From Methanomicrobiales archaeon (GTDB lineage: Archaea > Halobacteriota > Methanomicrobia > Methanomicrobiales > JACTUA01), in contig JARYLJ010000009.1 in NCBI GenBank assembly GCA_029907705.1, positions 1 to 56,465 on the forward strand: a stretch of 56,465 bases of DNA, in the 5' to 3' direction. Below, piece by piece: positions 1 through 56,465 of the stretch; within the stretch, counting starts at the first letter, position 1, and the number at the start of each line of letters is the position of its first letter. A program made the translations under genes and the position numbers. Under the pieces are notes generated by a model. It was given only the letters and a program-made list of their open reading frames with translations. It ran no database searches and was not told the DNA's origin.

Positions 1-36
1 TTTCTTTTTTTCGCACGATGAAAAATACCTTTCTTT

Positions 37-165
37 TACTGTTAATCGCATGATGCATGTACTTCTTGATCCCGGATCATATTGTGGCAATTTTTCCATG
101 CGGGGGAATTGCATACTGCCGTATTGTCCGGGAAGGTGCCATTGCCAGGGCTGGTGTCCCGCCCA
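37..165. other. Left-edge non-coding sequence
   Basis: The first 165 bases hold T-rich runs (TTTCTTTTTT at 1-10) and no supported gene. They lie downstream of the minus-strand tRNA methyltransferase; the poly-A on its strand is not a T-tract, so termination there is not evident. Confidence 0.3.
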
Positions 166-1125
166 TCACTCCTTCTCCAGCACCATGATCCTCCTCGTGA
201 GGCTCTTGTGGATGCGCTGTTCGTGGAACTGGAGGACCGTGGCCAATCCGACGACGAGTGGACGCGCATCCACGTGCGTCACCACCACGGCCCTCCGCCC
301 CTTCTTCAGGACCCTCACGATCTCCCGGACGATGCCTGCGTAGAGGGAAGCCACTGAATTCCCATGGATCGATACGGACTGTCCGTACGGGAGGTCTGTC
401 ACCACCGCGTCGATCGTGGAATCCCTGATCGGGAGCGCGCTCGCATCGTGCCGGATCACGTCTGCCCCGGGGAGGTTCGCGAGCGTCCCGAGGATCATCG
501 AGCGATCCGCATCCCCTCCAAGCACCCTCGCACCGACCAGATTCGCCTCGAGCAGAATTCCCCCCGTGCCGCAGCATGGATCGAGCAGGATCTCGTTCTC
601 CTGCACGAGAGAGAGGTTCACCATCGCCCGCGCGTACTTCGGTCGCATCACACCCGGATGAAAGAAGGGCCTTCTCAGGGGATTGCGGTACTCGAAGGAG
701 GAACGGTCGATGGCGGCGATCACCTTCCCCAGATAAAAACGGTCCCCGGAAACGAGCCCCCGGTACTCGGCTTCAGGCGCCTCCAGATCGACCCTCCCGT
801 GGATCATGCTACCGATGAGCCTCTCCAGCGCGGTATTCGAGAGCTCGCATGGTGACCCCTGGATCCTTCTCACCCTGACGGAGAAGGTTCCCTTCGCCTC
901 CTCTCCCAGTTCCCGAAGGAGTCCCATGATACCGGCCTTCGTCGCGGGAGCATCGCCCAGATGCACCATCACATGATGCACAAGCGAGAGCCTGCCGGTT
1001 CTGCCTGCATCCTCCACATCCGCCACGGCGACCTGAGGCGCGAACGCAACGATCCGCCCGACGCATTCGATTTCCGCGAACGGGAGCGTGGGGTGCTCAC
1101 CGGAGAGCTCGAATAGGAGCCTCAC
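166..1125 (-). CDS. tRNA (guanine(10)-N2)-dimethyltransferase (Trm11/Trm-G10 type)
   Basis: The product would methylate N2 of G10 in tRNA using S-adenosylmethionine. The 319-residue protein has an N-terminal THUMP-like RNA-binding region (about residues 1-150), then a Rossmann methyltransferase domain with the SAM motif DPCCGTGG at residues 182-189 and the amino-methyltransferase catalytic motif TDLPYG at 243-248. This layout and length fit archaeal Trm-G10. It lies 9 nt downstream of a coiled-coil gene on the same strand and is probably cotranscribed with it. The family is clear; the exact target base is inferred from the family. Confidence 0.88.
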   Translation of the reverse strand: MRLLFELSGEHPTLPFAEIECVGRIVAFAPQVAVADVEDAGRTGRLSLVHHVMVHLGDAPATKAGIMGLLRELGEEAKGTFSVRVRRIQGSPCELSNTALERLIGSMIHGRVDLEAPEAEYRGLVSGDRFYLGKVIAAIDRSSFEYRNPLRRPFFHPGVMRPKYARAMVNLSLVQENEILLDPCCGTGGILLEANLVGARVLGGDADRSMILGTLANLPGADVIRHDASALPIRDSTIDAVVTDLPYGQSVSIHGNSVASLYAGIVREIVRVLKKGRRAVVVTHVDARPLVVGLATVLQFHEQRIHKSLTRRIMVLEKE

Positions 1126-1134
1126 CGCACCCCC

Positions 1135-1575
1135 TCATCGCGGCTTCCTTCTGAACAGGTCGTCTATCTCCATTATCGCAGGTTCTTCCTCCTGCCTTAC
1201 ATTCTTCGTCAGCTCCCTCCGCAGTTCTTCCAGCAGGCGGTGCTGTTCGGAGAGGTGGCCCTCCACCAGGTTCTTCTGCTCGTTCGTTGCCGCGGTGATC
1301 TTCTGGACCGCTGCCTCCAGCAGATCGAGACGCTCGCTGCCGGATGGTCGCGCCGGCTGCACCTGCTTCAGATCCATCACCATACCGCTGAGCCGGTTCA
1401 CCGTCGTCTCCAGCGCGGAGAGCCTCCTGTCATGTTCCCTCTGAACTTCGTACAGGCGGGAGAGATCGGAGATCGCCTCGCCGATACTGCGAAGCCTCTC
1501 TTCCATGGAATTCATCCTCGTTTTAAGGTCCGTTTCTGTCTCAAGTGGGAGGAACGGGTCCATCGCCAATGACAT
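1135..1575 (-). CDS. Coiled-coil protein of unknown function
   Basis: The product is 146 residues, rich in Glu, Arg and Leu, with long heptad-like stretches (roughly residues 15-130) and no cysteine or enzyme motif. I do not recognise a family. The start at 1575 follows a GGAGGG ribosome-site-like element only 1-2 nt away; an ATG at 1563 (product beginning MDPFLPL) is an alternative. A TATA-like TCATATATG lies near 1625-1634. It precedes the tRNA methyltransferase gene by 9 nt, so it may be a structural partner, but nothing in the sequence shows this. Confidence 0.6.
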   Translation of the reverse strand: MSLAMDPFLPLETETDLKTRMNSMEERLRSIGEAISDLSRLYEVQREHDRRLSALETTVNRLSGMVMDLKQVQPARPSGSERLDLLEAAVQKITAATNEQKNLVEGHLSEQHRLLEELRRELTKNVRQEEEPAIMEIDDLFRRKPR

Positions 1576-2061
1576 TCCCTCCGGTCCACTGATCCTATGC
1601 GCTCAGCGATGATGAGAGTTTTGCGTACATATATGACAATGCACCATTCCCTCATGCCCTCATTTGAGGTCATTTATGAGTCGACCCTCCGACTCGGAAC
1701 GGGCGAGGGACGATCGCAGGGATGCAGCGAATGTATCTGATCGGGTCGGGCGGAAGGTTCATCCAGCACCATCTGCCTGAGCCCGGGGCACGGGTGCGCA
1801 TCATCGCATCCCTCATCTGCCACAGGCGATGAATCCATCTTCCTCGCCATCGGCAGGATCATGGCGAAGCGCATCCCTCCATAAATAAAGGAAAAAAGCG
1901 GTCGCACAGGCGCCTCATGAGAGACGGCTGATCTGCTTCATGGCAAGAGTCCTGCAGGATCGACGGGGGGCCGAGAGCTCGTGTTGATCCATGGATGCGT
2001 GCAGGGTGATATCTGGGAGTAAGGCGCACCTATCATATCATCGTGATCAGGTGTGATCCGG
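1576..2061. other. Intergenic region between divergent genes, no gene seen
   Basis: About 490 bases separate the minus-strand coiled-coil gene from the plus-strand secreted protein gene. The stretch holds AT-rich promoter-like spots (around 1625-1634 and 1880-1900). An open frame of 77 codons on the minus strand (1674-1907) lacks a ribosome site and has no recognisable content. I see no RNA gene. Confidence 0.4.
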
Positions 2062-3087
2062 ATGCAATTTTTCCGTGAGCGTTCTTCCGGGAGCAGGGAA
2101 AGGGTTCCTGAACCTGCGACCCGTCTCTTTCTCCTCATGCTATTGGCCGCGCTGCTGGGAGTATCTCTCTATCCGATCCTGACAGCAATCGACCAGCGGC
2201 GGGACCCGGACGGCGATGGCCTCCCCAGCTACCAGGATCCCCACCCTTTCGAGTTCGACGAAGAGCTGGACAGCGACGGGGACGGGTGGACGAACGGCTA
2301 CGAACGCCTGATCGGGACCGCCCTCTGGAATGCCGATCAGGACGGCGATGGCCTCAGAGACGGTGGTGACGAGGACGGCGACGGGATGAGCAACTGGTTC
2401 GAGAGGAACATCGGGGGTCTGAATCCGCAGGAGAAGAACGAACGGTTCTATGTCCAGCTGATCTCTTTTCCCCTGCCATCCTCTGACGAGGAGTGGAACA
2501 GGCGCTACTGGCTCGATTACCAGGGTATCGGAGAGGATGACCTTATCGTGCGTTACTCGGTCACATACGAAGAGTTCATCGCCGTGATCCATGAACTCGA
2601 GCAGAGTGCAACCGACCAGAGCCTCATCTTTTTCTACCTGAAGACCCACGGGACCGGATCTGACGCATCAGAGCCGTCCCTCTGCTTCGCGAACGTCACG
2701 GATCCTTCCAGAGCAGACATCTGCGGTGAATTCATCACTTACCGCGAACTCGACTCGCTCCTCGATCGTATTCCATGCCACCGCATGATGATCGCGTACT
2801 CGTCCTGCGCCGGGGAGAGTGCCCTCGACATCCTCGAAGAAGGGCGATGCCCGCGGGTGACACTTTCGCTGATGGGTTCCACCGTGGGCATACCCGCGGA
2901 CCATGCCCTCCAGGTGGCGATGCGGAATCCGGACGGATACTTTGCCGTCGCGGATCTGATCAACCTGCTCGAACAGAGCAGAGGAGAAAGGGGCGAAGGA
3001 GGCTTCAGGGACTCTCACCGCATCGCCGGTTCCTTCTATTTTGGAGATCAGTACAATAGATTGCTTCCCTCGTCTGACATGGGGTGA
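2062..3087 (+). CDS. Secreted or membrane-anchored protein with calcium-type repeats and caspase-fold-like (clan CD) peptidase domain
   Basis: The 341-residue product starts with a basic N-terminus and one hydrophobic segment (about residues 21-43), so the rest should face outward. Four aspartate-rich repeats of the thrombospondin-3/dockerin calcium-loop type follow (DPDGDGL, DSDGDGW, DQDGDGL, DEDGDGM, residues 48-109). The C-terminal half has a hydrophobic strand ending in KTHG (His196) and a second ending in AYSSCAG (Cys249). This is the spacing and context of the His-Gly/Cys dyad of clan CD peptidases (caspase, legumain, gingipain). ATG 2062 is preferred over GTG 2053 because GGTGTGAT sits 5 nt upstream. 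Peptidase activity is inferred, not shown. Confidence 0.6.
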   Translation: MQFFRERSSGSRERVPEPATRLFLLMLLAALLGVSLYPILTAIDQRRDPDGDGLPSYQDPHPFEFDEELDSDGDGWTNGYERLIGTALWNADQDGDGLRDGGDEDGDGMSNWFERNIGGLNPQEKNERFYVQLISFPLPSSDEEWNRRYWLDYQGIGEDDLIVRYSVTYEEFIAVIHELEQSATDQSLIFFYLKTHGTGSDASEPSLCFANVTDPSRADICGEFITYRELDSLLDRIPCHRMMIAYSSCAGESALDILEEGRCPRVTLSLMGSTVGIPADHALQVAMRNPDGYFAVADLINLLEQSRGERGEGGFRDSHRIAGSFYFGDQYNRLLPSSDMG

Positions 3088-3128
3088 GGGGCCCTCCTGC
3101 AGTTATATCTTCCATGAGGTCGGATCTG

Positions 3129-4619
3129 ATGAATATGAGATGGGCGCTGCTCTCTGTGTGGGACAAGAAGGGGATTGTGGAGCTGGCAAGAACGCTCGAA
3201 AGGCAAGGTTTCAGGATACTCGCATCCGGAGGTACCGCGAAGATGCTCGGAGAAGGCGGAGTTGAGATTCAGCCAATCGAGGACTATACCGGTTTTCCCG
3301 AGATGATGGATGGCCGAGTGAAGACGCTTCATCCCCGGATACATGGAGGCCTGCTGGGGAGGCGCGGGGTGGACGATGCGGTGATGGAGAGGCACGGTAT
3401 CAGGCGCATCGAACTACTCGCGGTGAACCTGTACCCCTTCGAGGCGATGAGCGAGCAGGGCCTCACGCTCGAGGAGCTGGTGGAGTTCATCGATATCGGC
3501 GGCCCGGCGATGATCAGGGCAGCGGCGAAGAACTATCGCGATGTGGCCGTGCTGGTCGATCCCTCGGACTACACGATGGCGATGGAGGCGCTGGATCGGG
3601 GAGGATTCACTTTGGAAGAACGATTTTTGCTGGCGAAGAAGGCCTTTGCACGCACGGCCGGCTACGATGCGGCGATCAGCAATTACCTCCATTCGCTGGA
3701 GAGCGAATTCCCGCAGGATCTCTTCCTTCACTACCGTAACGGGAGGCCGCTACGCTACGGGGAGAACCCGCACCAGAAGGGGGCGGTGTACGGCGAGAAG
3801 GGGATCGCGGGCGCGGTGCCATTCCAGGGGAAGGAGATGTCGTACAACAACTACCTCGACCTCGACGCGGGTGTGAGACTGCTCCGGGAGTTCGGGGAGT
3901 GCTGCACCGCCGTGATCAAGCACAATAACCCCAGCGGTCTGGCGGTGGCGGAAGACCCCCTCTCGAGCTACATCGCGGCACGCGACGCAGATCCGGTGTC
4001 TGCCTATGGCTCCATCGTCGCCTTCAACAGGGGCATAGATGCGGCGGTGGCGAGGGAGCTCTGCCGCACCTTCGTCGAGGTGGTGATCGCCCCGTCGTTC
4101 ACACAGGAGGCGTTTGTGGAGTTTGGAAAGAAACCGAACATACGCATCCTGCAGCTGCCGCCGGCCTCTCCCATGATCGAGGTGAGGAGCATCGATGGGG
4201 GCATACTCGCGCAGAAGACCCCTCCCCATCAGGAGGAGTGGAAGGTGGTGACAGATCGATCCCCCGATCAGGAGGAGGAGAGGGCACTGAAAATCGCCTG
4301 GAGGGTATGCAAACACACGAAGAGCAATGCGATCGTGATCGCAGGCAGGGACAGGACGTATGGTATAGGGGCAGGTCAGACGAGCCGGGTGGATGCGGCG
4401 AAGATCGCGATACAGAAGTCGCTCGTCCCATTGAAGGATGCGGCCGTCGCATCCGATGCGTTCCTCCCCTTCCCCGACACACTCGAACTGGTGGCGGAGG
4501 CGGGAGCTACTGCCCTGATTCAGCCCGGGGGCTCGATACGGGACGATCTGGTGATCCAGGCAGCAGACCGCCTGGGAGTCGCGATGGTCTTTACGGGCAC
4601 GAGGTACTTCAGGCACTGA
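3129..4619 (+). CDS. purH: Bifunctional AICAR formyltransferase / IMP cyclohydrolase
   Basis: PurH carries out the last two steps of IMP synthesis: formyl transfer from 10-formyl-tetrahydrofolate to AICAR, then ring closure. The 496-residue product has the N-terminal MGS-like IMP cyclohydrolase domain (LSVWDKKG, ASGGTAKML, KTLHPRIHGGLLG). The C-terminal AICARFT domain follows (RYGENPHQKG, KHNNPSG, SAYGSIVAFN). The start at 3129 is chosen because GAGGTCGG lies 5 nt upstream and the homologous domain begins there; the frame is open further upstream to 3084. A TATA-like TTATATCT lies at about 3102-3109. Many methanogens use the unrelated PurP and PurO for these steps, so a fused bacterial-type PurH is a patchy archaeal trait. 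Confidence 0.96.
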   Translation: MNMRWALLSVWDKKGIVELARTLERQGFRILASGGTAKMLGEGGVEIQPIEDYTGFPEMMDGRVKTLHPRIHGGLLGRRGVDDAVMERHGIRRIELLAVNLYPFEAMSEQGLTLEELVEFIDIGGPAMIRAAAKNYRDVAVLVDPSDYTMAMEALDRGGFTLEERFLLAKKAFARTAGYDAAISNYLHSLESEFPQDLFLHYRNGRPLRYGENPHQKGAVYGEKGIAGAVPFQGKEMSYNNYLDLDAGVRLLREFGECCTAVIKHNNPSGLAVAEDPLSSYIAARDADPVSAYGSIVAFNRGIDAAVARELCRTFVEVVIAPSFTQEAFVEFGKKPNIRILQLPPASPMIEVRSIDGGILAQKTPPHQEEWKVVTDRSPDQEEERALKIAWRVCKHTKSNAIVIAGRDRTYGIGAGQTSRVDAAKIAIQKSLVPLKDAAVASDAFLPFPDTLELVAEAGATALIQPGGSIRDDLVIQAADRLGVAMVFTGTRYFRH

Positions 4620-4631
4620 CGCTGGATTGGG

Positions 4632-4637
4632 TTTTTT
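4632..4637 (+). terminator. Oligo-T terminator after purH
   Basis: A run of six T lies 13 nt past the purH stop, flanked by a short inverted repeat (GGAT ... ATCC). Archaeal termination at U-runs makes this a reasonable terminator. Confidence 0.5.
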
Positions 4638-5188
4638 ATCCAGAGACCCCACCCCTCAATCTCGCCGCCGCCTGATTGGTTACGGCCCTCTGTACCTGCA
4701 GCAGGGTTCGTTTGCAGGTGATCACCGATCACCGGGTGCAGAAGGGGTCTCGGGACCGCACCGGCCTCGTATGGCGGGTGATGGATATTGCGTCGCGGGA
4801 TCGACGATCCGGATTCAATAAAAAACATAAGCTGTGAAGGAAAATATCGACGAAATGAGGCCAATTCAACGATTTTTCGAGATGCAAAAAGAATCGGCCA
4901 TCGGCGGGTCTCGTGACATACTCGCATGCGGCCGTGACTGCCGGATCCTGCAGGAGATGCCAAGTATATCGTCTGAATGGTTTCTTCCTGCAAGATCATC
5001 CGCCGCGAGGAGGGATGGACGTACGTGATTTCAGGGCCAGCGGTAACCTCCCGGGCCAGTCGAGATCGATCAGAATTACCAATGTGACAGGGGGAGTGGA
5101 TCGGGGCGTTCACGACTCAGCACAGCAGGATCCATCATGGCGGGTAATTTTTTCTATGGTGGCAGCAAAGGCACGATTGGGTGAGCAC
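4638..5188. other. Intergenic region upstream of the YjbQ gene
   Basis: About 550 bases hold no convincing gene. An AT-rich, promoter-like stretch (AATAAAAAACATAAG, about 4816-4830) is followed by open frames without family resemblance. The YjbQ frame is open back to 4913, but homology begins only at about 5189. Confidence 0.4.
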
Positions 5189-5590
5189 GTGAAGTGGACG
5201 AGGATTGAGGTCGGGACCGATACGAAAACCCAGCTCGTCGATATCACAGCGATCGTGTCGGACGAAACGGCGAAGACGGGAGTGAAAAATGGTACCTGTT
5301 TCGTGTACATGCCGCATACGACAGCCGGTCTGACCATAAACGAGAATGCTGATCCCGAGGTGGCGAGGGACATTCTCACCGGCCTCGCTCGCCTGGTGCC
5401 GGTGAATGGGGACTATCGTCATGCTGAAGGGAACTCCGATGCCCATATCAAGGCTTCCCTCGTGGGATCGTCCCTTATGGTGCCGATCATCGATGGCCGG
5501 CTGGCCCTCGGAACCTGGCAGGCCCTCTACTTCTGCGAGTTCGACGGCCCCCGGCACCGGCATCTGCTGATCGGAACTGCAGGCGAGTAG
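5189..5590 (+). CDS. YjbQ / UPF0047 family protein
   Basis: This 133-residue protein belongs to the YjbQ (UPF0047) family of small trimeric beta-rich proteins, whose bacterial members have weak thiamin-phosphate synthase activity; the true role is unclear. Visible family signatures are LVDIT, MPHTTAGLTINENAD, the histidine-containing YRHAEGNSDAHIKASLVG, and GTWQALYFCEFDGPR near the C-terminus. GTG 5189 is preferred: GGGTGAG lies 4 nt upstream and it gives the usual family length. An in-frame ATG at 5156 would add 11 residues. The gene stands alone. Confidence 0.85.
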   Translation: MKWTRIEVGTDTKTQLVDITAIVSDETAKTGVKNGTCFVYMPHTTAGLTINENADPEVARDILTGLARLVPVNGDYRHAEGNSDAHIKASLVGSSLMVPIIDGRLALGTWQALYFCEFDGPRHRHLLIGTAGE

Positions 5591-5949
5591 GTGGCTGATC
5601 TCTCTGCCTGAACCCATTCGTGGAGAAGGTGTGACCAAATGCGGCCGGATCCGCTGCAGCCAGGGCGGGGTGGCTTTTATGGGTCCGACGGGTTCTTCGT
5701 CGTCCACTCGAGATTGCCCTGTGAAGTGGATCTATCCAAAAGAGATGGGATGGAGATGGAGGGGAGAATCACACCCTTTCGCCTCTGCGTTCGGGAGCCT
5801 GGAGATCCTCCCTGCCGTACTGACGGGGCAGAATATGGCCGCCTGCACGGGGCAATCACCGTATGAACTCGCATCGCCCCTTCCTGAAATCCAGATATAG
5901 GCATTATATACCGCAATGGCAGAATTGATTCTGTGGCAGGAGTGTAATC
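5591..5949. other. Intergenic region, promoter of the small gene at its 3' end
   Basis: About 360 bases without a supported gene. Near the right end a TATA-like GCATTATATACC (about 5900-5912) and an AGGAG ribosome site precede the small gene at 5950. Other open frames here look random. Confidence 0.4.
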
Positions 5950-6171
5950 ATGCCGTACCGATGGAAGAAGAAGATCGATGTGGATGAAGCAATCGTGGTG
6001 ATCATGAATTCGCTCGACAAGAGCGGGAGTCTGCCGAACTGGCTGGTGAGTACTGTCAAAGGGGCGATCGCGGATTCGGATCCCGCGATGGCGAGGTACT
6101 TCTTCGAACAGGTGAAGAAGCACGTCCCGAAGGCATTCCATCACTTCGAGGAGGACTCCACGAAGATCTGA
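5950..6171 (+). CDS. Small basic protein of unknown function
   Basis: A 73-residue product with many Lys, His and Phe residues, probably helical, with no signal peptide or membrane segment. I do not recognise the family. The gene is well supported as real: ATATA promoter element about 45 nt upstream, AGGAG ribosome site, and codon use like its neighbours. It converges on thrS, with an AT-rich stretch of about 45 nt between the two stops. Confidence 0.6.
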   Translation: MPYRWKKKIDVDEAIVVIMNSLDKSGSLPNWLVSTVKGAIADSDPAMARYFFEQVKKHVPKAFHHFEEDSTKI

Positions 6172-6217
6172 AGAGAGGTAATAAAATTTAATTTCCCAAT
6201 TTTCTTCCCCATTCACT

Positions 6218-8047
6218 TCAGATATACCTCGCCTTGAGAGAGAGCTTTACCGGCGTATAAAGGGGCCTTACCGGTTTTCCTGCGATCTCGTGCAGGACGA
6301 CCTCGCAGAGCCTTTCAGGGCTCATATGTTCCCGATAGGGCCTGTTCTTCATGGATCTCCCCCGTATCGTCACGGTAAGCGAGTGGTTTTCCATCTCCTG
6401 ATCGCCGATGACCGCCACATACGGTATCCAGTCGCTGCCCGCCATCCTGATCTTCTTGTTCATGCTCTCCTCCCGATCGTCGATATCCGCACGTATGCCG
6501 GCTTTTGCGAGCATGCGACAGACCTCCTCTGCGAAGACCATATGCCTCTCCGCGATCGGGACGATCCTCACCTGCGTGGGTGAGAGCCAGGTGGGGAGCT
6601 TCGGGAGTTCCTGCGTCGAGGTGTTCTCGAGCAGTGCGCAGATCACCCGTTCGATGCTCCCGGTGGGAGAGCAGTGCAGAATGGGCGGATGGATCCTCCT
6701 GCCCCCCTCCACGAAGGAGATGTCGAAACGCTCCGAGCTCTCCACGTCAATCTGGACGGTCGGGTTCTCGATCGGCCGCCCCTGCCCGTCGATGGCGGCG
6801 AGGTCGACCTTCGCGACCCAGTAGTGTACCCTCTCTCCCAGGATCTCGACGAGCATGGGGACGCCAGAGAGCTGCACGATCTTCTGGACCCATGCACTGT
6901 ATTCTGCGTAAAAGTCCTTCGTACACCGAAAGACGCCCACCAGGGTGGTATCGAGATCCCTTCCGCTCTGCCATCCCATCGCCAGCTGCTCCTCGAAGCA
7001 CTCCAATGCCTCCTCCATGTTTCGGCAGAGCGTATGCATATCCGGCATGGTGAAGGCCCGGAGCCTCTTTAACCCGATCACCTCCCCCTTCTGTTCGTGC
7101 CTGAAGGAGTAGGTGGAGAGCTCGTACATCTTCAGGGGCAGGTTATTCGGTGATATGTGCATGCTGTGCATGATCGAGAACATCCCGAAGCATGCGGCAA
7201 ACCTGAGCATCATGTCCCTGTTACCGCTCCTGAACCGGTACTGCCTCTCCCCGAACTTTGCCGCATGCTCGTATATCGCCCGATCGTCGAGATCGTACAT
7301 CACCGGCGTCTCCACAGGATACGCGCCATAGGCGAGGACCTTTGCCAGCACATAATCCGCGAGCAGGTCCCTGACCAGCTTCCCCTTCGGGAGCCACCGG
7401 AGGTGTCCTACATCGCTCCTGGGTTCGTAATCCACCAGCTCCTTGCCGCGCATCAGCTCTACATGGATCGGTTCGCCTCCTGCGGGCGCGGGGAGGCCGA
7501 GTTCCTTCTTAATCAGGGAGCCAAAGGAGGAATCGTCGATGAAGGCCTCCACTTCCTTCCTGCTGCCGTCCGGAGCAAGGACGAACCACTCGTGGGTCAC
7601 CTCACGTTTTCCTGCCTTCGCCACACCCTCGCCGGGCACGATTCTTTTGGAGAGCTCCGAGAGCGGGTGACCCCTGCAGGAGAGGTTGAACGCTTTGTAC
7701 CACCCGAAGGGGGCCCTCTTTACCTCGATCTTGGAGAGGCGGATCTCCTGCTCGAGCATGTTGAGAACGGCAACTGCCGTCTCCTGGTGCGCAAGATCGC
7801 TGCTCAGATGAGCGTACGGGTAGAGGACTACACGATCCGTGCCCAGCTTCCCTGCCGTCCCCGCAATCTCCTCTGCTGCTGCCTTCGCCACCCCCTCCGG
7901 ATCCTCCTCGTCCGGACTCTCCACTGCACAGAATGCAACGAGTGCGTTCTCCACAGAGCCGGAGAGGTCCACCCCCTCTTCCGCGAACTCCGTCTTTTCC
8001 CTCGCCTGGTATGAGAAATGATCGGTGTGAATCAGAAGAATCTGCAT
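6218..8047 (-). CDS. thrS: Threonyl-tRNA synthetase, archaeal type
   Basis: ThrRS charges tRNA-Thr with threonine. The 609-residue protein has the archaeal N-terminal editing domain of the D-aminoacyl-tRNA deacylase fold (about residues 1-145), which removes serine from mischarged tRNA. The class II catalytic core follows, with motif 2 FRHEQ at 315-319, Cys286 and His338 in the zinc-site regions, and a motif 3 segment PTGSIERVI. The C-terminal anticodon-binding domain spans about residues 510-609. ATG 8047 is preceded by a CGGAG site and a TATA-like TTTATTAGG about 50 nt upstream. It is a single-gene unit. Confidence 0.96.
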
Positions 8048-8552
8048 GTCACTGCTCCGTCGTGATCCAGAACCGGATGTTCGTGCTACCCCCTAATAAA
8101 GGCAAAGGTGACTGTTCTGCACACCCCGGCAAGGGTGCACGCGGCGACTCGCCTGCATATTCCGTCTCAAGGAGGGCTCGCATACCTCACCCATACCGCG
8201 GGAATCCGTGGGTTTCATGGGTGGGTGGAGCGATCGGCGGATGGCAAGCGTGAGTTCCCGAAGGTGCGATCGATTTTTCCCTGATGCTACTGCCGAAGAT
8301 GAAGAGGTGAGCGGGCCTTCGCCATCACCGATTGCTCCTGGAGGCGACGGCTAATATATTCCGCTTCACTCCGACAACGGAAAGGAGCGGCCCGCACACC
8401 ATACAGCGCTCTGGCGGGGGATGGCATTTCATCTCCCATCAAGAGGGGCACGGCCCCCCCTTCCCGAGGGGGCCCTGAGATCTGGCAGGATCAAACAGGA
8501 GTTCCAGCATCGGATCTCGTCCTGAAAAAGGTTCGAATGCGGCAATCACAGG
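8048..8552. other. Intergenic region between dcd end and thrS start
   Basis: About 505 bases. The right-hand promoter side of thrS contains TTTATTAGG on the minus strand (8092-8100). Near 8452-8474 there is a 7-bp GC hairpin (GGCCCCC / GGGGGCC, 9-nt loop) downstream of dcd, without a T tail. No gene-like frame is convincing. Confidence 0.4.
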
Positions 8553-9107
8553 TCAAATGCGCGGGTTTTCGTAGTACCTGGAGAGGGTCGCCTGCCTCTG
8601 ATTCATGTACTTCGCATCCGCCTTCAGGAAATACGGCCTCTCTGCCTTCTCGGTGGTGTAGAAGACCAGCTGACCGACCGGCATACCTGCATACACCCGC
8701 ACCGGCCTCTGGTTCGCGTTGCACATCTCCAGCGTGATCGAACCCCTGAATCCAGCGTCGATCCACCCACCGGTCTGATGCAGTTCGATGCCGAGGCGCG
8801 CGATGCTGCTCTTTCCCTCTATGCTCGCGACGATGTCATCCGGTAGTTCAATCACCTCGAGCGTCTCGCTCAGCACAAACTGACCGGGCTGGAGAACCAT
8901 GGATGTCGCCCTCAGTTCGTTTACATCCGCATCGATCGTCTCCCTCGCATAGGGATCTATCACCCGCTCGCCCGGAGTGTACCACACGAAGTGATCCCCG
9001 AGCCTTATGTCCAGCGAGTTCGGCTGTATCATCGCGGGGTCGAATGGATCGACCCTGATGAAACCCCTCCTGATGCGATCGTGGATCTGCCAGTCGACGA
9101 GTATCAT
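8553..9107 (-). CDS. dcd: dCTP deaminase (possibly bifunctional dCTP deaminase/dUTPase)
   Basis: The enzyme deaminates dCTP to dUTP, feeding dTTP synthesis; some archaeal members also hydrolyse dUTP to dUMP. The 184-residue product shows [10 protein letters not shown], the nucleotide-binding [10 protein letters not shown], and [13 protein letters not shown] with the catalytic-region Asp/Glu and glycine-rich turn (residues about 97-121). The start ATG overlaps the trmJ stop by 4 nt (ATGA), giving translational coupling. It is the last gene of the long minus-strand run that begins at gatC. Whether it is mono- or bifunctional cannot be read with certainty. Confidence 0.93.
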
Positions 9108-9829
9108 GGTGCCATGCACTCCTCCGCCCTTTCCTCCCCCCTCGCGATGTGCCACTCCGTCCTCCTGAGCAGGCCATGGAGTGTGCTCACCTCCCGGGTG
9201 GTCAGCTTCGTCCTGCCGAGGATGCGCCTGAGCAGGAGCATCGTCCGCCTCCTCTTGAAGGATGGGTGCTCTATTCTGTCCAGGAAATCGTTCAGGTGCG
9301 CATAGAGGCAGTCCATCTCCTGATGGGAGGCGAGTGGATAGGTGCCCCTGGAGAGGTTTGCCAGTTCGTAGCAGACGATGGCGACCGCATGCGAGAGGTT
9401 GAGGATGGGGTATTCCGCTGCGGCGGGGATGGTGCAGACGATGTCGCATTGCTCCACCTCCTCGTTGTTCAGCCCCCAGTTCTCCCTGCCGAAGAGAATG
9501 GATACCCTGCCCCCCAGATCGGAGACGATCTCCCTCACCTCACGGGGGGTGTAGTACGGCATCCTCATCGGCTTGCAGACCGTCATGTTCACGGCACCCG
9601 TCGTCGCGATGGTGAGGGAGCTCTCACGGTGCACCTGCTCGAACGAGCACCTCCTCGCATGCTCCAGCACATCTGTTGCATGGGAGGCGGCAATCCGCGC
9701 TTCGTCCCCGATTTCGCAGGCGTCCACGAGTACAAGCCGTGTGAACCCGAAGTTCTTCATCGCCCTGGCCGTGTAACCCACATTCCCCTGATAGAGCGCA
9801 CCGACGAGCACGATCTCAATTTCTGGCAT
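9104..9829 (-). CDS. trmJ: tRNA (cytidine-2'-O)-methyltransferase, TrmJ family (SPOUT)
   Basis: TrmJ 2'-O-methylates nucleotide 32 of tRNAs with S-adenosylmethionine. The 241-residue product opens with the SpoU motif [26 protein letters not shown] (first part at residues 3-20). Motif 2, [16 protein letters not shown], and motif 3, [18 protein letters not shown], carry the knotted SAM site. A basic C-terminal helix region follows. It starts 17 nt after the GGGP synthase stop and overlaps dcd. The modified position is inferred from the family. Confidence 0.88.
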
Positions 9830-9846
9830 CCCGATGGATCACCGCT

Positions 9847-10536
9847 TCACTGCACCGCTCTGACGGTCTCCCTCAGCACCTCGGCACCCGATTCGTACAC
9901 TGCATTCCCGACCACGATGGTATCTGCCAGATTCGCCATCTCTGCTGCTCTTTCGGCCGAGTTGATACCACCGCCATAGAAGAGCTGCGCCTCCTCGATC
10001 GCCTCTCTCGCCGCGCGGACCATGGCGGGATCCCCGTACGTCCCGCTGTACTCGATGTACACAATGGGGAACCTGAAATACCTCTCGGCGCATCGGGTGT
10101 ATGCGGCAACCTCCCTCGGTCCCAGGGTGCAGTCCGCCTTCGTGACGCTTGCGACAGAGGATTCGGGGTTCAAGACGATGTACGCCTCCGGCACCACCCT
10201 CTCCCAGTGAACCGTCTGGCCCTTCACCCACTCCACGTGCTTCCCGACGACCCATCCCACATCCCTCGCGTTCAGGACGCTCGGGACGAAGAGCAACAGC
10301 CTGCCGTCGAAGGCCGCCACTTCGGGCGATGCCGGTTCGATCACCACGGGGAGGTCGTAGCCGGCCACCTGCTTCAGCAGTTCCCCCATATTCTGCCTTG
10401 TCACGCCGAGCGTGCCCGAGAGCATCAGTGCATCGGTACCGCTCGTCGCAATCTCCTCTATCAGGCCTGGCTGATGCTCCCTCGCCGGATCGAGTTTCGT
10501 CACATGGACCCATTGCCTCCATCTATGCTGCAGCAT
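9847..10536 (-). CDS. Geranylgeranylglyceryl phosphate synthase
   Basis: GGGP synthase joins sn-glycerol-1-phosphate to geranylgeranyl diphosphate, the first committed step of archaeal ether lipid synthesis. The 229-residue TIM barrel shows HVTKLDP at the N-terminus, VVIEPASP, FPIVYIEYSGTYGDP, and the phosphate-binding LFYGGGINS and TIVVGNAVYE. ATG 10536 is chosen because residues upstream in the same frame do not resemble the family. It follows topA by 25 nt in the same operon. Confidence 0.93.
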   Translation of the reverse strand: MLQHRWRQWVHVTKLDPAREHQPGLIEEIATSGTDALMLSGTLGVTRQNMGELLKQVAGYDLPVVIEPASPEVAAFDGRLLLFVPSVLNARDVGWVVGKHVEWVKGQTVHWERVVPEAYIVLNPESSVASVTKADCTLGPREVAAYTRCAERYFRFPIVYIEYSGTYGDPAMVRAAREAIEEAQLFYGGGINSAERAAEMANLADTIVVGNAVYESGAEVLRETVRAVQ

Positions 10537-10561
10537 ACGGGCTGAACACGCTCCTTCTGTA

Positions 10562-13366
10562 TTATGAGGGGTTCGCAGAAGAAATAAGCTCCCGAAGCCT
10601 CTCCACCGGAATTCCAGTGATTCCGGATACGACGGCGGGATCGGCATTCATCAGGCCCTCCATATCCCTGATCCCTGCGCATATCAGTCTCGCAAGATCA
10701 GGGTCGCTCAGGTTCAGCAACTTTTGAAGTCGTGCCTTCTCCCGCTCTGCCTCTGCGGCGCTCGCCCTCTTCGGCGGAGTACGCCCGAGATGGTGATACA
10801 CCTTCTCCATGTGCCTGATGACGGTCGCGAGCGAGATCCCTGTCTTCAGCGATACGCAGAGGGGATCGTCCCTCGATATGCCTTCAGCGCTCGAATAACC
10901 TGCGGCAAAGTACTTCTTCAGGCTCGGCGCGGGAATTCCGATCTCGCGCAGGAGACGCTCATCGCAGACCCTCCTCCCCTCTTCGATCACCTGTGTGGCC
11001 TCATCAGCTGAGAGCCCAGCTCTTTTCAGACTATCCAGCCCTGCGCCTGCGAGGCGGCCGATATCCTCGATGCCCTCGGCGATGAGCCGCTCCATCATCG
11101 CAGACCAGGACCTCCCCTTCCTGAACGGGAGATGTGCCCTCAGGAATTTCCTCAGTTCGCTCCGCCTGCGGAGTCGCGCGAGTGCATCACCTGCCTCCGC
11201 GATCAGCCTCTCCGCCTCGCTTCGGGATACCCCCAGTACCTCCGCGATCCTCTCCGGTGCAGAGGGTGCGATCTCGTTCACGCTGTAGATGTGCGATTCC
11301 TGCAACCGAGCGATGACGCTGTCGTTCATCGAGGGCATCAGCTTCAGGGAGTTCCGCTGCGTCTCGATCTGCATGCAGAGCGGGCAGCCGAGATCCCAGG
11401 GTCGTTTGCCCTTCTTCACGAGCCGCACATGGTGCAGGCCGTGTTTCCCGCACACCGTCTCGGTCCGCACCGCACGCCCCCACACCGCAGGGGGGAGGTT
11501 GGTATTGAAACTGCACTGAGGGTATCCCGAGCAGCCGATGAACTGGTTCTTCTCCCGGGTCAGCTTTATGCTCAGCCGCCCGCCGCAGAGGGGGCAGACC
11601 CCGACCGACTGCTCCTCCGCGGTCTTCTCCACGATCTCCTTCCCTATCTCCCCCTCGTGCGCCTCCAGCTCGTCGAAGATCCGGTTGAGCATCGCTCTCG
11701 ACTCGAGCACGACGTCCTCGCGTGTCCTCTTCCTCTCCTTGATCTGCTGCATGTACTCTTCCAGCACCCGTGTCATCTCCGGCTTCGTGATCGTATCCAC
11801 ATGGTCTTCCAGCGCCTCGATCACCGCCCTCGCCACCAGCGTGGGCCTGAGCGGGTTTCCGAAGATGTACCTCCTCGCGATCAGCTTCTGGATCACCTCG
11901 TGCCTCGTGCTCTTCGTCCCCAGCCCCAGCTCCTCCATCCGCTGTATGAGCCTGCTCTGCGTGAAGCGCGGCGGTGGCTGCGTCTCCTTCTCCTCCATCA
12001 CCACATCCTTCAGCGGGAGCTCCTCACCTACCACGAGCGGGGGCAGGATCATCTCCCTCACCTCGCTGTAGCGGTAGACGCGCCGCCAGCCCTGCTCGAT
12101 CAGCCGGCTGCCGGCGGCCGCGTAGGGCTCCTCCCCTGCCTTCAGTTGCGCGCGGATCGTGTGCCACCGCGCATCCGGACTGAGCGTAGCGAGGAACCTC
12201 CTGACCACGAGTTCATACAGTCTGAAACGCTCTTCGCCGAGAACTTCCCTGCTCCCTGCCCCGGTGGGATGGATGGGCGGGTGATCCGTGGACTCCTTCT
12301 TTCCCCTCGCCGGGGATGGTCGGGCGTGCGCTTCGACCCATCTCACCTCCTCGGCGAACGGCGTGGATTCGAGTGTCTTCAGGAGTGCCCCCAGGTTCAG
12401 TGTCTTCGGGTAGACGGTGTTGTCTGTCCTCGGATAGGAGATGTATCCATTCATGTACAGGTCTTCTGACACCTGCATCGCCCTCGCCGCGCTGAACCCC
12501 AGCTTCGCGGCCGCAACGATGAGTCCCGTGGTGTCCAGAGGTGCAGGCGGTTGTTCCTGCCTCTCGAATTCTTTGAGGCTCAGCACGCGGAGGGGCGGAG
12601 TGGTGGCATCCCTCGCTGCCTCTGCCTCCTTCAGGTCCTCGAACCTTCCATGCGCATGATCGGCCCTGAAGATGACACCCTCTTTCTCCGAGGTGCAGTA
12701 GAGCACCCAGTACTTCTCGGGGACGAAGGCCTCGATCTCCCTCTCCCGGTCCACGATCATCGCGAGCGTGGGGCTCTGGACCCTTCCGACGCTCAGGATG
12801 CTGCTGCCGCCCCTCCTGGCTGCGATGCTGATGAATCTCGTGAGGGACGCACCCCACACGAGGTCGATCATCTGCCTCGCCTCCCCGGCCGAGGCGAGCG
12901 CCATATCGAGGTCGGACGCATGCGAGAAGGCCTCCCTGATCTCCTGGGGGGTGATCGAGGAGAACCTCGCACGTCTGACCTGCACCGAGGGGTTCACCTC
13001 GCTGATCAGCTCCAGCGCCTCCTTTCCTATCAGCTCCCCCTCCGTATCGTAGTCGGTCGCAATCGTGACCAGGCTGGCCTTCCGTCCCAGCCGCTGGATG
13101 AGCTGGACGATCTTCCGCTCGGTCACCCTCTTCAGTGTCGGTGCATCGATGAGGGTCCTCGGGGTGTATCTTTCGCTTCTCCAGTCTGCATACTCCGGTG
13201 AGAAATCGATCTCGACCACGTGTCCCTTGAGGCCGGTGATGAAGGTATCGTCGAAGGAGAAGATAGGGAGACCGTTCTCCCTGCTCACCTTCAGACCGCG
13301 CTCACCGCCGAGGATCTGGGCGATTCTCTGTGCAGAGAGCTTTTTCTCGGCGATAATCAGGTGCAC
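10562..13366 (-). CDS. topA: DNA topoisomerase I (type IA)
   Basis: Relaxes negative supercoils by single-strand passage. The 934-residue protein has an N-terminal TOPRIM domain with Asp105/Asp107 and Glu111 (ATDYDTEGE), the active-site Tyr311 in ISYPRTDNT, and a cysteine-rich zinc region (CPLCGGRL ... CSGYPQC ... CPLC, about residues 590-680). An unusually long C-terminal tail of helix-hairpin-helix-like repeats (about 690-934) follows, which should bind DNA. It begins 17 nt after gatB and is followed by GGGP synthase after 25 nt. The HhH tail is typical of some methanogen type IA enzymes and makes the protein longer than bacterial TopA. Confidence 0.95.
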   Translation of the reverse strand: MHLIIAEKKLSAQRIAQILGGERGLKVSRENGLPIFSFDDTFITGLKGHVVEIDFSPEYADWRSERYTPRTLIDAPTLKRVTERKIVQLIQRLGRKASLVTIATDYDTEGELIGKEALELISEVNPSVQVRRARFSSITPQEIREAFSHASDLDMALASAGEARQMIDLVWGASLTRFISIAARRGGSSILSVGRVQSPTLAMIVDREREIEAFVPEKYWVLYCTSEKEGVIFRADHAHGRFEDLKEAEAARDATTPPLRVLSLKEFERQEQPPAPLDTTGLIVAAAKLGFSAARAMQVSEDLYMNGYISYPRTDNTVYPKTLNLGALLKTLESTPFAEEVRWVEAHARPSPARGKKESTDHPPIHPTGAGSREVLGEERFRLYELVVRRFLATLSPDARWHTIRAQLKAGEEPYAAAGSRLIEQGWRRVYRYSEVREMILPPLVVGEELPLKDVVMEEKETQPPPRFTQSRLIQRMEELGLGTKSTRHEVIQKLIARRYIFGNPLRPTLVARAVIEALEDHVDTITKPEMTRVLEEYMQQIKERKRTREDVVLESRAMLNRIFDELEAHEGEIGKEIVEKTAEEQSVGVCPLCGGRLSIKLTREKNQFIGCSGYPQCSFNTNLPPAVWGRAVRTETVCGKHGLHHVRLVKKGKRPWDLGCPLCMQIETQRNSLKLMPSMNDSVIARLQESHIYSVNEIAPSAPERIAEVLGVSRSEAERLIAEAGDALARLRRRSELRKFLRAHLPFRKGRSWSAMMERLIAEGIEDIGRLAGAGLDSLKRAGLSADEATQVIEEGRRVCDERLLREIGIPAPSLKKYFAAGYSSAEGISRDDPLCVSLKTGISLATVIRHMEKVYHHLGRTPPKRASAAEAEREKARLQKLLNLSDPDLARLICAGIRDMEGLMNADPAVVSGITGIPVERLRELISSANPS

Positions 13367-13383
13367 GATGCTCGTTCACCCCG

Positions 13384-14808
13384 TCAACCGCTCGTCAGGA
13401 TACTCTCCAGCACACGGCGGAGCTCCCTCGGATCGGCCTTTCCCCTCGTCCTCTTCATCATCTGTCCGACGAGGAAGTTGAGTGCCTCTCGCTTTCCGGA
13501 CCGATAATCACTGACTGCCGACGCGTTCGAGGAGACCACCTCCGCGGCCATCGCCATAAGATCGGTCGCGTTATCCCGCCCCAGATCGAGACTCTTCATG
13601 ATCCTCTCCGGAGTCTCGATCGGCTCATGCCTCGCTGCCGCATCGAGCATCCGGCGGAGGATCTCCACCGCACCCCTGTCTGTAATCGCACCGCTCTTCA
13701 GCATCCTGAGCAGCGCCTCGAACCTCTCCGGTGGGAGGGCGGTGATGCTCTGGTCCCTGTAGTTCAGCTCGCCCAGAAGTGTATCCGCCACCCAGGTGGC
13801 GGCGAGGAGCGCATCCACATGGGCGACCTTTTCATAGAACTCTGCCAGCCGGAGCTCCCCTGTCAGGGTCCTCGCATGGGTGAGCGACACCCCGTACTGT
13901 ACCATGAAGCGCTCCCTCCTCGCTGCCGGCATCTCCGGAAGCTGGATACGGTCGAGCCATGACCTCACGCGGAGCGGCCTAAGGTCGGGCTCCGGGAAGT
14001 AACGGTAATCGTGCTCCACCTCCTTGCTCCTGGAGGAGGTGGTGATACCCCTCGCCTCCATGAAGTGCCGGGTCTCGCGTTCGATGCCGAGACCGCGGCG
14101 CATCATCCCCCTCTGCCTCGTGATCTCGAAGGTGAGGGCCTTCTCCACCCCCTTGTAGGAGGAGATGTTCTTGATCTCCACCCGATTCTGCCCCTCGATG
14201 GAGATGTTCGCATCCACCCGGAGCGCCCCCTCCCGATCCCCTTCGAAGACCCCGAGGTACTCGAGGGTGGTCCTCAGCGCGTTCAGGAACCTCCTCGCCT
14301 CCTTCGGGGAACGGAGGTCGGGGTCGGTGACGATCTCGAGGAGTGGTATGCCGCTCCTGTTGTAGTCCACGAGGGTGTACTTCGGTCTGTCTCCCTCTCC
14401 CGCATGGACGAGCCTCCCTGGATCCTCCTCCAGATGAATCCGCGTAATCCCGATCCTCTTCTCCCCATCCTCACCTTCGATGTCCACATAGCCCTGAGTG
14501 CCGATGGGGCGGTCGTACATCGTGATCTGAAAACCCTTGGGTAGATCAGGATAGAAGTAGTTCTTCCTCGCGAACTCGCACTCCTCCGCCACGCGGCAGT
14601 TCAGCGCCTTCGCCACTTTGAGTGCATATTCGACCGCCCTCCGGTTGATCACCGGGAGCGAGCCGGGCAGACCCAGGCAGACCGGACAGACATGGGTATT
14701 CGGTTCGTCCTCGCGGTAATCCGTGGAGCATCCGCAGAAGAGCTTCGATGCGGTGCTGAGCTGGGTGTGGACCTCGAGTCCGATGATCACTCCCCTCTCT
14801 TCCGTCAC
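13384..14808 (-). CDS. gatB: Asp-tRNA(Asn)/Glu-tRNA(Gln) amidotransferase subunit B
   Basis: GatB is the tRNA-binding and kinase subunit of GatCAB, which amidates misacylated Asp-tRNA(Asn) and/or Glu-tRNA(Gln). The 474-residue product carries the cradle domain (GLEVHTQLST, a CxC...CPVC zinc site, EFARKNYFYPDLPKGFQI, HLEEDPGRL, DYNRSGIPLLEIVTDPD) and a C-terminal helical YqeY-like domain. GTG 14808 is chosen because it makes a 4-nt GTGA overlap with the gatA stop and has GGGGGTGCG 5 nt upstream; GTG 14817 is also in frame. Order gatC-gatA-gatB. Confidence 0.95.
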   Translation of the reverse strand: MTEERGVIIGLEVHTQLSTASKLFCGCSTDYREDEPNTHVCPVCLGLPGSLPVINRRAVEYALKVAKALNCRVAEECEFARKNYFYPDLPKGFQITMYDRPIGTQGYVDIEGEDGEKRIGITRIHLEEDPGRLVHAGEGDRPKYTLVDYNRSGIPLLEIVTDPDLRSPKEARRFLNALRTTLEYLGVFEGDREGALRVDANISIEGQNRVEIKNISSYKGVEKALTFEITRQRGMMRRGLGIERETRHFMEARGITTSSRSKEVEHDYRYFPEPDLRPLRVRSWLDRIQLPEMPAARRERFMVQYGVSLTHARTLTGELRLAEFYEKVAHVDALLAATWVADTLLGELNYRDQSITALPPERFEALLRMLKSGAITDRGAVEILRRMLDAAARHEPIETPERIMKSLDLGRDNATDLMAMAAEVVSSNASAVSDYRSGKREALNFLVGQMMKRTRGKADPRELRRVLESILTSG

Positions 14809-16091
14809 CGTTCGCACCCCCGTGCCTGCTCGTACGCATATGCAGCATCCACGACCAGCTCGTCCTGGAAGTGCCTGCCCATCAGCTGTAGCCCCACAGG
14901 CATACCCTCCACCTCCCCACAGGGGATGGATATCGCAGGGATTCCCGCGAGATTCGCGGGCACCGTTAGTATATCCGCCAGATAGCTCGACAGCGGATCG
15001 CTCTTCTCCCCCAGCCTGAATGCGATGGTGGGCATCGTGGGACCGGCGATGAGATCCACCTCCCTGAAGAGCTGGGCGAAGTCCTCCCTCACCAGATCCC
15101 TCGCGATCTGCGCCTTCGCATAGTATCTGCCATAATAACCTGCCGAGAGGGCGAATGTTCCGAGCATCACCCTCCTCTTCACCTCGCTTCCGAAACCCCG
15201 CTTCCTCACCTCTCTGAAGGCCTCGTGCCACGACGGGCGGTGGTCGACGGGGAGTCCATACCTCACCCCATCGAACCTCGCCAGATTGGAGCTCGCCTCC
15301 GACATGCAGGTCGTGTAATAGGCAGCGAGGGCGTACTTCATGGAAGGCATCGAGCAGGCGATCACCTCGGCGCCCAACTCCTCCAGCCGTTCTATCGCCC
15401 GATAGACAACCGCGGCGACGCGGGGGTCCACACCGAAACCGAAGAACTCCTCGGGAATGCCGATCTTCACGCCCCTGATCTCGCCGGTCGGAACGAGGTC
15501 GAAGGGCCTGTTCCGGCAGGTGGAATCGCGTGGATCGTGCCGGCAGAGCACCTGCAGCAGGGTGGCGATCTCCTGGACGCTCCTCGCCAACGGGCCGATC
15601 TGCTCCAGCGAGTTCGCGTAGGCGACGAGACCGAACCTCGAGACCCTGCCATAGGTGGGCTTGTGCCCGGCGATGCCGCAGAAGGCGGCGGGACACCTGA
15701 TGGATCCCCCGGTATCGCTGCCGAGTGCCAGATCGGCCATCCCGGCCGCGACCGCCGCACCGCTGCCCCCTGATGAGCCCCCGGACACCCGTCTAGGGTC
15801 GATCGGGTTCAGCGTCGGCCCGAACCCGCTGTTCTCTGTGGTGTTGCCCATCCCGAACTCGTCCATGTTCGTCTTCCCCACGATACGCGCCCCCTCTGCT
15901 CTGAGGAGCTCGACCACGAAGGCGTCGTACGGCGGCACGTACCCCTGCAGAATTCTGGAGCCGCATGTGGTCGGCACACCCGCGGTGCTGATATTGTCCT
16001 TCACCGCAATCCTCAAACCCGAGAGCCTCCCCTCCTTCAGCGGTGGCAGATCGCAGGCTGTGATGAAGGCATTCAGGGGATCCCCCATCAC
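14805..16091 (-). CDS. gatA: Asp-tRNA(Asn)/Glu-tRNA(Gln) amidotransferase subunit A
   Basis: GatA is the glutaminase that supplies ammonia to GatB. The 428-residue amidase-signature protein has the Ser-cisSer-Lys triad: Lys31 in VKDNI, Ser106 in SGGSSGGS, and nucleophile Ser130 in SDTGGSIRCPA. The spacing matches bacterial GatA. The start overlaps gatC by 4 nt, and the end overlaps gatB by 4 nt. Length is somewhat short compared with bacterial GatA (about 485), as is usual in these archaea. Confidence 0.95.
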   Translation of the reverse strand: MMGDPLNAFITACDLPPLKEGRLSGLRIAVKDNISTAGVPTTCGSRILQGYVPPYDAFVVELLRAEGARIVGKTNMDEFGMGNTTENSGFGPTLNPIDPRRVSGGSSGGSGAAVAAGMADLALGSDTGGSIRCPAAFCGIAGHKPTYGRVSRFGLVAYANSLEQIGPLARSVQEIATLLQVLCRHDPRDSTCRNRPFDLVPTGEIRGVKIGIPEEFFGFGVDPRVAAVVYRAIERLEELGAEVIACSMPSMKYALAAYYTTCMSEASSNLARFDGVRYGLPVDHRPSWHEAFREVRKRGFGSEVKRRVMLGTFALSAGYYGRYYAKAQIARDLVREDFAQLFREVDLIAGPTMPTIAFRLGEKSDPLSSYLADILTVPANLAGIPAISIPCGEVEGMPVGLQLMGRHFQDELVVDAAYAYEQARGCER

Positions 16092-16366
16092 ATCACCCGG
16101 GGTGCCTTGATGAAACCATCCTCACGGGCGGAGGCGTTCATGATCGCCTCGTGCTGAGGCAGGGATGGCACGACCAGATCCTCCCGCATCACGTTCAGAT
16201 CCTCTGTGTCCGTGCGCGTCCATCCACCCTCTGCGGGCAGCTGATCGAGGATCTCGAAGTAGTCCAGTATCAAGTTGAACTGGTGCGTGAACTCCTCCAC
16301 CTCCTCCGGTGCGAGACCGATGTCCGCCAGCTCTGCGATGTGCTCCACGTCCTTCCTTGAAATCAT
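16088..16366 (-). CDS. gatC: Asp-tRNA(Asn)/Glu-tRNA(Gln) amidotransferase subunit C
   Basis: GatC is the small stabilising subunit of GatCAB. The 92-residue product shows the usual VEHIAELADIGLAPEEVEEF helix pair and the downstream linker with MREDLVVPSLP. A strong AGGAGG site at 16375-16380 and a TATA-like element at 16404-16412 mark the operon promoter. It is the first gene of the run gatC-gatA-gatB-topA-GGGPS-trmJ-dcd. Confidence 0.93.
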   Translation of the reverse strand: MISRKDVEHIAELADIGLAPEEVEEFTHQFNLILDYFEILDQLPAEGGWTRTDTEDLNVMREDLVVPSLPQHEAIMNASAREDGFIKAPRVM

Positions 16367-16374
16367 GCCTCCGG

Positions 16375-16412
16375 CCCTCCTGAAGTATTCTATCTTGAAG
16401 AGGTTTTTATAA
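16375..16412 (-). promoter_or_regulatory. Promoter and ribosome site of the gatC operon
   Basis: On the minus strand, ATTATAAAAA (16404-16413) lies about 40 nt upstream of gatC and is followed by AGGAGG (16375-16380), 8 nt before ATG 16366. This fits a TATA box with a short leader. Confidence 0.55.
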
Positions 16413-16597
16413 TCGTTTTCCTGACGCCTTCCATCGATCCTTCACGTTTTTCCCTGCGTCCGATGGAGAAAAACCCATTTTCGCAACCCGATCCACGCCC
16501 CTTTTCCCTTCGGCGCACTCTGGGAGGCCGTTGCGTGGATCACCCGCACGCACCCCTTGCGGAAGCGCGCCGCGCGGCCACACCCGTGCAGAACCCG

Positions 16598-17770
16598 TCA
16601 TGCCTGACCGATGAAGTCGGAGAGGGTACGCTGCACGCCCTTCATCTCCTCCCTGAGCAGCGCCCCTTCCTCCAGGAACCTCCCCAGCGGCAGTGTCAGC
16701 CTGCTTCTCACATGGTCCATCGCCGAGAGTAGATCTTCGAATACCCGGGCCGGCTGCTGGAGTGCGTGCCTCACGTTCTCACGGACATTGAATACGCCCA
16801 GCGGGATATACCCGGGATATGCCTCTCTCAGCACGATCGCACCTGCCTGACGCCCCTCGCGGAGGAGACCCTCCAGCACCGCCATCTTGCAGGAGTAGTA
16901 GCAGCCACCGACGCTGGAGTACCCCTCCTTCGGTCTCGGGCCTTCCCTGTCCGAAAAGATCGCCGCCCCGCCTGCCTCCGTCCCCAGAAAGGCCTCTGTC
17001 CACTCGTACCTCCAGTGACCCGGCAGGAGTATGACATGATAGCTGTTCCGCAGACTCCTGAACTCGTGGACCCTCACCGCATCGATCGAGGGGAGGTTCC
17101 TCACCCTTCCGAGGAGATGATCCGCGATGCTCGTATCGCATGCGGTGATCGCCCACCTGGTGGGGACGAGCCGCCTTCCCTTCCCTGTTCCCAGGGCCCC
17201 CACGGAGAGTGCCTTTTGGATCAACGAAAATGGAATGCCCCTCCGATGGAGCTCCAGTATCGCCTCCACGGCCCTCAGATCCGTATCGGAGTACACCTCT
17301 TCGAGGGCCCGGTTCCACCTCCCGCTCTCTGCCTCGAAATGCTCCAGGATCGCACTCGGCCCGTGGGGTGCATGCTCCTCGCTGATCCCGAAGCCCGAGG
17401 GTTCCCTAGCAAAACGCGCCTCGCTGGCGAGTGACCTCTCGGAGAGGACGATCTCCCTGAGGCGGTCCGCAAGCCCCTCCTCCGGCCTCCTCGCGTCCAG
17501 GAGCTGCATCCCCCTGACCAGGCTCAGCCGGTAGGATGCGATCTCCTCCTGTGTCCTCCCCGATGGGATCCACTCCTCCGGCATGTCCATGAAGCGCGTA
17601 TCCCCCTGCACCGGCGCGATCATCGGGCCCCCGTACACCTTCGGATAGTTCCAGCTCCCGATGAAGACCGAAGGTGGCGTGCTCCCCTGGAGCTCACGTG
17701 CCACACGGGGGATCTGCAGCCTCATCGAACCGGTCAGGCGCCTGAGATACTCTCCTTTCCCTGGACGCAT
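16598..17770 (-). CDS. nreA: Archaeal DNA repair protein NreA with C-terminal PCNA-interaction motif
   Basis: NreA family proteins act in archaeal DNA damage repair and bind the sliding clamp PCNA. The 390-residue product has the family block PPSVFIGSWNYPKVYGGPM near the N-terminus, conserved segments ALSVGALGTGKGRRLVPTRWAIT and HVILLPGHWRYEW, and an end with QRTLSDFI (380-387), a canonical PIP box (Qxx[hydrophobic]xx aromatic). A stop codon sits immediately before ATG 17770, so the protein cannot extend upstream. The cysteine-rich N-terminal segment that I recall in some homologues is absent. It has its own upstream TATA-like CTTATACG. Confidence 0.88.
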   Translation of the reverse strand: MRPGKGEYLRRLTGSMRLQIPRVARELQGSTPPSVFIGSWNYPKVYGGPMIAPVQGDTRFMDMPEEWIPSGRTQEEIASYRLSLVRGMQLLDARRPEEGLADRLREIVLSERSLASEARFAREPSGFGISEEHAPHGPSAILEHFEAESGRWNRALEEVYSDTDLRAVEAILELHRRGIPFSLIQKALSVGALGTGKGRRLVPTRWAITACDTSIADHLLGRVRNLPSIDAVRVHEFRSLRNSYHVILLPGHWRYEWTEAFLGTEAGGAAIFSDREGPRPKEGYSSVGGCYYSCKMAVLEGLLREGRQAGAIVLREAYPGYIPLGVFNVRENVRHALQQPARVFEDLLSAMDHVRSRLTLPLGRFLEEGALLREEMKGVQRTLSDFIGQA

Positions 17771-17974
17771 TCAACCGGTATCTGCACCTCCCGCGTATAA
17801 GAGCTCCCCGGTGCGGCGAGAAAGTGAGATCCGGTGCCGGGTAAAGGTGCCGTTATCGATCGATTCCACCACTCCGGTGATACGCCTCCGGAAAGTGGTT
17901 CATGCCTCCACTGCTCCCGGCGGATGGTGACACATGGATGGCAGGGCATTTCCCCTGCCATGGCCGCGGGCAGA

Positions 17975-18964
17975 TCAGGACGCCATCTTCGCTTTCAGAT
18001 AACCCAGATAGCCGCCGATATTCCGGAACCCCTCCTGGCAGGCGATCCTCTTCAGACAGCCCCATATGCCACTCCCATACTGCATCGCCTTCTTCTCCCG
18101 ATATGCAAATTCCCTCCCGAGATACCTCTCTGCCACCTGCCTGAGGGGTGACTTGCGCACCCCGGACACGATCTTTGCCTCCGCCGGGATGGAGCGCGCG
18201 GCAGCCACCACCCGGCAGTCCATGTACGGGAGCGAGAAATAAACACCGAAGTGCGCGGCGACCGCCTGATCCCTGGCGATCTGCGTTCTGAGCGATTCGA
18301 GGTCGTGTCGGAGATCACTCTCCAGGTCAGTGCTCCTGAGATGGCGTGCATACCCGGCGAAGAGCTCGTCCGCTCCCTGCCCTGTCAGCACCCTCGAATG
18401 ACCGAGCGATGCCGACGCGCCTGCGACGAGATACAGCGTGGCCGCGATCCCTGCATCGAGAGCCGAGCAGCCCGGGAAGAGTGCCACCACCTCTTCCAGC
18501 GCCTCCCTCGCCCCGTCCACGGTCACCGTCATCACCTCCAGCCTCAGGTGCAATGCCTCTGCCACCCTCCTTGCAATGGCATGGTCCTGACAGCCCTCTG
18601 TGCCGACCACGAGCGCGGGGAGTCCTGCGATCGCTGCAATGAGCGCGGAATCCACCCCGCCGGAGAGGGCGACAATACCCTCATCCCTCCTGAGTTCGAC
18701 CGCCTTTGCGATCGCCCTGTCGAGGGGCATGCCAGCGGCCATCGGTGCCACGTTGCAACGCCTCTCACCTGCACAGAAGAGGGTGCCCGGCGGGATGGGC
18801 CCGGGGATGATCCCGAAGTGATCCCTGACGGCGCACTCCCTCCACGTGATGCAGAACTCTCCTCCGAGCCGGCAGATCGCCGGATCTCCAGAGGAGAGGA
18901 GTCGCTCAAGCTCCTCTGCGATCAATCTGCGGCCATCGAGCTCCACCCACCCCCTCAGCTGCAT
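17975..18964 (-). CDS. Asparagine-synthase-like ATP-pyrophosphatase with degenerate glutaminase half
   Basis: The 329-residue protein has the AsnB-type synthetase domain: PP-loop SGGVDSALIAA (about residues 95-105) and GQGADELFAGYARH. It would activate a carboxylate by adenylation and aminate it. The first 75 residues look like a shortened remnant of the N-terminal glutaminase (LGGEFCITW and VRDHFGI are retained), but the catalytic N-terminal Cys2 is absent; residue 2 is Gln. It may therefore use free ammonia or a separate glutaminase, or act on another substrate. The start ATG overlaps the purB stop by 10 nt. Confidence 0.78.
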   Translation of the reverse strand: MQLRGWVELDGRRLIAEELERLLSSGDPAICRLGGEFCITWRECAVRDHFGIIPGPIPPGTLFCAGERRCNVAPMAAGMPLDRAIAKAVELRRDEGIVALSGGVDSALIAAIAGLPALVVGTEGCQDHAIARRVAEALHLRLEVMTVTVDGAREALEEVVALFPGCSALDAGIAATLYLVAGASASLGHSRVLTGQGADELFAGYARHLRSTDLESDLRHDLESLRTQIARDQAVAAHFGVYFSLPYMDCRVVAAARSIPAEAKIVSGVRKSPLRQVAERYLGREFAYREKKAMQYGSGIWGCLKRIACQEGFRNIGGYLGYLKAKMAS

Positions 18965-20295
18965 AAGGGGGATAGCCTGGCGACGACCCTCTCCACCTGC
19001 CTCACTGCGGTGCCGATGTACCGCTCCGGGGTGAGAATTAACTCCAGCTCCTCTCTGGAGATGTGCTTCATGAGCTCCCTGTCCCTGCTCAGGACCTCGA
19101 TGAGCGGTAATCCCTCCTCGTAGGCCTGCATGCTCGCACATCTGATCCTCTCGTGGGCGTCCTGCCTGTTCATCCCCCTGCCGGTGAGCTCGATCATCAC
19201 CGCCTCGGCCATGTTGATCCCGCCGAGCAGCCCGAGGTTCGCCTTCACCTTCCCTTTCCTGATCACCAGTCCATGGAGCACCCGTGTCATCGTAGCGAGC
19301 AGATGGTCTGCGAGGATGGAGGCCTCCGGGAAGAGGATCCGTTCAGGCGAGGAGTTCGTCAGATCCCTCTCGTCCCAGAGTGTGTTGTTCAGGAGCGCGG
19401 GTTCCACCGCCGCCCTCACGATCCGAGCGAGGCCGGAGATCTGCTCGCTCTTCACCGGGTTCCTCTTGTGGGGCATCGTGCTCGAACCCACCTGCTTCTT
19501 ACCGAAGGCCTCCTCCACCTCCCCGATCTCGGTCCTCTGGAGAGTCCTTATCGAGATCGCGATCTTGTCCAGCGTCGTGGCGATATTCGCGAGGAGGAAG
19601 AAATACTCCGCGTATCTGTCCCGCTGTATCACCTGGTTCGACACCTCCACAGAGCCGATTCTGAGCAGTTTCATCATGCTCTGCTGGACCTCCGCCCCCT
19701 TCTCCCCCAGAGCTGCCTGCGTCCCCACCGCACCCGTGAGCTTCCCGACCACCACCCTCGGACGCAACTCCCTCAGACGTTCGAGGTGTCTCGCCACCTC
19801 GGCCGCCCAGATCGCGAACCTGAGTCCATAGGTGGTGGGGACACCGATCTGCCCGTGCGTACGGCCGGCGCAGACCAGCTCCTTCGTCTCGTCCGCCCTC
19901 TCGAGGAGTATCCTCAGAAGTCCCAGGAGCTTCTCCTCGATTAGCTCGAGGCTCTCCCTGAGCTGCAGGGCTGTGGCCGTATCGAGCATGTCATTGGAGG
20001 TCGCTCCATAATGGAGGTAACTGCCCGCTTCCCCGCAGACCTCGCTGATCGCCTTCACGATCGCCATCACATCGTGCCCGATCTCTACCTCGATCTCCCG
20101 TGCACGCGCCATGCTCGCGAGGGGTGCACAACTCTCGATCTGCCTTGCCGCCTCCTCGGGTATGAGGCCGTGAATGGCGAGGGCCCTGGCCAGCGCCACT
20201 TCGACGGCCACGATACAGGAGAAGCGGTGCTCCTCGCTCCAGACCGCACGCATCTCCGGCGTCCCGTAGCGGTGTTCGATGGGATGAACTGCCAT
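18955..20295 (-). CDS. purB: Adenylosuccinate lyase
   Basis: PurB cleaves SAICAR and adenylosuccinate, releasing fumarate, in purine synthesis. The 446-residue product has HYGATSNDMLDTA, GRTHGQIGVPTTYG and the fumarase/aspartase signature GSSTMPHKRNP (catalytic serine loop). A TATA-like CTATTTATCA lies about 30-40 nt upstream of ATG 20295, inside the 3' end of the preceding gene. It is followed with a 10-nt overlap by the asparagine-synthase-like gene. With purH at 3.1 kb this is the second purine gene in the window. Confidence 0.96.
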   Translation of the reverse strand: MAVHPIEHRYGTPEMRAVWSEEHRFSCIVAVEVALARALAIHGLIPEEAARQIESCAPLASMARAREIEVEIGHDVMAIVKAISEVCGEAGSYLHYGATSNDMLDTATALQLRESLELIEEKLLGLLRILLERADETKELVCAGRTHGQIGVPTTYGLRFAIWAAEVARHLERLRELRPRVVVGKLTGAVGTQAALGEKGAEVQQSMMKLLRIGSVEVSNQVIQRDRYAEYFFLLANIATTLDKIAISIRTLQRTEIGEVEEAFGKKQVGSSTMPHKRNPVKSEQISGLARIVRAAVEPALLNNTLWDERDLTNSSPERILFPEASILADHLLATMTRVLHGLVIRKGKVKANLGLLGGINMAEAVMIELTGRGMNRQDAHERIRCASMQAYEEGLPLIEVLSRDRELMKHISREELELILTPERYIGTAVRQVERVVARLSPLCS

Positions 20296-20304
20296 GAGGG
20301 GTAA

Positions 20305-20865
20305 TTATTGATGCTGCGATGATAAATAGGCATATTCACCCACTTCCGGAGGCCCGGGGGGTCGATCCTCTGCCTTCGAGGGCAGAGACGATCGGGAGGG
20401 GGGTGACAAGGAGGAGAAGGCCGGTGGGTGCGCCGCTGTCCTGTCCACCCGCGGAACGGTTTGTCCCCCGCCTGCGACAGACCCCCCCTGCTCCTTCTCC
20501 CGCCCCGTCTTCTTCTGCCTCCCCCTTGGACGATCCGATATCGGGGGGAGGTAGGTCCGCGGAAGCAGTGTATCCGTGAACGGCGGGCGCGGAATCTTCT
20601 CGTCCCTCGTGGTGGTGATGAAATAGAGGTAATGACCTCCATTTTTTATCCTGTCGTTGATGTAAAATATCCTGTCCACGCCATGAGGGTTTCTGTAGTA
20701 TTTCCTGAATAATCCGCCTATTGTACGCGAATCCCTCGTGCTTATCCTGTATCTCTCCCTTAACATTGGAACTGAGATCCAGAGTCCGGATCTGTTATTC
20801 TTCTTGAAGATCTTGAGGATGAGATCCGCCACCGCCTTCTTCCTGTTTGCCCTGTCCAGCTCCAT
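20305..20865 (-). CDS. Unknown protein with basic N-terminal domain and low-complexity tail
   Basis: I do not recognise this 186-residue protein. The first ~105 residues are basic and look like a compact alpha/beta, possibly winged-helix, domain (NRKKAVADLILKIFKKNN ... VDRIFYINDRI ... HYLYFITTTRD). The last ~80 residues are Pro, Arg, Ser and Gly rich and probably disordered. It has a strong AT-rich promoter (TAAATATAAAATAA, around 20888-20902) and an AGGA ribosome site. It ends 9 nt before purB, whose promoter appears to lie within the low-complexity coding tail. A DNA-binding role is only a guess. Confidence 0.5.
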   Translation of the reverse strand: MELDRANRKKAVADLILKIFKKNNRSGLWISVPMLRERYRISTRDSRTIGGLFRKYYRNPHGVDRIFYINDRIKNGGHYLYFITTTRDEKIPRPPFTDTLLPRTYLPPISDRPRGRQKKTGREKEQGGSVAGGGQTVPRVDRTAAHPPAFSSLSPPSRSSLPSKAEDRPPGPPEVGEYAYLSSQHQ

Positions 20866-21231
20866 GAAATATTCCTGATAAGTTATTATTTTATATTTAA
20901 TAAAAACCTTTCGAAAATTTTTTTATTATTATTTCTATTGATTATTTAAATAATAACTTAATTTTGTAATAATTTTATAAATATTGAATTATTATGATTT
21001 ATCATAAAACATCCAACTTATTGATAAAATTTTCTTTGCAACCTGGATTTTCGGTACAGGGGGCGGAATTCACCTTCCGGATGCAGTGACAGGAGACCTT
21101 TCGGTGACATCCGGCTGACTGCATCGAGGGCGGCGAAGAGAGAGCGAATGAAGGCAGTGATCGGGAGCGGAACCCAAAAGGCGATGACAACCTGTATGCC
21201 ACGAGTGCATCGTCATCAAAAAGAGACGATA
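20866..21231. other. AT-rich promoter island and intergenic DNA
   Basis: Bases 20876-21030 are strikingly AT-rich against the GC-rich background and contain several TATA-like elements facing the minus-strand gene. The rest, up to the tRNA-Leu gene, holds no supported gene. Confidence 0.5.
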
Positions 21232-21316
21232 TGCGAGGGGTGAGATTTGAACTCACGAACCCCTGCGGGAACAGACCCTGAATCTGTCGCCTTTGACCTG
21301 GCTTGGCAACCCTCGC
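21232..21316 (-). tRNA. tRNA-Leu (anticodon CAG)
   Basis: On the minus strand an 85-nt class II tRNA folds with acceptor GCGAGGG/CCCTCGC, a D arm with GCC...GGC, anticodon stem ACAGA/TCTGT with loop TTCAGGG (anticodon CAG), a long variable arm as expected for leucine, and T arm GTGAG-TTCAAAT-CTCAC. The discriminator is A and CCA is not encoded. No intron is evident. Confidence 0.95.
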
Positions 21317-21342
21317 GCACCGGAGATATGGATCGGACAAAG

Positions 21343-21352
21343 AAATAAAATA
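21343..21352 (-). promoter_or_regulatory. TATA box of tRNA-Leu
   Basis: ATTTTATTTC on the minus strand is centred about 30 nt upstream of the mature tRNA 5' end, the expected archaeal TATA distance. Confidence 0.55.
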
Positions 21353-22160
21353 TGAGCATCGACGGCGGAGAAGACGGAGCGTGGATTCACCGCCATCATG
21401 GAACCCACAGGGATTGAACATCTTTCGCCGGGGAGAATGGCCTCTGCCAGCGCTATCGGGAGTCTTCAGGAGAGATGCGGGCAGGAGGGGTTCTGCTCAC
21501 TGATATGACCCGGATGGCGGATCGATGGATCTATTGGAGGGATGAATTCCCTTTTCGGGGAGGCGTATCCGATGCAGAAGACCCCAGAAACACGGGATTT
21601 TGCCGCAGCGAAGCGCGCTGCATGCACGATGAGAGAGCGCCACCGGCGATTCCTCAGACGGTGAGGACGATGGATGCACCATCCCGCTGCAATGAACGTC
21701 GTCGAGATTGCAGGGGGAGGGCATCAGTGGAAAAACGCACTCCGACGTCGTCGTTTCCAAAACCTCTCCCTTTCAGACTCCCCTGCTCCTGCGCCTGCGG
21801 TACACCCCTGGTTCGATTCCCCCTCCCCATCCGCCGCTCCTTCCCTATACATCCGATTCATCTCTATGGCGTTTCGCAGAGCTGCGGTTCATTTCCGATG
21901 GAAGGCTGCGATACTGGACAGTGTCCGAACCCGGTGATAATGCCCCGGCGCACCACAGATCGCTGCAACTGCAACCGGGCTGGAACGATCGAATCACTTT
22001 TCATTGCATTTACTGCTCCGCTTCGCCTGTCACCGAACAACCGTGTGGATGAGTTTTTCCAGAGTATTTGAATCGTGATATGGCAAGATCCGTTCCGAAT
22101 CGCACATCTCCGGATGCACGTGAATGCACGTGAAATAAGATTCACGGGATCGGTGGGATC
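21353..22160. other. Long stretch without a convincing gene
   Basis: About 800 bases between tRNA-Leu and the lhr terminator. Several short frames are open on both strands but none has a ribosome site, family resemblance or coding-like codon pattern. A B-box-like GGTTCGATTCC at 21810-21820 lacks a pairing T stem. A 10-nt unit, TGCACGTGAA, occurs twice in tandem at 22115-22134. It could hold a small RNA or decayed DNA; I cannot tell. Confidence 0.35.
22115..22134. repeat. Short tandem repeat, 2 x 10 nt
   Basis: TGCACGTGAA is repeated exactly twice head to tail, downstream of lhr. Two copies of ten bases can arise by slippage; function unknown. Confidence 0.5.
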
Positions 22161-22167
22161 AAAAAAA
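22161..22167 (-). terminator. Oligo-T terminator after lhr
   Basis: On the minus strand, a run of seven T lies 47 nt past the lhr stop, flanked by GATC on both sides (short inverted repeat). It fits an archaeal U-tract terminator for the repair operon. Confidence 0.5.
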
Positions 22168-22213
22168 GATCAAAGGGGTGGAACTGACGTGTACTCTCCG
22201 CCTGACGGTCGGT

Positions 22214-24886
22214 CTACCAGAACCTGTGCGTCCGCACATAGTTCCTCTCCGCCTTCATGATCTCCCGGTAGAACATATCACCCTCCGCGAGTGTGGCGAG
22301 TATACGGGCGGCGGTCTCAGGTCCGATCCCCCTCCCTGCGAGCGCGATCACCGCCTTCCTGCCATGCGAAAGGACCAGGTTCGCATTCCTCAGCACCCTC
22401 GTAAAGGCTGTCTTCTCCTCCTCCGTCCTCCCTCTCCCCTTACGGGGTATCGTCCCCTCCTCGAAGGGTTTTAGCGCGGCGATCAGGCGGGCGCCGCACT
22501 CCGGGCAGACGGGCCGTTCAGGCACCCGCTGGACGACCGTCCGGCTCTTCCATCGGCGGCAGTGCAGACACGACAGCACGATCTCCTCCTGTTCAATCCT
22601 TCTCTTCAGGGCCCCGAGTACCGCCTGATCGCCTGAAGGCGGAGGGATCAGATCCCTCGAAGAGAAGAGCCCCTCTCTTCCGAAGGGGCTCAGACGACCC
22701 CTCCTGATCTCCACCTCTCCCTGACCGATCGCCCCGAGCACCCGGGCGGCGCCCTCCACGTCCATGTACTCCGTGAAGAGCTCCCTGTACGCCTCGTGTG
22801 CGACGATGGTCCCCTCGAAACCCTCCATCAGGCGCGTCAGGCTCATCCTCTCCAGATCCGCGTTCTTCTCGATCGCGCCGAACTTCTTCGCGATCTGCAC
22901 GAGCTTCCACCGGAAGAGCGCGGTGCGCTTCAGCGCCAGTTTCAGCACCCCCTCGATGTGCCCGGGTTGAAGCCCCCTGAGCACGTCCTCCACCTCCAGC
23001 GGACCGATGCTCGAGGGCAGGCGGAGCAGGATATGATAGGCACCCACCTCGATCCCCACGCTGGTGCCGAATCGCGCGGAGAGGAGTATGGAGAGTGCCC
23101 TGCCAATCGCTTCGTTCACCTTGTGGCCCGCGCAGATGTTGCAGATCACCCCCTCGGGGAGCGACTCCAGCGTGATCAGCCTGTCCGACGGGATCGCCAC
23201 GGACTCTGACGCGGCGCGCGAGAGGAAGTCCCTTGCGAATTGGAGCGATGTATCATCGAGCAGATCGCACTCCATCGCCCCTGTACGTCTGAGGCGGCCC
23301 ACCTCCTGCGCCACCATGAAGGGAACAGGGATCTGCTCACCCTCCCAGGAGGGGAGCTCCCCCTTCACCCGGCTCGCCGGTTCGACCGTGATCCTCTCCC
23401 CCTCCATGTCCAGGACGCGCCATAACTGCCCCTTCGTGATGAAGATCGCACCGGCCTGGATCCAGCCGATCACGAAGGACTCGTCGAGCGTGCCCACGGT
23501 GCGTCGTGACACGATGTCGAAGATGGACATCTTCCGCTCGTCATGGATCATGGAGAGGTTCTCGGTGAGGTACCGGCGGGTTCTGGAGGTGCGCCGTATC
23601 GTGTCCCCCTCCAGCCTCACCAGCCGATGGGAGACCATCTGCTCGCAGACCTCCTTCACCATCGCCCCGACCCCGGTGAAGCAGGAGGAGCGCCCAACGA
23701 TCCTCTCCACATGCAGCCGGGATATCTCCCCGTATTCGACCGCCATGGCGGCGATCTGGTTCGCCAGCACGTCCGCCGCATTCGTGTGCGTCCTCACCTC
23801 CTCGCAGCGGTTCGAGAGGGCCATCCCTGCGATGACGAGCGACTCGAGGAGGTCGTCGAAGCCCGTAGTAAGTACCGTCCCCTTCGAGATCGTGTGAAGC
23901 CTGTGGCCGGCTCTACCCACCCTCTGTATCAGGCGCGCCACCTCCCTTGGAGAACCGAACTGGACGATGTGATCCACATGGCCGATGTCGATCCCGAGCT
24001 CCATCGAGGAGGTGCAGATGAGCGAGCGGATCAGGCCCTGCTTGAACCGGTCCTCCGCCTCTATCCTCACCTCCTTCGAGAGGGAGCCATGGTGCACCTC
24101 CACATCGCCGCGCTCGTAGAGCTGGTGGCCGAGCGCCTCCGCGGTCACCCTCGTGTTCACGAAGACGAGGGAGGAGGGGTGCCTCCCGATGCACTCCGAC
24201 ACCATGGCCGCCTGCTTCCTGAAGTCGTCCCCCGCATACCTCACCATGATGGAGAGATGAGGGGAGGCGGGGATCTCGATCACGGTCGCTTCGCGTCCTC
24301 CGCAGAGGAGGCGTGCGATACCTTCAGGATTCCCCACGGTCGCGGAGAGCCCGATCCGCTGGAACTCCCCTGCCCGCTCGACGAGCCGTTCGAGGGCGAT
24401 TGAGAGCTGTGCCCCCCTCTTCGAACCCGCAAGCTCGTGTATCTCGTCCACGACGACGAATCTCACGTGCTCCAGCGACTTTTTCAGCCGCGATCCCATG
24501 AACATCGCCTGGAGCGTCTCCGGCGTGGTGATCAAAAGGTCGGGCGGGGAGAGCGCCTGCTTCCTCCTCTCCGCTGAGGGTGTATCTCCGTGCCTGACGC
24601 CGATCGCGAGGCCGAGCCGCCGGCACCACCACTCCATCCGGGCGAGTATATCCCGGTTGAGGGATCTGAGCGGCGTGATGTAGAGCGCCCCTATCCCGGC
24701 ATGCCTGCCCTCCAGCAGCCTCTGGAAGACCGGGATCATCGCACTCTCCGTCTTCCCCGTGCCTGTGGGGGCGATGAGCAGCACGTGCCCGCCCTCGAGT
24801 ATCGGGGGTATCGCCCTCTCCTGCGCCTCCGAGAGGTACTCGAAACCCCTCTGCCTGATCGCCTCTATTATACGGGTGTCAAGCAT
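22214..24886 (-). CDS. Lhr-type ATP-dependent DNA/RNA helicase
   Basis: Lhr helicases are superfamily 2 3'-5' translocases linked to repair of replication damage in archaea. The 890-residue product has Walker A APTGTGKT (39-46), TPLRSLNRD, TTPETLQ, the DEIH box (147-150), SATVGNP, and motif VI QRVGRAGHR. The Lhr-specific winged-helix and beta-domain region follows, and a C-terminal zinc pair (CLHC ... CPECG, near residues 770-800). The start ATG 24886 overlaps the phosphoesterase stop by 8 nt, and GAGGG lies just upstream. Order: RPA-associated protein, phosphoesterase, Lhr. Confidence 0.92.
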   Translation of the reverse strand: MLDTRIIEAIRQRGFEYLSEAQERAIPPILEGGHVLLIAPTGTGKTESAMIPVFQRLLEGRHAGIGALYITPLRSLNRDILARMEWWCRRLGLAIGVRHGDTPSAERRKQALSPPDLLITTPETLQAMFMGSRLKKSLEHVRFVVVDEIHELAGSKRGAQLSIALERLVERAGEFQRIGLSATVGNPEGIARLLCGGREATVIEIPASPHLSIMVRYAGDDFRKQAAMVSECIGRHPSSLVFVNTRVTAEALGHQLYERGDVEVHHGSLSKEVRIEAEDRFKQGLIRSLICTSSMELGIDIGHVDHIVQFGSPREVARLIQRVGRAGHRLHTISKGTVLTTGFDDLLESLVIAGMALSNRCEEVRTHTNAADVLANQIAAMAVEYGEISRLHVERIVGRSSCFTGVGAMVKEVCEQMVSHRLVRLEGDTIRRTSRTRRYLTENLSMIHDERKMSIFDIVSRRTVGTLDESFVIGWIQAGAIFITKGQLWRVLDMEGERITVEPASRVKGELPSWEGEQIPVPFMVAQEVGRLRRTGAMECDLLDDTSLQFARDFLSRAASESVAIPSDRLITLESLPEGVICNICAGHKVNEAIGRALSILLSARFGTSVGIEVGAYHILLRLPSSIGPLEVEDVLRGLQPGHIEGVLKLALKRTALFRWKLVQIAKKFGAIEKNADLERMSLTRLMEGFEGTIVAHEAYRELFTEYMDVEGAARVLGAIGQGEVEIRRGRLSPFGREGLFSSRDLIPPPSGDQAVLGALKRRIEQEEIVLSCLHCRRWKSRTVVQRVPERPVCPECGARLIAALKPFEEGTIPRKGRGRTEEEKTAFTRVLRNANLVLSHGRKAVIALAGRGIGPETAARILATLAEGDMFYREIMKAERNYVRTHRFW

Positions 24887-25634
24887 CGGTACCGCCCTCG
24901 TGCCTGATCGCCGCGATGGTACCGAGATAGGTTCCATCGGTCAGATATACCTCCGCCTGCTCCGCATCCATGCACCTCGAGATCGGCCCGAGTTCGCACT
25001 CCTTCAGCCGGAGCGCATCGAACCCGCCCAGCTCGTTGAAGGCGGGCATGAAGAGACCCTTCACCGTGCCGTCCCCTCTCTCTGCCAGGCCCAGGCAGCG
25101 TGGATCGAGGACGGCGAGCAGATATGCCCGGTCGTGAAGCGCACACCCGACCTCGTCGTGGAGGGAGATCATCGGGTGGTGGTGACCGAGCACGATCAGG
25201 TCGGACCTGCATTCTGGCGGGGGATAGGTATGCCCATGCATGTACCAGACACCATCCACCTCCCCTCCTCTCGCCGGCATGAGCTCCTCCCCGACGAGGT
25301 ATCGCTCCAGGCCCGCGTCATGGTTGCCGATCGCGACACGGATGGGCACCCTGCCCCGCAACCGCTCCAGCACCATCGGTATCTCCATCCGCTCCTGCCA
25401 GGTGGCACGGGGGACGGTATGCTTCAGATCCCCCAGGACAACCAGCAGATCAGGCTCCGCTCTCCCGATGCACTCGAGCACCCGCTCCAGCCTTTCCCTG
25501 CCCCTGCTCGGGATATGCACCCCTCTTGCCGCCAGATCGGCCTCGATCCCGAAGTGGAGGTCGGCAATGGCGAGGACGCGCATCCTGTTGTGCAGGAGGA
25601 GTGCGGGCCCCTCCGGCATGAACTCGATCTTCAT
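24879..25634 (-). CDS. ICC-like metallophosphoesterase (RPA-associated phosphoesterase type)
   Basis: The 251-residue protein is a calcineurin-like phosphoesterase with the full metal set: D25-x-H27 (ADLHFG), GD69, GNHD (103-106), and GHHHP (150-154). It resembles the archaeal family whose gene sits beside replication protein A in haloarchaea, and the bacterial phosphoesterase found beside Lhr, reported as a manganese-dependent DNA nuclease. A nuclease role in DNA repair is inferred from these parallels. It begins 4 nt after the upstream OB-fold-type gene and overlaps lhr by 8 nt. Confidence 0.82.
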   Translation of the reverse strand: MKIEFMPEGPALLLHNRMRVLAIADLHFGIEADLAARGVHIPSRGRERLERVLECIGRAEPDLLVVLGDLKHTVPRATWQERMEIPMVLERLRGRVPIRVAIGNHDAGLERYLVGEELMPARGGEVDGVWYMHGHTYPPPECRSDLIVLGHHHPMISLHDEVGCALHDRAYLLAVLDPRCLGLAERGDGTVKGLFMPAFNELGGFDALRLKECELGPISRCMDAEQAEVYLTDGTYLGTIAAIRHEGGTDA

Positions 25635-25638
25635 GGTG

Positions 25639-26463
25639 CTACAGGGGCTTTATGTAACCGTCCCTCGGGGCATAGCACTCGCCCTCCTCCAGGAGCTCCA
25701 TGAGCGCCTTCCCCGCCTCCTCGCGGGAGAGGCCGAGCCCCTGCGCTCTGGCGAGCACCTCCCGCACGGGGATCGCCTCCCTGCCCCCTGCACCGTGCAG
25801 AAGCTCGAGGAGTGTCTCCTTCGGCTGCCTTCCGGTCGCCACGCGTGGTCCTGATGCGTTCCCCACCTGGTCCAGCGCATGCCGGACCATCGCCGCCAGC
25901 TCCCCCAGCACGGCAGGCGATGAATGGTACTGCCTGATCGCCTCCATCACGGCGGGAGCGCCATTCCCATGGAGGAGGGCATCCCGCAACGCCTCGATCC
26001 TCCCGATGGTCAGCTCCGCAGTCCTGAGCACCCAGGAGTCCCTCACAGACCTCTCCACCGCGCAGACCCTGGAGGGTATCACCACGGGCCTCCCTCGCTC
26101 CCCACCCCTGAAGAGCCTCGCCCGCCCGGAAAGCGCCACGAAGAGGGGAGGGGTGAGCGGATCGAGCTCCTCCCTCACCGCCCCCTCCCGGTCGGAGAGG
26201 ACGACCTCGAAGGCACCGGTCGCATCCGCGACCCTGGCGCCGACCAGCCCCCTGCGGCCATCTAGCTTCTCCAGCAGCACACCCACGATCACCAGCCCGC
26301 CGAGCGCCAGGCCGGTGGGGGTGAGCACGGCCGCCACTCCCTCCTGCACGGGTGCGAATGCGGCACGGGAGAGTGCGAACTCGCCTGCGAAGAGCTGTGC
26401 CCATGATGCCTGCGCGCGATACACGATCCTGCTCCCTCTTTTCCGGGTATCCGCTGCCTGCAT
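25639..26463 (-). CDS. RPA-associated-protein-like (COG3390 type), putative OB-fold protein
   Basis: The 274-residue protein has a beta-rich N-terminal part resembling an OB fold (about residues 55-140: LVIVGVLLEKLDGRRGLVGA, ATGAFEVVLSD). A helical linker follows, then a C-terminal winged-helix-like segment (ETLLELLHGAGGREAIPVRE to the end). It resembles the proteins encoded next to RPA genes in haloarchaea, which form complexes with RPA on single-stranded DNA. No RPA large-subunit gene is adjacent; the neighbour upstream is rfcS, divergently read. The assignment rests on domain pattern and gene order. Confidence 0.65.
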   Translation of the reverse strand: MQAADTRKRGSRIVYRAQASWAQLFAGEFALSRAAFAPVQEGVAAVLTPTGLALGGLVIVGVLLEKLDGRRGLVGARVADATGAFEVVLSDREGAVREELDPLTPPLFVALSGRARLFRGGERGRPVVIPSRVCAVERSVRDSWVLRTAELTIGRIEALRDALLHGNGAPAVMEAIRQYHSSPAVLGELAAMVRHALDQVGNASGPRVATGRQPKETLLELLHGAGGREAIPVREVLARAQGLGLSREEAGKALMELLEEGECYAPRDGYIKPL

Positions 26464-26514
26464 CCACGCCCGCTGCCGTGCAGCTGAAAGGCCCGGATAC
26501 TACTGATTCAGGTG

Positions 26515-26530
26515 CCTATACCTTTAATGC
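26515..26530. promoter_or_regulatory. Divergent promoter of rfcS and the RPA-associated protein gene
   Basis: CTATACCTTTAATG on the plus strand reads as CATTAAAGGTATAG on the minus strand. The two divergent genes start 50-60 nt on either side, so this AT-rich core may serve both. For rfcS it places the transcription start near 26545, favouring the start codon at 26574. Confidence 0.45.
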
Positions 26531-26573
26531 GTGCTCCCAATAAATGATCGAATGTACAACACGGGGTGCGGGA

Positions 26574-27548
26574 GTGCAGACGGAGGGGGATCAGACCATA
26601 TGGATAGAGAAGTACCGGCCGGCACGGCTGGCTGATATCGTCGGACAGGACGAGATCGTCCGCCGGCTGCAGGCATACGTCCGATCCGGGAACATGCCGC
26701 ATCTCCTCTTCACGGGGAGTGCAGGCGTGGGAAAGACCACCGCCGCCGTCGCACTGGCGAAGGAGTTCTACGGCGATGCCTGGCAGACGAACTTCCGCGA
26801 GCTGAATGCGTCGGACGAACGCGGGATCGATGTGGTCAGGACGCAGATCAAGCAGTTCGCACGGATATCCCCGCTGGAGGGAGCGGGGTTCAAGATCCTC
26901 TTCCTGGACGAGGCGGATGCCCTCACGCCGGATGCGCAGGCGGCGCTGAGAAGGACGATGGAGAACTTCTCGCACACCTGCAGGTTCATCCTCTCCTGTA
27001 ACTACTCCTCGAAGATCATCGATCCGATCCAGAGCAGATGCGCGATATTCCGTTTCAGCCCCCTGGGGAGCAGGGCGATAGAGAAGGAGATGCAGAGGAT
27101 CGCGGAGCAGGAGGGGCTCGACATAAAGCCCGATGGCATGGATGCGATCGTCTACGTGGCGCAGGGCGATATGCGCCGTGCGATCAATGCCCTGCAGGGG
27201 GCATCGATGATGGGGGGGGAGATCAAAAGCCAAGCGATCTATGCGGTCACCTCGACTGCGAGACCCGAGGAGATCGAGGAGCTTCTCGATCTGGCGGTGA
27301 AAGGGGACTTCGAAGGGGCGGAGAGGTACCTGGAGACCCTGATGACGGAACGGGGGATCGCACCGAACGAACTCCTGAACCAGTGCTACCGCGCGCTCGT
27401 GAGGCGCAGCATGCCCCCTGCCCTCAAGGTGGAGTTCATCGGCCACCTGGGTGAGGCAGACTTCAGGCTGAGCGAGGGCGCCAATCCCGACATACAGATG
27501 AAGGCACTCGTTGCTAACATGATCCTTTCAGTCAGAAGGGGCGGGTGA
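26574..27548 (+). CDS. rfcS: Replication factor C small subunit
   Basis: RfcS forms the clamp loader that opens PCNA on primer-template DNA. The 324-residue AAA+ protein begins with the RFC box (TIWIEKYRP), Walker A GSAGVGKT (48-55), Walker B DEAD (112-115) and the arginine-finger SRC motif (154-156). GTG 26574 gives the usual N-terminus and has GGGGTGCGG upstream; ATG 26544 in the same frame would lie at or before the predicted transcription start. It is followed by mcm after 4 nt. Confidence 0.95.
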
Positions 27549-27552
27549 TCGC

Positions 27553-29652
27553 TTGGCACGTGCACGGGGCGAGGCAGTGAGCGATATCCGCGAGGAGTGG
27601 GCAGGGCTCCTGAAACGGCACTACAGGAAGCAGATCGGTGAACTCGAGCGGGAGTTCCCGCACCGGCGTTCCCTCTATCTCGATTACCGGCAGGTGGAGC
27701 GGTTCAGCCCTCACCTGGCAGACGAGCTCCTCGCCACTCCGGGGAAGGTGCTGGAGGACGTGCGGGACACGCTGGTCGCCGTCGGGAAGGTGAGGGAGGG
27801 CGAGCGGGACCGCATCAATATCCGGTTCACAAACCTCCCGCGGAGAGTCGCGATCCGGGACATCCGCGCGGAGCACATCAACCGGTTCGTCAGCGTGGAG
27901 GGGATCATCCGGAAGATCACAGAGGTGAGGCCGCGGATCGTGGAGGCGGTCTTCTCCTGCCAGAGCTGCCACCGGCTGCTGCCGCCGGAGCCCCAGGGGT
28001 TCGGACGATACCAGGAGCCCGATCAGTGCCCTTACTGCGAGCGGAAGACGAAGCTCTCCCTCATCCCCTCCAGATCGAGGTTCGTGGACAGCCAGAAGAT
28101 ACGGATACAGGAGTCACCGGAGGGCCTCAGGGGGGGCGAGCAGCCCCAGTCGCTCGATGTGGACGTGACCGACGACCTCACCGGCAACGTGGCCCCTGGC
28201 GACCGGGTCGTGCTGAACGGCATACTGCGCTCCACCCAGCGTGAGGTGAGGGGGATGAAGCACACGCTCTTCGACATCCATCTGGAGTGTAACTCGATCG
28301 AGATCGCGGAGAAGGAGTTCGAGGAGGTGGAGATCGCGGAGCAGGACGAGGAGGCGATCCGTGCGCTCGCCTCTGACCCGAACCTGAACCGGAAGATCGT
28401 GAACTCCATTGCGCCGACGATATACGGGAACGAGGAGGTGAAGGAGGCGATCGCGCTGCAGCTCTTCGGCGGTATCGCGAAGGAGATGCCGGACTCGAGC
28501 CATCTGCGCGGGGACATCCATATGCTCCTCGTGGGCGATCCCGGTATCGCGAAGAGCCAGCTGCTCCGGTACGTGGTGAAGATCTCCCCCCGCGGGATCT
28601 ACACGAGCGGCAAGTCCGCCACCTCCGCCGGCCTGACGGCGACCGCAGTGAAGGACGAGTTCGGAGACGGGAGGTGGACCCTCGAGGCGGGTGCCCTCGT
28701 CCTGGCGGACATGGGGATCGCGGCGGTGGACGAGCTGGACAAGATGCAGAAGGAGGACCGGAGCGCACTCCATGAGGCGATGGAGCAGCAATCGATCAGC
28801 ATCGCAAAGGCGGGCATCACCGCCACGCTGAAGTCGAGATGCGCACTCCTCGGCGCGGCGAACCCGAAGATGGGGAGGTTCGACCAGTGGGCGCCCATCG
28901 GAGAGCAGATCAATCTCCCGCCCTCGCTTCTCTCACGCTTCGACCTCATCTTCGTCATGACCGATCAGCCGGCGCAGGAGAGGGACGAGGCGATCGCGGA
29001 GCACATCCTGAAGGCGCACAGCGTGGGGGAGCTGATGGTGAGGCAGGAGAGGATGCCCACCGCCGGCATCACACAGGAGCAGATCAAGAAGGAGCTCGCA
29101 CCGGTGATGCCGGACATCGAACCCTCGCTGCTGAGAAAATACATCGCCTATGCAAAGAGGAACTCGTTCCCGATCCTCACACCGGATGCGAAGAGGGCGC
29201 TGGTCGAGTATTACCTCCGCCTCAGGGGTCTCGCCGATCCCTCGAAGCCCGTGCCTGTGACCGCACGTCAGCTGGAGGCGCTCGTCCGGCTCGCGGAGGC
29301 GAGTGCGAGGATGCGCCTATCCCAGTTTATCGAGATATCGGATGCGGAGCGTGTGATCCGGATCGTGGACGCCTGCCTGCGGCAGATCGCCTACGATCCG
29401 AAGAGCGGCATCTTCGATATCGACAAGATCGCCACCGGGATCACGAAACAGACGAGGGACCTGATCAGGACGATCAAGGAGGCGATCCGTTCGATTGGCG
29501 GCGACAGTGGAAACCGGGCCCCGATCGAGAAGGTGGTGGAGACGGTCGCCTCACAGGGCTTCGAGAAGGATAAGGTGAGGCGGCAGATCGAGGAGCTGAT
29601 CAGGCACGGGGAGGCGATCGAGCCCAGGCACGGGATAATCCAGCTCATATGA
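27553..29652 (+). CDS. mcm: Replicative helicase MCM
   Basis: MCM is the hexameric replicative DNA helicase. The 699-residue product has the N-terminal OB/zinc region with C136, C139, C159, C162 (CQSC ... CPYC). The AAA+ core follows with Walker A GDPGIAKS (328-335), Walker B ending D393-E394, SGKSATSAGLTA, and the arginine-finger SRFD (461-464). A C-terminal winged helix is present. The start is TTG 27553, supported by GGGTGATC about 5 nt upstream, which overlaps the rfcS stop; GTG 27577 is an alternative. The rfcS-mcm pair couples clamp loading and unwinding. Confidence 0.96.
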   Translation: MARARGEAVSDIREEWAGLLKRHYRKQIGELEREFPHRRSLYLDYRQVERFSPHLADELLATPGKVLEDVRDTLVAVGKVREGERDRINIRFTNLPRRVAIRDIRAEHINRFVSVEGIIRKITEVRPRIVEAVFSCQSCHRLLPPEPQGFGRYQEPDQCPYCERKTKLSLIPSRSRFVDSQKIRIQESPEGLRGGEQPQSLDVDVTDDLTGNVAPGDRVVLNGILRSTQREVRGMKHTLFDIHLECNSIEIAEKEFEEVEIAEQDEEAIRALASDPNLNRKIVNSIAPTIYGNEEVKEAIALQLFGGIAKEMPDSSHLRGDIHMLLVGDPGIAKSQLLRYVVKISPRGIYTSGKSATSAGLTATAVKDEFGDGRWTLEAGALVLADMGIAAVDELDKMQKEDRSALHEAMEQQSISIAKAGITATLKSRCALLGAANPKMGRFDQWAPIGEQINLPPSLLSRFDLIFVMTDQPAQERDEAIAEHILKAHSVGELMVRQERMPTAGITQEQIKKELAPVMPDIEPSLLRKYIAYAKRNSFPILTPDAKRALVEYYLRLRGLADPSKPVPVTARQLEALVRLAEASARMRLSQFIEISDAERVIRIVDACLRQIAYDPKSGIFDIDKIATGITKQTRDLIRTIKEAIRSIGGDSGNRAPIEKVVETVASQGFEKDKVRRQIEELIRHGEAIEPRHGIIQLI

Positions 29653-29663
29653 GCGATCGCATC

Positions 29664-29674
29664 TTTATTTTTAC
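29664..29674 (+). promoter_or_regulatory. TATA box of the MptD-like gene, possibly also mcm terminator
   Basis: TTTATTTTTAC lies 19-29 nt upstream of ATG 29693, which predicts a leaderless or nearly leaderless transcript. Its T run also lies only 12 nt past the mcm stop and could end mcm transcripts. Confidence 0.5.
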
Positions 29675-29692
29675 ATCCCCAAGCTCTTCTGC

Positions 29693-30025
29693 ATGACCAC
29701 CGAAGGGGAGGAGGCGGCATTCGAGGCCGGCATCAAGCTGGGAGCGCTCTACCACCAGTGGGTCGGCACCCCGATCTCGAAGGAGACCGCCGATACCGTG
29801 GAGAGGGCGATCGAAAGGAGCGTATCGCTCCAGCCTCATGTCGTGGAGACGGCGGTACGCCTGCGGCGCGAGCTGATGGTGCCGAACCGGTTTGGATATA
29901 CAGAGCTTCGCGGTGAGATGTTCGATGTCCGGATCGTCACGAGAGTGGGAAACGCGGTCTGCCACGCGACCCTCTCACTCGAGGATGGATATCCGATGAT
30001 GCAGATCACGGAGATCGGGCGGTGA
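29693..30025 (+). CDS. mptD: Dihydroneopterin aldolase, archaeal MptD type (probable)
   Basis: The 110-residue protein resembles the archaeal MptD family, which splits 7,8-dihydroneopterin to the hydroxymethyl-pterin used in tetrahydromethanopterin synthesis. The family-like segments are FEAGIKLGALYHQWVGTPIS, FGYTELRGEMFDV and the final YPMMQITEI. No catalytic residue can be confirmed by eye. It has its own TATA box and precedes a TatD-like hydrolase by 75 nt on the same strand. The assignment is from remembered family pattern, hence moderate confidence. Confidence 0.68.
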   Translation: MTTEGEEAAFEAGIKLGALYHQWVGTPISKETADTVERAIERSVSLQPHVVETAVRLRRELMVPNRFGYTELRGEMFDVRIVTRVGNAVCHATLSLEDGYPMMQITEIGR

Positions 30026-30100
30026 CCGGATGAGGGGGAGGTGGCGGCGAGGAGACGGACCAGGCGGATGCCGCGCCTGCAGGGGCGGCGGAGGTGAACG

Positions 30101-30928
30101 ATGAAGCCGCTGAGGCGGCCGATCACCGACGATCATATCCATATCGACCCCTGGAACGGCCGTGGCCTGGAGGCAGCGAAGGATTTCAGGCGTGCGGGCG
30201 GCACACACATGATGCTGGTGACGAAGCCCTCCTGGTCCTGCGGCATCATCCCCTCGAGCGGCAGGGACTTCGGGGAGGTCTTCGGGAGGACGCTCTCGGT
30301 AGCGGCACAGGTGGAGGCGATCGGCATCCGCGTATATCCGGTGCTGGGGGTACATCCGGCAGAGATCACCCGTCTGCAGCAGGCGATGACCCTAGATGCG
30401 GCGAAGCAGGTGATGATGGATGCACTCGATCTCGCCGCCCGCCACGTGGAGGAGGGAGAGGCGGTCGCCCTGAAGAGCGGCCGGCCGCACTACCAGGTGG
30501 AGAAGGAGGTGCTGGATGCCTCGAACGAGGTGCTCCGCCACGCACTCGTCCTCTCGGGCGAGTTGGGCTGCGCCCTCCAGATCCATGCGGAGAGCGGCGC
30601 CTGCGAGGACATCGCCGCGATGGCGAAGATGGCAGGCATCCCCGTCACCAGGGTGGTGAAGCACTTCGCCATCCCGGAGACGCCGCTCGTCCCCTCGCTC
30701 ATCGCGAGGCATGAGGAGATCCCCCTCCTCTGTTCGGCGGGAGTGCAGTTCATGATGGAGAGCGATTACATGGACGAAAACAGCAGGCCGGGCGCCGTTA
30801 TGGGGCCGAAATCGGTCCCCAGGAACACACTCCAGCTCCTCGCGAAGGGGGTGATGACAGAGGAGGATGCGTACCGCATCCATGTGAAGACGCCTGCCCG
30901 GGTCTACGGCGTGGAGATCGGACTCTGA
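30101..30928 (+). CDS. TatD-related metal-dependent hydrolase
   Basis: The 275-residue protein is a TIM-barrel hydrolase of the amidohydrolase/TatD group. Metal ligands are visible as DDHIHID (His12, His14), a glutamate in the middle (EAVALKSGRPHYQ region), QIHAESG and VVKHF, and a late Asp region (ESDYMDEN). TatD proteins are often nucleases, but the archaeal branch is functionally undefined. A strong GGAGGTGA site lies 3 nt before ATG 30101. It probably shares a transcript with the MptD-like gene. Confidence 0.82.
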   Translation: MKPLRRPITDDHIHIDPWNGRGLEAAKDFRRAGGTHMMLVTKPSWSCGIIPSSGRDFGEVFGRTLSVAAQVEAIGIRVYPVLGVHPAEITRLQQAMTLDAAKQVMMDALDLAARHVEEGEAVALKSGRPHYQVEKEVLDASNEVLRHALVLSGELGCALQIHAESGACEDIAAMAKMAGIPVTRVVKHFAIPETPLVPSLIARHEEIPLLCSAGVQFMMESDYMDENSRPGAVMGPKSVPRNTLQLLAKGVMTEEDAYRIHVKTPARVYGVEIGL

Positions 30929-30972
30929 CCACTCCTGCAGTTATTTTATTGCTTCGGACAAATTAGATCACG

Positions 30973-31266
30973 ATGTTTCTGAAGGTGCACCACATGCAGA
31001 GTGGTGAGGAGATCGTGGCGGTCTGCGACATCGAGCTGATGAACAGGAGGCTCCTCTACGGAGACGTGGAGATCGAGATCAGCCGCAGATTCTTCGGCGA
31101 GCGGACCGCGAGCGAGGAGGAGGTGAGGGAGGCGATGAAGAATGCTGCATTCATCAATCTCTTCGGGGAGAGGGCGCTCTCCGTCGCCAGATCCCTCGAC
31201 CTGGTCGATGAGAGCGGCTGCATCAGGATCGAGGGCGTGCCACACGCACAGATATTCAGGATCTGA
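30973..31266 (+). CDS. DUF424 family protein
   Basis: The 97-residue product matches the archaeal DUF424 pattern: SGEEIVAVCDIEL at the start, a central acidic helix, INLFGERALSVA and the terminal GVPHAQIF. The family has no established function. A TATA-like TTATTTTATT (30945-30954) lies about 24 nt upstream. It is the first gene of a tightly packed run and precedes nmd3 by 3 nt, a common archaeal pairing that suggests a role in ribosome biogenesis or translation. Confidence 0.8.
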   Translation: MFLKVHHMQSGEEIVAVCDIELMNRRLLYGDVEIEISRRFFGERTASEEEVREAMKNAAFINLFGERALSVARSLDLVDESGCIRIEGVPHAQIFRI

Positions 31267-31269
31267 CAT

Positions 31270-32307
31270 ATGCAGATAAAGGAGTCCTTCTGTCCACGGT
31301 GCGGCCGGCCCTCTGTCGGGCCATGCCCGGTCTGCGCCTCGGGCGAGGCGCCGGCGATCTCGTTCCAGCAGAGGGCCGAGTGTATCCGGTGCCCGGTCTG
31401 CGGCATGATCCGAAAGCAGGGCGGATGGAGGTGGGCAGAGGAGAAGGAGACGATCGCGGAGAGGCTCGCCGAGTCTGCGGTCGTCTTCCACCCGATGGTG
31501 GAGGATCGGGAGATCTCCATCAGCTGCCAGGAGAGGAGTTCCAACCGGACCCTCTGCGAGATCCATGCGAGAGGAATGCTGCGTGGTGCACCAGTGGAGG
31601 CGTCAGGCGAGGTGGAGATCGTCTGGAGGAAGGAGCTCTGCACCCGCTGCAGCCGGAGGAGCGGGGGCTACTACGAGGGGGTGGTCCAGGTGCGTGCGAG
31701 CCGTCGTGCGTGCACCCCCTACGAGCACGCGGTCGCACTCGGGATCGCGGAGAGCGCCGAGTCCTCGCTCCAGGAGTCGGGGGATACGCTCTCCTTCATC
31801 CTGAGAACCGAGGAGGTGCATGGGGCCCTCGATATCGTGGTGGGGACGCAGTCGCTGGGCAGGCTCATCGCCTCGCGTATCGTGGACCGTCTCGGTGGTA
31901 CGTACCGGAGCCATCCGAAGCTCGTCGGTGAGAAGAACGGCATCCCCATCTACCGTGTCACCTATGTGATCAGGCTCCCCTTCTACCAGAAGGGGGACGT
32001 GATCGAGGCAGAGGGGCATTACTCCGAGATCCGTGAGTCCGGTGCGAAGAACGTGACGCTCTTCGACCTGGAGACCGGACGCACCCGCGTCTCGCCGCAG
32101 GAGGAGACATGGAGGCTCGTGGGCAATGTCAGGGAGGCCCAACATGCCCTGATCGCCTTCAGGGAGAGAGATATCGTAGGGATCATCGAACCGGCGACAG
32201 GCATCACGAGGGAGATCAGGGCGGTGAATTGGCTCGAAGAGCAGCCGGGGGAGGCGATCAGGGTGATCGTGGACCTAGAGCGCGAGACCCTCGTCGTGGT
32301 GGGGTGA
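31270..32307 (+). CDS. NMD3-like ribosomal large-subunit factor
   Basis: Archaeal homologue of the eukaryotic 60S export adaptor NMD3; the archaeal role is thought to lie in 50S maturation or quality control. The 345-residue product starts with paired zinc knuckles (CPRCG at 8-12, CPVC at 19-22, CIRCPVCG near 37-44) and a further CTRC at about 119-122. Beta-rich domains follow, including a conserved DIVVGTQSLGR and GTYRSHPKLVGEKNG. It overlaps nothing but lies 3 nt after the DUF424 gene, and its stop shares bases with the ribosome site of the next gene. Confidence 0.88.
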   Translation: MQIKESFCPRCGRPSVGPCPVCASGEAPAISFQQRAECIRCPVCGMIRKQGGWRWAEEKETIAERLAESAVVFHPMVEDREISISCQERSSNRTLCEIHARGMLRGAPVEASGEVEIVWRKELCTRCSRRSGGYYEGVVQVRASRRACTPYEHAVALGIAESAESSLQESGDTLSFILRTEEVHGALDIVVGTQSLGRLIASRIVDRLGGTYRSHPKLVGEKNGIPIYRVTYVIRLPFYQKGDVIEAEGHYSEIRESGAKNVTLFDLETGRTRVSPQEETWRLVGNVREAQHALIAFRERDIVGIIEPATGITREIRAVNWLEEQPGEAIRVIVDLERETLVVVG

Positions 32308-32309
32308 GC

Positions 32310-33188
32310 ATGAGGGTGAGGGCGCTGCCGGCAGAAACGCTCCCCTCGTTGGGCTGCTGCGAATGGCGCGACCCATCGAGGCGAATCCACGTCTGCGGGG
32401 GCACCGCCTATGTCCCTGTGCGCGAGGGCCACTCCTTCGATCTCCAGCTCCCCGAGAGGGCGCCCTACCGGGGGAGGGGATACCAGAGGCTCGGAGACCT
32501 CCTGCTGATCCATGGAGAAATGCCATCGGAGGCCGATCTACATACCCTCGCCGCATGGGAGAGGCCGCGGGGGATCCTCTGGATCAGGGGGATCGAGGGC
32601 GAGATGAGAACGCCACAGGCAGAGGTGCTCTGGGGCGAGTGCGGGGAGGTCTCTGTCACCGAACACGGCTGCCATTATATACTGGATCCGACGAGAGTGA
32701 TGTTCGCCTGTGGAAACCGGGAGGAGAGACACAGGATGGCCTCGTTCGTGCGCCAAAGCGGGAGGGAGGAGAGGGTCGCCGACATGTGTGCAGGGATCGG
32801 CTACTTCACCATACCGATGGCGCTCGCCGGCGCCCGGGTGCATGCGATGGAGCTCTCGCCTGCCGCTTTCTTCTACCTGCAACAGAACATCCGGAGGAAC
32901 CACGTCGATCACCGGGTGCAGGCAGCACAGGGGGACTGCCGGGAGCTCCTGGAAGGCGTATACGACCGTTTTGTCATCGGGCATTTCAATTCCCCCCGGT
33001 TCCTTTCCTGTGCCATGGCGCATGCGGAAAGAGGAAGCGTTCTTCACCTGCATATCTCCAGGGATGCGCGGGCGGAGGTCGTGAAGGTGCTGGAGGAGCA
33101 TGGCTTCGCCTTCGAGATCGCGGAGCGGCGGGTGAAGAAGTACTCGCCCGGCTGCTGGCACAGGGTGCTGGATGTGATGCTCCGATGA
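32310..33188 (+). CDS. Class I methyltransferase-fold tRNA enzyme, Taw2 (TYW2) / Trm5 family
   Basis: The 292-residue protein has a Rossmann domain with motif I ADMCAGIGYFTIPMA. Motif IV is IGHFNSPRF rather than the NLP seen in m1G37 methyltransferases. This favours Taw2, which transfers the 3-amino-3-carboxypropyl group from S-adenosylmethionine to imG-14 at G37 of tRNA-Phe in wybutosine-type base synthesis. Trm5 remains possible. ATG 32310 has GGGGTGAG directly upstream, overlapping the nmd3 stop. It overlaps coaBC by 4 nt. Confidence 0.72.
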   Translation: MRVRALPAETLPSLGCCEWRDPSRRIHVCGGTAYVPVREGHSFDLQLPERAPYRGRGYQRLGDLLLIHGEMPSEADLHTLAAWERPRGILWIRGIEGEMRTPQAEVLWGECGEVSVTEHGCHYILDPTRVMFACGNREERHRMASFVRQSGREERVADMCAGIGYFTIPMALAGARVHAMELSPAAFFYLQQNIRRNHVDHRVQAAQGDCRELLEGVYDRFVIGHFNSPRFLSCAMAHAERGSVLHLHISRDARAEVVKVLEEHGFAFEIAERRVKKYSPGCWHRVLDVMLR

Positions 33189-34318
33189 TGAGGACGCTGG
33201 AAGGGAGGTGCATCGTCCTCGGCGTCACCGGCAGCATCGCCGCCGTGGAGACGGTCCGACTGATCCACGCGCTCCGCAGGAGAGGGGCCGAGGTGCAGCC
33301 GGTGATGAGCCCGGCGGCGATGGGGATCGTCCACCCTGACGCGCTCACCTATGCGAGCGGGAGGGAGGCGATCACACGGTGCACCGGTAGGGTGGAGCAT
33401 GTCATGTACTGCGGCGAGGGGGGGTGCGCCGACCTCCTCCTCATCGCCCCCTGCACCGCGAACACGATCGGCAAGATCGCCGCCGGCATCGACGATACAC
33501 CGGTGACGACCTTCGCCACCACGGCGCTCGGCCACCGTATGCCCTTCGCGATCGCACCGGCGATGCACGGCAGCATGTATGCGCACCCGAAGGTGAAGGA
33601 GAACCTTCGTGCACTCGAATTGTGGGGGATCGATGTCATCGGACCCAGGATCGATGAGGGGAGGGCGAAGATCGCGGATACAGAGACGATCGTCCTGCAT
33701 GCGGAGCGGGCGCTCCTGCCGAAACCATTGAAGGGAAAGCGGGTGCTGGTCACCTCGGGTGCCTGCATGGAGGCGATCGACGATGTGCGGGTGCTGACCA
33801 CCCGTTCGACCGGGCAGATGGGGCGGGCACTCGCGCTCCATGCCTTCCGCCTCGGTGCGGAGGTGACCGTGGTCCACTCATCGCGTTTCCCCTGCGTCAG
33901 GAATGTGTACGCCTCTTCTGCCATGGAGATGCACCGGGAAGTAATCCGCCTGATGGAGGAGGAGTCCTTCGATATCTATGCGAGCGCCGCCGCGATCTCG
34001 GACTTCATCCCCCTCCGCAGGGAGGGGAAGCTCCCGGGCGATCGGGAGGTGGATATCCACCTCGATCCGGCACCGAAGCTCCTGCGGGAGGTGGCGGACC
34101 GTTTCCATCCTATCATAATCGCGTTCAAGCTGGGGTGGAACGAGATGGCGCGTGCGGGGGAGATGCTCCGGCAGGGCATCCGTATGGTGGTGGTGAACAC
34201 GCCTTATGAGATGGGTGCGGAGGGCGGAGAGTTCGCGATCCTTACGGAGGAGGGGGAGGAGCGGGTGCACGGGACGAAGGAGGAGGTGGCCGCGGCGATA
34301 TGGCAAAGGTTGCGGTAG
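33185..34318 (+). CDS. coaBC: Bifunctional phosphopantothenoylcysteine decarboxylase / phosphopantothenate-cysteine ligase
   Basis: CoaBC makes 4'-phosphopantetheine from 4'-phosphopantothenate and cysteine. The 377-residue product has the N-terminal flavoprotein decarboxylase (GVTGSIAAVETVRL, PCTANTIGKIAAGIDD, IAPAMHGSMY). The C-terminal ligase follows (KRVLVTSGACMEAIDDVRVLT, STGQMGRALA, ASAAISDFIP). The start overlaps the previous stop as ATGA. The following two genes make phosphopantothenate, so the run encodes pantoate-to-phosphopantetheine conversion in reverse gene order. Confidence 0.95.
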   Translation: MMRTLEGRCIVLGVTGSIAAVETVRLIHALRRRGAEVQPVMSPAAMGIVHPDALTYASGREAITRCTGRVEHVMYCGEGGCADLLLIAPCTANTIGKIAAGIDDTPVTTFATTALGHRMPFAIAPAMHGSMYAHPKVKENLRALELWGIDVIGPRIDEGRAKIADTETIVLHAERALLPKPLKGKRVLVTSGACMEAIDDVRVLTTRSTGQMGRALALHAFRLGAEVTVVHSSRFPCVRNVYASSAMEMHREVIRLMEEESFDIYASAAAISDFIPLRREGKLPGDREVDIHLDPAPKLLREVADRFHPIIIAFKLGWNEMARAGEMLRQGIRMVVVNTPYEMGAEGGEFAILTEEGEERVHGTKEEVAAAIWQRLR

Positions 34319-35160
34319 CCTTCTCCCCCGGGCACATCAGCGGATACTTCAGGCGCATCGAGGGCGATCGCATGGAGAGCACCGGCAGCATGGGGGCGGG
34401 CGTGGTCATCACGGAAGGGGTCCGCTCCCTCGTCAGGGCATCGGAGAGGCGCGGGGTGGAGATCCGGGTGCTGGACGGCGAGAGGATGAGCGTCACACAT
34501 GGTTCGCCCCCGCTCGAATATGCGATGGAACGGCTCGGTGTGCATGCACGGATCACCACCGAGTGCCGCCTCCCCATCGGTGCCGGCTTCGGACTCTCCG
34601 CTGCTTCCCTCCTCTCCTCGATCACCGCGATCTCCGCCCTCTTCTCGCTCGATCTCTCGCAGGAGGAGATCGCATGCCTCGCCCACGAGTCGGAGCTGGT
34701 TCACCGCACAGGACTCGGGGACGTGGCCGCGTGTACCGGCGGCGGCCTCGCCTGCCGAAGGGGTGCAGGCATCCACGCCACGATCGATCGCTGCTTTCCG
34801 GACGAGACGATCCATGCCCTCTCACTCGGCCCCATCCCCACCCGCGAGATCCTCTCCTCGGAGGAGAGGATGCGGCGGATCGGAGAGGCATATCCGGGGC
34901 GTTGTCCGCGCGATCTCTACGATTTCGTTGCGCTTTCGCGAGGATTCGCGGAGCGGAGCGGCCTTCTGACCCCGGACTTGAGGCATATACTCGCCCGCTG
35001 CGACGAATGCGGCATTCCTGCCAGTATGACGATGCTCGGCGAGGGAATCTTCGCGCTGGGCGGGGATGCGGGGACATTCCTCGCGGAGTTCGGATCCTGC
35101 TGGCACCTCCGTATCGCGAAGGAGGGTTTTGGTGCGGCGGAGGTGCAGGATGATCCCTGA
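34300..35160 (+). CDS. Pantoate kinase (archaeal GHMP kinase)
   Basis: Archaeal pantoate kinase phosphorylates pantoate to 4-phosphopantoate, replacing bacterial PanC/CoaA order. The 286-residue GHMP-family protein shows the N-terminal SPGHISGYF, STGSMGAGVV, the ATP-loop PIGAGFGLSAAS and a late GEGIFALGG. It overlaps coaBC by 19 nt and is followed by the dedicated phosphopantothenate synthetase, which strongly supports the assignment. Confidence 0.92.
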   Translation: MAKVAVAFSPGHISGYFRRIEGDRMESTGSMGAGVVITEGVRSLVRASERRGVEIRVLDGERMSVTHGSPPLEYAMERLGVHARITTECRLPIGAGFGLSAASLLSSITAISALFSLDLSQEEIACLAHESELVHRTGLGDVAACTGGGLACRRGAGIHATIDRCFPDETIHALSLGPIPTREILSSEERMRRIGEAYPGRCPRDLYDFVALSRGFAERSGLLTPDLRHILARCDECGIPASMTMLGEGIFALGGDAGTFLAEFGSCWHLRIAKEGFGAAEVQDDP

Positions 35161-35881
35161 GGACCACCCGCGATACCGCTCCCTGAAGGTGAGGGAGCGC
35201 CTCGCCGCATGCGCGAAGGCAGGGATTGTCACCCTCGAGGGGCTGACCGCCCACGGGAGGGGCGAGGCCTTCGACTATCTGCTGGGGGAGAGGACGACGG
35301 AGAGTGCGCTCCTTGCGGAGCGGTGTGCCGCCGCCCTCATCAGGACCTCAAAGAGACCCGTGCTCTCGGTGAACGGGAATACGGCGGCACTCGCGGCCCG
35401 GGAGATCAGGGAGCTCCAGCAGGCGACGTCCATCGCGGTGGAGGTGAACCTCTTCCACCGGACCGAGGAGAGGGTCGAACGGATCGAGGCGCTCCTCAGG
35501 GGTGCCGGGGTGGAGGTGCTCACCGGCAGGGCGGAGCCGCTCCTCCCGCTCTCCCATGCGCGTGCATACTGCCTGAGGGAGGGCATATACGCGGCCGATA
35601 CCATCCTGGTCCCGCTGGAGGATGGAGACAGGTGCGAGGCACTCGTCGGCATGGGCAAGCGCGTGATCGCGGTCGACCTGAACCCGCTCTCGAGGACTTC
35701 CAGATGCGCGACGCTCACCATCGTGGACGAGCTGACGCGGGCACTTCCCGAGATCGCGAGCGCATCGCGGACGATGGGCACGGACGAGATGCGCCATCTC
35801 TCCTCCGCAATCGACAACAGGCGCTTCCTCAGGGAGGCGCTCGCGGAGATGAACAGGAGGCTGATTCATGCTCTGGATTGA
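35150..35881 (+). CDS. 4-phosphopantoate--beta-alanine ligase (phosphopantothenate synthetase, DUF137)
   Basis: The enzyme joins 4-phosphopantoate and beta-alanine with ATP to 4'-phosphopantothenate. The 243-residue product shows the family start IPEDHPRYRSLKVRERL, SVNGNTAALA, EVNLFHRTEERV and VDLNPLSRTSR. ATG 35150 overlaps the pantoate kinase stop by 11 nt. It then overlaps the second RFC gene by 14 nt, so CoA synthesis and clamp loader genes are translationally interleaved. Confidence 0.93.
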   Translation: MIPEDHPRYRSLKVRERLAACAKAGIVTLEGLTAHGRGEAFDYLLGERTTESALLAERCAAALIRTSKRPVLSVNGNTAALAAREIRELQQATSIAVEVNLFHRTEERVERIEALLRGAGVEVLTGRAEPLLPLSHARAYCLREGIYAADTILVPLEDGDRCEALVGMGKRVIAVDLNPLSRTSRCATLTIVDELTRALPEIASASRTMGTDEMRHLSSAIDNRRFLREALAEMNRRLIHALD

Positions 35882-36857
35882 GAAGTACCGACCAAAGACG
35901 CTGGAGGAGATCGCCGGGCAGACACACGTGACCGAACGCCTCGCCGCGTGGGCAGACAGGAGGGGCCTGCCGCACCTCCTCCTCTCGGGACCGCACGGCA
36001 CCGGGAAGAGCACCGCGGTGGAGTGCCTGGCAAAACGCCTCTATGGCGACGAATGGGAGGTGAACACAGGCATCGTCTCCACCTCCACCCTCTTCCAGGA
36101 GGGACGGGCATACCTGGAGGGCGAGGAGCGCTTCTCCCACCTCTACCGAAAGGATGAGAGCGTCATCTCGAACTTCAAGCGGATCGCACGATGGTACTCC
36201 TCCCTCCAGCCTCTGGGCGCCCCCTTCAGGCTCATGGTCTTCGAGGAGGCGGAGGCGCTGCCCTTCGAGGCGCAGCAGGCGCTGCGCAGGACCATGGAAC
36301 AGTACCACCGTACCTGCCGCTTCCTGTACTGCACGACGAGGGCGAGCGGCATCATCCCCGCGATCGCCTCGCGATGCTACCCTCTCCACTTCCTGCCCCT
36401 CGGCGAAGAGGCGATCCTGCGCATTCTGCAGAGGGTACAGGGGGAGGAGGGATGCACGGAGGTGGGGCGGGACGACCTGGAGCTGGTGGCGAGGGCGGCG
36501 AAGGGGGATGCGAGGCGCGCCATCATGATGCTGCAGGTGATGGCGGAGGCGCAGATCCACGATCTCTCACGTGCGATGCGGTCCGAGACGGAGGGCGTCA
36601 CCTCGACGATCGTGGAGCAGCTGTTGAACGGGGATCTGAACGCCGCGTGCAAGGGCATGGAGACGCTACTGCTCGAGTACGGGCTCTCCGGGAGGGAGGC
36701 TATTCACATGCTCGCCCGTGAGGTCGGGAGGCAGTACAACGATCCCCTCGCCATCAGGCAGATCGCATCCACGGATACGATACTGGCGGAGGGGGGCAAC
36801 GACTTCATACAGCTGAATGCACTGCTCTCCATGCTCAGGGAGGAGGTATTTCCGTGA
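35868..36857 (+). CDS. Second replication factor C small-subunit-like protein (RfcB type) with altered Walker B
   Basis: The 329-residue AAA+ protein starts with the RFC box LWIEKYRPKTLEEIAGQ, Walker A GPHGTGKST (41-49) and SRC (168-170), so it is a clamp-loader subunit. Its Walker B is FEEAEAL (125-131) in place of the LDEADAL seen in the window's other RfcS, so the metal-coordinating Asp is replaced by Glu. Methanomicrobia and haloarchaea have RFC complexes with two different small subunits plus a large one. This would be the second small subunit, perhaps with reduced ATPase. It overlaps the next gene by 4 nt. Confidence 0.88.
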   Translation: MLWIEKYRPKTLEEIAGQTHVTERLAAWADRRGLPHLLLSGPHGTGKSTAVECLAKRLYGDEWEVNTGIVSTSTLFQEGRAYLEGEERFSHLYRKDESVISNFKRIARWYSSLQPLGAPFRLMVFEEAEALPFEAQQALRRTMEQYHRTCRFLYCTTRASGIIPAIASRCYPLHFLPLGEEAILRILQRVQGEEGCTEVGRDDLELVARAAKGDARRAIMMLQVMAEAQIHDLSRAMRSETEGVTSTIVEQLLNGDLNAACKGMETLLLEYGLSGREAIHMLAREVGRQYNDPLAIRQIASTDTILAEGGNDFIQLNALLSMLREEVFP

Positions 36858-37570
36858 GGAAGGTGCAGAAGCACTACGACGAAGTGGCGGAGATCTATGA
36901 CAGGAGGTACGACCGCGAGCAGGGGAGGCAGTACTACGACCATATCAGCCGGCAGGTCCTCGGGTGCCTGGATGGTGGTGCGTTTATCCTGGACATCGGC
37001 TGCGGTACCGGTCTCTTCATGGAGCGGTACCTCGCACGCGGTGGCAGTGCCATCGGCATCGACATCAGCCGCGGGATGATCAGGCGCGCGAGAGACCGGT
37101 GCCCGATGAGCGAATTCGTCGTCGGCGACGGCCAGGCGCTCCCCTTCGCTGGGGGCACCTTCGATGCGGTGGCCAGCCTCCTCGCCTTCAGCTACGTGAG
37201 GGAGCCGGCGCGGATGCTCTCCGAGGTCTATCGCGTCCTGAAGCCGGGGGGGAGACTCGCGCTCTGCACGCTGGGGCGGAACATGCTCACCTCCATGGTC
37301 CCCGCGCTCTACCGGATCGGGGAGCTGATCGAGGTGAAGGGCATCGGTGTCGGGGACTTCGGGGAGCACTACTATACCGAGGATGAGATGGTGGTGCTCC
37401 TCGAGGGAACGGGTTTTTCCGAGGTGACCGTGAAACGCTGCTCCTTTGCGCATGTCGCCATGGCAAAGCCCTTCTTCGAGATCGCACGCCGCGTGGAGCC
37501 ATTCGTCGAGGAGAGGGTCCCCAGACTCGCATACAATATCTGCGCGAGCGCGATCAAACCCCGGCCTTGA
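36854..37570 (+). CDS. SAM-dependent class I methyltransferase (methyltransferase-11 type)
   Basis: The 238-residue protein has motif I LDIGCGTGLFMERYLARGG, the GIDIS acidic loop, GDGQALPFAGGTFDAV and VLKPGGRLAL. This is typical of small-molecule or quinone/cofactor methyltransferases; the substrate cannot be told. GTG 36854 forms a GTGA overlap with the RfcB stop and has a perfect AGGAGGT site (36841-36847) 6 nt upstream. It ends the long run that begins with DUF424. Confidence 0.82.
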   Translation: MRKVQKHYDEVAEIYDRRYDREQGRQYYDHISRQVLGCLDGGAFILDIGCGTGLFMERYLARGGSAIGIDISRGMIRRARDRCPMSEFVVGDGQALPFAGGTFDAVASLLAFSYVREPARMLSEVYRVLKPGGRLALCTLGRNMLTSMVPALYRIGELIEVKGIGVGDFGEHYYTEDEMVVLLEGTGFSEVTVKRCSFAHVAMAKPFFEIARRVEPFVEERVPRLAYNICASAIKPRP

Positions 37571-37870
37571 GAGGAATCGATCCGCAGCAGGGCCTTTTCC
37601 CCCCGTATTTCAGTCCCACCAGGCGGGTTCCGCGTGCCTCTGAACGCTCTTCGAGAGAGCTATATCGTGACCGCTCCCCGCCCCTGCACAGGAACCTTCA
37701 TTCCGGCACCCGTGCACGAACACAATCGTTCCCGCTAAAGGAGGAACGTTCTGCACCATGCACCATGACGCCCCCGATCGACCGGTCGATCGGATTCATT
37801 CGCATCTGCACACCACACCTCTCCCCAATCGTCCCCATGCTCTGCGGTCGCCTGCGATGAGGAGAGGTGC
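37571..37870. other. Intergenic region between convergent genes, with a 20-bp palindrome
   Basis: About 300 bases between convergent genes, with no supported coding frame. A perfect 20-bp palindrome lies at 37774-37793. Confidence 0.5.
37774..37793. repeat. Perfect 20-bp palindrome
   Basis: The bases CCGATCGACCGGTCGATCGG read the same on both strands without a loop. It sits between the convergent stops of the methyltransferase and the PurM-like gene. A bidirectional terminator or a protein-binding site is possible; there is no T tail. Confidence 0.6.
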
Positions 37871-39193
37871 CTACGCACCCCTCAGCCTCTCCAGCACCCT
37901 CCGCTTCTTCTCCTGCGCCGCAGCGGCGGCACGATCGATCCCTGCCCTCATCGCCTCCCTGTCCCGCTCGCACCCCTCCACCACCCGTTTCAGCGGGGTG
38001 TAGGCGGACTCCCTGAAGCCCGGTTCGAAGCCCGTCTCCTCCCCTCCCTTCAGGAGCACACCCTCTGGGCGCCCCTCCTCCACATGTCCGATCTCGCGCA
38101 TCTCCACGCCTGCACCTCTCACCACACGCATCACCTCCTCCGCCACATCGGGCGGCGAGGCGACCAGGAGCGCATCGATGGATACGCCGAGGTGATCGAT
38201 CCGGAGGCGGTCCAGGAGAGAGAGGACGGCGGGATCGATCAGGTGGCGGAGCGGCGCCTCTTCCACCACGATCCGGCACCTGCACGTCTGCGAGAGCTCG
38301 TGGACATCGCCCCTCAGGCCACCGTTCGTCACGTCCGTCATCGCGTGCACCTCCGTAAAGACCTCGCTGGAGAGGAGCGCCTCGCAGGCGCGGAGGAAGT
38401 GGAGGTTGATCGTCCTCTCCACCACCTCCGGATTCCCCGAGTATATCGCCGCCGTCGCGATGGTGCCGCCGCCTGCCCCCTCTGTCATCAGGAGCATGTC
38501 GCCCGGCACGACTTCCCTCCTCGGCGTCAGGTGCTCTGCCACGCCGACGGCACCCACGCAGCCGGTCATCCGGTCGCCGAGCACCATGTCGCCCCCGATC
38601 CGAAGCGTCGATCCGGCGACGAGCGGGACCCCCATCGCCTCGCCCACCGTGGTCACCCCTGCGGTATAGTCGAAGATCTTCGCCACGTCGCCGTCATCCG
38701 CCACATGGATATCGGAGAAGAGCATTACAGGCCTCGCACCCATCACGTAGACATCCCGCATCGTCGCCCTCGTCACATGAAAGCCCGCGAGGAACGGGAA
38801 GTCCGAGAGGCGGGAGTGCATCCCGTCCACGGTGCAGACGATGTAGTTACCTTTCGCCCTCACCGCCCCTGCGTCGTCCATGTCCTCTACGCCCACGACG
38901 GCGCCGCTCTTCCCGATGATCTCCGCGATCTTCCGGTGGACGTAGAAGTCCCCCGTTCCCCGCGAACCGACACCGAAGTCGCCCATACCGGTGCCCGAAT
39001 GCTCGAAGGAGAAGAGATCCCCCTGCAGCCCGCTGCTCCGCCGCACCTCCTCCATCACAGCACCGGCGAAGGCGACGGCGTACTCCTGCCCGCACCCCTT
39101 GATCCGATCCACGTGTGCGGCGAGGAGCGATACGATCTCCTCCGGACTCCTCCCCTCCTTCTGCATCCGCCTGACGAACCCCTCCACATCCAT
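37871..39193 (-). CDS. AIR synthase-related protein (PurM/HypE superfamily)
   Basis: The 440-residue protein has an N-terminal helical extension (about residues 1-60). A PurM/HypE/SelD-type ATP-binding fold follows, with VEDMDDAGAV, CTVDGMHSRLSDFPFLAG, TMRDVYVMGARPVM, GDMLLMTEGAGGGTIA and TDVTNGGLRGDVHEL. The superfamily makes activated phospho- or carbamoyl intermediates. This archaeal branch has been labelled hydrogenase-maturation-like, but its reaction is not established. It is read alone, divergent from the beta-propeller gene. Confidence 0.8.
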   Translation of the reverse strand: MDVEGFVRRMQKEGRSPEEIVSLLAAHVDRIKGCGQEYAVAFAGAVMEEVRRSSGLQGDLFSFEHSGTGMGDFGVGSRGTGDFYVHRKIAEIIGKSGAVVGVEDMDDAGAVRAKGNYIVCTVDGMHSRLSDFPFLAGFHVTRATMRDVYVMGARPVMLFSDIHVADDGDVAKIFDYTAGVTTVGEAMGVPLVAGSTLRIGGDMVLGDRMTGCVGAVGVAEHLTPRREVVPGDMLLMTEGAGGGTIATAAIYSGNPEVVERTINLHFLRACEALLSSEVFTEVHAMTDVTNGGLRGDVHELSQTCRCRIVVEEAPLRHLIDPAVLSLLDRLRIDHLGVSIDALLVASPPDVAEEVMRVVRGAGVEMREIGHVEEGRPEGVLLKGGEETGFEPGFRESAYTPLKRVVEGCERDREAMRAGIDRAAAAAQEKKRRVLERLRGA

Positions 39194-39299
39194 GCGACGA
39201 TCCCTAACTCTTATCTATCCTTTTCTGTAAAGCATTATGCGAAACGGTGAGGATGGAGAGTTGTCGGGATCCCTCAGGGCGGGCAGGATGAGGCATACC

Positions 39300-40556
39300 A
39301 TGCCCATCGGTGGCTCACGGGCCCTTTTTATCGCGATCACATGCTCTCTCATGGTGCTATCCGCTGCACATGCGACAGGGGCCGAGATCCTCTGGAACCG
39401 CACGCTCACGCAGGATGTCACCGATCTTTCCATTTCAGAGGACGGGGAAGACACTGCCGTCGCAGCCGAATGGATCCAGCTGTTTGACAGCGGGGGAAAT
39501 GTCCTGTGGCGGCAGTGGGTGGCCCGGCGCGTCCTCATATCGGGAGACGGCAGGTACGTCGCCGCGGGGAGTTATGGCTCTGTGAGGCTCGTGGATGTAC
39601 GGGGGAAGAACCTCTGGGAGAGGGAGATCGACGGGGAGATCAGCGCGCTGGCCACCACGAGCGATATGTCGCGTCTTGCTGCCGGCACCTTGACAGGGAG
39701 CGTGTATATTTTCTCCAACTCGGGGGAATTGCTGGGGAAGAACACCACGAATACCGTCGGCGGGACGGCACCGGTCCGGGACATTGCGATCTCCGATGAC
39801 GGTGCATGCACGGCCGCCATCACTAGCCGTGCGGTATTCCTGCTGAACAGAACCTCTTATCCGCTCTGGGAACGTCTGAACGAAACCCTCTTCGACGGGA
39901 AATACGTCTCCATCAGCAGGTCGTGCGACCTGGTGGCGGCCGCTGGTAAATACGAGCTCTACCGCCTCCATTCGGGCGGGGAGACCCTCTGGCGGTACAG
40001 CGCGAACGGGGAGATCACCGCCCTCGCCACCATATATAATCACTCCCTCGTAGCTCTCGGGACGCGGGACGGAAGGGTGATCCTCCTGGATGGTTCGGGC
40101 AGTGTGAGGGGCATATACGCCACCGGCAGGATGATCTCCCGCCTCTCCATCTCCCGAAATGGTGACCGTATCCTCGCTTCGTCCCTGAACGGGGGCGTCT
40201 ATCTCCTCGACTCGGATGCCGTCCTCCTCGACAGTGCAGAGCTGGGGAGGATGGTCAGGGCCGTCGCGCTCATCCCCTCCGGTGAGAAGGGTGTTGCGGC
40301 GACCGTTGACGGTCTTTTCTTCTTAAGGTTCTCGGGTTCTTTTCCTGCCGCGATGACAGTTACGCCCGGCCCACCCACCCCATCCCCCACCAGATCGATT
40401 CCTACGATCCAGATAGTGACCACCGCTGAGACGAGCCCTCCGGAAGAGAGCGGACCATCCGAAACCATTCCTCCTGTCACCCGGGCCGGGTTTTGGCCCC
40501 TCTCTCTGCCTTTCGCCATCGTGCTCGCGATCATTCTCCTTCCAGCGAGGAGATGA
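39300..40556 (+). CDS. Secreted beta-propeller protein with C-terminal membrane anchor
   Basis: The product (about 418 residues from ATG 39300) has a signal peptide (hydrophobic run FIAITCSLMVLSAAHATGA). About seven WD/PQQ-like repeats follow, each with a [Ser/Asn]xDG-type turn and a GxVxLLD strand, then a Pro/Thr/Ser-rich stalk (about residues 355-395) and a terminal hydrophobic helix before ARR. This is the layout of an archaeal surface protein. Several N-glycosylation sequons are present (NRT, NTT, NET, NHS). The start is uncertain: the frame is open from ATG 39237; AGGATGAGG 6 nt upstream and the signal peptide favour 39300. Confidence 0.7.
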   Translation: MPIGGSRALFIAITCSLMVLSAAHATGAEILWNRTLTQDVTDLSISEDGEDTAVAAEWIQLFDSGGNVLWRQWVARRVLISGDGRYVAAGSYGSVRLVDVRGKNLWEREIDGEISALATTSDMSRLAAGTLTGSVYIFSNSGELLGKNTTNTVGGTAPVRDIAISDDGACTAAITSRAVFLLNRTSYPLWERLNETLFDGKYVSISRSCDLVAAAGKYELYRLHSGGETLWRYSANGEITALATIYNHSLVALGTRDGRVILLDGSGSVRGIYATGRMISRLSISRNGDRILASSLNGGVYLLDSDAVLLDSAELGRMVRAVALIPSGEKGVAATVDGLFFLRFSGSFPAAMTVTPGPPTPSPTRSIPTIQIVTTAETSPPEESGPSETIPPVTRAGFWPLSLPFAIVLAIILLPARR

Positions 40557-40997
40557 TACCTTCCTCCGCCTCTCCCCCCCTCTCATGTTGAGCCAGCGGT
40601 ACCTCCTCATGACTTGTTCTTCGTTCCGGCCACTGCCCTGACGGATCACATCATGAACCGCATTACTTTTTATCCCGGTGGAGTTCCAGAAGGGCGTGCC
40701 CTTCATGCCCCTGAACCACAACATTTCGGAGGTTGCGGAGCCATACCTCATCCTCAGGCATTCCGGTGGAGGTATCCGATGCACCGTGCGGTCACTCACC
40801 TCCCGGCAAAGAAAAGATGCAGGGGGGAGACGGAGAAGTGGCGCAGGGCATCTCTGACCGCGACCGATCCATATTCGGCACTCGACCCTCCACGCACCCT
40901 CGTTCCACCTCCACCCCCATATCCGCCATACCCACAGGACACATCCAAAACCTTCAATTCCACGCAGTACGATCACCCTCTGATGAACGGAGCAGAG
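40557..40997. other. Intergenic region upstream of thiD
   Basis: About 440 bases with no convincing gene. An AT-rich ATTACTTTTTATCC (about 40662-40675) could be a promoter. I looked for the TPP riboswitch core upstream of thiD and did not find it. Confidence 0.4.
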
Positions 40998-41780
40998 ATG
41001 GTCTGCGCCCTCACCATCGCGGGGAGCGACTCCGGCGGGGGTGCGGGGATACAGGCGGACCTGAAGACGTTCGCCTCACACCATGTGTGGGGGATCAGTG
41101 CGATCACCGCCATCACGGCGCAGAGCCCTGCTGAGGTGCGCGGGGTATGGGCGCTCTCTCCCGAGGCGGTGGCGACGCAGCTGGATACCGTCGTCTCCCA
41201 CTTCTCGCCCATGGTGGCAAAGACCGGCATGCTGGCGAACGGCGGCATCGTGAGGGCGGTCGCGGATCACCTGCCCCGCGAGGTTTCGCTCGTGCTGGAC
41301 CCGGTGATGATCGCGGCGAGCGGGGCGCGTCTCCTCGACGGGGAGGCGGTGGAGGCGATGACGAAGCTCCTGATTCCACGCGCTGTGGTGATCACCCCGA
41401 ACATCCCGGAGGCGGAGGTGCTCGCCGGGTTCTCCCCCATTAAAACGATCGAGGAGATGTGCTCCGCCGGCGAGCTGATCCGTGGACTCGGCGCAAAGGC
41501 AGTGGTGGTGAAGGGGGGGCACCTGAAGGGCGTCACCCGCTACGCGACCGACGTGATCATCGACGAGGAGGGGCAGTGGCTCGTCGAGGGGCCCAGGTAC
41601 CCCTACCGGGTGCACGGCACCGGCTGCACCTTCTCCGCCGCGATCGCGGCCAACCTCGCGCTCGGCATACCGCTCCGCGACGCCGTGAAGCGGGCAAAGA
41701 TCTTCACTCTCGACGCGCTGAAGAACGCGTACCTGAGCGCCGGCGGCCTTCGCTCCTCGAACCCCGGTGGCAGGTGCTGA
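40998..41780 (+). CDS. thiD: Hydroxymethylpyrimidine / HMP-phosphate kinase
   Basis: ThiD phosphorylates HMP and HMP-P to HMP-PP for thiamin synthesis. The 260-residue ribokinase-fold protein starts with [21 protein letters not shown], has [30 protein letters not shown] and the anion-hole [19 protein letters not shown] 40998 is chosen for the GGAG site 5 nt upstream and family length; ATG 40983 is also in frame. Archaeal ThiD is often fused to a ThiN domain; here it is the kinase alone. Confidence 0.94.
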
Positions 41781-42470
41781 CCGGCGGCTGAAGCGCGGTT
41801 CCCCTCTCTCCCTGTTTGCCCGATTCGCATCGTCACCGACCTGCACAACCGCTTCCCATCCGGCCTTATGGTCCTGAGGTGCACCCTCCGCACCTCTTCG
41901 GTGTACGGCGCCCGAATCCTTCCCTTCGCCCTGTGCCCACGCCTCCACGCTCTCTCGCGTGCATATAAACTGCATGCAGGCATTCTCACGCGAGCAGCCA
42001 CAGAATACGTTGCACACAGCCCTGACGCCATCCCCTTCCCCCTCCGTTTCCCTTCCTTGTTACCCCATCCTCTTTCCCTCTCCATATCCTGCGCTATTCC
42101 GCCATCCCACAATCACCCTTCCATCCCTGCAATCCCTCCCCTCCTCTATCCGCTCTTCCGCTGTACTCTCCACCTCTCCTCCCCTCTCCACGCTCCTTCC
42201 CTCCTCATTCCTTCCTTCAGACCCCTGTGGTCCGAGACGTGCAGGCAACTCAACAGTCCAATATCTCCGTCCGGTGTTCCCGCCCTTTCCGTTCGGTAAT
42301 GCGACCCGTTCGGCGATCCCGTCCCATCCAGAAAACATAGGATGAAAATAATATATCATTAATGCTGAATTAAATTAAATCAAAATAATATAATTTATTT
42401 TCAATTTCAAACCAATTATAAGTTAAAATAATTACAAGTATCCAATAATCAAAAACACCATAAAGATAAG
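41781..42470. other. Intergenic region with polypyrimidine tract and AT-rich island
   Basis: About 690 bases with no supported gene. Bases about 42030-42230 of the plus strand are overwhelmingly C and T (polypyrimidine; purine-rich on the other strand). From 42340 the composition switches to AT-rich, leading into the pilin promoter. Confidence 0.5.
42030..42230. repeat. Polypyrimidine (CT-rich) low-complexity tract
   Basis: About 200 bases with runs such as CCCTCCCCTCCTC and CTCCACCTCTCCTCCCC, with only scattered purines. No exact repeat unit. Such tracts can form triplex-like structures; here it may also be a slippage-prone remnant. Confidence 0.55.
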
Positions 42471-42538
42471 TTTATATATTATAAGAATAAATTATTTCAA
42501 TGCTGCATGCATGAGTGCATGACAGAGTAACGAGGTGA
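42471..42538 (+). promoter_or_regulatory. Promoter and ribosome site of the first pilin gene
   Basis: A strong TATA box TTTATATATT (42471-42480), and GAGGTGA (42532-42538) 6 nt before ATG 42545, imply a leader of about 40 nt. The leader contains TGCATGCA-type short palindromic bases. This looks like a highly expressed gene. Confidence 0.65.
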
Positions 42539-42544
42539 AAAGAT

Positions 42545-42931
42545 ATGAAATTCCTTAAGGAAGAGGAAGATGCGGTATCACCGGTCATCGGTGTCATCCT
42601 GATGGTCGCCATCACAGTGATCCTGGCCGCCGTCATCGCGGCATTCGTGTTCGGGATGAGCGGCAGCGTGCAGAAGACGAAGAGTGTGGCCGCGACGGCT
42701 GTGCAGAAGGACAACACGATTTACATTACCTACCAGGGTGGACCGGATGCAAATCAGGTTAGTAATTTGACAATTACATCTCCACCATGCGCTGGCAATG
42801 AAACATTTAACAACTCCACATCCACAGGTATTATTGCAGAATGTAATGGAACTAAAAATCAGGACCATGTGGTTGTAATTGCCAACTTTACTGACGGTTC
42901 CAGTCAGGTGATCCTCGATACCTACGTCTGA
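42545..42931 (+). CDS. Archaeal type IV pilin, sequon-rich
   Basis: The 128-residue protein has the archaeal class III signal (KEEEDAVSPVIGVILM), cut before the hydrophobic helix that builds the pilus core (about residues 10-38). The globular part carries six N-glycosylation sequons within about 55 residues (NLT, NET, NNS, NST, NGT, NFT) and two cysteines that could form a disulfide. The segment 42760-42900 is AT-richer than the rest of the gene and the window, which suggests a variable or exchanged domain. It is paired with a second pilin 256 nt downstream. Confidence 0.88.
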   Translation: MKFLKEEEDAVSPVIGVILMVAITVILAAVIAAFVFGMSGSVQKTKSVAATAVQKDNTIYITYQGGPDANQVSNLTITSPPCAGNETFNNSTSTGIIAECNGTKNQDHVVVIANFTDGSSQVILDTYV

Positions 42932-43187
42932 AGGCCCCAACAAATATTTTATCAATTTTTAAAATCCGCTCAAATTTTGATCACTTTTTTATTCCAGATT
43001 TCTACCACGATCTCACCAAGAGAGTGTTGCCATATCGGGCTGCATCTTATCTTAGATTATTCTCTTCTATTTCGATTTAATGATAAAAATTGCTTTAAAT
43101 TAATAAATTTTGAAATAATAATTAATTAAATTTAATCGTAATTTTAATATAGAATAAAGTAAATTTATCTATTAGGAGCCCTGAAAT
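42932..43187. other. AT-rich spacer between pilin genes with T-run terminator
   Basis: About 255 bases, very AT-rich. T runs at 42956-42960 and 42985-42990 are likely terminators for the first pilin. The right part provides promoter elements and a TAGGAG ribosome site for the second. Confidence 0.5.
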
Positions 43188-43610
43188 ATGAATACCCGTT
43201 CAGACGAGAACGCCGTCTCCCCCGTGATAGGCACCGTGCTCATGGTCGCCGTCACCGTGATCATCGGTGCGATGATCGGTGCATACGTCTTCGGTCTGAC
43301 TACGAACGTCCAGAAGCCACGGCAGATCGGCGTCCTCCACGTTTCCCAGAGCAACAACGACATCATCATCAACTACCATGGCGGACCCGACAGCGACGCC
43401 CTCGCATGGTTCCGGATCACCGCTCCGGACGGCACGCTTTATTACTCGACGGCGAACAGTCTCACCTCCGACTTCGATGAGCGGGCGGCACCGGACCTGG
43501 GCGCCTCCTTTGTCCTTGTGAACAACGCGACGCCCCAGAACGACCGCGTGATCGTGGTCGGCCACTTCATCGACGGTGACGAGCAGATCATCTACGACGC
43601 CTGGCTCTGA
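43188..43610 (+). CDS. Archaeal type IV pilin
   Basis: The 140-residue protein is a paralogue of the previous one: class III signal RSDENAVSPVIGTVLM, hydrophobic helix to about residue 38, then a head domain sharing NYHGGPDSDAL with the GGPDANQV of the first. The end (DRVIVVGHFIDGDEQIIYDAWL region) matches the first pilin's end in pattern. It has one sequon (NAT), no cysteine, and ordinary high GC, so it differs sharply in composition from its neighbour. TAGGAG lies upstream of ATG 43188. Confidence 0.88.
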   Translation: MNTRSDENAVSPVIGTVLMVAVTVIIGAMIGAYVFGLTTNVQKPRQIGVLHVSQSNNDIIINYHGGPDSDALAWFRITAPDGTLYYSTANSLTSDFDERAAPDLGASFVLVNNATPQNDRVIVVGHFIDGDEQIIYDAWL

Positions 43611-43615
43611 GGAGA

Positions 43616-43628
43616 GGGGATTTTTCCC
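43616..43628 (+). terminator. Terminator after the second pilin
   Basis: GGGGATTTTTCCC, six nt past the stop, has five T between complementary G and C runs. Confidence 0.45.
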
Positions 43629-43801
43629 GTTGGCTCGTATAATGCCCCGCAGGTCCAGAGGGGGATGGAGGAGGGTATGCCTCGATCGGAAAAGTCGGAC
43701 GACCACGATTTTCGCGCCCTTTGGACCTTTCATCTCATTCCGTTGCGGGAGAATTCGATCATGCATATAACGCATGGTGGAGATACCCTTTCAGGGTGAA
43801 T

Positions 43802-45375
43802 ATGGCGCCGAAGGGGAAACGGAGGGAAGAGAAGCGGCCCGAAGACGCCCGGAAGGATGGGGGGAAGGATGCGCGGCGGGTGAAGGCGGACGAATCCGAT
43901 CTGGATGCGGGTTACTTGAGCCCGATCGCCTCACCGAAGGATCTGAGCCCCAAAAGCATCGTCGATCTGTTGAAGAACAGCAGGTATGCGCAGCTCCTGC
44001 TCCTTCTGACGATCGCCGGCGCGTGCCTCCGGCTCTACAACCTCACCTACAACTCGCTATGGCTCGACGAGGCAGCGACGCTCGACTTCGCCAGGCACTC
44101 CCTCGCAGAGATCTGTGGGCTCGTCGCCGGCGGGGAGTTCAACCCCCCGCTCTTCTACTGGATCGAGCATGCGATGCTCTCCTTCGGCGAGAGCGAGTTC
44201 GTCCTCCGGATCATCCCTGCGATCGCCGGCATCCTCACGATCCCGGTCTTCTACCTGCTGGGAAGGGAGGTACAGGACAGAAATACGGGTCTCGTCGCGG
44301 CGGCGCTCCTCGCGTTCTCGCCGTTCCACCTCTTCTACTCGCAGGAGGCGAGGGCGTACTCGTTCATGCTCCTTCTCCTCTCCCTCGCGTTCCTTTTCTT
44401 CCTCCGCGGAATGAGGTCGGGAGAGTTACGTGAGTGGATCCTCTTCGGTATTATCGCCTCGCTCTCCTTCTGGGTCCATTTCTATGCGCTGGTCCCCGTG
44501 GCGATACTCTTCTCCGTCGCGATCCTGCTGGGACTGGCGGATCTGCGTAAGCAATTCCTGTCGCTGAAAAATGCGATCCTGTCACTCCTTGCCTTCGCCA
44601 TCCTATCGCTTCCCCTCGTCGTCATCGCCGCAGGCCTGTTCGCGAAGAGGACATCCGCACCCCCCACCTACGGAATCCAGGGGTTCGAGGTGATTTACCA
44701 GACGCTGCTCCAGATCTCGGGTTACAACGAATTCGTGATGCCGGCCCTCCTGATCCTCTTCTCACTGGGCATTATCTCGCTACTCCTCGCCGGGGAAGGG
44801 GGGCACGCATCAATGGTGCCATCCTGACGATCCTCTTCTTTCTCCCACTCGTCGTGAGCGTGTACCTCTCCGGCATGATGCCGATGATACCCAGATACCT
44901 GATCTATCTCCTCGCCTTCTACTTCCCTGGAATTGCGGTCTGCATCAGATACGCCTATGGGATCATCGGTGCCAGAGTTGCGGTCTATCTCGCGCTCTTC
45001 CTTCTGATCCTCGCCGCTCTTCCATTCTATGCCGGTTACTACACCGCCTACTCGAAGGAGGACTGGCGGGGCTTTGCCGGCGTTCTCGCCAACAGGACAG
45101 CGGACGGCGATATCGTCGTCGCCGCACCCGGTTACATGAGGCAGTCCCTCGACTACTACTACCACAACGCGACCGACCGGACACTGGAATTTGGGGCGAA
45201 CAACGCACTGGAGCTTCAGGCGATCAGGAACGCGCACCCGGTGAGGGGGCTCTTCGTGGTAGTGACCGGCGACATACATGCAGCGAACCCGGAGGGGGAC
45301 GCATTGAAATGGATGGAGGAGCACACGACCCTTGCGAGCCGCTATACAGGCATCTACCTGTTCGTGACGAAATGA
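43802..45375 (+). pseudogene. GT-C membrane glycosyltransferase (GT39/ArnT-like), frameshifted
   Basis: Read across a frameshift, this would be a ~520-residue polytopic transferase using a lipid-linked sugar. The first part has a charged N-terminus, a transmembrane helix, the catalytic-loop motif NSLWLDEAATLDFA and FNPPLFYWIEH, and many further helices. That frame stops at 44827. The downstream frame carries on the same protein (GAILTILFFLPLVVSVYLSGMMP ...) to 45375. The shift falls at the six-G run 44798-44803; one additional G would restore the frame. It may be a decayed gene, a sequencing error, phase variation or ribosomal frameshifting. ATG 43802 follows AGGGTGAAT and a TATA-like GCATATAAC. 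Confidence 0.75.
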
Positions 45376-45460
45376 GGAAGGCGAGCGATCGAACGACCAT
45401 CCATCCCCGCCGCTCACGGTCATCATATCCACGTTCAATGAGGAGGAGAACATCGGAGCG

Positions 45461-46510
45461 ATGATAGAGGCGCTGCGGAGGGTGACCGCCGATGCAAAGA
45501 TCAGGGCGGAGATACTGGTGATGGACGACCGCTCCAGAGACGGGACGATACCGATCGTGAGGGAGCTCTCCTCGAAGTATCCAGAGGTCCGGCTGATCGT
45601 GAGGGAGCGGGACTTCGGGCTCTCGCAGTCCGTCGTGGAAGGTTTCAGGGCCGCGCATTCGGAGGTCTTATTGGTCATCGATGCGGACTTCTCGCATCCG
45701 CCCGAGCTGGTGCCGGTGCTTTACCGCGAGATCCTGGATGGCAGCGACATCGCCATCGGAAGCCGATATCTGCCGGGCGGGTCCATCGAGCAATGGCCAC
45801 TGAAGAGACGGATCATCTCCATCGGGGCGACGTTCCTCGCCCGGATCCTCGTGCCGGAGGTGTCAGATCCGGTGAGCGGTTTCTTCGCGCTCCGGAGAGG
45901 TGTCCTGGAGGATGCGGAGCTCCGCCCGCGGGGGTACAAGATCCTGCTGGAGGTGCTCGGGAAGAGCAGGTGGCAGCGGGTGAGGGAGATCCCTTACGTC
46001 TTCAGGGACCGGCGGACGGGAACGAGCAAGCTGAAGGGAGCGACGATCCTCGACTATGCCTTCCAGGTGCTGGATATCGCGTTGTATGCTCTGAGGCGCA
46101 GGAATACGGCGGTCTGGATGGAGTGGAGGCAGGCATTCAGGTACGGACTCGTCGGGCTCTCCGGTATCATCGTGAACATGGGGGTGCTCTATTATTTAAC
46201 GGAGAGGGTGGGCCTCTATTACCTCCTCTCCAGCCTGGTCGCCATCGAGCTCTCCATCCTGAGTAACTTCATCCTGAACGACCTCTGGACATTCAGGGAG
46301 AGGAGAGAGATCGCCTCTCCGAACCGGGTGAAGAGGGCGTTTGCATTCCACCTGGTCTCCGCCGGCGGACTCGTCATCAACTGGAGCATCCTCTTCTCCC
46401 TGACGGAGTATGCGGGATTTTACTATCTGCACTCCAATCTGATCGGAATACTCGCCGGCTTCATCTGGAACTACCTGGTGAACCGGCATTATACATGGAG
46501 CAAGAGATAG
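45461..46510 (+). CDS. GT2 dolichyl/polyprenyl-phosphate glycosyltransferase with GtrA-like membrane domain, N-terminus out of frame
   Basis: The 349-residue part shown has a GT-A fold with DDRSRDGT, DADFSHPPE, GSRYLPGG, and DPVSGFFALRR. A GtrA-like membrane domain of four helices follows (about residues 215-345, with FILNDLWTFRERRE and the final NRHYTW). It should load a sugar on a polyprenyl phosphate. The first strand (PLTVIISTFNEEENIG) is encoded in the same frame just upstream, from about 45407. No start codon exists in that frame. The natural start, ATG 45372 overlapping the preceding stop, is one base out of phase; one additional C in the CCCC at 45405-45408 would join them. Confidence 0.72.
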   Translation: MIEALRRVTADAKIRAEILVMDDRSRDGTIPIVRELSSKYPEVRLIVRERDFGLSQSVVEGFRAAHSEVLLVIDADFSHPPELVPVLYREILDGSDIAIGSRYLPGGSIEQWPLKRRIISIGATFLARILVPEVSDPVSGFFALRRGVLEDAELRPRGYKILLEVLGKSRWQRVREIPYVFRDRRTGTSKLKGATILDYAFQVLDIALYALRRRNTAVWMEWRQAFRYGLVGLSGIIVNMGVLYYLTERVGLYYLLSSLVAIELSILSNFILNDLWTFRERREIASPNRVKRAFAFHLVSAGGLVINWSILFSLTEYAGFYYLHSNLIGILAGFIWNYLVNRHYTWSKR

Positions 46511-46675
46511 ATCAGATCTTACCGTACATGCTGAAAATTCGTCAACCCGTCTCCGGTACAGCATTGGATATAAAAATCAAAGATACGGTGGTGACCGATC
46601 CAGTCATTCACCATGGAGATGGGATTCTTCCGTAAAAACACCCGATTGAGGCATTTCTAAAAACAGCGTTAACGA

Positions 46676-46686
46676 ATTATTTAAAT
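46676..46686 (+). promoter_or_regulatory. TATA box of the PEGA lipoprotein gene
   Basis: ATTATTTAAAT lies about 25-35 nt upstream of ATG 46711, predicting a very short leader. No clear ribosome site is seen. Confidence 0.5.
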
Positions 46687-46710
46687 CCTCCTAAAAAAGA
46701 TACATCATCC

Positions 46711-47340
46711 ATGAAGTGGATTAAGGGAATCGCAATTGCATCTCTCCTCATTTTCATACTTCTCTCAACCGGTTGCAGCTTCGCACCCTCGGGTCAGCGG
46801 GGGACCACCCCCACGCCTTCGTACGGCACCGTGAAGGTGTCCTCCTCGCCGCTGGGCGCAAAGATGACGCTTGATGGTGTGGACAAGGGTTACACGCCGC
46901 TCACGCTCACCGGCATTCCCGTGGGGGTGCACAACATCTCGCTTTCACTCGCCGGGTACAACACAGAGAGCGGTCAGGTGGAGGTGAAGGGCGGGCAGGA
47001 GGTGACGTTCTCCCGCAACCTGGGCGAGGCCGACCCACGCATCGAAGTGAGCGATATCGAGCTGAAGCGGGTCGGATGCAACTGGGAGGTGACCGGTATC
47101 ATCGTAAATACGGGCGGCGAGAATGCGAAGAGCCTGACGCTGACCCTGAAGATGAAACCGAAAGACAAGGATTTCAGCGATGCGGAGAGAATGAACATCA
47201 TCGGGGATTTCGGCGCCGGCAGCTCGAGGAGGTTCACTATTGAAGTCACCGCCTCCTGTGCCACCGGTTACACGGGCGAGCTGAAGTGGGAGTTCATCGA
47301 TGCAGAAGGGGACAAACACTCCGGATCGAAGGGTCTGTGA
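46711..47340 (+). CDS. Lipoprotein with PEGA domain
   Basis: The 209-residue product has a signal peptide ending in the lipobox LLSTGC (Cys22), so it is probably lipid-anchored outside the cell. A Thr/Pro-rich linker follows. The PEGA domain (about residues 38-95) includes GTVKVSSSPLGAKMTLDG, TPLTLTGIPVG and HNISLSLAGY. A second beta-sandwich (about 110-209, WEVTGIIVNTGGENAKSL) resembles FxLYD/CARDB-type adhesion modules. PEGA proteins are common on methanogen surfaces; the ligand is unknown. Confidence 0.85.
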   Translation: MKWIKGIAIASLLIFILLSTGCSFAPSGQRGTTPTPSYGTVKVSSSPLGAKMTLDGVDKGYTPLTLTGIPVGVHNISLSLAGYNTESGQVEVKGGQEVTFSRNLGEADPRIEVSDIELKRVGCNWEVTGIIVNTGGENAKSLTLTLKMKPKDKDFSDAERMNIIGDFGAGSSRRFTIEVTASCATGYTGELKWEFIDAEGDKHSGSKGL

Positions 47341-47392
47341 TGATATGGCAGGAGAAAGATCTCATTTTTCATCGATATTGACGAGCGCCACC
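47341..47392. other. Short intergenic segment
   Basis: AT-rich bases between the lipoprotein gene and the decayed coding region; no feature seen. Confidence 0.3.
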
Positions 47393-47844
47393 TCACGCGG
47401 GCGAAATAGGCCTTTTTCGGACCCCTTCTGACACGCGATCCGATTCGATCAAGTGTGTAGGTTCCTCTCGGCGAGACGATCCATCGGGGTCCGCCCTCTC
47501 TTCTCGAGCATACGTTTTCATCGCAACTTCGAAGAGGATTCCACCCGGGAATTCTGGATTCACGATATCGCTCATGTCAAGAGCGATCAGTTCGAACGCG
47601 GTGTTCATATGCATGAAGTTGTCGGATAAAGGATGCACCACACCTCTGCGATGCTCTCAGTATGTACAGCGCATTGCACGAAGTTCGATTCAGGACAGAT
47701 CAGGGAATCGCCGCCGGGGGCATTGTAGAGGCGGAGGTGAAGCGGAGCGTCGTCCCCTGGAGCGTTCGATTTCGTGAAAAACCACGGAAATGCGGCTGAT
47801 CCTGGCATGTGAAGATCGACAGAAGCCCTTCTGGGAAGAGACAT
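47393..47844 (-). pseudogene. Probable decayed gene of unknown family
   Basis: On the minus strand two frames look coding by codon pattern. The frame 47605-47844 gives a product containing LHLRLYNAPGGDSLICPES. It runs into the frame 47393-47641, which contains FELIALDMSDIVNPEF and GGILFEVAMKTYAREE. Each makes sense only if joined by a frameshift near 47630-47645. I do not recognise the family. No good promoter or start is seen, and the ~330 bases upstream (47845-48177) look like further degraded sequence. Confidence 0.3.
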
Positions 47845-48177
47845 CGAATCCCACGCTCTGCTTTTTCTCGCAAAGGAGTGGATATTCTCGCCAGTCGATC
47901 CGGTTCGCTGCAGAAGTTCATCCAGGTTGGTTCATGGGGGATGAAAAGTACATTCGTTGTGCAGGGTGATCGAACCCCGAAGATGAGGCATAGATCCCGA
48001 TCCGCTCTTCTGCAATACATAAAAAATTGAAACGCTTCATAAGACGGGCGGCGATGCATTGTCGTGAACCCTTCAGATAGGAAGGGGCCCAGTTGTGGTT
48101 TCCCCGCATCGTTCAAAAATGCCTGCGACCGAAGGTCGATGCATAGTTAGAAGATCCACCGGAGATCATGGATTCAT
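47845..48177. other. Region without an intact gene, possibly decayed coding sequence
   Basis: About 330 bases where several short minus-strand frames have partly coding-like codons but stop early. It lies between the decayed gene and the DUF447 gene. Confidence 0.3.
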
Positions 48178-48756
48178 TCAACCTTTTTCACCGGAGTTCA
48201 ACTTTGGGACGTAACCCTCCAGCAGCCCGATCGCCTCCTGCTCTCTCGGGCCTCCGCAGCGCTGGATGATAGCGATGTGGTGATGGATGAGGCGCCGCAG
48301 CTCCTCATTTCGAGTGAGGGAGTACCTCGTCGCATGCACCGTGGCCTCGATGACACTGTTGAAACCCCTGTTCACCGGGCGCACCCTCCGGTCCAGCACC
48401 TCCTCTTTCAACAGTGAGAGCACGACTCCCAGTGCGGTCTTCGAGGCATGCTCCACCTCCGCTTGGAAGGCAACCCACGCCTCCACCCCCCTCAGCCGGT
48501 GCATCGTCAATCCCGCCACCTCCTCCTCCACGAAGGCATCCGGAGGGAGATCTTCGAAGGCGGTCCGCACATAGAGCACGGGATCGAATACGAGGTTCGC
48601 TACGATCCATCCCTCTCTCTCAACGTTCTCTGCCGTGTGGCTCCCCCGGTAGATGACCATGGAGTACCGGCCGCCCCTCCGGATGATCCCCATCGGCGCC
48701 GCATTGAAGCGCGTGGTCGCGATGACCTCGCTGATCCCCTCGTCTAGGAGTCCCAT
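48178..48756 (-). CDS. DUF447 family protein (putative FMN-binding split barrel)
   Basis: The 192-residue product matches the archaeal DUF447 pattern: ISEVIATTRFNAAPMGIIRRG near the N-terminus, an IYRGSHTAENV segment, ANLVFDPVLYVRTAF, and a C-terminal helical part. The fold resembles flavin-reductase split barrels. The function is not established. I recall this family and the CitG-like family also appearing among archaeal-like C1-cofactor genes of methylotrophic bacteria. Its start overlaps the CitG-like stop by 13 nt, and it is the last gene of a four-gene operon. Confidence 0.75.
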   Translation of the reverse strand: MGLLDEGISEVIATTRFNAAPMGIIRRGGRYSMVIYRGSHTAENVEREGWIVANLVFDPVLYVRTAFEDLPPDAFVEEEVAGLTMHRLRGVEAWVAFQAEVEHASKTALGVVLSLLKEEVLDRRVRPVNRGFNSVIEATVHATRYSLTRNEELRRLIHHHIAIIQRCGGPREQEAIGLLEGYVPKLNSGEKG

Positions 48757-49556
48757 TCCCAGCCCTCTCCGAGGGCGACGTAGATGGAGGCGATGAGTAT
48801 GTCCGCGAGGGAGCCCGGGTTAATCCCTTTGGATACGAGCCTCTGATCCAGCATCTCCAGCGTGATCTTTCCCGCCTTCGCCTCCTGTGCGAGGGACATC
48901 ACCTCCAGCGCCACCTCGCGGCCATGCTTCTTGATGACGAAGGTGTCCGGTTCGGAGGCGAGCATCTCGAGGAACGTCGCCACGATCGCTTTGCGGCCGG
49001 AGCCATGCTGCTTCAGAAGGTCGGCGCCCTTTCTGGTGAGCCTGAAACTGTCTGTCCACTCCCGTGCGACCATGTCGGTGGGGGCAGAGTGCACCATGAT
49101 GTCGAAGAGGGAAAGACCCCGCTCCCTGATGATCTCAGTCGCCCTCGGGTTGTGGACATCGAGCGGATCGGTCTTGTGCATCCGCACGCTCGTCAGGTCG
49201 AAGGACTCGTAGAAGTCGACCGCGTCCTGCACGGTCGTGGCCCTGACCAGGCGCGCCGCCCCACCGATGTCCCTGCCCACGACGAGCGGGATCAATAGGA
49301 TGAATGCACCGAAATGGGTGTTCCCGCCCGAATGGACGTTCGTGGCCGCGATCGCCTCCCTGAAGAGCTCTCCTATTGCAACTCCCCCCTCCTGCGCCCG
49401 ATGGAGGGTGGGTCCGGCAAGAATGGCGGAGGCGAGAAAGTGCTCCAGGTGCGTGGAGGGGTAATCATGGCATCTGTCCACATTGCCCGGCTTCGGGTAG
49501 GCGGTCACCTCCAGCATCATCGCCATCTGTGCACGGATCGCAGGCTCCATGCTCAT
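48744..49556 (-). CDS. Triphosphoribosyl-dephospho-CoA synthase-like protein (CitG/MdcB family)
   Basis: The 270-residue all-helical protein has CitG signatures: LEVTAYPKPGNVDRCHDY (the first part binds substrate phosphate), ATNVHSGGNTHFGAF, DTFVIKKHG and KGINPGSLADIL. CitG makes the prosthetic-group precursor of citrate lyase from ATP and dephospho-CoA, but methanogens lack citrate lyase. The archaeal homologue probably acts in another cofactor pathway. ATG 49556 forms an ATGA overlap with the marker-9 stop, and ATG 49550 is also possible. Confidence 0.85.
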   Translation of the reverse strand: MSMEPAIRAQMAMMLEVTAYPKPGNVDRCHDYPSTHLEHFLASAILAGPTLHRAQEGGVAIGELFREAIAATNVHSGGNTHFGAFILLIPLVVGRDIGGAARLVRATTVQDAVDFYESFDLTSVRMHKTDPLDVHNPRATEIIRERGLSLFDIMVHSAPTDMVAREWTDSFRLTRKGADLLKQHGSGRKAIVATFLEMLASEPDTFVIKKHGREVALEVMSLAQEAKAGKITLEMLDQRLVSKGINPGSLADILIASIYVALGEGWEWDS

Positions 49557-50722
49557 CTGCCCCCAAATATGTGATTCATCAGCAGATCGGAGAGGCGTCT
49601 CTTCTCCCGCATGTAGTTCTGGACGGAAAGCCCCTTGCTCTTCAGTGTCGCGTCCCGGAGCATGCAGGGCGATGTGGCCTTGCAGCACCATGCGAGGGAG
49701 CCGAAGCAGGTGAGATCGCCATTCTCCAGTACCGTGCCTGCGACCGCCTCCTGCTTCATCCTCACATAGTCCTCCTTCTTCAGCCCCACCTCCTTCAAAA
49801 AGAGTATCAGGGGGCAGTTCTTCACCGGCAGGCAGCAGAAGGTGAGTGCCCGGATATCCCCTCCCCTGCAGAGCTGCTTCGGGGCGTTGTACCATCCGAA
49901 CTCATCCGCATACCTGGCGATGGCCGCATCGAGGCCCGCGAGCGTGCCTGCATCGGAGCGCCTCGCGATGGAGACCAGGTCCGCACCGTGGGAGAACATC
50001 TGCATCATGCAGTCGTAGCTCCAGATGGAGTTGTTGGCGATGAGGAGAGATGGGCATACGTTCCTGATGCGCTTCAGCTTTCTGTGGCCCTCGTCCATCA
50101 GGTCCACATGGATAATGTCCGCCCCCGCCTTCCAGAGGTCACGGGCGAGCGCCGGGTCGGAGTCCGCGACCCCGACCCTGATCTTCACCGAGACCGTCAC
50201 TCCCTCCTTCTTCATCCGTCGGACAACGTTTCCGAGTGCATCGGGATGCCGCAGATAGTACTCCCCGCTACCAGCCTCGATCACCGGTTCCTGTCGGCAG
50301 TGTGCATCGATCTCGTATATCGCGTCGTTACCCAGGGCATCGACCACCTGAAGGAATGATTCAGGTTCACTTCCCCGGAGGTTCACACCTGCCACGACGT
50401 CGCTTCCCTGGAACCTTCGCACCTGCTCACTGATCTCGGCGATGGGATCGTCGGGGAGGAACTCCTTCCTCCCCTGTGCGGTCATCTCCTCGCTCGCCCT
50501 GATCGTCGCCCTGTCGATGGAGTAACCCCCGATGAACCCTGCACCGATATGCGCGGCCCGCCCGAGCACGTACGAAGCGTCCACGATCCCTGCCATCGAT
50601 GCGATGGCGATCGGGGACTTCAGCAGATGCCCGTTCACGCGGAGGCAGAACCGCTCCTCTGCGGCACTCATGGATTCTTTATTATTCTCGTCCATACACA
50701 ATATCTGTTGCGCATCGCTCAT
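49553..50722 (-). CDS. Methanogenesis marker protein 9 (dihydrouridine-synthase-like barrel plus Cys-rich domain)
   Basis: The 389-residue protein has an N-terminal TIM barrel like dihydrouridine synthase or dihydroorotate dehydrogenase (SPIAIASMAGIVDASYV, GVNLRGSEPESF, VKIRVGVADSDPAL, ADIIHVDLMDEGH). The C-terminal marker-9 domain is rich in Cys: RALTFCCLPVKNCPL, CFGSLAWCCKATSPCMLRD. The family is restricted to methanogens; its reaction is unknown. The cysteines could hold an iron-sulfur cluster. ATG 50722 overlaps the nuclease stop as ATGA, with GGGAG upstream; ATG 50695 and 50671 are alternatives. Confidence 0.88.
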   Translation of the reverse strand: MSDAQQILCMDENNKESMSAAEERFCLRVNGHLLKSPIAIASMAGIVDASYVLGRAAHIGAGFIGGYSIDRATIRASEEMTAQGRKEFLPDDPIAEISEQVRRFQGSDVVAGVNLRGSEPESFLQVVDALGNDAIYEIDAHCRQEPVIEAGSGEYYLRHPDALGNVVRRMKKEGVTVSVKIRVGVADSDPALARDLWKAGADIIHVDLMDEGHRKLKRIRNVCPSLLIANNSIWSYDCMMQMFSHGADLVSIARRSDAGTLAGLDAAIARYADEFGWYNAPKQLCRGGDIRALTFCCLPVKNCPLILFLKEVGLKKEDYVRMKQEAVAGTVLENGDLTCFGSLAWCCKATSPCMLRDATLKSKGLSVQNYMREKRRLSDLLMNHIFGGR

Positions 50723-51195
50723 CCGGTATCTCCCGTGGAATCCTCGAGCTCGCCCAGCACATAGGCCTCGCCGCTCCTCCCGAGTGGTATCGCGCCCCTT
50801 GCATCCTCGAGACCGATCCCCTGCGTGCTCCTGTAGAGCGCGAGGAGCCTGCTCCACGGCACCAGGTACGCCTCCCGCGTCCTTCCGCTCCCGAACCTGA
50901 ACTCGATCGCGAGGTAGCCCCTCCTGCCCGTACGCCCGAGGAAGGTGGTGATGAAATCGATCTGATGCACATTATCCCGGTTGTTGTGGAAGTGCTGCGT
51001 GAAGTAGAGCTTCTTCCCCTTGATGGACTTGCATTCGATCGCGAGATAATAGCGGGGATCGAGGGAGTCGACCAGCACATCGACGAGCTGCGTGCTGAAC
51101 TTGTGCTGCTTCAGGCGGTATGCAAAACCCCTGATACGATGCTCCTCGAAGAAACGGTTGAGGCACTGGACGACGTCCCGCTCGAAGTCGCTCAT
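50719..51195 (-). CDS. PD-(D/E)XK nuclease-like protein
   Basis: The 158-residue protein shows an N-terminal helix with Glu5, then VDVLVDS (Asp39) and YYLAIECKS (Glu54, Lys56). This is the D...ExK arrangement of PD-(D/E)XK nucleases such as archaeal Holliday-junction resolvases. A conserved THFLGRTG-like loop (FITTFLGRTGRRGYLAIEF) follows. The DNA or RNA target is unknown. It is the first gene of the marker-9 operon and is transcribed from a region shared with cfbA. Its presence in a cofactor-type operon is unexpected. Confidence 0.7.
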   Translation of the reverse strand: MSDFERDVVQCLNRFFEEHRIRGFAYRLKQHKFSTQLVDVLVDSLDPRYYLAIECKSIKGKKLYFTQHFHNNRDNVHQIDFITTFLGRTGRRGYLAIEFRFGSGRTREAYLVPWSRLLALYRSTQGIGLEDARGAIPLGRSGEAYVLGELEDSTGDTG

Positions 51196-51226
51196 CCCTT
51201 ACGGTCTCTTCCCTTGCAGAGAAAAA

Positions 51227-51257
51227 ACAATCGATAATCATTTTTTACCATGATTGT
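51227..51257. promoter_or_regulatory. Divergent promoter with inverted repeat between nuclease operon and cfb operon
   Basis: Inner arms AATCAT (51236-51241) and ATGATT (51250-51255) enclose TTTTTACC. Outer ACAATC (51227-51232) and GATTGT (51252-51257) also pair. The AT-rich core can act as TATA box in both directions: 16-46 nt upstream of ATG 51273 and 32-62 nt upstream of ATG 51195. A regulator, for example a nickel-responsive one, could bind here; this is inference. Confidence 0.45.
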
Positions 51258-51272
51258 TGTACCTGATATTAC

Positions 51273-51677
51273 ATGGGCAAGAAAGGTTTGTTACTGATCG
51301 GTCATGGCAGCAGACTCCCCTTCAACCGATCGCTCGTCGAGGAGACGGCGAAACTGATGGCCGCGATAGATCCCGAGTACGTCATCAGGGTCGCCTTCAT
51401 GGAGCGGGATACCCCCAACATCCGGGAGGCACTGGAGGCATTCCGGAGGGAGGAGATCGAGATGCTGGTGGCGGTGCCGCTCTTCCTCGCAAAAGGGGTG
51501 CATATCCTCAAGGACATCCCGGAAGAACTGGGGCTCGAAGACGGCGGAAAGAGGGGTACCTTCAGGATAGATGACAGAGAGATTCCGCTGATCTACGCCG
51601 ATCCGATCGGTAACGACCCGCTGCTGGCGCAGCTGATGCTGAAGAACGCGAGGGATGCAATCCAGCGCTTCTCGTAA
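51273..51677 (+). CDS. cfbA: Sirohydrochlorin nickelochelatase (small CbiX)
   Basis: CfbA inserts nickel in sirohydrochlorin, the first dedicated step of coenzyme F430 synthesis; the same small CbiX type also acts with cobalt. The 134-residue product has the metal-site histidines His11 (LIGHGSR) and His77 (LAKGVHILKDIP). It is the first gene of the F430 operon; cfbE follows after 6 nt. The context with cfbE, cfbD and cfbB makes the nickel role likely. Confidence 0.92.
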   Translation: MGKKGLLLIGHGSRLPFNRSLVEETAKLMAAIDPEYVIRVAFMERDTPNIREALEAFRREEIEMLVAVPLFLAKGVHILKDIPEELGLEDGGKRGTFRIDDREIPLIYADPIGNDPLLAQLMLKNARDAIQRFS

Positions 51678-51683
51678 CAGAAT

Positions 51684-52850
51684 ATGGAGATCCTGGTGCT
51701 CGACACGATCCATGGCGGGAGGGAGCTCGCACGTGCGCTGGAGGAGATGGGCCATGACGTGGAGGCGATCGATGTCTATCGCGGTAAAGCCACGCCGGGG
51801 CTCGGGCACTATGACATGATCGTCGCCCCCGTCCACCTGGACCCGGAGAACCCCGCGCTACTTACCCCTTCGACGAAGCGGATCACCCACCATCAGGCGG
51901 TCGCATGGGTGCTCTGGGATACGATCCCGCACCCGATGGTGGAGGTGACGGGTGCGAAGGGGAAGACGACCACCGCGCATGCACTCGCATCCCTGATGAA
52001 GGGCAGGGGTGTGCTGCACACCTCCATGGGGACGTTCAGGTATCCGGAGCGATCCCTCCTCTGGCGCTCTTCCATCACCCCTGCCTCCCTCATTTCGGCA
52101 GCGAGGGCAGCATGGGAGATGAAGGGATGGCTGATCGCAGAGGTCTCGCTCGGCGTGAGCGGGATCGGGGATATGGCGATACTGACCTCCATCGACGATT
52201 ACCCGATCGCCGGAGGTGCGAGGCGTGCGATCGATGCGAAGCTCGGAACCCTCGCGGAGGCATCTCAAGTGGTGATGCCATCGGAGCACGAAGGTGCACC
52301 GGAGTACGCGATCGGTGTGGAGGCGGTGACGAAGGTGGAGGGGAGCACCTGCTTCTTTGCCTGGGGCGGCCGGGAGGGTGCATATACGAACCCCCTGCTC
52401 CTCCTCGAGGGCTACCGTCTCCCGCTCAGGCTCGCGACCACGGCCGCCTGCCTGCTCGGGATCGACCCATCGCCGCTCGGGCATTTTCAGGCGCTCGAGG
52501 GAAGGATGTCGCTCAGGCGGGAGGGGGATATCCTGATCGTGGACAACTCAAACAGCGGCACCTGCAGGGAGACCACACTGGAGGCGGTGGAGTATGCCCG
52601 CACGCTCACGGGCAACCAGGCGGTCACGCTCGTCATCGGCGAGGAGGCACGCGCCATCTGCGAGGGCTTCGCCGCTGAGGAGATCGCGAGGACGATCGCT
52701 TATGTGCGTCCGGGTCAGGTGATACTCGTGGGGCATATGATGGGTCTACCGGGATACGAGCAGGTGGCCACGCTCGACGAGGGGTTGAAGAGAGCCAGGG
52801 CGGTCGCCACCGGGGGGAGCATCGTCCTTGCGGTCAAGACATGGAGGTGA
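51684..52850 (+). CDS. cfbE: Coenzyme F430 synthetase (Mur ligase family)
   Basis: CfbE closes the final gamma-lactam/carbocyclic step, turning 15,17(3)-seco-F430-17(3)-acid into F430 with ATP. The 388-residue Mur-ligase-type protein has the P-loop VTGAKGKTTT (88-97), EVSLGVSGIGD, and VDNSNSGTCRETTLEAVEYA, where other Mur ligases have the DxYAHNP-type loop. It lies between cfbA and cfbD and is translationally linked to both. Confidence 0.92.
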   Translation: MEILVLDTIHGGRELARALEEMGHDVEAIDVYRGKATPGLGHYDMIVAPVHLDPENPALLTPSTKRITHHQAVAWVLWDTIPHPMVEVTGAKGKTTTAHALASLMKGRGVLHTSMGTFRYPERSLLWRSSITPASLISAARAAWEMKGWLIAEVSLGVSGIGDMAILTSIDDYPIAGGARRAIDAKLGTLAEASQVVMPSEHEGAPEYAIGVEAVTKVEGSTCFFAWGGREGAYTNPLLLLEGYRLPLRLATTAACLLGIDPSPLGHFQALEGRMSLRREGDILIVDNSNSGTCRETTLEAVEYARTLTGNQAVTLVIGEEARAICEGFAAEEIARTIAYVRPGQVILVGHMMGLPGYEQVATLDEGLKRARAVATGGSIVLAVKTWR

Positions 52851-52852
52851 GG

Positions 52853-53917
52853 ATGGAGTACATACAGCCCCGCCCGAGTTCCATCGTCGCTGCCCTCTAT
52901 ACGGCGAGGGACCTCGAGGTGGATGTGGCGATCTTGCATGGGCCATCGGGCTGCTCCTTCAAGCATGCCCGCCTTCTCGAAGAGGACGGGATGCGGGTGC
53001 TCACCACCTCGCTCAGTGACAACGAGTTCATCTTCGGCGGGCAGGCGCCGCTCGTCAGGGTGCTCCGTTACGCGGAGGAGCACTTCTCCCCCTCGAGGAT
53101 GGCGGTGATCGCCACCTGCGTCTCCATGATCATCGGCGAAGACCTGGAGGCGGCGGTCGCGCAGTCGGGTGTGCATGTCCCCACCATCGCGGTCTCCATC
53201 CACGCGGGCTTCAGGGAGAACATCGCGGGTGTGATCGCGGCGCTGGAGGCGGCGGAGCGGGCAGGCTGGATTCCGGCAGGAGAACTCGAGCGGCAGCGCC
53301 ACCTTCTGGAGAGGGCGAACGAGGTGGAGCGCCTGAGAGGTGCCGCATACAGGCCCTACATCGAGCCCTCGAGGGGCGATCTGAAGCATGTGGTGGCGGA
53401 GCGGCTACTCTCGCTGGTGGATAGCGGAAAAAGGGGTGTTGCGATCCTGAATGCGAAGAAGGAGACCGCGTACATGTTCGCGGACGTGCTCATCGCACTC
53501 CACGAATGCAGGCCGGAGGCGGAGATCGCATATGCAGCGAATCTGGAGCGGCGCGGGCTCCCGAAGGTGCAGAGGGACGCAGAGAGGATCCATGCAGGTA
53601 TGAAGGGGAGGGGGCTCGATCCCCTCCTGAAGGGTGCGCTCGACGAATACGGGGCGACGGGTGATCTCCTCGGGCACTGGATCCGCGAGGAGGGCCCGGA
53701 TTTCGCACTCCTCGTCGGAGTACCCCATGCGATCCCGCCGGAATACACCTGTGGAGTCGAGGTCTTCTCGGTCACGAACGGCCCGAGGCAGGTGGAGCCA
53801 CTCCGCTCCCTCGGCCACCGGCACGTGGTCGTAGAGCTGGACCTCCACCCGAAGACCCTCGGGATCAGGAAGATCGCGGAGAGCGAGTTCGGCGCCGTGA
53901 TGAGGAGCCTCCGATGA
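52853..53917 (+). CDS. cfbD: Ni-sirohydrochlorin a,c-diamide reductive cyclase, catalytic subunit (NifD-like)
   Basis: CfbD with the reductase CfbC reduces and cyclises Ni-sirohydrochlorin a,c-diamide, a nitrogenase-like reaction. The 354-residue product has NifD/K-like topology with cysteines in ILHGPSGCSF and VIATCVSMIIGED that fit iron-sulfur ligation, and STVGVPHAIPPEYT-type later segments (LLVGVPHAIPPEYTCGVEVF). ATG 52853 follows a perfect GGAGGTGA site; ATG 52841 is also in frame but lacks one. The usual partner gene cfbC (NifH-like) is not in this window. Confidence 0.92.
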   Translation: MEYIQPRPSSIVAALYTARDLEVDVAILHGPSGCSFKHARLLEEDGMRVLTTSLSDNEFIFGGQAPLVRVLRYAEEHFSPSRMAVIATCVSMIIGEDLEAAVAQSGVHVPTIAVSIHAGFRENIAGVIAALEAAERAGWIPAGELERQRHLLERANEVERLRGAAYRPYIEPSRGDLKHVVAERLLSLVDSGKRGVAILNAKKETAYMFADVLIALHECRPEAEIAYAANLERRGLPKVQRDAERIHAGMKGRGLDPLLKGALDEYGATGDLLGHWIREEGPDFALLVGVPHAIPPEYTCGVEVFSVTNGPRQVEPLRSLGHRHVVVELDLHPKTLGIRKIAESEFGAVMRSLR

Positions 53918-55299
53918 AGGCGCTCATGATCGCGGCCGACAGGTCGGGTGCGGGGAAGACCAGCATCAGCGTGGGTATCGCCGCCCTCCTTTCCACCCGC
54001 TGCGAGGTCCAGACCTTCAAGGTCGGCATGGACTACATCGATCCCTCCTACCTCGGTGCCGCCACCGGGAGGCCCTGCAGGAACCTGGACGGCTTTGTGA
54101 TGAGCCGCGACGAGATACGGGCGATCGTGGATCATGCCTGCGAGGGGGCAGACGTGATGCTCGTCGAGGGCGTGAGGGGGCTATACGAAGGGGCGGATGC
54201 GATCGCGGATACAGGCTCCAGCGCAGAGATCGCGAAGCTCCTGGGTATTCCGGTGGTGCTCGTGGTGAATGCGCGGAGCATCACGAGGAGCGCGGCGGCA
54301 CTCGTGAAGGGCTTCGTCTCCTTCGATCCCCAGGTGAGGATCGCAGGTGTGATCCTGAACAACATCGGCGGCCGATCGCACCGGGAGAAGGCGACGCAGG
54401 CGATAGAGCATATCTGCGGGATCCCTGTGATCGGCTCCATACCGCAGCACCGCGAGATGGAGCTGGAGATGCGCCATCTGGGCCTCGTCCCCTTCATGGA
54501 GAAGAGGTCGAGACAGTCCCATGAACCTGTGAGGAAGATCGCAAACGTGGTGGACCAGCACCTCGATCTCGGACGATTGCTCTCCTGTGCGGGCGAGTAC
54601 CTGCCCGAGACATGGCAGAGGGATTACTTCGCGAAGGGCAGGGAGACGGACGTCAGGATCGGGATCGCGCTGGACGAGGCCTTCAACTTCTACTATGCCG
54701 ATCTCTTCGACGTCCTCTCCGCACTGGGGGCGGAGTGCGTCGGCTGGAGCCCCGTGCACGGGCGGCCGCCGGAGGCAGAGGGCTACATATTTGGCGGGGG
54801 TTATCCGGAGGTCTTCGCCTCCGAGCTGGAAGCGAACGATGCCGCGAGGGAGGCGATGAGGGAGCTCGCGGCGAAGGGCACTCCCATCTATGCGGAGTGC
54901 GGGGGGCTCATGTACCTGACGGAGCGGATGGAGGTGACGAGGGATTTCCACGGCCTCGAGGCGGGAGGGTCCTTCGGGATGTGCGGCGTCTTTGCAGGCG
55001 AGACCATCCTTCCGGCGCGCCGCGTCGTCTCGTATGTCGAAGGGACGAGCTGCCCGGAGAGCCCTCTGGGGACAGGATCGTTCAGGGGCCACGAGTTCCA
55101 CTACAGCGAGGTGAGGCTCGCAAAGGAGACGAAGTACTGTTACAGGCTCGTACGGGGCGAAGGGATCAGCGGCGGAGACGATGGCGCCCTGAAGGAGAGG
55201 ACACTCGGTGCATACACGCACCTCTCCCCTGTCCCTTCCTTTATGATGCTCTCCCACTTCGTCTCCCTCTGCAGAATGCAACAGGGGAGGGGGGGCTGA
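53914..55299 (+). CDS. cfbB: Ni-sirohydrochlorin a,c-diamide synthase (CobB/CbiA family)
   Basis: CfbB amidates the a and c acetate side chains of Ni-sirohydrochlorin using glutamine and ATP. The 461-residue protein has an N-terminal dethiobiotin-synthetase-like ATPase domain (AADRSGAGKTS, residues 7-17; VGMDYIDPSYL). The C-terminal class I glutaminase has nucleophile Cys329 in YAECGGLMYL, and a late His in GHEFHYSE and THLS. The start overlaps cfbD by 4 nt (ATGA). It ends the operon, with a T7 run after the stop. Confidence 0.92.
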   Translation: MKALMIAADRSGAGKTSISVGIAALLSTRCEVQTFKVGMDYIDPSYLGAATGRPCRNLDGFVMSRDEIRAIVDHACEGADVMLVEGVRGLYEGADAIADTGSSAEIAKLLGIPVVLVVNARSITRSAAALVKGFVSFDPQVRIAGVILNNIGGRSHREKATQAIEHICGIPVIGSIPQHREMELEMRHLGLVPFMEKRSRQSHEPVRKIANVVDQHLDLGRLLSCAGEYLPETWQRDYFAKGRETDVRIGIALDEAFNFYYADLFDVLSALGAECVGWSPVHGRPPEAEGYIFGGGYPEVFASELEANDAAREAMRELAAKGTPIYAECGGLMYLTERMEVTRDFHGLEAGGSFGMCGVFAGETILPARRVVSYVEGTSCPESPLGTGSFRGHEFHYSEVRLAKETKYCYRLVRGEGISGGDDGALKERTLGAYTHLSPVPSFMMLSHFVSLCRMQQGRGG

Positions 55300-55305
55300 C
55301 CGGAC

Positions 55306-55312
55306 TTTTTTT
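55306..55312 (+). terminator. Oligo-T terminator after the cfb operon
   Basis: Seven T, seven nt past the cfbB stop, typical of archaeal U-tract termination. Confidence 0.55.
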
Positions 55313-55371
55313 CCCGCCCTGAGAAGAGGAGTCCCTGTTCAATCGGCCATGCTGCCGGTTTAAAACCCTAA

Positions 55372-55381
55372 GATAATAAAA
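55372..55381 (+). promoter_or_regulatory. TATA box of ilvE
   Basis: GATAATAAAA lies about 23-32 nt before ATG 55404, so the transcript would be leaderless or nearly so. Confidence 0.5.
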
Positions 55382-55403
55382 TCGTGGAGCCAAGATCCTA
55401 TCC

Positions 55404-56252
55404 ATGATCATCTACCTGGACGGCAGGTTCGTCCCGGAGGAGGAGGCGAAGATCTCGGTCTTCGACCACGGGCTGCTGTACGGAGATGGGGTCTTCGAGG
55501 GGATCAGGGCCTACAACGGGAAGCTCTTCAGGCTGGACGACCACATCGATCGGCTGTACGATTCTGCCAGGACGATCAATCTGGAGATCCCGGTCCCGAA
55601 GGAGGAGTTCAGGGAACTCATCGAGGAGACGGTCCGCAGGAATGGACTGAAGGACGCCTATGTGAGGCCGGTCGTCACCCGCGGGAAGGGGGATCTCGGT
55701 CTCGACCCGAGGAAATGCCCCAGACCCACGATATTCATCATCGCCACGCAGTGGGGGGCGATGTACGGCGATCTCTACGAGAAGGGCCTCTCCGCGATCA
55801 CCGTCTCCGTGAGGAGGAACCCGGCCGAGGCGCTGCCCCCGAACGCGAAGACGCTGAATTACCTGAACAATATCCTGGCGAAGATCGAGTGCAATGTGAA
55901 GGGCGGGGACGAGGCGATCTTCTTCGATACGAACGGCTACCTCTCCGAGGGGTCGGGGGACAACATCTTCGTCGTGAAGAACGGGATCATCTACACCCCT
56001 CCCACCCTGAACAACCTCCGGGGGATCACGAGGCTCGTTGCACTGGAATGCGCCTCCCGTCTGGGCATACAGTGTATCGAGAGGAACATGGGTTATTACG
56101 ACCTGTACACGGCGGACGAGGTCTTTGTCACGGGCACCGCGGCGGAGGTGGCACCGATCGTGAAGATCGACGGGAGGAGGATCGGCGACGGCAGACCCGG
56201 GCCGATCACGAAGCAGCTGATGGAGGCATTCCGCCTGGAGACGCAGAAATAG
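55404..56252 (+). CDS. ilvE: Branched-chain amino acid aminotransferase
   Basis: IlvE transaminates leucine, isoleucine and valine with 2-oxoglutarate, using PLP. The 282-residue fold-type IV enzyme starts with [20 protein letters not shown], has [12 protein letters not shown], the PLP lysine Lys149 in [11 protein letters not shown], and the cofactor-binding [18 protein letters not shown], then GTAAEVAPI. It is close in length to archaeal and bacterial IlvE. It stands alone behind its own promoter and is followed by tRNA-Glu. Confidence 0.95.
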
Positions 56253-56275
56253 CGGCAATCCCCCGATGCACAACC

Positions 56276-56283
56276 TATTTAAG
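56276..56283 (+). promoter_or_regulatory. TATA box of tRNA-Glu
   Basis: TATTTAAG lies 27-34 nt upstream of the mature tRNA 5' end, the expected archaeal distance. Confidence 0.6.
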
Positions 56284-56309
56284 AAAAAGGGTGTAATATA
56301 TACAGTCCT

Positions 56310-56384
56310 GCTGCTATAGTGTAGCCCGGCCAATCATTCCGGCCTTTCACGCCGGAGACTGGGGTTCAAATCCCCATAGCAGCA
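56310..56384 (+). tRNA. tRNA-Glu (anticodon TTC)
   Basis: A 75-nt tRNA with acceptor GCTGCTA/TAGCAGC, anticodon stem CCGGC/GCCGG with loop CTTTCAC (anticodon TTC), and T arm TGGGG-TTCAAAT-CCCCA. The discriminator is A and CCA is not encoded. No intron. Confidence 0.95.
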
Positions 56385-56465
56385 CTAGGACCTCAAGTTC
56401 AAATCTCCTATGTGATATCCCGAATTATGTTTACACATAGAACCACCCCTCAACATACCCGAGGA

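Follow-up and report, generated by a model that had tools for sequence, protein, structure and literature searches.

The CitG-like and DUF447 proteins encoded in the genome of a Methanomicrobiales archaeon very probably belong to the pathway of tetrahydromethanopterin (H4MPT), the folate-like cofactor on which all CO2-reducing methanogens, anaerobic methane oxidisers and many methylotrophs carry C1 units. There is about an even chance that the two proteins carry out side-chain steps of this pathway fed by MptG, the RFAP synthase responsible for its first committed step, with methanogenesis marker 9 acting as a companion and a neighbouring nuclease homologue as a passenger. Clustering with known H4MPT genes, co-occurrence with MptG, independence from methanofuran genes and a weak resemblance to FMN reductases were all observed directly.

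The four genes lie on the minus strand of the window, the whole stretch of 56,465 nucleotides that was analysed. The first gene of the local operon encodes a PD-(D/E)XK (Hjc-like) nuclease homologue (50719..51195, 158 aa). It is followed by methanogenesis marker 9 (49553..50722, 389 aa), which joins a Dus-like FMN TIM-barrel part to a Cys-rich C-terminal TIGR03277 domain, by the CitG-like gene (48744..49556, about 270 aa, PF01874), and by the DUF447 gene (48178..48756, 192 aa, PF04289/PF20766). Successive genes overlap by 4 (ATGA), 4 (ATGA) and 13 nt, and these overlaps agree with those given in the original prediction.

This arrangement is more than chance. CitG followed by DUF447, adjacent and in the same strand and order, was present in 50 of the 56 genomes of the window's phylum having both genes. 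Marker 9, a known family, stood directly upstream of CitG-DUF447 wherever a full-length match was found among the sampled genomes of that phylum (26/26); elsewhere in the phylum it was absent, save for six weak, unlinked matches. The nuclease occupied this position at just two of eight loci from the same taxonomic order. Conservation of gene neighbours, on which the original prediction had proposed to be judged, thus held for CitG, DUF447 and marker 9, but not for the nuclease.

The nuclease reached 22.8 bits against Pfam Hjc (PF01870; cut-off 21.1), which is marginal, and 17.5 bits against the Hjc equivalog NF040854, compared with a cut-off of 70. Its D..E-x-K motif (VDVLVDSLDPRYYLAIECK) is intact as judged by eye. 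By tblastn, it was found in only one further same-order locus, that of G049, with 63% identity. Its membership in the operon proper, and with it the idea that it shares a pathway with the other three genes, was rejected on this distribution; it is probably a local passenger outside the conserved module.

Marker 9 matched methan_mark_9 (TIGR03277) with 153.6 bits (cut-off 96.2) over its C-terminal 108 residues, and its Dus-like part matched PF01207 with 26.5 bits (cut-off 20.4). The scores against Dus equivalogs stayed far below the cut-offs for DusB (22.5 vs. 293 bits) and were 116 vs. 218.7 bits for the MJ0144-type TIGR00736. A single-sequence AlphaFold model of marker 9 (pLDDT 35) was too poor for use. 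The Dus resemblance, together with the way in which the four genes of the window overlap at their starts and stops, would fit an RNA/DNA maintenance operon of nuclease and Dus-like protein, in which CitG and DUF447 are incidental. With the nuclease missing from six of the eight same-order loci, the DusB score so low, and Archaeoglobus-type and haloarchaeal genomes keeping CitG-DUF447 with neither nuclease nor marker 9, we regard such an operon as most improbable.

Membership of the CitG-like/DUF447 pair in the H4MPT pathway is indicated by the company that the two genes keep. Across unrelated archaea and bacterial plasmid islands, the pair was clustered with known C1 genes, namely MptG, DHPS-like, dihydromethanopterin reductase, Mch, Mtd and Fae; such neighbours from the H4MPT pathway were seen in Thermoproteota, UBA186, the methanogen G001 and proteobacterial plasmids. 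At two Thermoproteota loci (L255 and L265), genes for a DHPS-like protein (DUF6513), a Dmr-type flavoprotein, MptG and DUF447 lie in an operon. At locus L266, the DHPS-like (DUF6513) and Dmr-type genes are found with DUF447-MptG on the opposite strand, and the operon at L256 consists of flavoprotein, DHPS-like, DUF447 and MptG genes. Marker 9, CitG and DUF447 at L244 are accompanied by dihydromethanopterin reductase (TIGR02700, 286 bits, above the cut-off). All four genes had originally been placed in one pathway; for the CitG-like and DUF447 genes, found with MptG, DHPS-like, Dmr, Mch, Mtd and Fae, this stood as C1-carrier cofactor biosynthesis, while the nuclease fell outside it.

In bacterial MptG-mtdB-mch islands, the CitG-like gene adjoins mch (Phyllobacterium, Azospirillum, Aquabacterium, Thiodictyon, Paraburkholderia and Rhizobium), and DUF447 adjoins DUF6513 in Phyllobacterium and Aquabacterium. 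Unlike in the window, CitG and DUF447 are not adjacent in these islands and marker 9 is missing. Earlier work had already placed CitG-like and DUF447 genes in H4MPT islands. The archaeal-like cluster of methylotrophs was reported with the orders mch-orf5-orf7-fae and orf19-orf20-afpA-orf21-orf22 (PMC3615186), in which Orf7 corresponds to the CitG-like protein and Orf19 to DUF447; for Methylorubrum and Methylosinus this assignment follows from the gene-order match to Phyllobacterium, not from sequences of the named strains. In the literature searched, we found no functional paper on DUF447 or Orf7/Orf19 and no step assignment for the CitG-like and DUF447 proteins.

The distribution of the genes was equally informative. 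Outside the window's phylum, DUF447 and MptG agreed in 79 of 79 genomes, with both present in 41 and neither in 38; when Thermococcales were left out, both were present in 13 and neither in 38. Among the 14 control genomes, DUF447 and MptG matched the same four, and CitG matched those four and E. coli, where the match is the true citG. CitG was found in 36 of the 41 MptG-bearing genomes outside the phylum and in six genomes lacking MptG, a Clostridium among them. Three Bathyarchaeota and two Thermoproteota carry CitG with neither MptG nor DUF447. It was missing, with MptG and DUF447 present, from four Thermoplasmata (G061-G063 and G065) and from G075. Both departures speak against the preferred reading.

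Several single genomes deserve mention. Two observations also weigh against the preferred reading: DUF447 was not found in G017, G037 and G045, fragmented genomes that have MptG and CitG, and the one-contig genome G056 carries the CitG/DUF447 pair, with MptG only as a weak paralogue (76 bits). In its favour, a haloarchaeal-type genome (G008, 99% complete) lacks MptG, DUF447 and CitG, and a relative of the same family (G028) has all three. The modified folates of Thermococcales carry poly-GlcNAc in place of the ribosyl group. It was predicted in advance that Thermococcales would have MptG and DUF447 without CitG; this failed, as CitG was present in all those tested, and the failure counts against the preferred reading. 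Haloarchaea are thought to use folate (PMC8305020) and nevertheless keep the MptG/CitG/DUF447 module, so the product of the module need not be H4MPT itself.

A role in methanofuran synthesis, for example in a side-chain or condensation step, was also considered. In bacteria, methylofuran genes (MfnB, MyfA/MyfB region) lie in the same island as these genes, and every gene of the cluster was reported to be essential for growth on methanol (PMC8141765), both of which would fit such a role. However, H. volcanii, S. acidocaldarius and seven genomes, including haloarchaeal-type ones, retain the pair together with MptG homologues but have no MfnB. DUF447, moreover, follows MptG without exception outside the phylum, and archaeal operons link it to MptG, DHPS-like and Dmr genes, not to Mfn genes. 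Since the pair persists where methanofuran synthesis is absent, it serves H4MPT rather than methanofuran, and the methanofuran role, rejected on the distribution of MfnB, is improbable. The C1-carrier cofactor originally proposed was thereby narrowed to tetrahydromethanopterin or a similar modified pterin, and methanofuran dropped out.

The CitG-like protein matched Pfam CitG (PF01874) with 220 bits over its full length. It shares with CitG the residues E15, PG22-23, N78, G82, D203, PG246-247, A250 and D251 (positions in the window protein), and the alpha-phosphoribosyl transfer proposed for it is a further likeness to CitG/MdcB (triphosphoribosyl-dephospho-CoA synthase). The Pfam score and shared core residues, as well as the product name given automatically to the bacterial plasmid genes, are what would be expected of a true triphosphoribosyl-dephospho-CoA synthase serving an acyl-carrier lyase, as public annotation has it. 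Scores against the CitG/MdcB equivalogs, in contrast, were 36.2, 39.2 and 22.9 bits, compared with cut-offs of 272.3, 280 and 282. In the tree, the C1-linked CitG-like clade was separated from E. coli citrate-lyase CitG by a long branch (support 100/100), and KPGN occurs in the CitG-like protein where the two citrate-type sequences have PGL. The genomic partners are H4MPT genes, and no citrate or malonate lyase genes were found near CitG-like genes in the window or the bacterial islands; E. coli citG, by comparison, lies within citCDEFXG. Equivalog scores, tree and neighbours together make a CoA/lyase role very unlikely, and we rejected it. The suggestion of a CoA-derived precursor falls with these results, while the alternative offered alongside it, a phosphoribosyl precursor or transfer, is judged likely.

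DUF447 matched PF04289 and PF20766 with 95.5 and 74.8 bits (cut-offs 24 and 24.8). By sequence, the PDB structures 2nr4, 2iml, 2ptf and 3b5m belong to this family (E 1e-35 to 3e-8), and some of these entries are reported to contain FMN. No function assignment was found for these structures in the sources consulted, whereas co-occurrence and operons here tie DUF447 to MptG. Beyond its own family, the DUF447 profile matched FMN-binding flavin reductases in the PDB weakly (1eje, E = 0.0026; 2d36, E = 0.008), and several members matched Flavin_Reduct weakly, below the cut-off. The single-sequence AlphaFold model (pLDDT 46) was unusable.

From these resemblances we infer the step of each enzyme, the ribosyl donor and the order of reactions, the exact steps being assigned with a confidence that is tentative and at best even. 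MptG, a known enzyme, joins PRPP and an aromatic acid. DUF447, as an FMN split-barrel reductase, would then deliver hydride to the benzylic carbon and open the ribofuranose ring to give 1-deoxyribitol, the para-amino group assisting expulsion of the ring oxygen. The CitG-like protein would transfer (tri)phosphoribosyl from ATP (or PRPP) to the 5-OH of the deoxyribitol in alpha configuration, by the chemistry that CitG applies to dephospho-CoA. In methanogens, marker 9 may be an FMN/Cys-rich partner specific to them.

The H4MPT tail is an alpha-ribosyl-5-phosphate diester and has its counterpart in the prosthetic group that CitG and CitX build for citrate lyase. Where the cofactor is made in full, coupling of the 5-phosphate to 2-hydroxyglutarate may fall to a separate nucleotidyltransferase, much as CitX forms the link to a serine; the bacterial cofactor dH4MPT has neither the phosphate nor the hydroxyglutarate. 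A candidate was found by neighbourhood (G000, C55:29438-30277), for which a PDB profile search gave no match. It was not found in haloarchaea, which keep MptG-like, CitG-like and DUF447 proteins and reportedly Mch. ATP is the donor used by CitG, whereas PRPP is said to have been proposed as the ribose donor by White (1996), and this counts against the CitG-like proposal. In a two-step tail synthesis of the CitG/CitX kind, related to the maturation of citrate lyase, the CitG-like protein would form alpha-(5-triphosphoribosyl) pterin from ATP, and the candidate nucleotidyltransferase would couple this product to 2-hydroxyglutarate, releasing pyrophosphate; haloarchaea would still make a methanopterin-like C1 carrier. 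Such a scheme is conceivable but rather unlikely.

The roles may also be distributed otherwise within the same pathway, with DUF447 reducing dihydropterin or another intermediate, marker 9 opening the ring in methanogens, and the CitG-like protein moving a phosphoribosyl group other than the one proposed, perhaps the first. In favour of this, the methanogen operon encodes marker 9 as a further FMN-type protein, DUF447 often adjoins a Dmr-type flavoprotein, and some archaea that lack MptG retain CitG. Dihydropterin reduction, on the other hand, already has a dedicated neighbour (TIGR02700). Marker 9 was confined to genomes of methanogenic appearance and was not found in Archaeoglobus-type genomes, haloarchaea or the Sulfolobus control, all of which keep MptG and DUF447, and hence it is not a general ring-opening enzyme. 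We consider this distribution of roles rather unlikely and prefer ring opening by DUF447 and phosphoribosyl transfer by the CitG-like protein.

To our knowledge, several side-chain steps of H4MPT have no assigned enzyme in the literature searched. If the preferred assignment is true, two of these steps would gain enzymes, and a widespread product name would be corrected, since CitG-like proteins in H4MPT islands are called triphosphoribosyl-dephospho-CoA synthase. The two proteins would also become candidate targets against methane formation, and the identity of the C1 carrier of haloarchaea and Thermococcales would become directly testable.

Four minus-strand genes were identified in the window by family scan: a PD-(D/E)XK nuclease homologue (51195-50719), methanogenesis marker 9 (50722-49553), a CitG-like protein (49556-48744) and a DUF447 protein (48756-48178). 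The gene names of the original prediction were upheld by these scans, and its overlaps of 4, 4 and 13 nt matched the sequence exactly. All four genes had been placed in one pathway, perhaps for a C1-carrier cofactor, and the nuclease did not hold up as a member: among the same-order loci examined, it was found at the operon only in the window and in genome G049. It barely met the general Hjc Pfam model and missed the cut-off of the Hjc equivalog model in the family scan. From this distribution and the gene order conserved across genomes, (marker 9)-CitG-DUF447 emerges as the conserved unit, with the nuclease as a probable local passenger.

Divergently from the operon, the coenzyme F430 genes cfbA, cfbE, cfbD and cfbB were recognized by eye (51273-55299, plus strand); these upstream genes were kept in all same-order loci examined, and larger loci across the order repeated the gene sequence of the conserved unit. 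Two plus-strand frames were also noted by eye in the region 43721-46510, one membrane glycosyltransferase-like (43721-44827) and one a dolichol-phosphate-type glycosyltransferase with a GtrA-like tail (45461-46510).

Gene neighbourhoods were surveyed in 60 genomes of the window's phylum. DUF447 was detected in 56 and CitG in 59 of them, and MptG (RFAP synthase, the first committed step towards tetrahydromethanopterin, H4MPT) in 59 at a loose threshold and 55 above the curated cut-off. Of the 56 genomes carrying both CitG and DUF447, 50 had them as neighbours on one strand and in the same order. Marker 9 exceeded its cut-off in 26/60 genomes, and six weak marker-9-like matches lay elsewhere, away from CitG. 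The expected conservation of neighbours was thus observed for CitG-DUF447 and for marker 9, directly upstream of CitG in all 26 full-length cases, but not for the rarely present nuclease. In genome G056, the pair was accompanied only by a weak MptG paralogue. A second, weak paralogue (60-82 bits) was present in addition to the main MptG in same-order genomes G000, G003, G013, G023, G033, G042 and G049.

According to the family scan, marker 9 combined a Dus-like TIM-barrel part with a TIGR03277 domain behind it. Within the sampled phylum, it was confined to methanogenic-looking genomes and always adjoined CitG; bacteria and non-methanogenic archaea were without it. Marker 9 is read here as a methanogen-specific, FMN/Cys-rich partner.

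In the control set of 14 named genomes, DUF447 and MptG shared one distribution, each being found only in M. jannaschii, H. volcanii, S. acidocaldarius and M. acetivorans. CitG was found in these four and in E. coli, where citG sits among citrate lyase genes. Outside the phylum, DUF447 and MptG over cut-off were concordant in 79/79 genomes (41 both, 38 neither; 13 and 38 without the uniform Thermococcales), although these genomes are mutually related and Fisher values overstate their independence. Concordance between CitG and MptG was weaker (36 both, 6 CitG only, 5 MptG only, 32 neither), with CitG present without MptG in Bathyarchaeota. DUF447, CitG and MptG were all missing from the Methanomassiliicoccales genomes tested, apart from one sub-threshold DUF447 match in G067; the CO2-reduction pathway is reportedly absent from these methanogens (PMC4153887).

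Operons with H4MPT genes were observed in other lineages. Two Thermoproteota loci (L255, L265) showed the order DHPS-like (DUF6513), Dmr-type (dihydromethanopterin reductase) flavoprotein, MptG, DUF447; L266 carried the same four genes, but with DUF447-MptG on the opposite strand. The order in L256 (UBA186) was flavoprotein, DHPS-like, DUF447, MptG. In methanogen locus L244, marker 9, CitG and DUF447 were followed by dihydromethanopterin reductase (TIGR02700, over cut-off), with a DHPS-like protein two genes beyond. On plasmid H4MPT islands of Phyllobacterium, Azospirillum, Aquabacterium, Thiodictyon, Paraburkholderia and Rhizobium, the CitG-like gene followed mch and a RimK-type ligase; in Phyllobacterium and Aquabacterium, DUF447 adjoined DUF6513. 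By gene order, the CitG-like protein corresponds to Orf7 and DUF447 to Orf19 of the methylotroph cluster (PMC3615186), whose genes were reported essential for methanol growth (PMC8141765). The place of these genes in methylotroph H4MPT islands is already known, and PMC9635834, citing Adam 2019, mentions auxiliary genes of unknown function (DUFs) for the H4MPT branch. A literature search covering the relevant journals in part found no functional assignment for DUF447 or C1-linked CitG. In plasmid records L103, L105 and L309-L311, the island CitG-like protein is annotated as triphosphoribosyl-dephospho-CoA synthase, probably a misleading name.

MptG and a chorismate-lyase domain (PF01947) form one fused protein in genome G048 (L276, 2810-4339), consistent with 4-hydroxybenzoate being the aromatic substrate of MptG. 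A similar fusion may underlie the long MptG frames (510-560 aa) seen in G000, G003, G049 and others of the window's order.

The H4MPT side chain contains a 1-deoxyribitol, which arises when the ribofuranose from MptG is opened reductively, and also an alpha-ribofuranosyl-5-phosphate, diester-linked to 2-hydroxyglutarate. CitG transfers an alpha-linked 5-triphosphoribosyl group from ATP onto dephospho-CoA. The best PDB matches of the DUF447 family profile outside DUF447 were FMN-binding reductases (1eje, E=0.0026; 2d36, E=0.008), and several members weakly matched Flavin_Reduct; predicted structure models of DUF447 and marker 9 were of too low quality for use. We infer that DUF447 would catalyze the core reductive step from ribofuranose to deoxyribitol, and that the CitG-like protein would apply CitG-type chemistry to deoxyribitol, yielding the ribosyl phosphate of H4MPT. 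The former fits the constant pairing of DUF447 with MptG beyond the phylum, which extends to bacteria and archaea that lack marker 9.

Two other roles were rejected. For methanofuran, no MfnB (PF04476) was found in H. volcanii, S. acidocaldarius and seven genomes with the pair and MptG homologues, two of these MptG matches being below the curated cut-off. For CoA, the CitG-like protein missed the CitG/MdcB equivalog cut-offs by >200 bits. In the tree, all C1-linked CitG of archaea and methylotrophs was split from E. coli CitG and a Clostridium sequence with 100/100 support, the outgroup being these two long-branched rows, the Clostridium one of unestablished gene context. The C1 type has KPGN where the two citrate-type sequences have PGL.

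A nucleotidyltransferase family (weak PF01909; G000 C55:29438-30277; L271, L274, L275, L289-L291) came to light in the neighbourhoods of CitG and DUF447 in Bathyarchaeota and Heimdallarchaeota, and its link to one or the other gene was seen in Asgard, Bathyarchaeota and Thermoproteota. It was present in every CitG-bearing genome tested from Thermoproteota, Bathyarchaeota and Asgard, and in 17/17 methanogen- or Archaeoglobus-type genomes, these and the haloarchaeal labels following kinship, tree position and gene content. Among genomes tested, it was not found in haloarchaeal types, Thermococcales, Thermoplasmata, Methanomassiliicoccales or CitG-less Thermoproteota. In G149, it was flanked by CitG on one side and by an MptN-like glutamate ligase on the other, with Mch adjacent. 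These data fit a candidate CitX-like transferase for 2-hydroxyglutarate that would act on the H4MPT tail. However, the methanogen gene adjoins YrdC/Sua5 rather than CitG, scores much lower, and the family is absent from several small CitG-bearing genomes of the phylum, all of which count against this role. In G149, locus L290 combined CitG and the nucleotidyltransferase with Mch and with CofE-like and MptN-like ligases, whereas MptG and DUF447 were both missing; an ECF transporter S component adjoined CitG in Bathyarchaeota L274 and L275. These loci may serve to take up and complete a cofactor precursor.

On the premise that their folates bear poly-GlcNAc, Thermococcales were predicted beforehand to lack CitG. 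The prediction failed, as CitG was present in all those tested; the fault lies with this folate structure, with the role assigned to CitG or with the assumption that CitG acts uniformly. Haloarchaea are thought to be folate-only, and MptG-like, CitG-like and DUF447 genes were kept in haloarchaeal-type G018, G028, G053 and L104 and in H. volcanii. In haloarchaeal-type G008 (99% complete, 3 contigs), DUF447, CitG and MptG were lost together, while G028, of the same family, has all three. Haloarchaea may make a methanopterin-like carrier.
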